Source: a virus. From it: a stretch of DNA of 23,422 nt. The stretch's first letter is position 1. Each line of letters begins with the position of its first letter. This document shows positions 1 to 23,422 of the stretch, in pieces. Made by a program: the position numbers and the translations under genes. Location of the stretch: IMG/VR virus record IMGVR_UViG_3300013120_000048, positions 1 through 23,422 of that record, one strand, 5' to 3'. The notes under the pieces were generated by a model that worked only from the letters and a program-made list of their open reading frames with translations, had not been told where the DNA came from and did not search any database.

Positions 1-726
1 CCCCCTTATGATGGCCCTTGCGCGGAGGATTGCGAAATATGCGGCGGCGTGGGCCATGTGCGCCAAGACCTACCAGTCGGCCACCCGGATTACGGAAAAC
101 TTACCCGCTGCCCCAATACCCCGGTATCAAAACTAGCTGCGCCATCTAACGGCCTTCACTCCATGGATGCGTATCTAAAATTTGACGATCTCAAAAAGAT
201 TAACGGTATCACCGAAGCAATCCGGGACATCGAAACCACCATACAGAGGGGGTGGGGGTGGGTTTACATTCATGGATCATACGGCGACGGGAAAACCCAA
301 CTACTAAAAACTGCTACGGCCATTTATGTGCGCCAACACAAGTCGGCCATCTATACCACTATGGCCGATATTTTAGAACACTTGCGCGGCGCTTATGATA
401 CCAATGACCCTAACTACGAAAGCCAGGCGCGCCTAAATAGATTGGCCGATGTCGATCTACTTTGCATTGACGAAATCGACCGCATAAGGAATACCGAGTA
501 TGCCGAAGAAAAGCGCTTTACTTTGCTGGATAGAAGGTATGAGAGCGCAATCCGCACAAACTCAATTACCATTATGACATCAAATCAACCGCCCTCCGTT
601 TTACCTGGAGCGATCCACGACCGACTAAGAACAGCGGCGTTTTTTACTATCCAGTTGGGCGAAAAGTCGTACAGGCCCGCAATGGATCATAAGCACATCG
701 CTACAATGAGGAGACCACAGAAATGA
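1..726 (+). CDS. DnaC/IstB-like AAA+ ATPase, probable helicase loader (5' partial)
   Basis: The reading frame is open from base 1, so the gene begins before the window. A GTG at 49 could be read as a start, but it would cut into a conserved N-terminal cysteine motif. Counting codons from base 1, cysteines lie at 7, 11, 14 and 37 around a GHPDYGKL segment, as in phage DnaC-like loaders. The Walker A motif GSYGDGKT is at about 92-99. A Walker B segment ending CIDEID, a sensor-like TIMTSNQPP and an HDRLR arginine segment follow. The family loads the replicative helicase or acts with replication and transposition proteins, using ATP in the cytoplasm. The next gene overlaps by ATGA. Family assignment is firm. 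The loader role is inferred from the family and from the nearby recT; no helicase gene is in view. Confidence 0.85.
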   Translation, partial: PPYDGPCAEDCEICGGVGHVRQDLPVGHPDYGKLTRCPNTPVSKLAAPSNGLHSMDAYLKFDDLKKINGITEAIRDIETTIQRGWGWVYIHGSYGDGKTQLLKTATAIYVRQHKSAIYTTMADILEHLRGAYDTNDPNYESQARLNRLADVDLLCIDEIDRIRNTEYAEEKRFTLLDRRYESAIRTNSITIMTSNQPPSVLPGAIHDRLRTAAFFTIQLGEKSYRPAMDHKHIATMRRPQK

Positions 727-878
727 AGCTAACAATACGTGACGCACAAAGACTAAGGGCCGAGGCCGAAAGAACGGCTGACTACTCCAAGCACATCAAG
801 GCCGCTTTAGTATTCCAGGCTCTTGGCATGATTGCCGCCGCCAAGCGTTGCAGGGATAGGGCGGGTCATTACGCATAG
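723..878 (+). CDS. Small basic protein of unknown function (51 aa)
   Basis: A 51-codon frame starts with an ATG that overlaps the stop of the ATPase gene (ATGA at 723-726) and ends in TAG at 876-878. The product begins MKLTIRDAQRLRAEAERTAD and is rich in Arg, Lys and Ala, with a predicted helical character and no cysteine motif or membrane segment. The overlap implies translational coupling to the helicase-loader gene. I do not recognise a family. The next promoter begins 13 bases after its stop, so it is probably the last gene of its transcription unit. The coupling and lack of any competing gene are the main support. Confidence 0.6.
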   Translation: MKLTIRDAQRLRAEAERTADYSKHIKAALVFQALGMIAAAKRCRDRAGHYA

Positions 879-891
879 ATATAAACCGTAC

Positions 892-920
892 TTGACAACA
901 TACCAGGAGCATAGTATCAT
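892..920 (+). promoter_or_regulatory. Sigma-70-type promoter before the recT operon
   Basis: A perfect -35 box TTGACA (892-897) is followed after 17 bases by TATCAT (915-920), a good -10 box. The predicted start is near 927, giving a leader of about 31 bases with GGAGG at 946-950 before the ATG at 958. It sits in the only gap in this part of the window and would drive the zinc-protein, recT and HTH genes. Confidence 0.7.
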
Positions 921-957
921 CTAGTTGCCTATCAATCTTAGACCTGGAGGTCGTGAA

Positions 958-1134
958 ATGAACAAAGAAGAAATAAATAAACAAATCGAAGAATTGAAAG
1001 ACGTCATTCGGTCGGTAGAATGGGTCGATATGCGAGTAGGGCCAAGATATTGCCCTATGTGCTTCCGTCGCGAAGTTGACGGTCACAATCCAGACTGTCG
1101 ATTAGCTAAGGCGTTATACGGGGATCAAGAATGA
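958..1134 (+). CDS. Small zinc-finger-like protein (58 aa)
   Basis: The start chosen is ATG 958 because GGAGG at 946-950 sits seven bases upstream. An in-frame TTG at 925 has no such site and lies at the predicted transcription start. The product has a charged helical N-terminus (residues 2-22), then C32-x2-C35-x7-H43-x3-C47, a pattern that would bind one zinc ion. Short phage proteins with CPxC...GHxPDC are common in early regions, but I know no established function. It overlaps the next gene by ATGA and is the first gene after the promoter at 892-920. DNA or protein binding is only a guess. Confidence 0.75.
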   Translation: MNKEEINKQIEELKDVIRSVEWVDMRVGPRYCPMCFRREVDGHNPDCRLAKALYGDQE

Positions 1135-1433
1135 AAAACTTACTTGACTCTTTGGTTTTCGAGCTACATGCCGACGCTCGAAAATTTGCGCAATATAACT
1201 GTTGTGCTATTTGCTTTGCGGGCTGGAATGTCCTGGGGCGCAACGGGGCGAAAGGGCCTTACTATTTAGTTTGTAGATCATGTGACTGTGAAGCAAACGA
1301 ATTTAATTCAACCACCAAGGCCAAGGCGGAGAGGGCCAAGACTGACCGCTCTTTCGCTGCGTCATCATTGCGGCCTGTTCGCAAGTTGACCAAGGCTGAG
1401 GCGAAGCAAGGAATCAGAGATTTAGGATATTAG
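1131..1433 (+). CDS. Small zinc-ribbon protein, unknown function
   Basis: The 100-aa product starts at an ATG overlapping the previous stop. It has paired cysteines C25-x2-C28 and C48-x2-C51 (with extra Cys at 24 and 53), a zinc-ribbon spacing, followed by a Lys/Arg-rich tail from about residue 61. Basic tail plus zinc ribbon would suit nucleic-acid binding, but that is inference and I recognise no family. It lies between another zinc protein and recT in the same predicted transcript, so a role alongside recombination or replication is plausible. Confidence 0.7.
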   Translation: MKNLLDSLVFELHADARKFAQYNCCAICFAGWNVLGRNGAKGPYYLVCRSCDCEANEFNSTTKAKAERAKTDRSFAASSLRPVRKLTKAEAKQGIRDLGY

Positions 1434-1457
1434 TTTCGATAGCCGTAATTATCGAAA
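1434..1457. repeat. 7-bp inverted repeat before recT
   Basis: TTTCGAT (1434-1440) and ATCGAAA (1451-1457) are perfect complements separated by 10 bases. The repeat starts immediately after the stop codon of the upstream gene and ends 22 bases before the recT ATG. It could be a protein-binding site or a small RNA hairpin near the recT ribosome-binding site (AAAGGAA at 1464-1470). With only 7 bp and AT-rich arms it may also be chance. Confidence 0.4.
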
Positions 1458-1478
1458 TCATAGAAAGGAAAATGAGAA

Positions 1479-2480
1479 ATGACCGAAGAAAAAACAAAAG
1501 CATTAGCCCACCCGCAGGGATTGCGCGAAGTCTTACGGATGCCGTCAGTAATAGAAAGATTTGCCGATATCCGAGGTAGCAAAGAATTTGCGCAAGAGTA
1601 TTTAGCTTCCCTTTTGTCGGTTGCTAACCAGTCAAAAGGATTGCTGAATTGCTCCCATAGCTCAGTGTTGACCGCAGCGGCAAAGGCTGCCGTCTTGCGG
1701 TTGCCAATAGAACCCGCTTTAGGGTATGCCTATATCGTTCCCTACAAAAGGGAGGCTACCTTTATTCTTGGATATAAGGGCATGATTCAGTTGGCAATAC
1801 GTACCGGATCCTACAAGACGATCAACACCAGCGCGCTATATAATGGCGAGGACGTTGTAACTAACCGAATGAGCGGATTATTCGAGATCGTCGGCGACCA
1901 GATCACCGATGAGGAAATCGGATATTTTGCCATGTTTGAGCTAAAATCAGGGTTTCAAAAAGCGTTTTATATGGACAGGGAATCGGTTATTCGTCATGCC
2001 GTTAGATACTCTCCGGCATATCGTGAGGGTGGCCCCGTCAGTGGTTCGGCCTGGGAAACGAATTTTAAGCAAATGGCCGAAAAGACCGTTTTGCGTCACC
2101 TGTTAAGCAAATACGGATTATTCTCAATTCAGTACATGGACGCCGAAAGCGCGCCGTCTGACGTCAACCCCTCTTTGGGGGGCGGAATGGATATACCGGA
2201 CTTTGGCGACGTATTCGAGGGTGAGGCCTCCGATATCCCCGACGAGCCGGAGGACTTCGACTCCCTGGGTGAGTGGTGGACGCCTATTCTTGAGGCCAAT
2301 TTAGCCAGGGATAAAAAGCACGCCGAAAACCGACTTAAGTTATCCGAACTGTCGTTCAAGTCGGCTGATGAAATCCTGGCATGGTTCCGCCGTTACCAGG
2401 GCTGGAAGGATGTCAAGCCCGGTAATACAAAATCTACCACCATCGCAAAGCTGGCCGACTCTGGAGAAATCCCCCAATGA
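1479..2480 (+). CDS. recT: RecT-family single-strand annealing protein
   Basis: Residues 1 to about 230 match the RecT family throughout: the segment LLSVANQSKGLLNCSHSS, then AAVLRLPIEPALGYAYIVP, then ILGYKGMIQLAIRTG, and later EKTVLRHLLSKYG. RecT proteins anneal complementary single strands in phage recombination and replication. After the core comes an acidic linker (about 237-258) and a C-terminal domain of about 70 residues ending near SGEIPQ. That makes the protein (333 aa) longer than the roughly 270 aa of E. coli RecT. The start ATG has AAAGGAA eight bases upstream. The nuclease partner (RecE or YqaJ type) is not visible and could lie left of the window. The stop overlaps the next start by ATGA. 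Confidence 0.93.
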   Translation: MTEEKTKALAHPQGLREVLRMPSVIERFADIRGSKEFAQEYLASLLSVANQSKGLLNCSHSSVLTAAAKAAVLRLPIEPALGYAYIVPYKREATFILGYKGMIQLAIRTGSYKTINTSALYNGEDVVTNRMSGLFEIVGDQITDEEIGYFAMFELKSGFQKAFYMDRESVIRHAVRYSPAYREGGPVSGSAWETNFKQMAEKTVLRHLLSKYGLFSIQYMDAESAPSDVNPSLGGGMDIPDFGDVFEGEASDIPDEPEDFDSLGEWWTPILEANLARDKKHAENRLKLSELSFKSADEILAWFRRYQGWKDVKPGNTKSTTIAKLADSGEIPQ

Positions 2481-2734
2481 TCGCCGACCAGAAAGTCGAA
2501 GCCGTAAAAATGATATTAAGAGACCCGTTCGCGGGTCTCTTACCCAACCGCACCGAGCAGGTAGCCCGCCTCATTGCGGATGGGTATGTTACCAGTGAGA
2601 TAGCCGACCGCCTTGGGATTGCTATTTCCACCGTCAAGGCGCACCGCACAATTATCAAGAACAAAATAGGTATCGAGCCGCGCCTTTGTGGTGAGTATGT
2701 ATTCCGGCGCATAAGCGAGGCGGTCAATGAATAA
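2477..2734 (+). CDS. LuxR/GerE-type helix-turn-helix protein
   Basis: The 85-aa product is essentially a lone GerE domain. Residues about 22-70 read as RTEQVARLIADGYVTSEIAD then RLGIAISTVKAHR, with the expected TVKxHR recognition helix and the closing KIGI segment. There is no receiver or ligand-binding domain. The GerE fold binds DNA as a transcription regulator or, in phages, sometimes as a small terminase-like or sigma-like factor. It is translationally coupled to recT (ATGA). A perfect 11-bp hairpin (2517-2542) lies within codons 14-22. The start at 2477 is supported by the overlap; no good start lies between the hairpin and the domain. Confidence 0.8.
   Translation: MIADQKVEAVKMILRDPFAGLLPNRTEQVARLIADGYVTSEIADRLGIAISTVKAHRTIIKNKIGIEPRLCGEYVFRRISEAVNE
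2517..2542 (+). promoter_or_regulatory. Perfect 11-bp hairpin with TTCG loop inside the HTH gene
   Basis: TAAGAGACCCG (2517-2527) and CGGGTCTCTTA (2532-2542) are exact complements around the tetraloop TTCG. The structure is terminator-like in shape but has no following T run (CCCAACC follows). It lies 40 bases after the recT-HTH junction, so it could cause partial termination, stabilise the 3' end of recT mRNA, or hold back ribosomes on the HTH gene. Function is inferred. Confidence 0.6.
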
Positions 2735-2966
2735 GACCACAGTGTATGGTTCCACAATCTACGAAACCGACCATTACCGGGTGATTGCCACGGCAGGAGG
2801 CACTTACCTGATTGAAGAAAAGCCGACCGGGATACAAGTCAGCCACAAGAATAGCGCGCAACTGGCAACCGATGTTGTAGATGTGCTGGAGGCAACTATA
2901 GAAGTATTCCCGATTGACTTTATGACGAAAACCGATTTTGATCCTTTCGGGTATGTAGTGTTTTAG
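2727..2966 (+). CDS. Hypothetical protein (79 aa)
   Basis: The ATG overlaps the end of the HTH gene by eight bases, a typical coupled start. The product begins MNKTTVYGSTIYETDHYRVI and is predicted to be mainly beta strand at first, then a helix near residues 44-60. It has no cysteines and no membrane segment. I do not recognise a family. Its position in the recT operon suggests an early accessory function. Confidence 0.65.
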   Translation: MNKTTVYGSTIYETDHYRVIATAGGTYLIEEKPTGIQVSHKNSAQLATDVVDVLEATIEVFPIDFMTKTDFDPFGYVVF

Positions 2967-2977
2967 GAGAATATGAA

Positions 2978-3355
2978 ATGAAAATCGATAAACCAGACAT
3001 CAATAAAGTATTGCGCCTGATGAAATTGAAAAAACAGGTAAAGGATATTTATGAGGAAATCGACGGTATCGTCGAAGATTGGGTCAATAAATATTGCGTT
3101 CGGGATAGTGAGCTAACGTCCCGCTTTGATTATGCCCTGGGAGAACATGAAATATTATTTTTAGAGGGTGACATATTGAAGTTTGCAGAGGAATTGACCG
3201 CTGACGGCAAGCATTACCTGAAATTGGTTTTATCCGACAATCTAGCAAAATTCGCAGATGATGGGAAACTGTTTACCACGACATCGGTAAAAATGTTCGA
3301 CTGCGAAACCGGAATGCTAAAGAACAAGCCCGCATCTCTAAAGGGCGGTGAGTGA
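2978..3355 (+). CDS. Hypothetical protein (125 aa)
   Basis: A clear AGGAGA site at 2966-2971 precedes the ATG by six bases. Residues 9-32 (VLRLMKLKKQVKDIYEEIDG region) form a charged helix, and the rest is mixed and acidic. Cysteines at 40 and near 110 do not make a known motif. No family is recognised. The stop overlaps the start of the DUF5131 gene (TGATG), so the two are probably co-expressed. Confidence 0.65.
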   Translation: MKIDKPDINKVLRLMKLKKQVKDIYEEIDGIVEDWVNKYCVRDSELTSRFDYALGEHEILFLEGDILKFAEELTADGKHYLKLVLSDNLAKFADDGKLFTTTSVKMFDCETGMLKNKPASLKGGE

Positions 3356-4185
3356 TGGCTACAAATTCTAGTATTAGCTGGTGTCACGATACTATAAACC
3401 CGTGGATTGGATGCCAGAAGATTGCCACGGGTTGCAAGAATTGTTACGCAGCAAACACGCCTCCGGCCAAGTTTGCGCGCTCTAAAAATGTAGAGACGTT
3501 TGGACCCGCTGACACAACGAGCCGCAAAAGATTCAAGCATTGGGAGAAAAAACTAAGGAGTTTCGAGCGCATGGCAAAGAAAGCGGGCGAAAGGTATCAA
3601 ATCGTTTTCAACGGTTCGACCTGTGACATTTTCGAGGATAACCCTCAAGTCGATGATTGGCGCGATGAATATCTCAATCTATTGCCGGAGTACACCTTCA
3701 ATTTGATTCAATTGCTTCTCACCAAGCGGCCCGGCAATGTCGCCCGCAATGTGCCCGTTGATTGGCTAAGAGATTGGCCGGAAGGGATAGCAATAGGGAC
3801 CAGTGTATCAGTCCAGGAGGACGTAGATAAGAACATCCCCGAACTATTGAAGGTGCCGGCATGGTTTCATTTTCTGAGCATTGAACCCATGTTGGAGCCT
3901 TTGAGAATCGCTAAATATCTATCGCCTATGATCCAGGAACACAACACAATAAAATGGGTTATTGTTGGCGGCGAAAGTGGAAAGAAACATAGGCCGTTTG
4001 ATGTGGCTTGGGCCAGGGACATTCTCAGAGTTTGTAAGGATTTCAATGTCCCATTTTTTGCCAAGCAATTAGGCGGCCACCCCAACAAACGGGAAAGCCT
4101 AAGTGATTTCCCTTATGATTTGCGGGTTCGGCTATTCCCGCCGGAGTTTGAAGTTGATGGCAGTCAGCCGCCGATATACCTATAG
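3355..4185 (+). CDS. DUF5131 / phage Gp37-Gp68 family three-cysteine protein
   Basis: ATG 3355 is preferred over GTG 3352; it overlaps the previous stop as TGATG. Family landmarks in order are NPWIGC, then GCKNCYA (C20-x6-C27-x2-C30), a CDIFED segment, LLTKRP, IGTSVSVQ, LSIEPML, then WVIVGGESG, RPFDVAW and VPFFAKQLGG. The three-cysteine cluster suggests a metal or Fe-S site and the family is often described as radical-SAM-like, although the spacing is not the classical Cx3Cx2C. The reaction is not established. The family often occurs with a partner called TcmP (three-Cys-motif partner), which I do not see here. Length (276 aa) is normal. Family call is firm; the enzyme activity is unknown. 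Confidence 0.88.
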   Translation: MATNSSISWCHDTINPWIGCQKIATGCKNCYAANTPPAKFARSKNVETFGPADTTSRKRFKHWEKKLRSFERMAKKAGERYQIVFNGSTCDIFEDNPQVDDWRDEYLNLLPEYTFNLIQLLLTKRPGNVARNVPVDWLRDWPEGIAIGTSVSVQEDVDKNIPELLKVPAWFHFLSIEPMLEPLRIAKYLSPMIQEHNTIKWVIVGGESGKKHRPFDVAWARDILRVCKDFNVPFFAKQLGGHPNKRESLSDFPYDLRVRLFPPEFEVDGSQPPIYL

Positions 4186-4197
4186 AGAGGTGACAAG

Positions 4198-4281
4198 ATG
4201 ACCGGATTGCTGATTTACATAATACTATTGATTGTTGCCTTGTCTTTGTGGATCGTTGGCGTATTGGCGGATAAGGCGTAG
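4198..4281 (+). CDS. 27-aa single-pass membrane microprotein
   Basis: An ATG at 4198 has GAGAGGTG at 4185-4192, six bases upstream, and opens a 27-codon frame ending at TAG 4279-4281. The product is MTGLLIYIILLIVALSLWIV followed by GVLADKA: one hydrophobic helix of about 20 residues with a short charged end. It would insert in the host inner membrane. It lies 12 bases after the DUF5131 gene and 60 bases before a hairpin, at the end of that transcript. Possible roles include a holin-like or host-modulating peptide, but it has no other diagnostic feature and I would not name it. Confidence 0.55.
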   Translation: MTGLLIYIILLIVALSLWIVGVLADKA

Positions 4282-4340
4282 AAATCTATGGTATAAATAG
4301 CTTACGACTACTCCTTTACTCCTTCTTCTCCTCCTATTTA

Positions 4341-4379
4341 GACAAATCCGCGGTATTCCAGCAGCCCCGCGGATTTGTC
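4341..4379. terminator. 13-bp perfect inverted repeat: terminator or operator
   Basis: GACAAATCCGCGG (4341-4353) and CCGCGGATTTGTC (4367-4379) pair perfectly around a 13-base loop. It separates the early genes from the HTH gene, as a terminator would, but lacks a T run on either side. It also ends eight bases before the -35 box of the HTH gene, where an operator would sit. A pyrimidine-rich tract (4308-4336) lies just upstream. Confidence 0.55.
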
Positions 4380-4386
4380 GCGTCAT

Positions 4387-4414
4387 TTGACAAAATCCCA
4401 AAAATGTATAAAAT
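4387..4414 (+). promoter_or_regulatory. Promoter giving a leaderless mRNA for the HTH gene
   Basis: TTGACA at 4387-4392 and TAAAAT at 4409-4414 are separated by 16 bases. Transcription would start about seven bases after the -10 box, which is the A of the ATG at 4421. No Shine-Dalgarno sequence lies between. Reading the -10 as TATAAA (4407-4412) would give a 14-base spacer and a leader of about two bases. Confidence 0.6.
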
Positions 4415-4420
4415 GCGAAT

Positions 4421-4675
4421 ATGGAAACCTTCACCCATACCATAAACGCTGATACTTTCAAATCCTATTGTGAGCGAGCCGGGCAGCCTTTCTCCGCCCG
4501 TAACCTTGCGAAAATATCCGGCTTGTCATACCCCACCGTATTAAATTCAATCAATGGAAAATCGCCGCCCCGATTTGAAACGGCGATTACTTTATTGTTA
4601 TCTCTTGGCGTGACCGTCGAAGAAATCAACGCTATGCCCTTGGGCGACCTGCTGCCTATCGAGGTGGCTGAGTGA
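4421..4675 (+). CDS. Cro/XRE-like HTH regulator, probably leaderless
   Basis: Residues about 26-47 (ARNLAKISGLSYPTVLNSIN then GK) form a helix-turn-helix of the Cro/cI type, followed by the usual helical segment FETAITLLLSLGVTVEEI. The 84-aa length suits a small DNA-binding regulator without a dimerisation or cleavage domain. The gene has its own promoter with the start codon at the predicted +1, an arrangement known for lambda cI from PRM. It heads the terminase operon and may control the early-to-late switch or its own promoter, with the 4341-4379 repeat as a possible operator. The next gene overlaps by GTGA. Confidence 0.75.
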   Translation: METFTHTINADTFKSYCERAGQPFSARNLAKISGLSYPTVLNSINGKSPPRFETAITLLLSLGVTVEEINAMPLGDLLPIEVAE

Positions 4676-4896
4676 CCGAAAAAACAGAGTTCGACGACCT
4701 CACGCCAGAGGAATGGTTAGCTCTCGATTATGATCGCAAGCTAAAGTTATTGGATTTGGTTACAGGTCGCATATTCAGTTTGCGGCTAAAGATGGCTCCG
4801 CTTTCAGGTCAACTGGCAGAACTAAAAGCAGAGTTCACGGTATTGAAGGAAACAAAAAGCGCCCTCCAGTCGTCTATCAAGGCTGAGGGCGGTTAA
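4672..4896 (+). CDS. Short coiled-coil protein, unknown function
   Basis: A GTG start overlaps the stop of the HTH gene (GTGA). The 74-aa product starts MTEKTEFDDLTPEEWLALDY and has a heptad-like helix from about residue 24 to 70 with leucines and charged residues, so it is probably a coiled coil. No family is recognised. It lies directly before the small terminase gene. A 7-bp inverted repeat (4860-4866 with 4885-4891) falls in its last codons and may affect read-through into the packaging genes. Confidence 0.65.
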   Translation: MTEKTEFDDLTPEEWLALDYDRKLKLLDLVTGRIFSLRLKMAPLSGQLAELKAEFTVLKETKSALQSSIKAEGG

Positions 4897-4923
4897 CATA
4901 TTGACACCATAAAAAAGGTACAT

Positions 4924-5283
4924 ATGTCAAAGAATGGTAACGGAGTAAACGCACAGGATATAATTGATGCTATTGTCGATGGCCAGGGTTACGCGTCTAA
5001 GGCTTCCGAGAATTTGGGCGTGTCCCGTACAACCTTTTACAAGTATCTTGATAAATACGCAACGGCAAAACAGGCGCTTGAAGATGAGCGCGAGAAGCGT
5101 CACGATAAAGTAGAGCTAAAGCTAATGGACAGGATCGAGAAAAACGACACCACCGCCATCATCTTCTATCTCAAGACACAATGCAAATCGCGCGGCTACA
5201 TCGAGCGCCAGGAGATAGCAGGCGTCAAAGATCAGCCTATCACAATAGTTAATTGGGATGAAAACCAAGAAGATACAGATTAA
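4924..5283 (+). CDS. terS: Terminase small subunit
   Basis: The 119-aa product has an N-terminal helix-turn-helix (about residues 10-42, with YASKASENLGVSRTTFYKYL), a charged helix and a C-terminal tail GYIERQEIAGVKDQPITIVN, a layout common in phage small terminases. These bind the packaging site on phage DNA and deliver it to the large subunit. The large terminase gene overlaps it by 26 bases, which supports the assignment. AAAAGGT at 4914-4920 is close to the ATG. The exact subfamily cannot be named from sequence alone. Confidence 0.8.
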   Translation: MSKNGNGVNAQDIIDAIVDGQGYASKASENLGVSRTTFYKYLDKYATAKQALEDEREKRHDKVELKLMDRIEKNDTTAIIFYLKTQCKSRGYIERQEIAGVKDQPITIVNWDENQEDTD

Positions 5284-6493
5284 TGCTTCTCCTCATCCAG
5301 GACAAAAGGCGGTTCACGAAAACCCGGCAAGGTTCAAGGTTCTAGCCGCGGGCCGTAGGTGGGGCAAAACCCGGCTCGGCGTCAATGAATGCTTGGGAGT
5401 TGCAGCCGCTGGAGGCCGGGCCTGGTGGGTTGCGCCTACTTATAAAATGGCCGCCGTAGGATGGAGACCACTTCACAGAATGGGAATACAGATAGGAGCG
5501 GAAGTTAGACGAGTAGATCGCCAAATAATGCTGCCAAACGGCGGAGAGGTTACGGTGAGATCGGCTGATAATCCAGATACACTCCGCGGAGAAGGTCTGG
5601 ACTTTGCGGTACTTGATGAGTGTGCATTTATTTCGGAGTCGGCCTGGACGGAGGCAATACGCCCCGCCCTATCAGATCGCAAGGGTAAGGCAATGTTTAT
5701 ATCCACCCCCAAGGGCAGAAACTGGTTTTTTCGTCTTTACCAGCATGGGCAAACTGGAGATCCGGCTTGGCAATCCTGGAAACTACCAACAGAATACAAC
5801 CCCCATATAGACAAAGAAGAAATAGAAGCGGCGCGGCAATCGCTACCTGAAATGATATTTCGGCAAGAATATTTGGCCCAATTTCTGGAGAACGAAGGTG
5901 CTGTATTTAGAAATATATCCAATTGCATGGACGCTGATAAAAAAGCCACGATTGAGCATCACACGGATTACGACGAAAGAGGGGAAATCATAAGGTATCA
6001 CAACCTAATGGCGGGGATCGATTGGGGAAAGCAAAACGACTTCACAGTCATTTCAATCGGTTGCGCAGACTGCAATGTCGAAGTAGCAAGAGATCGGTTC
6101 AACCAAATCGATTATTCCTTTCAACGCAAGCGCATAATGTCTTTGCTGGATGAGTGGAAAGTAAACACAGGACTAGCAGAAACTAACGCCATGGGCGATC
6201 CGATACTTGAACAACTCCAGGCCGATGGTGCGCCGCTCGAAGGATTTCAAACGACCGCGCAAACAAAGCCGCAACTTATAGAGAATTTGGCCCTTGCGCT
6301 CGAGCGCGAAGAATGGCAATTCCAGGAAGACCCGATATGGACAGGCGAGCTAGAGGCATACGAGCGCAAGATATCAGCCACGACCGGGAGATCATCCTAT
6401 TCGGCCCCGGAAGGGCTGCATGACGACACCGTTATAGCGCGGGCGCTGATGGTGATGAGCGGCACGTATGGCTATCATGGTATATATGTGTAG
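5258..6493 (+). CDS. terL: Terminase large subunit (ATPase-nuclease)
   Basis: The 411-aa protein has Walker A GRRWGKT at 32-38, Walker B LDE at 119-121, and the coupling motif STPKG at 149-153. The C-terminal RNase H-like nuclease shows AGIDWGKQNDFT with its acidic residue, and a closing GLHDDTVIARA with the last catalytic aspartate pair. The enzyme pumps DNA into the prohead and cuts the concatemer. Start ATG 5258 lies within the terS gene; no later in-frame ATG keeps the N-terminal segment before Walker A. All catalytic motifs appear intact, so packaging should be functional. Confidence 0.95.
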   Translation: MKTKKIQINASPHPGQKAVHENPARFKVLAAGRRWGKTRLGVNECLGVAAAGGRAWWVAPTYKMAAVGWRPLHRMGIQIGAEVRRVDRQIMLPNGGEVTVRSADNPDTLRGEGLDFAVLDECAFISESAWTEAIRPALSDRKGKAMFISTPKGRNWFFRLYQHGQTGDPAWQSWKLPTEYNPHIDKEEIEAARQSLPEMIFRQEYLAQFLENEGAVFRNISNCMDADKKATIEHHTDYDERGEIIRYHNLMAGIDWGKQNDFTVISIGCADCNVEVARDRFNQIDYSFQRKRIMSLLDEWKVNTGLAETNAMGDPILEQLQADGAPLEGFQTTAQTKPQLIENLALALEREEWQFQEDPIWTGELEAYERKISATTGRSSYSAPEGLHDDTVIARALMVMSGTYGYHGIYV

Positions 6494-6500
6494 GTGAAAT

Positions 6501-7859
6501 ATGATTAGACGATTCTTTGACAGGATACTAAACCGCAAGGCATTGGCAGAACTGACTCCAGCCTGGAAAGTGGGAATGCCCCAATACCCCGAAGTAAGTT
6601 TTGATAGCATGATCCGTTTGGGCTATCGGAAAAATGAACTGATATTTGCCTGCATCGATGCCAAGGCCAGGACTGCCAGCCAGGTATCAAACCGTGTAGT
6701 TGACGACGATGGCAAGGTGATAGATGGGCATCCATATAATGATCTAATCAAGAACCCCAACCCTGACATGACGGAGTCCGACTTTTGGGCAAGCGTGATT
6801 ATTTATCAGGATACCGCGGGAGTGGCTTACTACGAGAAAGAGCGTAACAACGGAGGCGATGTTATACGGCTATGGCCTTTGCGCCCCGATTGGGTGCGGC
6901 CCGTCCCTGGTCGTGATACCCCAATTGCCTATTACGAATACCGACCAGACGGCGAAACATCACCCAAACAAATCGCCGTTGAGGATGTTGTAGCGCTAAA
7001 AATATTTGATCCTCTAAATATGTATAACTCGTATCCGCCCGTTGCCGTTGCTTCCCGTGTGGGCGATGTAGATAACGCTATGACCGACTTCCTAAACAAG
7101 TTCATGCAAGAGGGCGGCATACCACCAGGAATAATCAAGACCAAGAAAAAATTACGCAGCGAAAACGAGGCCGAGAATATCAGTCGCAGATTTTCGGCCC
7201 GGTATGGCGGTCATCGCAAGTGGAACAAAGGCCCGGCGGTATTTGACGCTGACGCCGATTGGCAGAAAGCAGGCTTTGACTTCCAGGAAATGGGCTTCGA
7301 AGCTCTGGACGCCAGGAACGAGGCCCGTATATGTATGGTGTTGCGCGTTCCACCTATCATCATTGCTGCCAAGATTGGATTGGATCGATCCACATATAGC
7401 AATTTCGAGACGGCCCGGCGTCAGTGGTGGGAGGATGTACTAATCCCCATCTATAAAAACCACAACGATGGCATAGGTTCTCAATTGCTTGTAGACTTTG
7501 CGAGCGATGGCGAAAGCCTACGCGCCGCATGGAATTTTTCCGGCGTGCCAGCACTAAACGAGAATGTAAACGACCGCTGGAAGCGCGCCAATGATGCCTG
7601 GAACACCGGGGCAATTACGCGAAATGAGTTTTACCGCGAGACCGGGCAGGAAGAAAAAGGTCCCGCTGGCGATGTGTATAAGATGCCTTTCGCGTCTGTC
7701 GAAGTTCCTGCCAATCAATCTAAGGCTATGGAAACTAAGCAGGTGCCCGGAGAAGATGAGCGGGTGGAACTTGAAGGCGAATTTTCTGATGCCATTGGCG
7801 ACTATTACACCGAAATGAGAAAAGATGTCGAGAAACGAATTGCCGAACGATACGGATAA
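6501..7859 (+). CDS. Portal protein, HK97 family
   Basis: The 452-aa product follows terL by seven bases with TAGGTGA before the ATG. It shows the HK97-portal pattern: NELIFACIDAKARTASQV near the N-terminus, HPYNDLIKNPNPDMTESDFW, then RLWPLRPDWVRPVPG, and the ring segment FLNKFMQEGGIPPGIIKT. A later segment RVPPIIIAAKIGLDRSTYSN is also typical. The portal forms the dodecameric ring at one head vertex through which DNA passes and to which the connector binds. The C-terminus beyond about residue 400 is charged and helical and overlaps the next gene by 35 bases. Confidence 0.93.
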   Translation: MIRRFFDRILNRKALAELTPAWKVGMPQYPEVSFDSMIRLGYRKNELIFACIDAKARTASQVSNRVVDDDGKVIDGHPYNDLIKNPNPDMTESDFWASVIIYQDTAGVAYYEKERNNGGDVIRLWPLRPDWVRPVPGRDTPIAYYEYRPDGETSPKQIAVEDVVALKIFDPLNMYNSYPPVAVASRVGDVDNAMTDFLNKFMQEGGIPPGIIKTKKKLRSENEAENISRRFSARYGGHRKWNKGPAVFDADADWQKAGFDFQEMGFEALDARNEARICMVLRVPPIIIAAKIGLDRSTYSNFETARRQWWEDVLIPIYKNHNDGIGSQLLVDFASDGESLRAAWNFSGVPALNENVNDRWKRANDAWNTGAITRNEFYRETGQEEKGPAGDVYKMPFASVEVPANQSKAMETKQVPGEDERVELEGEFSDAIGDYYTEMRKDVEKRIAERYG

Positions 7860-8460
7860 CACAGAACAAAAGTTCATGGAAATATTCGGCCTGGACTTTT
7901 GGCGCGAGTGGGCACAAAAATTATTTGATGTCATTTCGCCTTTCTTGGTTGCTGGAATGCTGAACGGCGGCGAGCTTGGCAAATCCCAATTAGTCGATAT
8001 TGGATTGACGGTAGATACCGCCTGGGACTTGACCAATGAGCAGGCCGCGGCCTGGGTATCTAACTATGGTTTTGGACTGGTTAGCGGGATCACCGACACT
8101 AGCCGCAATTATTTACAAGACACTATTGGCAATTGGATACAATCAGGCGAGCCATTGCCTGAGTTGATAGAACAAATCAATGCGTCAGGCATGTTTGGGC
8201 CTGTGCGTTCCGAAATGATAGCGGTGACAGAAACGACCAGAGCATACGCTGAGGGAAATTTGCAGTATTGGGCCAACACCGAAAAGGTAAAGAGTAAGAA
8301 ATGGTTAACAGCGGTAGATGATCTGGTTTGTCCGATATGCCAACCGCTTCACCTGGAAGTTGTCCCCATGGACGCTAATTTTAGCAGCGGTGATTATTCA
8401 CCCCCATCTCATGTACGTTGTAGATGCAGCCTGCAACCCGTATTGAGTGTGGAAGAATGA
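7825..8460 (+). CDS. Mu F-like minor head protein
   Basis: The C-terminal half has the Mu F-domain signature: SEMIAVTETTRAYAEGN, then KKWLTAVDDLVCPICQPLH, and finally PPSHVRCRCSLQPV. Such proteins are minor head components made next to the portal and may be injected or assist early assembly. The cysteines (CPIC and CRC) could bind a metal. ATG 7825 gives 211 aa and overlaps the portal gene. An ATG at 7876, after the portal stop, would give 194 aa; neither has a strong ribosome-binding site, so the start is uncertain. Family assignment is firm. Confidence 0.88.
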   Translation: MSRNELPNDTDNTEQKFMEIFGLDFWREWAQKLFDVISPFLVAGMLNGGELGKSQLVDIGLTVDTAWDLTNEQAAAWVSNYGFGLVSGITDTSRNYLQDTIGNWIQSGEPLPELIEQINASGMFGPVRSEMIAVTETTRAYAEGNLQYWANTEKVKSKKWLTAVDDLVCPICQPLHLEVVPMDANFSSGDYSPPSHVRCRCSLQPVLSVEE

Positions 8461-9302
8461 TAGAGATGAAATTTGTCGATGTTAATAGATGCCCAGTATG
8501 TGGTCACGATGAAACGCCGGGTATGTCCGACAATCTGGTCAAGTGCCTTGAGGGTGAGATTTACGTCACCTATAACCTATGCTTGCAATGTGGGCTAATG
8601 TTCCAGGCACAAACGCTGGAAAACTGGCTTGAGTATTACAAGCACGATTACCGGGCCAATCTTAATAATGGAAACGGCGGGGTGACAGAGAAACAAATAA
8701 GAATACAGAACGCCCGTGCTGTTGCTCTTGTGAGCGCCTTTGACCTTGACGGCTATACCAATGTGCTTGATATCGGGAGTTCAACGGGTGCATTGTTGGG
8801 TGTGCTTCGAAGCATGGGCGTATACGTTACGGGCGTCGAGCCTGGGATCAAATATAGGGACTTTCAGCGCGAGCGTGGTGTACCATGCTATGACACCATT
8901 GACGATATCACCGTGGGTAGCCAGTTCGATCTAATCACAATGATTCATTCGCTGGAACATTTCGCCGATCCTGCGGGAATGCTGAAGAAAGTACGGAAGT
9001 ACGCCCACAACGACACCAGGCTGATGATAGACGTTCCCAACTATCAAGAGAGCCAATCAGCGCTTGGTTTTGCCCATCCCGTTGCTTTTGACCCCGATAG
9101 CCTATTGAATTGTTGCTGCATGGCCGGGTGGAATGTACAGAAAATGCACGGCTGGAGCGGCAATACAGATACTATTCAATTCCTGATGGTAGAACTAACG
9201 CCGGGCGATATGTGCATGGTTTTGCCGGAACCGATCGACTACTATGAGCGCAAGCAGATAATAGTCGATTTATTTAACCTGGAGGTGTCATGCTGCAAGT
9301 AA
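8457..9302 (+). CDS. Zinc-ribbon class I SAM methyltransferase
   Basis: Start ATG 8457 overlaps the previous stop (ATGA); ATG 8466 is also possible and has GGAAG ten bases upstream. Residues C12-x2-C15 and C42-x2-C45 make an N-terminal zinc ribbon. A Rossmann methyltransferase domain follows, with motif I VLDIGSSTG at 103-111, the acidic VTGVEPG segment, and QFDLITMIHSLEHFADP as the post-motif region seen in Methyltransf_23-type enzymes. Zinc-ribbon enzymes of this build often methylate sugars or small metabolites. The substrate here is unknown. Its place among head genes, translated together with them, suggests a virion component or a virion sugar as substrate, which is inference. Confidence 0.88.
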   Translation: MIEMKFVDVNRCPVCGHDETPGMSDNLVKCLEGEIYVTYNLCLQCGLMFQAQTLENWLEYYKHDYRANLNNGNGGVTEKQIRIQNARAVALVSAFDLDGYTNVLDIGSSTGALLGVLRSMGVYVTGVEPGIKYRDFQRERGVPCYDTIDDITVGSQFDLITMIHSLEHFADPAGMLKKVRKYAHNDTRLMIDVPNYQESQSALGFAHPVAFDPDSLLNCCCMAGWNVQKMHGWSGNTDTIQFLMVELTPGDMCMVLPEPIDYYERKQIIVDLFNLEVSCCK

Positions 9303-9715
9303 AGGGCCTGGGCAGAATATTAGATCGCTTTAGGCACATAAAGAATAATACAAGCGAAGTGCTTGAGGAGAGCATGGAGGAGGCCGTTTTATTCGTTCAT
9401 TCTCAGGTTCCGCCCTATCCCCCCCCACCAGAGGGAAGCACGTACCGGCGTACTATGACATTGGGACGCAGCATTACCACAATGAAAGGCAAAAGCCCGA
9501 CCGCAGAAAGCCGGGTAGAGGTCAAATCGTTGGGCGTGGTGCTTGGATATATTGGCACAAATGTAAAATACGCCCCTTATGTGATTAGCCGAGAAGATCA
9601 GGCGAGAACACATAAAGGCCGCTGGTACACCCTGGAAAGCGTTGTAGAAAAGGCCAAGGGTGGAATCAATAAGATATTTCGTAAGAATATCAGGAATTTA
9701 CTAAAAGGAAAATAG
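9290..9715 (+). CDS. HK97 gp10-like head-tail or minor tail protein
   Basis: GGAGGT at 9281-9286 precedes the ATG, which lies inside the end of the methyltransferase gene. The product (141 aa) has the gp10-like layout: an N-terminal helix with EESMEEAVLFVHSQVP, a Pro-rich loop YPPPPEGSTYRRTMTLGRSI, beta strands, then YIGTNVKYAPYV and a C-terminal helix with a Lys-rich end. Proteins of this type sit at the head-tail junction. The position before the protease is unusual, since gp10-like genes normally lie after the capsid gene with the connector genes. Assignment is moderate. Confidence 0.65.
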   Translation: MLQVKGLGRILDRFRHIKNNTSEVLEESMEEAVLFVHSQVPPYPPPPEGSTYRRTMTLGRSITTMKGKSPTAESRVEVKSLGVVLGYIGTNVKYAPYVISREDQARTHKGRWYTLESVVEKAKGGINKIFRKNIRNLLKGK

Positions 9716-9724
9716 ACTATAAGT

Positions 9725-9752
9725 TTGACACATTTATAAAATTGTGTATAAA
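9725..9752 (+). promoter_or_regulatory. Sigma-70-type promoter before the capsid genes
   Basis: TTGACA at 9725-9730 and TATAAA at 9747-9752 are 16 bases apart and fill the only gap in the head region. Transcription from about 9759 gives a leader of about 34 bases with AGGAG at 9781-9785 before ATG 9793. A separate promoter here would raise capsid protein output above that of the packaging genes. Confidence 0.65.
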
Positions 9753-9792
9753 TAGATTGGATGTACCGACATCTGATTACAGGAGTCACAAC

Positions 9793-10566
9793 ATGAGCAA
9801 GACTGAATTGCATTACAAATCATTTGTAGCAGAGAACAAAATCACCGACGATAGAACCGTCACCGGCATTACCGCTGTATTCGGAAACATCGACTCGGTT
9901 GGTGACATTCTTCACCCTGGCGCATTTGTTAAGACCATCCAGGAGGGAGGTAAGCGCGCCAAGCACCTATGGCAGCATGACACTTTTGAGCCGCCAATAG
10001 CGACTATTCTATCGTTGCGTGAAGTGGATCAGCTAGAACTGCCCGAAGCTATCAAACAGGCTTACCCCGAAGCAACGGGCGGATTGGAAGTAACCCGCAA
10101 GTACCTTGAAACTATCCGCGGCGAGGAAATATTACTTGGTATCAAAGAAAACGCAATTACCGAAATGTCGTTCGGCTTTAATATCATACGCTCTGATTTC
10201 TCAGAAATCGAGGATATGACGGTGCGTAACTTGCGCGAAGTCAGATTATGGGATACAAGCGACGTGCTATGGGGGGCTAATGCGGCGACGGTGGCCCAAA
10301 AATCGGCTATCGATTTCAAATTCAATCAAATCAACGATTTAATCAATTCGATCATGTCAGACCTTGAAGGGGTTGACAATCAATACGATTACCTAATGCA
10401 GAAAGCGCAGGACATAGATATCGATGATCTTGCGATTAAGTTAAGTTGGCTGCAAGAAACAATTGAAGCCGAGCCGATAGAGGAAGTCACGCCTCTGCCA
10501 CTCACCTCAACAATGCTTGCTAAACTAGAACTCGCCCAGCGCGAGTTACAACACTTAGGAGTATAA
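9793..10566 (+). CDS. HK97-family prohead protease (peptidase U35)
   Basis: ATG 9793 is chosen because AGGAG is seven bases upstream; an in-frame TTG at 9742 lies inside the promoter. The 257-aa protein opens with the family pattern TGITAVFGNIDSVGDILHPG, then HLWQHD with the likely catalytic His62, and ITEMSFGFN with the likely catalytic Ser126. It cleaves the N-terminal delta domain from capsid subunits inside the prohead. A C-terminal helical extension (about 175-257) follows the protease fold and may act in scaffold contact. The capsid gene starts four bases after its stop. Confidence 0.92.
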   Translation: MSKTELHYKSFVAENKITDDRTVTGITAVFGNIDSVGDILHPGAFVKTIQEGGKRAKHLWQHDTFEPPIATILSLREVDQLELPEAIKQAYPEATGGLEVTRKYLETIRGEEILLGIKENAITEMSFGFNIIRSDFSEIEDMTVRNLREVRLWDTSDVLWGANAATVAQKSAIDFKFNQINDLINSIMSDLEGVDNQYDYLMQKAQDIDIDDLAIKLSWLQETIEAEPIEEVTPLPLTSTMLAKLELAQRELQHLGV

Positions 10567-10569
10567 ACA

Positions 10570-11952
10570 ATGTCCGACAATGTAAAAAAGCTGAAAGCAT
10601 TGGCGGCAGATTCAATTGCCAAGGCTAAGGCTATCAAAGATAGCTACGAAGTAGGCCAAAATATGAGCCAGGAGGATCACGACGCTTTCAACGGGTTTAT
10701 GAAGCGTTACGATGAGCTTTTGGTTCAGATTGAAGCCGAAGAAAAAATGAGTAAAGCTGATGAGTATCTAAAGGCCCCCGCGGGCACTCAGGCAGCACAT
10801 TTGGGATGGCGCGAGTCGGCCCCCGATGAGGGAAACGTCCCGGTTGATGGTAAATCGTGGCGTGAAGTTGACTACAAGGTCTTCGTTCCTGGTCGTGGCA
10901 TGGAAACTCGATCATTGCGATTCAATGTTCCTATTGCAGTGGAAAAGAAAGACTATGGTAACGCTTTCGAGGCGTATTTGCGTAAGGGTCGTGCTAATGT
11001 AGGCCCCGAAGATTACAAAACGCTTCAAGAGGCGACCGACCCGTCTGGCGGCTATCTTGTCCCGGCTGACTACCATGAGGAGCTAATCAAGAAAGTTGCT
11101 GCCATGGCTACGGTACGCCAAAACGCCCGCGTTGCCCAAACGTCCCGCGACGTGGCCCAATGGCCCAAGATTACCTACACTGACGACGATCTGTATACCT
11201 CTGGTGTTCGTTTGACCTGGAGCGGATCCGAAACTCCATCGTCAACCTCTCACCGCGTTACCGATCCGGTGTTCGGAATGTATAACGTTCCTGTCAATAC
11301 TGCCATGGCATCGATGCCCGTATCTCTCAATTTGATTGAGGATAGCGCTTTCGACGTCCTGGGTATCGGGGCCGAGCTTTTCGCTGAAGCCTTTGCACTT
11401 GGCGAAAACAATGCCTTTTGGAACGGTACCGGATCAGCCGAGCCGCGCGGCTTGGTAACGTCCGTATCGAGTGACACCGATGTCGGAGCCGATGAAATCG
11501 AATACGTTGGTTCTGAGACAGCATCGGTTATTGGTGCGGCTGACATCTTCTCTTTGTGGGAGGCGTTGCCCTCACAATATGAAATGAACGCCAAATGGTA
11601 CTTTGAAAAGGCTACTGAGAGCGATATCCGCCAGTTGGCCGACACGGACGGCAATTACTTTTGGCCGGTGTGGCCTCAGGTTGGCGGGTTCGGTGAACAC
11701 CCCCGCGAGTTGTTAGGTTTCCCGACCTTGCGAGATGAGTTTGTTCCCTCGGTTGGTTCTGGCTTATTGCCCCTTTTCTTCGGCGACATGCGTGCCTACC
11801 TTGTTCTTGACCGTGTAGGTCTTTCAATCCAGCGCGTGAGCGAGCCTTATGTTGAATCGAATTACCTGGTTCTCCTGGGTCGTAAGCGCGTCGGCGGGCA
11901 AGTTATTGAGCCTTGGCGCATGAAAGCTCTAAAGACTCTCGCCTCCACGTAA
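10570..11952 (+). CDS. Major capsid protein, HK97 family
   Basis: The 460-aa protein begins with a charged helical delta domain of roughly 120 residues (scaffold-like, removed by the upstream protease). The capsid core follows: FEAYLRKG, then EATDPSGGYLVPADYHEELIK, the middle domain with WPKITYTDDD, and the C-terminal segment LGFPTLRDEFVPSVG ending with VGGQVIEPWRMKALKT. This is the order found in HK97 gp5-type capsids. It is longer than HK97 gp5 (385 aa), due to a longer N-terminal part. It forms the icosahedral shell. The exact cleavage site cannot be read from sequence. Confidence 0.94.
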   Translation: MSDNVKKLKALAADSIAKAKAIKDSYEVGQNMSQEDHDAFNGFMKRYDELLVQIEAEEKMSKADEYLKAPAGTQAAHLGWRESAPDEGNVPVDGKSWREVDYKVFVPGRGMETRSLRFNVPIAVEKKDYGNAFEAYLRKGRANVGPEDYKTLQEATDPSGGYLVPADYHEELIKKVAAMATVRQNARVAQTSRDVAQWPKITYTDDDLYTSGVRLTWSGSETPSSTSHRVTDPVFGMYNVPVNTAMASMPVSLNLIEDSAFDVLGIGAELFAEAFALGENNAFWNGTGSAEPRGLVTSVSSDTDVGADEIEYVGSETASVIGAADIFSLWEALPSQYEMNAKWYFEKATESDIRQLADTDGNYFWPVWPQVGGFGEHPRELLGFPTLRDEFVPSVGSGLLPLFFGDMRAYLVLDRVGLSIQRVSEPYVESNYLVLLGRKRVGGQVIEPWRMKALKTLAST

Positions 11953-11965
11953 AAGGAGTTTTAAG

Positions 11966-12364
11966 ATGTTTATCAGAGATTTAGTACCCTTGCAACTTGC
12001 CGCCCTGAACGCTGACAGCGATGACAGCGCATCGGGCATAGCCGAGCGGGACTTAGCGAAATATATTCACGTTGGACACCGGGAAATGAAAGCTGTAGCA
12101 ACCATCATACCCACTGGCGCCGACACTGATGAAACTTGCGACCTGGTTATCCAGGAGTCCAGTTCGACCGCTGACGGAGATTTTGCTGAGATTTCCGGCG
12201 CAACCTTTACGCAGGTCACTCAGGAATCAACCCCAGCCGTTGAAGAAATTCACTTCAATGCCACCAAGCGGTATATCCGAGCCGTTCCAACTCTGGCCGG
12301 AACTACTCCGACCTTCGCCATTGCGCTAAACGTCATGGCGCGGGCGCGGTCAACTACAACCTAA
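11966..12364 (+). CDS. Probable capsid decoration or stabilisation protein
   Basis: AAAGGAG lies upstream of the ATG, 13 bases after the capsid stop. The 132-aa product is predicted to be largely beta strand after residue 40: CDLVIQESSSTADGDFAEIS, TFTQVTQESTP and a closing strand TPTFAIALNVMARA. Lone beta-sandwich genes immediately after a capsid gene are often decoration proteins. No cysteine pair or enzyme motif is seen. I cannot name a family. The gene after it is copy A of the GT42/DUF115-like protein. Confidence 0.55.
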   Translation: MFIRDLVPLQLAALNADSDDSASGIAERDLAKYIHVGHREMKAVATIIPTGADTDETCDLVIQESSSTADGDFAEISGATFTQVTQESTPAVEEIHFNATKRYIRAVPTLAGTTPTFAIALNVMARARSTTT

Positions 12365-12387
12365 ACGACTATCGGGAAGGGTATCTA

Positions 12388-13347
12388 ATGCCTGCTAAAA
12401 AAACGCTTGCAATTGTGGGGTCGCACCCCGTAACCAGAAACCTTGTGCCATGGCATAAAAGCTACATGGATTTTTGGGTATTCAACGAATCCGCGGGCAA
12501 TCCAAATGGATGGGTAAAAAAGTGTGATGGAGTGTTACAGCTTCACCACCCCGCTATTTGGAAAAATCCCCGCAACCACAATGACCCCAAGCATTTTGAA
12601 TGGCTGCAAAAAGATCACCCTTTCCCGATATACATGCAGGAAAAATACCCAGAGGTACCTAGCTCCGTTAGGTATCCTCTGGATGAAATCATCCATGAAT
12701 TATTGCCAAATTTCCGCAGAAAGCCGCGCAAGAAAAAAGGCAACAAAGAGGAAGTAATTCAATATTTCACCAGTTCCGTAGCCTATGCAATAGCCCTTGC
12801 AATCTATCAGGGATATGAGCGGATCGAGGTTTACGGCATAGAAATGATGACCGATACTGAGTACGTCATGCAGCGTGATGGCGTTGCATTATGGGCGGGC
12901 GTTGCTCTTGGGCGCGGTATTGAATTTATCGTACCGGACATTTCAACAATGTTCAACAGTTTGCTATATGGTTACGGAGGCGATATCGTGATAAATAGGC
13001 AAGAGTTCGAGAGTTCTACTCAAAAACTCAGTGACATTATCGAAGAACGCAAAAACAAGATGAATCAGGCGACGGGCAAAACCCACGCCGCGCTTGAAGC
13101 ATTACAGAAAGCCGACAATCAAGACGATGCCAATAAGCGCGCAGAATTGTTCTTGAAGGCTGTCCAGGATCAAATGAACGCTGTATTGGAATTCGGCGTT
13201 ATCTCCGGCGCACTCCAGGAAAACCAACGCTACCTTGAAAAGTGTGACGAAATGTACCGGGCCGTCGGTGGCGAAAAAGCAATCGAAGCAATGCAGGAAC
13301 ACCTAAACCAGAAGATCGAGGATAGGCAAATGGCGGTAGCTGCATAA
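12388..13347 (+). CDS. GT42/DUF115-like Rossmann protein with coiled-coil tail (copy A)
   Basis: GAAGGG precedes the ATG. The N-terminal two thirds of this 319-aa protein look like a Rossmann-type domain: LAIVGSHP, DFWVFNESA, a QLHHPAIW segment, VPSSVRYPLDE, YFTSSVAYAIALAIYQ, RIEVYGIEM, DTEYVMQR and NSLLYGYGGDIV. The order, with a TSS-x-AY helix before an EVYGIEM strand, resembles GT42 sialyltransferases and DUF115 proteins, where the same positions read TSGVYMCAVAIA and YLSGIDF. Residues about 210-310 are a charged coiled coil. A paralogue lies at 21939-22847. Sugar transfer is inference; a structural role cannot be excluded. It overlaps the connector gene by TAATG. Confidence 0.75.
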   Translation: MPAKKTLAIVGSHPVTRNLVPWHKSYMDFWVFNESAGNPNGWVKKCDGVLQLHHPAIWKNPRNHNDPKHFEWLQKDHPFPIYMQEKYPEVPSSVRYPLDEIIHELLPNFRRKPRKKKGNKEEVIQYFTSSVAYAIALAIYQGYERIEVYGIEMMTDTEYVMQRDGVALWAGVALGRGIEFIVPDISTMFNSLLYGYGGDIVINRQEFESSTQKLSDIIEERKNKMNQATGKTHAALEALQKADNQDDANKRAELFLKAVQDQMNAVLEFGVISGALQENQRYLEKCDEMYRAVGGEKAIEAMQEHLNQKIEDRQMAVAA

Positions 13348-13997
13348 TGGCGAATGACTATTGTACTCTCGCAGCCCTGAAAGCGGCACTAGACACCACA
13401 GGCGTACAATTCGGGTCGATTGATTACGACGCCTTTTTGACCGCTTGTATCACTCGTGCCAGTCGTATGATTGATGGTGTCACGAAATGGGAGCCGGGTG
13501 CGTTCAGCGTTAGTACGGAAACCACACGCTATTTTGATGGGTCGGGCACCAGTAAGCAATCTGTTGACCCAATATGTGCAACCCCGTCAGCGTTAGCGGT
13601 TTCGGTTTCGGGTGTTATTTCATCGACCGCAGATTACACGGCCTATTCTTCCAGCGATTGGAACGTTTACCCGTACAATTCAATCGCGCAATGGCAACCA
13701 GCCTATGAAATCCACTTAGACATACTAAATGGGTCGCGTGATGTATTTTACGCATATCCCAAGTCCGTTCTGGTTACATGCAAATTTGGGTATGCAGCTT
13801 CCGATACGGATGAAGAGTGTCAGGTTGATGACGTTGTAAATGCCACAATCACGCAGGCCTCAAGGCTATTCAAGCGGGCGCAACAATCTTACCAGGACGC
13901 CGGAGCAGTCGAGGCCTTGTCGCAATTGCGGTATGTCAGGCAGCTTGACCCGGATGTAGAGCTAGTAGTGAATTATTTGACGAGGGTATTGTTTTGA
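13347..13997 (+). CDS. Head-tail connector (gp6/adaptor-like)
   Basis: The 216-aa product opens with MANDYCTLAALKAALDTTGV, then YDAFLTACITRASRMIDGVT, the helix-rich start typical of phage head-tail adaptors. It then has a beta-rich middle and a closing helix pair with NATITQASRLFKRAQQSYQD and LRYVRQLDP. The adaptor ring sits below the portal and joins head to tail. It starts with TAATG overlap to the upstream gene, and its stop overlaps the next start (TTGA). Position between capsid and tail genes agrees. Confidence 0.82.
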   Translation: MANDYCTLAALKAALDTTGVQFGSIDYDAFLTACITRASRMIDGVTKWEPGAFSVSTETTRYFDGSGTSKQSVDPICATPSALAVSVSGVISSTADYTAYSSSDWNVYPYNSIAQWQPAYEIHLDILNGSRDVFYAYPKSVLVTCKFGYAASDTDEECQVDDVVNATITQASRLFKRAQQSYQDAGAVEALSQLRYVRQLDPDVELVVNYLTRVLF

Positions 13998-14728
13998 CCC
14001 AAGACGGTATCAAATGGCACGATAATACGCTCAGGAGAAAAATTCGTCACATTGGCGGCTACGACACCGATGATAACGAGGTCGGGCCTGTCCAGTTATT
14101 CCAGATGGTGAGTTCGACGGATAATTTAGACGAAATGGTCGGGCTGGTCGTCGCTGCGCCTGTGTTTGCCAGGATATCTGATGCGGCAATCAGGCCCGTA
14201 GCATTGGATGATTCTACGCACAGCCTGCAAACTATTTCATATGAACACCACGAAATACACGGCGGAAGTCATTATTTCGTGATAATGCACGATGACTTGA
14301 GTATAAACAATGTTTTGCAATTCACTTGGCAGATGCCAGATACGACTAAATGGATTCATTGGATTTGGAAAATATCTACCGAGAGCGAAACCCTTTGGCA
14401 GATATATGAGGGTGGCACAATAAACAATCCCCTTGCCAATGCCGTGACACCCTACAACAGTAATAGAAATTCAATCAATCTTTCTGGTACGACAATGCGG
14501 TCTGAGTTGCATAATAGCCTGGCTGCCGCCGATACTGACGTAGACATATCCGGCACAACATTGCTCGCGTCTGGTATCAGCGGGTCAGGAAGAAACGAGG
14601 GATTTGAGTTTCGCTCCAACGAATGGGTGATGAAACAGAATCAATTGTATGTATTGCGCGCTACAGCTAATGCGGCTGGATTTATTAATTTTGATATGCA
14701 ATGGTACGAACACACTGACAAAGACTAA
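13994..14728 (+). CDS. Beta-rich virion protein of unknown role
   Basis: The frame starts with TTG at 13994, overlapping the upstream stop, with GAGGG at 13982-13986 as a ribosome-binding site; no ATG is close. The 244-aa product is mostly predicted beta strand. A memorable segment is YEHHEIHGGSHYFVIMHDD, followed by FTWQMPDTTKWIHWIWKIS and a closing FDMQWYEHTDKD. Similar proteins with EHHEIH and PDTTKW occur in phage structural regions, but I know no experimental role. It may decorate the head or neck. It contains no transmembrane segment or enzyme motif. Confidence 0.6.
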   Translation: MTQDGIKWHDNTLRRKIRHIGGYDTDDNEVGPVQLFQMVSSTDNLDEMVGLVVAAPVFARISDAAIRPVALDDSTHSLQTISYEHHEIHGGSHYFVIMHDDLSINNVLQFTWQMPDTTKWIHWIWKISTESETLWQIYEGGTINNPLANAVTPYNSNRNSINLSGTTMRSELHNSLAAADTDVDISGTTLLASGISGSGRNEGFEFRSNEWVMKQNQLYVLRATANAAGFINFDMQWYEHTDKD

Positions 14729-15168
14729 TGGCTAAAACACTGACGGACGCAATAAAGAGAATACAGGCTATTGCATTGGGCCTTGGCAGCGGCAATATAA
14801 AAGCGGCTCCAAATACCCCTGTCGAGGGCATGGCGTCATTCCCATTTTGTGTAACATATCCAGCATCGGGAACGATTGGCCGTGAGGATGCAACCGGGAC
14901 AAGGAACATTCATACAGTATTCTCAGAAGTTCATATAAACCCGGTCAACCTTGCGCCATCGGTCGAGCTTATGCAATCAGTATTAGAGGAATATGGGCTT
15001 GCTTTGCAACAAGCGCCAACGCTTACAGCAACCGACGACAGTATCACGGTAGACACGATTGTATACCCAATTCGATATCAGTTCGGAAATCTACAATGGG
15101 CCGGAGAGGATCATTTAGGCTTCCGGTTTGAGATCGATTTGAAAATAAGAGGCAGTTTATCAACATAG
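14728..15168 (+). CDS. Tail terminator-like / tail completion protein
   Basis: The 146-aa product starts by TAATG overlap. It has an N-terminal helix MAKTLTDAIKRIQAIALGLG, a strand with PFCVTYPASG, a central region HTVFSEVHINPVNLAPSVEL and a final strand pair ending LGFRFEIDLKIRGS. This alpha-beta layout and its place just before the tail tube suit a tail terminator, which caps the tube and binds the connector. The call is based mainly on order and length and is moderate. Confidence 0.65.
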   Translation: MAKTLTDAIKRIQAIALGLGSGNIKAAPNTPVEGMASFPFCVTYPASGTIGREDATGTRNIHTVFSEVHINPVNLAPSVELMQSVLEEYGLALQQAPTLTATDDSITVDTIVYPIRYQFGNLQWAGEDHLGFRFEIDLKIRGSLST

Positions 15169-15175
15169 GTTAATT

Positions 15176-15394
15176 ATGAGCGCAAAATATCACGCATTGG
15201 AATATATCGGCGACGGGTCTTTTTTGCCCGGTGTACCATCTCGCAATCTAACCGCAAACGAAGCCAAGCATTACGGACACAAGCGATTGATTGATAGCGG
15301 GCTATACAGGCCCATCGAAAAGAAAATGAACAAGCAGGCGGAAGAAAGGGAGAACAAGGCCCTCATTCCACCCGAAAAAAATAAGGAGTTGTAA
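15176..15394 (+). CDS. Small protein before the tail tube gene (72 aa)
   Basis: The product starts MSAKYHALEYIGDGSFLPGV and continues with PSRNLTANEAKHYGHKRLID, then a charged Lys/Glu tail. Small proteins with a GDGSFLPGVPxRxLTxxEA pattern occur between neck and tail genes in many phages, but no function is established to my knowledge. It lies seven bases after the previous gene and two bases before the tail tube ATG; AAGGAG for the tail tube gene lies in its last codons. Confidence 0.65.
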   Translation: MSAKYHALEYIGDGSFLPGVPSRNLTANEAKHYGHKRLIDSGLYRPIEKKMNKQAEERENKALIPPEKNKEL

Positions 15395-15396
15395 TC

Positions 15397-16416
15397 ATGA
15401 CAACCAGCGTAGGAATTAAAGCATTACGGAAAATACAAGGTGGAGCAGAGTCCACTGACGCCAGCGGTACGCCTGTTGCTGCAACCTGGTTATGGCGCGG
15501 CATGGGTGTAATTGACGATCAGCGAGAGGTGGTATTCGTTGACGAGGATATCGGCTATCTGTCTGGTGTGGATCGAACATATATTCCGAGACTCGCCGCT
15601 GCATTGACAATGACGGACATCGAAGCAACCTTTGAACAATTGCCGTACATCTTCGAGGCCGGAATTGAGGCCGAAGCATCTACGCAGGACGGAGCAGGGT
15701 CAGGTTATATCTACGAATACGATTTTCCAACTACCGCCCAAAACGATATCAGAACCTATACCCTGGAGGGCGGGGACAATGTAGAGTCTGAAGAAATGGA
15801 ATACTCTTTCGTTCAGAATTTCAACATAACGGGCAGCGCTGGAGAGGCACTATTCGTCAATGCTGATTGGATGGGTAGGCAAGTATCTACTGCAGATTTC
15901 ACTGGAGCTATCGCGATTCCCGCGGTCGAGGAAATCCTATTCTCCAAGGGAAAGCTATATATCGACCCATCGACCGACACTATAGGCACATCGTTGATAT
16001 CCAATTCGTTGTTATCGATGGACTTGAGCGTAAATACCGGACTTGTCCCGGTGTTCACAGCAGAAGGTAATTTGTATTTTTCGTTCATCAAGACATCGGC
16101 CGATGAGCTTGAGGTATTGCTAGATATCACGTTTGAGCATGATAGTAATTCGCAGGCCGAAAAGGTGAATTGGCGCAACGAGAGCGCCCGAATCATTCGA
16201 CTCTTGTTCGAAGGGTCGGCGCTTGGCACAACTGGAACCGATTACGGCGTCAAGTCGTTTATCATCGATCTGGCCGGAAAGTGGGAGAACTTCGAACCGC
16301 TTGACGACCAGGACGGCAATGACATCCTTACAGGGACATTCCGAGCGCGCTACAACTCTGACGCGGCTCTATTTGGCCGGATGACGGTAGTCAATGAATT
16401 GTCGGCGCTTACATAA
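15397..16416 (+). CDS. Major tail tube protein
   Basis: AAGGAG precedes the ATG. The 339-aa protein has the tube-protein pattern: an N-terminal TTSVGIKALRKIQGGAE, a WLWRGMGVIDDQREVVFVDE region, then GYLSGVDRTYIPRLAAALTM and EATFEQLPYIFEAGIEAE. A duplicated beta domain follows, with EYSFVQNFNITGSAGEALFV and a final ILTGTFRARYNSDAALFG. It assembles into rings around the tape measure. It lies between terminator-like and chaperone genes as expected. The absence of a sheath gene supports a non-contractile tail. Confidence 0.85.
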   Translation: MTTSVGIKALRKIQGGAESTDASGTPVAATWLWRGMGVIDDQREVVFVDEDIGYLSGVDRTYIPRLAAALTMTDIEATFEQLPYIFEAGIEAEASTQDGAGSGYIYEYDFPTTAQNDIRTYTLEGGDNVESEEMEYSFVQNFNITGSAGEALFVNADWMGRQVSTADFTGAIAIPAVEEILFSKGKLYIDPSTDTIGTSLISNSLLSMDLSVNTGLVPVFTAEGNLYFSFIKTSADELEVLLDITFEHDSNSQAEKVNWRNESARIIRLLFEGSALGTTGTDYGVKSFIIDLAGKWENFEPLDDQDGNDILTGTFRARYNSDAALFGRMTVVNELSALT

Positions 16417-16417
16417 C

Positions 16418-16834
16418 ATGAAAATAAACATCCCCAAGATTATCAGACCGATTGCACTATCTGACTACGCCGACGAAATGGGCGACGCGGTTATCTATGT
16501 TTGGGTGAACCCGTCACGGGAGCTACGTATCAAGTACGATGTTGAGCGCGAAGAGATTGACGAATTACTGACGGAGATCAAAGAACTATCCGAACAGGAA
16601 AAAAAAGAAGAACAAATCAAGTTGGTTTACGACAGTATCGCAAAATGCAACGATAGGCTTTTCGGGTGGTGGTCTGAAATACTCAGCCAGCACGACGACA
16701 AAGATACCCATTGGACAATCGAAGAAATCAAGCAAATCGTTGACATGGATACCGATCCTGGGTTCTGGCATTGGTTGCAATCTCAAGCGTTTGATCTAAT
16801 AGAAAGTCATCGAAGTGCCAATAAAAAAAAATAG
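16418..16834 (+). CDS. Tail assembly chaperone, short form (G-like)
   Basis: ATG 16418 is chosen: it comes one base after the tail tube stop, while an in-frame ATG at 16394 lies inside the tube gene. The 138-aa acidic helical protein (MKINIPKIIRPIALSDYADE at the start) fits a G-type chaperone that holds the tape measure before tail assembly. It ends with AAT AAA AAA AAA TAG, a run of nine A at 16823-16831 directly before the stop. A -1 slip there would extend it into the T frame. Location between tube and tape measure matches the lambda G/GT arrangement. Confidence 0.8.
   Translation: MKINIPKIIRPIALSDYADEMGDAVIYVWVNPSRELRIKYDVEREEIDELLTEIKELSEQEKKEEQIKLVYDSIAKCNDRLFGWWSEILSQHDDKDTHWTIEEIKQIVDMDTDPGFWHWLQSQAFDLIESHRSANKKK
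16823..16831 (+). other. A9 slippery site for -1 programmed frameshift
   Basis: Nine consecutive A bases are read as three Lys codons just before the G stop at 16832-16834. A -1 slip re-reads A16831 as the first base of ATA and enters an open frame of 82 codons. A short hairpin (AATAGCG at 16830-16836 with CGCTATT at 16845-16851) starts at the end of the run, and a longer one lies at 16871-16912. Confidence 0.75.
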
Positions 16835-17079
16835 CGCGCGAGGCCGCTATTGTTGTAAGGGTTCAAAAGGTTGACGCCAATTCCAAGATTGCACAAATTG
16901 AATTGGCGTCAAAAATAAATAAACTTTCGGGGTTTTCGATAGCCCCATGGAATGTTAACGAGTTGCCCGATGATTGGATAGACACGTTCGAATTATATCA
17001 CCGGGCGATAGCCAAAAAGCAAAAAGAAGAATCAAGAAAGGTGACGCGTGGCAAAAGAAGTTTTAGAAGTCATCATTAA
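16831..17079 (+). CDS. T extension of the tail assembly chaperone (GT), -1 frame
   Basis: From ATA at 16831 the frame is open for 82 codons to TAA 17077-17079, filling the 213 bases between the G stop and the tape measure start. It has no good start codon of its own, as expected for a frameshifted part. The translation begins IAREAAIVVRVQKVDANSKI, contains WNVNELPDDWIDTFELYHRA and ends with a basic tail. The GT fusion would be 220 aa and run 32 bases into the tape measure gene. In lambda-like phages GT is made in a small fixed ratio to G and is needed for tail assembly. No protein evidence exists here, but the geometry is standard. Confidence 0.75.
   Translation: MAREAAIVVRVQKVDANSKIAQIELASKINKLSGFSIAPWNVNELPDDWIDTFELYHRAIAKKQKEESRKVTRGKRSFRSHH
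16871..16912 (+). promoter_or_regulatory. 13-bp hairpin downstream of the frameshift site
   Basis: TTGACGCCAATTC (16871-16883) and GAATTGGCGTCAA (16900-16912) pair perfectly around a 16-base loop. It starts 39 bases after the slippery run, farther than the usual 5-9 bases for a stimulator, so its link to frameshifting is uncertain. It has no T run after it, so a terminator is unlikely. Confidence 0.55.
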
Positions 17080-18778
17080 AAGCACCGTAAAGGGCAAGGG
17101 GTTCTCTGATGCCGAAAAGGGCGTAGAGAATTTTGGCAACGCGTCAGAAAAGACCACAACCAAGAGCAAGAAAATGGGGACAGCACTTAAGGCGGTCGAG
17201 GGCGCTGCTATTGCCGCGGGTGTTGCATTTCTAAAGTCTATCCCCGACCTGGTTGATTACGGCCTGGAAGTTGAGCGCGCAGAAAAGGCGCTGATTGGGT
17301 ATGCTGGTAGTTCGGTAGAGGCAGAACGGGCGACTGAGCTTGTGACCGATGCTGTAGACGGCTCTATTTCCAAACTTGAGGCCATGCGCACGGCTTCACG
17401 GTTCCTTTCGATGGGATTGGCGGAGAACGCAGAGGAAGCGGCTAAATTTACCGACATCGCCGTCACCCTGGGCGCGTCCATGGGCAAAGGCCCGACGCAG
17501 GCGGTTGAAGATTTCTCGCTCATGCTTGCGAATACATCAATCCCCCGCCTGGATACATTTGGCGTGAGTGCGGCCGAAGTTCGTGCCCGCATGAACGAAT
17601 TGCAAAGCGAGACCGAGGGCCTAGACCGACAAACGGCATTTCTGAATGCAACAATGGAAATTGCAGGGGACAAGATGATCGCCTTGGAAGATGCAGGGTT
17701 CCAAGCTACATCTAGCATAGACCGCATGAAGGCAATTACGCAGGACGCCAAAGCGGGCCTAGCCACGTTCTTTGCTGATGGTCTGGTACCTATAATTGAC
17801 GGCTTTTTTGCTGTGCGTGATGCGCTGGAAGAACATAACAATGAATTGGTAATCTCAACCGACAATTACGAAGATTACGCTAAGGTAACAGGCGCGGCTG
17901 CTGATGCAGCCAAAGTATTAGGTACGAGAACCAATATACTGACTGAAGAACAATACAACCTCGCCAAGGCCGTAGAATATGGAGATGATTTAGTCACCGG
18001 ATGGGAAAGCGCGCTTGGTGACGCCAAAGAAGCAACAGACGCCCTAACCGAATCAAACACAAGTCTAAGTGTTAGTTTTTCTGAGCTTGACCAGCAACGT
18101 TTGGCGCGTGAAGCGTTGAAAGAGATAAACAAGCTATATGAGGACGGACTAATATCGGAGCAGGAATATCTTGAAGTTGCGCGAGAGTTGGCGGGTGAGG
18201 GCTTTTTGGGTTTATCCGAATCGGCAATCGAGGCCAACATAAAACTATCCGATCTAAACAGAGACTTACAGGACGGTAAAATTACACTGCAAGAATATCG
18301 TGACGAGATTGCAAACCTAAAGCGTGAAATTGATTTGCTGCCAATCGAAAAACACGTAAATATTGTGCTTGGTGTGTCTGGCGGCGGAAACGTACCCGGC
18401 TATTCAGTTACCCCTAGTTTGATTCCCGCTTCTAATTCAGCGCAAACGGCGTACACAACACAGACGCCATCCGGTTATACTGGCCCGGTATCGCGCGGCA
18501 CTACCCCCAATTCTGTTGTTACAAAGTTTGTGCCATCCAGCAATATACGTCACGGCGGCGGTCAGGTATCCGCCGGATCTCCCTATCTTGTGCGTCCAAG
18601 CGATGAGGTGTTTGTCCCAGATCGCAGCGGAACGGTATTGCCGTCTAATAGTGGGGCAGGCATGACATTTGTGTACTCACCCATGATATCGTTAGCTAAT
18701 CGTGACGAGGTTGAGCGCGTAATCATGCCAATGATCGAAAAGGGCATACGGGATCAAAGTATGGTGAGGGCGTCATAA
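17048..18778 (+). CDS. Tape measure protein
   Basis: A GTG start follows AAAGGTGA and lies within the end of the T frame. The 576-aa protein opens with the tape-measure pattern AKEVLEVIIKSTVKGKGF, a hydrophobic helix at about 50-66 (AVEGAAIAAGVAFLKSI), and long helical repeats with NEAAEEA-like and SIDRMKAITQDAKAGLATFF segments. A loop-rich C-terminus (about 450-550) has many Gly, Ser and Pro. Tape measures set tail length, at roughly 0.15 nm per residue, which suggests a tail near 85 nm. The length is short for siphoviruses. It follows G/GT and precedes baseplate genes, as expected. Confidence 0.9.
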   Translation: MAKEVLEVIIKSTVKGKGFSDAEKGVENFGNASEKTTTKSKKMGTALKAVEGAAIAAGVAFLKSIPDLVDYGLEVERAEKALIGYAGSSVEAERATELVTDAVDGSISKLEAMRTASRFLSMGLAENAEEAAKFTDIAVTLGASMGKGPTQAVEDFSLMLANTSIPRLDTFGVSAAEVRARMNELQSETEGLDRQTAFLNATMEIAGDKMIALEDAGFQATSSIDRMKAITQDAKAGLATFFADGLVPIIDGFFAVRDALEEHNNELVISTDNYEDYAKVTGAAADAAKVLGTRTNILTEEQYNLAKAVEYGDDLVTGWESALGDAKEATDALTESNTSLSVSFSELDQQRLAREALKEINKLYEDGLISEQEYLEVARELAGEGFLGLSESAIEANIKLSDLNRDLQDGKITLQEYRDEIANLKREIDLLPIEKHVNIVLGVSGGGNVPGYSVTPSLIPASNSAQTAYTTQTPSGYTGPVSRGTTPNSVVTKFVPSSNIRHGGGQVSAGSPYLVRPSDEVFVPDRSGTVLPSNSGAGMTFVYSPMISLANRDEVERVIMPMIEKGIRDQSMVRAS

Positions 18779-20235
18779 TGGGTATACTGAGTTGGGAGTT
18801 TGATTTTGATTGGGACGGTGACGAGACATACGAGTCCGATGAAGCCGATTATGTGGTGGACTTCTACTGTCGAAGGGGAAGGGAATATTACCTTTATGAG
18901 GATGGCGCCGGATTCAATCGCCAGTTAACCGGAAAAGCATACATCACCCTTGATAACAGTGATGGAAGATTTGACCCCTTTAACACAGGGTCGGCTATTT
19001 ATCCCAACGTAGAGCCGGGCAAATTTGCCAGAGTGCGGGTTACTGAGGTAGCCGGATCAACCGATCCATACGACGTATTCGCCGGAAAGATCGCCGACAT
19101 AAAGCCCGTTTCTGGCGGTCAGGATCATGTCAGAATAATCCTACATGACGGTTGGCAATGGCTGAGAGATCAAACGGTAAACGTCGCTATCTCAACGGGC
19201 GTTGCCTTTGATGACATTGCGCCCGATGTGCTGTCAGATGTTGACTGGCCGACGATTTGGGGCAGCGATATCGGCGCGGGTGTGGATACCTACGGCTATT
19301 GGTGGGCCGATGATATCAGCGCTGCTAAGGCGCTGGCAGATGTGGCCGAGGCGGAATTAGGATATCTTACCGTCATGGCCGATGGTAGTTTACAGTTCAG
19401 GAGCAGACACCGGGCAGATACGGCCATACAAAATATCGATCAATCGGAAATGCTCAGGGAAATCAATACCCTGATGCCGTGGGAGAGCGTAAGGAATATA
19501 GCCCGTGTGAAGGTTTATCCGCGCGTAGTCCAATCATCTACCGATATTTGGCAATTGGAAGATACTCCGCTCATCGCCGCGGGCGCAACGTTTGAGTATT
19601 GGGCCAGTTTCCAGTACAACAATCGCCCCGTTCCGGCTATCAATGTCATCACCCCCACCACTGATGATTTCTCGGCCAATTCGCAGGCAGACGGCGGCGG
19701 CATTGATTATACAACCGACTTTACAATCGATGCACCCACGGTATTTGGTGAGACCGCCAAAGTGACTGGAACAAATAGCGGGGCTAATTCTGCTTATATT
19801 ACGCTTTTGAAGGTGCGCGGTGATGCCGTAGACGCCCCCAATGTAACAACGCTGGTAGAAGATAACAGCGGAACGGATCAGCCGAGAACATTTACCCTAG
19901 ATTTGATCTGGCAGCAAGATATCAATAACGGCGTTCAATTCTCGCTATTTCTGGCCGACTTCTTATCAACGGTTCGGGCCATCCCGCGCTTTATGCTGGA
20001 AGATCAGCCGAGCAAGCAATTTGCAGTAGATTTGCAAGATAGGGTAACGCTTGATATCGCCAAACTAGGCATATCAAGCGAAAACTATCGGGTTGGATAT
20101 ATAGAACATCAATGGACAGGGCCAACAGGCCAGGCAGTACGGACAACGATTTATACTGAACCGCACATAACATTTTCAAATTTTTACTGGATATTCCCTG
20201 CAAGAATTGGCGAAACCACGGTATTTGCACTATAG
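18778..20235 (+). CDS. Distal tail / baseplate hub protein
   Basis: The 485-aa protein starts by TAATG overlap with the tape measure. Residues about 28-110 carry a pattern found in phage tail-tip proteins: YYLYEDGAGFNRQLTGKAYI, then TLDNSDGRFDPFNTGSAIYP, and KFARVRVTEVAG. A larger mixed domain follows, with DISAAKALADVAEAELGYL and DGSLQFRSRHRADT typical of tail hub proteins, and a beta-rich C-terminus. Its position right after the tape measure fits a Dit/Tal-type tail tip. I cannot assign separate Dit or Tal functions from sequence alone. Confidence 0.75.
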   Translation: MGILSWEFDFDWDGDETYESDEADYVVDFYCRRGREYYLYEDGAGFNRQLTGKAYITLDNSDGRFDPFNTGSAIYPNVEPGKFARVRVTEVAGSTDPYDVFAGKIADIKPVSGGQDHVRIILHDGWQWLRDQTVNVAISTGVAFDDIAPDVLSDVDWPTIWGSDIGAGVDTYGYWWADDISAAKALADVAEAELGYLTVMADGSLQFRSRHRADTAIQNIDQSEMLREINTLMPWESVRNIARVKVYPRVVQSSTDIWQLEDTPLIAAGATFEYWASFQYNNRPVPAINVITPTTDDFSANSQADGGGIDYTTDFTIDAPTVFGETAKVTGTNSGANSAYITLLKVRGDAVDAPNVTTLVEDNSGTDQPRTFTLDLIWQQDINNGVQFSLFLADFLSTVRAIPRFMLEDQPSKQFAVDLQDRVTLDIAKLGISSENYRVGYIEHQWTGPTGQAVRTTIYTEPHITFSNFYWIFPARIGETTVFAL

Positions 20236-20243
20236 AGGCATTT

Positions 20244-20771
20244 ATGAGCGAGATCATAACTGGTAAAACAATAGCCCGGAGAGATGGATTTGCAACCCAC
20301 GGCGAACGCATCGCTTCGAGATACAAAGATATAAAGATGCGATTTCGTGGCCTTGAATGGAAATACGACGAGGCCGTCGCTGGTGATCCGGTTTTCGCTC
20401 TCATTGACTTTGGGCGATGGTCGGCAAGGTGCGAGTGTGGCGGTAGCGAATACGTCGATCCTGATGAACCGGTGTTTTACTGTTTCTCGTGCGGGAACGT
20501 AGACAACGGCGGGGCATTGCGTCCGGTCAAATTTCCTAGCGCAAGCCGACGCGCAACTATTGAGCAATTGGTATTAGATCGTCCAGTAGACGATAGGGTC
20601 GGCATGACGAAAGACCAGAAAGCATTTCTGGCAAAGCCGCTTGTCCAGGTCAATAAAAAAGGTCTACTACTTCCGCTATCCCGCTCATGGACACCGGATG
20701 AATCCATTAGCGACCTAAGAATACAAAACAAGGCAATAGATAAATGGAAGTTAGAAAAGGACGGTAAATAA
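20244..20771 (+). CDS. Zinc-ribbon protein in the tail-tip region
   Basis: The 175-aa product has C63-x-C65 and C80-x2-C83 within ARCECGGSEYVDPDEPVFYC then FSCGN, a zinc-ribbon pattern. The N-terminus is basic and the C-terminal part is charged, with no membrane segment. I know no function for it. Zinc ribbons are less common among tail-tip proteins, so it may be a baseplate component, a chaperone or a regulator carried in the late operon. It lies nine bases after the hub gene and overlaps the next start (TAATG). Confidence 0.7.
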   Translation: MSEIITGKTIARRDGFATHGERIASRYKDIKMRFRGLEWKYDEAVAGDPVFALIDFGRWSARCECGGSEYVDPDEPVFYCFSCGNVDNGGALRPVKFPSASRRATIEQLVLDRPVDDRVGMTKDQKAFLAKPLVQVNKKGLLLPLSRSWTPDESISDLRIQNKAIDKWKLEKDGK

Positions 20772-21373
20772 TGGCTTATACAGCAGTTCCTACCGTCAAT
20801 ACTGGTGACACGTGGACAGCGGCCAATCACAATACATACATACGTGATAATTTTGCGGCTGGTGTACCTGATATATTTACCACGGCTGGCGATATTGCCT
20901 ACGCGACCGCCGCCGATGTTGCCGCACGCCTGGCTATTGGGTCGGCTGGTCAACTATTGAAAACTAATCCCGGTGCAACCGCCCCGTTTTGGGATGATCC
21001 AATATACATTGTCGAGGTAGAAGTATTTGCGCACGATGTTGCCGTTGCTACTGGAAATGGACAAGCCCAATGGATTGTGCCTAGTTCGATCAATGGGTAT
21101 GACCTTACAGGAATAGAGGCCGGGGTTCACACAGCCTCATCAAGTGGCGTAGTCACGGTGCAAATACATAACCTAACCGATACTGTTGACATGCTATCCA
21201 CGGCCATCACAGTCGATGCAAATGAGTATAGTAGCAATACTGCTGCGACGCCCCCAGTAATCGACACCGATAACGACGATGTTGTCACAGATGACAGAAT
21301 TCGAATTGATGTAGATGGCGCTGGTACAGGAACAAAAGGCTTGAAAGTTACGTTTACCTGGGAGAAACCATAA
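20771..21373 (+). CDS. Tail fibre / receptor-binding-like protein
   Basis: The N-terminus (NTGDTWTAANHNTYIRDNF, then TTAGDIAYATAADVAARLAI with GSAGQLL at 57-63) is a module seen at the start of many phage tail fibres and probably anchors the protein to the tail. The C-terminal domain (about 80-200) is a beta sandwich with a pattern like VTVQIHNLTDTVDMLSTAIT, suggesting a host-surface contact. At 200 aa it is short for a complete fibre and likely acts with the following proteins. The start overlaps the upstream stop (TAATG), as does the next. Confidence 0.7.
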   Translation: MAYTAVPTVNTGDTWTAANHNTYIRDNFAAGVPDIFTTAGDIAYATAADVAARLAIGSAGQLLKTNPGATAPFWDDPIYIVEVEVFAHDVAVATGNGQAQWIVPSSINGYDLTGIEAGVHTASSSGVVTVQIHNLTDTVDMLSTAITVDANEYSSNTAATPPVIDTDNDDVVTDDRIRIDVDGAGTGTKGLKVTFTWEKP

Positions 21374-21942
21374 TGCCGATCACATTTACCGGTAGGCCAA
21401 CTGCTGAAAGCGATGATGGGTTCTTTCTTGGAACTATATATATATCTACGTTTGGGTATATTATGTTCGGGATAGATACAGCATCTACAGTAAAAAATGC
21501 TTGGGTGCGTGTTGATAATGTAAATATCCCACGAGGCGCTCAAATTGTATCCGCGAAACTTAGCGGTACTGCTTGGCAACCAGATACAGACCTGTATGAT
21601 ATTAATGTATATATGAATGATGCCGACGATGCCGTTGCACCCACAGACTACACCGATTATGCTGGAAAGGCGAAAACAACCGCATTTTCAAACTGGAACG
21701 ACACAATTGCTTGGGACACAGTAACAACGTATGAAACTCCAGATTTCAGCGAAGCCGTTCAGGAAGTAATCAATAGAGCTGGTTGGGCGTCTGGCAATGC
21801 TATGATGGTATTCCTTGAAAACAACGTCGGCTTCGACGACGTTAGAACATTTTTATCGTTAGAATCAGGTGCTACTTTGTCAGCATTGTTTACTGTAAAT
21901 TATAGACTTGGTGGAAGCGTAAGGATGTTTGGAGTAAAATGA
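21373..21942 (+). CDS. Beta-sandwich adhesin-like protein
   Basis: The 189-aa product has the order IPRGAQIVSAKLSGTAWQ, then DFSEAVQEVINRAGWASGNA and a final strand, resembling beta-sandwich carbohydrate-binding-type domains (DNRLRE-like) found in surface and phage proteins. No catalytic motif is seen. It probably forms part of the tail tip or fibre and could bind a cell-surface sugar; this is inference. It overlaps the start of copy B of the GT42/DUF115-like gene by ATGA. Confidence 0.6.
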   Translation: MPITFTGRPTAESDDGFFLGTIYISTFGYIMFGIDTASTVKNAWVRVDNVNIPRGAQIVSAKLSGTAWQPDTDLYDINVYMNDADDAVAPTDYTDYAGKAKTTAFSNWNDTIAWDTVTTYETPDFSEAVQEVINRAGWASGNAMMVFLENNVGFDDVRTFLSLESGATLSALFTVNYRLGGSVRMFGVK

Positions 21943-22847
21943 AATCAGTGGCTATTGTTGGTGCTCATCCAATATTGAAAAACTTCGTTCCTTGGGATAG
22001 AGATGATCTTGATTTCTGGCTAGTGAATGAGTCGGCAAGTCAAGGATGGCCTGAAAAAGTTGACGCTTTGTTTCAAATGCACTTGCCGCCCATATGGAGA
22101 AACAAGGAAAACATTAGCGACCCTGGTCATTATGACTGGCTTAGAAAAACTCATGATTTTCATATTTATATGCAAGACCAATATGATGATGTGCCTTCCA
22201 GCGTTGCATATCCCATTGACGAAGTAAGCATAAAGCTGCTTAGTAATATCGTCCGCGGAGACGGCCAGAACCACGTTCGATATTTTACTAGTTCGATTGC
22301 GTATATGTTGGCTATGGCAATTTACCAAGAGCGGCCCGGAATTGAATTGTATGGAATACAAATGTCGTCTGATACTGAATATTTTGGACAGCGAGAATGC
22401 GTTATGTTTTGGGCTGGTGTCGCAGCAGGTAAAGATATAAAGTTTTGTGTTCAGGAAACATCACCGTTGTTTAACGGATTGCTGTACGGATACGATGGAG
22501 GCGTTGTGATCGAGAGAACAGAATTCGAATTTGCATATGCAAAATTAAGCGAAGACCTTAGTAATGCTAGGGATGAAATGAGTAAAGCTAGTGGCACAGT
22601 TGAGGCGTCAATGAGACATATTGACGAATCTGTCACTGAAAAAGATAGAGAAGAACGCTCTGTTCTCTATTGGGAAGCGCTCAAAAAATTTCAAAGTTCC
22701 ATAGCTAAATACAGTGCAATTGAAGGCGCGCTAAAGCAGAATGAATTCTATATGAGGCGATGCGATGATATGATCCAGGCTGCTGGAGGTAGCAAAGCAG
22801 TCGAGCCAATGCTTGAACACTGCAAAAAGGAAATGCAAAATGGCTGA
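21939..22847 (+). CDS. GT42/DUF115-like Rossmann protein with coiled-coil tail (copy B)
   Basis: A 302-aa paralogue of copy A (12388-13347). Shared anchors, in the same order, are VAIVGAHP, DFWLVNESA, QMHLPPIW, VPSSVAYPIDE, YFTSSIAYMLAMAIYQ, IELYGIQM, DTEYFGQR and NGLLYGYDGGVV. Hand alignment of the first ~95 residues finds about 50 identities. The coiled-coil tail (about 195-300) is more diverged. The Rossmann-type core with TSSIAYM resembles GT42/DUF115 enzymes; transfer of a sugar to a tail-tip protein is a guess. It overlaps the upstream adhesin by ATGA, and AAAGGAA near its end serves the next gene. Confidence 0.75.
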   Translation: MKSVAIVGAHPILKNFVPWDRDDLDFWLVNESASQGWPEKVDALFQMHLPPIWRNKENISDPGHYDWLRKTHDFHIYMQDQYDDVPSSVAYPIDEVSIKLLSNIVRGDGQNHVRYFTSSIAYMLAMAIYQERPGIELYGIQMSSDTEYFGQRECVMFWAGVAAGKDIKFCVQETSPLFNGLLYGYDGGVVIERTEFEFAYAKLSEDLSNARDEMSKASGTVEASMRHIDESVTEKDREERSVLYWEALKKFQSSIAKYSAIEGALKQNEFYMRRCDDMIQAAGGSKAVEPMLEHCKKEMQNG

Positions 22848-23187
22848 CTTAGAACTCAAAAGAGGCGATGACAGAACTATACAACTAACTTATAAAGACA
22901 GTGACGGTAATGCAATCGACATTACCGGATACACGGTATTTTTTACCGTTAAAAGTGCAATAGACAACGATACAACCGACGCTAATGCTATTATAAGTAA
23001 AACTATTACATCTCATTCAGATCCGACAAATGGTATAACCAACATTGCCCTTACAGCAAGCGACACGAACGTCACTCCGGGCATATATACCGCAGATATA
23101 CAAATCAAGACGGGGGGAGGGTCTATTTCATCGTCTGATAGATTTTCGGTTTCAATAACTGGTGACGTGACTAGGAGAACCACATGA
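22840..23187 (+). CDS. BppU-like baseplate upper protein domain
   Basis: ATG 22840 is chosen with AAAAGGAA upstream; an in-frame TTG at 22813 has less support. The 115-aa product starts MADLELKRGDDRTIQLTYKD and continues with GNAIDITGYTVFFTVKSAID, the pattern of N-terminal BppU domains, which link receptor-binding proteins to the tail tip. The rest is beta-rich, ending ISSSDRFSVSITGD. It is domain-sized only, so the receptor-binding part must be on another protein, probably the collagen-like one downstream. The stop lies in the first copy of a 16-bp tandem duplication. Confidence 0.75.
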   Translation: MADLELKRGDDRTIQLTYKDSDGNAIDITGYTVFFTVKSAIDNDTTDANAIISKTITSHSDPTNGITNIALTASDTNVTPGIYTADIQIKTGGGSISSSDRFSVSITGDVTRRTT

Positions 23188-23203
23188 TAGGAGAACCACA
23201 TGA
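23172..23203 (+). repeat. 16-bp tandem duplication with RBS and ATG
   Basis: TAGGAGAACCACATGA occurs twice in direct succession (23172-23187 and 23188-23203). Each copy carries an AGGAG site and an ATG. The first ATG (23184) reads a different frame from the collagen-like gene, and its copy contains the BppU stop. The second ATG (23200) is the true start. Confidence 0.9.
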
Positions 23204-23422
23204 GCGATATAAATCTATCAGTAGATGATAACTCAATTACTCTGATTACTGGGGCCGGACAAGCAGGATTGCAGGGTGATACTGGCGCAGCTGGAGATAC
23301 GGGTGCCACTGGTGCCCAAGGTGACACAGGTGCCACAGGTGCTAAAGGTGATACGGGTTCTCAAGGTACTCAGGGTGATACTGGTGCCACCGGCGACCAA
23401 GGCGATACTGGAACTCAGGGCG
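23200..23422 (+). CDS. Collagen-like tail fibre protein (3' partial)
   Basis: ATG 23200 with AGGAG at 23189-23193 opens a frame that runs off the window. After 19 residues ([19 protein letters not shown]) it becomes unbroken Gly-X-Y triplets from base 23257, at least 18 of them, with GDT, GAT and GAQ dominating and no proline. From 23293 the pattern has a 27-base period (nine residues). Phage collagen-like repeats form rigid triple helices in fibres and tail tips. It follows the BppU-like gene, which suggests a baseplate-attached fibre or receptor-binding protein. Confidence 0.88.
23293..23422 (+). repeat. 27-nt tandem repeat encoding collagen-like triplets
   Basis: GDT codons recur at 23293, 23320, 23347, 23374 and 23401, exactly 27 bases apart, with units such as GDTGATGAQ and GDTGATGAK. 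The copies are similar but not identical at the nucleotide level. Repeat number could vary by slippage and so change fibre length. Confidence 0.8.

Follow-up and report, generated by a model that had tools for sequence, protein, structure and literature searches.

A candidate programmed -1 frameshift linking a tail assembly chaperone to its extension in a divergent phage tail module

Introduction

How is the DNA between a small tail gene, G, and the tape measure gene read in a viral contig whose tail proteins are poorly recognised by sequence? The sequence analysed here, referred to as the window, comprises positions 1-23,422 of IMGVR_UViG_3300013120_000048, a single viral record consisting of one metagenome-derived contig. 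It also encodes a helicase loader, RecT, terminase, portal, protease, and major head protein, and sequence searches with the tail genes tested from 13994 onward (Pfam, PHROGs) gave nothing above noise. The tail genes are ordered as tail tube, G, an open frame T in the -1 register, and tape measure. G and the tape measure gene are separated by 213 bp, the second largest intergenic gap in the window.

In phage lambda, gpG and gpGT both associate with the tape measure protein, and the T part of gpGT also binds that of the tail tube; the G/GT system is widely conserved (PMC5009743). A preliminary description of the window proposed that a programmed -1 frameshift of the lambda G/GT type likewise joins G to T. 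We find support for this proposal in the gene order, in homology detected in both reading frames, in a slippage-phase heptamer conserved among relatives, and in the predicted fold of the tail tube protein.

Results

The tail genes and slip-site features described here lie on the + strand. The 3' end of G (16418..16834) reads AAT-AAA-AAA-AAA-TAG, and its run of nine A's at 16823..16831, the sole A9 in the window and longer than any other A run there, provides three in-frame AAA codons ahead of the TAG at 16832-16834. In the -1 frame, a TAA at 16822-16824 overlaps the start of this run, the frame is open from 16825, and it closes at the TAA at 17077-17079. A switch from G to T is therefore possible only within the A9 run, the sole stretch in which both frames are open. 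The overlap contains a single usable heptamer in slippage phase, A_AAA_AAA (16825..16831), which lies flush with the 0-frame TAG. The T extension occupies 16831..17079 (82 codons plus TAA), and the predicted GT fusion has 220 aa with the junction ...SANKKK-IAREAA.... Sequence and translations agree with the preliminary description in placing a nine-A run immediately before the TAG of G and an 82-codon frame, one base back, that extends to 17079. Elsewhere in the window, the longest non-A homopolymer is a C8 run at 9419-9426 within the ORF at 9290-9715.

G contains a second A run in slippage phase, A8 at 16599-16606, located in a stretch of roughly 40 inserted residues that is missing from three relatives (L037, L039, and L081). 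We rejected this run as the GT slip site: a ribosome slipping -1 there would meet a stop in no more than about 20 codons, which prevents GT from arising at 16599-16606 and would leave a truncated product.

Openness of the -1 frame alone is modestly surprising and suggestive, not proof. The +1 frame is open for just 12 codons, and a first-order Markov simulation gives a probability of 0.015 that the -1 frame stays open for 81 codons by chance. The G/T assignment is instead secure because of homology and heptamer phase. A T profile built from the six closest relatives, with the window excluded, matches window positions 16825-17076 (E 2.8e-15). A broader profile from relatives, again without the window and built from T frames picked for -1 register and heptamer, places the same segment at the top of all six-frame segments (E 6.7e-4, against 0.57 for the second). 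By homology, T is protein-coding. Its 3' end overlaps the tape measure start (GTG 17048) by 32 bases.

G is likewise recovered by a profile made from six relatives without the window (E 4.1e-29). Because the G proteins of relatives begin MK..., the start most likely lies at 16418 rather than at the upstream ATG at 16394, which gives a protein of 138 aa that we assign, from the relatives' profile and predicted fold, as the probable short form of the tail assembly chaperone. The G model has a pLDDT of 92.5, and the two viral proteins closest to it in predicted structure are annotated as tail assembly chaperones (probability 1.00, TM 0.58, Foldseek E 0.05-0.08); a PDB search with the model returned generic helical matches only. 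Pfam and PHROGs scans of G, T, and their relatives gave no credible named-family match, although these profiles may not reach such proteins, and isolated weak matches such as Dcp2 and LYR were dismissed as not credible. A direct search of viral contigs with G gave no match. The 50,697 phage records, queried at the DNA and protein level with the window region, the tail tube protein, G and its GT fusion, and the G of the close relative L087, likewise yielded none.

Both neighbours of the G/T pair can be assigned. The upstream ORF (15397..16416) is, by its predicted fold, the major tail tube protein (gpV analogue): when its AlphaFold model (pLDDT 86.5) is compared with solved tail tubes, the best match is P74-26 (8ed0, E 6.8e-14), with further matches to SH-Ab15497 (8xan, E 1.7e-11) and T5. 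The downstream gene (17048..18778) is assigned as the tape measure protein by homology to the ORF that follows T in relatives (BLASTP; for example, E 6.5e-31 with L039), and the equivalent ORFs of L004, L005, and L028 match PHROG tape measure families. G is thus positioned between a tail tube gene assigned by fold and a tape measure gene assigned by homology and by the PHROG matches of relatives.

The tail tube protein served as the query for finding relatives and led to six and then 80 viral contigs plus two genome contigs; a search with the G profile then added L087, L088, and L090. In nearly all related contigs the tail tube gene is followed by a G-sized ORF and then by a T-sized ORF in the -1 frame, the end of which overlaps or abuts the tape measure start. 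We compiled 61 non-redundant loci whose G proteins are below 80% identity; a few of these carry inserted genes or have an ambiguous G and were assigned manually. Across the loci, G starts, and a small number of G assignments, were set automatically or by eye. At most loci the automatic choice of G favoured ORFs with an open partner frame of either sign, and the comparisons of -1 with +1 and of heptamer phases serve as within-locus controls for this bias.

The -1 frame is open further than the +1 frame past the G stop in 57 of the 61 loci (binomial p 5e-13), counts that come from loci found through one protein and that, given their shared ancestry, are not fully independent. At least one XXXYYYZ heptamer lies in slippage phase within the overlap at 57/61 loci, compared with 7 loci in one of the remaining phases and 6 in the other; both 57/61 figures hold for loci with a recognisable G/T pair. 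All loci but one (60/61) have at least 40 open -1 codons beyond the G stop. The preliminary description had suggested a comparison of relatives, and had held that stops in their -1 frame would count against the frameshift; the T frame proves to be conserved.

Four loci (L049, L058, L062, and L063) lack a slippage-phase heptamer. In L063, near 6272-6493, T appears to lie in the +1 (or -2) frame relative to G, a departure from the rest of the family that reflects either another type of frameshifting or an indel introduced in assembly. The set of 61 excludes L004 and L052, which have no G/T, and a few loci of other layout (L024, L078, and L079). In L004 (5999-6144) and L052 (after 5334) the tail tube gene is followed directly by the tape measure gene with no G/T between, despite the L004 tail tube being a fairly close relative of that in the window. 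Extra genes, glycosyltransferase-like by eye, lie between tail tube and G in L008 (about 6017-6713) and L078 (about 5988-7314).

The identity of the heptamer varies across relatives (CCCCCCA/G, AAACCCT, CCCAAAC/A, CCCTTTA/G, and AAAAAAC/T/A) as the -1 relation stays constant, with AAACCCT, CCCCCCA/G, and CCCAAAC/A being the commonest in the family L004-L086. As in the window, the heptamer is flush with the G stop in six relatives (L021, L026, L027, L041, L042, and L084). The closest subfamily consists of the window, L037, L039, L081, L087, L088, and L090, and T is in the -1 frame in 7/7. Its slip-site runs are A9 in the window, L087, and L037, A8 in L088, A10 in L090, A6C in L039, and A6T in L081.

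When all family members are considered, the RNA immediately 3' of the slip site is more stably folded than its shuffled versions, with a mean z of -1.78 compared with -0.07 in control stretches (p 4e-7). The corresponding 60 nt of the window, at canonical spacing, have no unusual RNA structure (z +1.6), and no Shine-Dalgarno-like stimulator stands out upstream of the slip site. Inside the T frame, about 40 nt past the slip site, a perfect 13-bp inverted repeat (16871-16883 and 16900-16912) forms a predicted strong RNA hairpin, with z about -4 in windows around it; only two perfect 13-bp inverted repeats with arms within 40 bp occur in the window, this being one. This hairpin is too far from the slip site for a canonical stimulator and could act at long range as a stimulator or serve as a regulatory site. 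The second of these repeats, at 4341-4353/4367-4379, sits inside the largest intergenic gap in the window (4186-4420) and is possibly a terminator or regulatory site.

Discussion

We propose, with considerable confidence, that G and GT constitute a tail chaperone pair joined by ribosomal -1 slippage on A_AAA_AAA. The majority of ribosomes would terminate at TAG 16832 to produce G (138 aa), and a minority would slip back one base with two tRNA-Lys on A_AAA_AAA (16825-16831) and continue via ATA GCG CGC... to produce GT (220 aa). Slip sites of the V_VV.A_AA.R class, to which A_AA.A_AA.A belongs, rank with the most efficient in E. coli (PMC4066793). If the lambda model applies, the G part would coat the tape measure protein, the T part would recruit tail tube subunits, and the slip frequency would set the G:GT ratio, which may matter for tail assembly as it does there. 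We infer the production of GT, the slipping of the ribosome rather than RNA polymerase, the G:GT ratio, and the protein contacts. Ribosomal -1 slippage accounts for the whole family, mixed heptamers and both A6 members of the closest subfamily included. The slip-site runs of that subfamily, A8-A10 in five of the seven members and A6C or A6T in two, are consistent with it as the shared mechanism.

Alternatively, slippage of RNA polymerase at the A9 run could leave some mRNAs with one extra A (or two fewer), placing G and T in the same frame without any ribosomal frameshifting; the version with one extra A would encode the same protein as the ribosomal product. In many bacteria, selection against polymerase slippage becomes apparent once a run reaches nine A's, so this run is long enough for the process (PMC1088944), and A8-A10 runs recur in L087, L088, L090, and L037 where the heptamer needs only A7 or A6N. 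However, L039 and L081, with six A's followed by C or T, keep both A_AAA_AAN and the -1 relation, and polymerase slippage leaves unexplained the mostly mixed heptamers of the wider family (AAACCCT, CCCAAAC). We therefore regard it as an improbable substitute for ribosomal slippage, to which transcriptional slippage on A9 could nonetheless add. A related and still doubtful idea, to which we give somewhat more credence, is that in the A8-A10 subfamily (the window, L037, L087, L088, and L090) the run has grown because polymerase slippage sets or co-sets the G:GT ratio. If true, a polymerase-set ratio would represent a tail chaperone switch that has moved from translation to transcription.

Two further explanations are very hard to sustain. 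T could be a separate gene with its own start, either the TTG at 16903, which is present in its frame, or a rare codon, and would then never be fused to G. This TTG, however, has no clear ribosome site ahead of it and no obvious Shine-Dalgarno sequence, it falls inside the conserved T domain in the region matching the T of relatives, and T in those relatives overlaps G exactly around the slippage-phase heptamer. Alternatively, the true run could be A10 and G-T one continuous ORF, broken by an assembly or sequencing error; such errors are frequent in homopolymers, and the window derives from a single metagenomic contig, but the same -1 break occurs in dozens of independent contigs, mostly at heptamers that are not homopolymers, and L087 and L037 independently carry A9 with T in the -1 frame. 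A functionless -1 frame open by chance, for which openness alone would allow about 1.5%, is refuted by the T homology and faces the conserved heptamer phase as well, leaving it virtually no credibility.

The proposed G/GT reading of this locus supplies an accurate annotation for the tail module of a poorly known phage lineage, in which these genes are without detectable relatives among 50,697 phage records. The 61 loci, in which the -1 frameshift is constant and the heptamer varies widely, also provide a comparative set for the evolution and turnover of slip sites.

Several known systems resemble parts of this arrangement. The best viral predicted-structure matches to G are the tail assembly chaperones of Mycobacterium phage Pringar (191 and 357 aa), which share only 11% identity with it. 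The HK97 chaperone (2OB9) matches the G model weakly across the greater part of its length (Z 5.6, rmsd 4.7, 96 residues) and is tied with many unrelated helical proteins. Transcriptional slippage on A9 in Thermus dnaX and IS elements (PMC1088944) shares with the window a nine-A run and a trans-frame product; unlike in those systems, relatives of the window keep the arrangement with runs that are too short or too mixed for slippage of this type. SPP1 17.5/17.5* (PMC6316719) has, like the window, a putative -1 slip at a homopolymer-rich heptamer in a chaperone gene that precedes the tape measure gene. Its slip site is the U-rich UUUUUUC, whereas that of the window is A-rich, and the window has no sequence match to phage records. 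Lambda G/GT provides the closest parallel in layout, with tail tube, G, a -1 T extension, and tape measure in the same order and the slip near the end of G, although the window matches none of the 50,697 phage records in sequence. The lambda slip site is G_GGA_AAG, and that of the window, A_AAA_AAA, is flush with the G stop. On sequence grounds, the window locus belongs, as a distant but otherwise unremarkable member, to the lambda G/GT kind, whose mechanism is already established.
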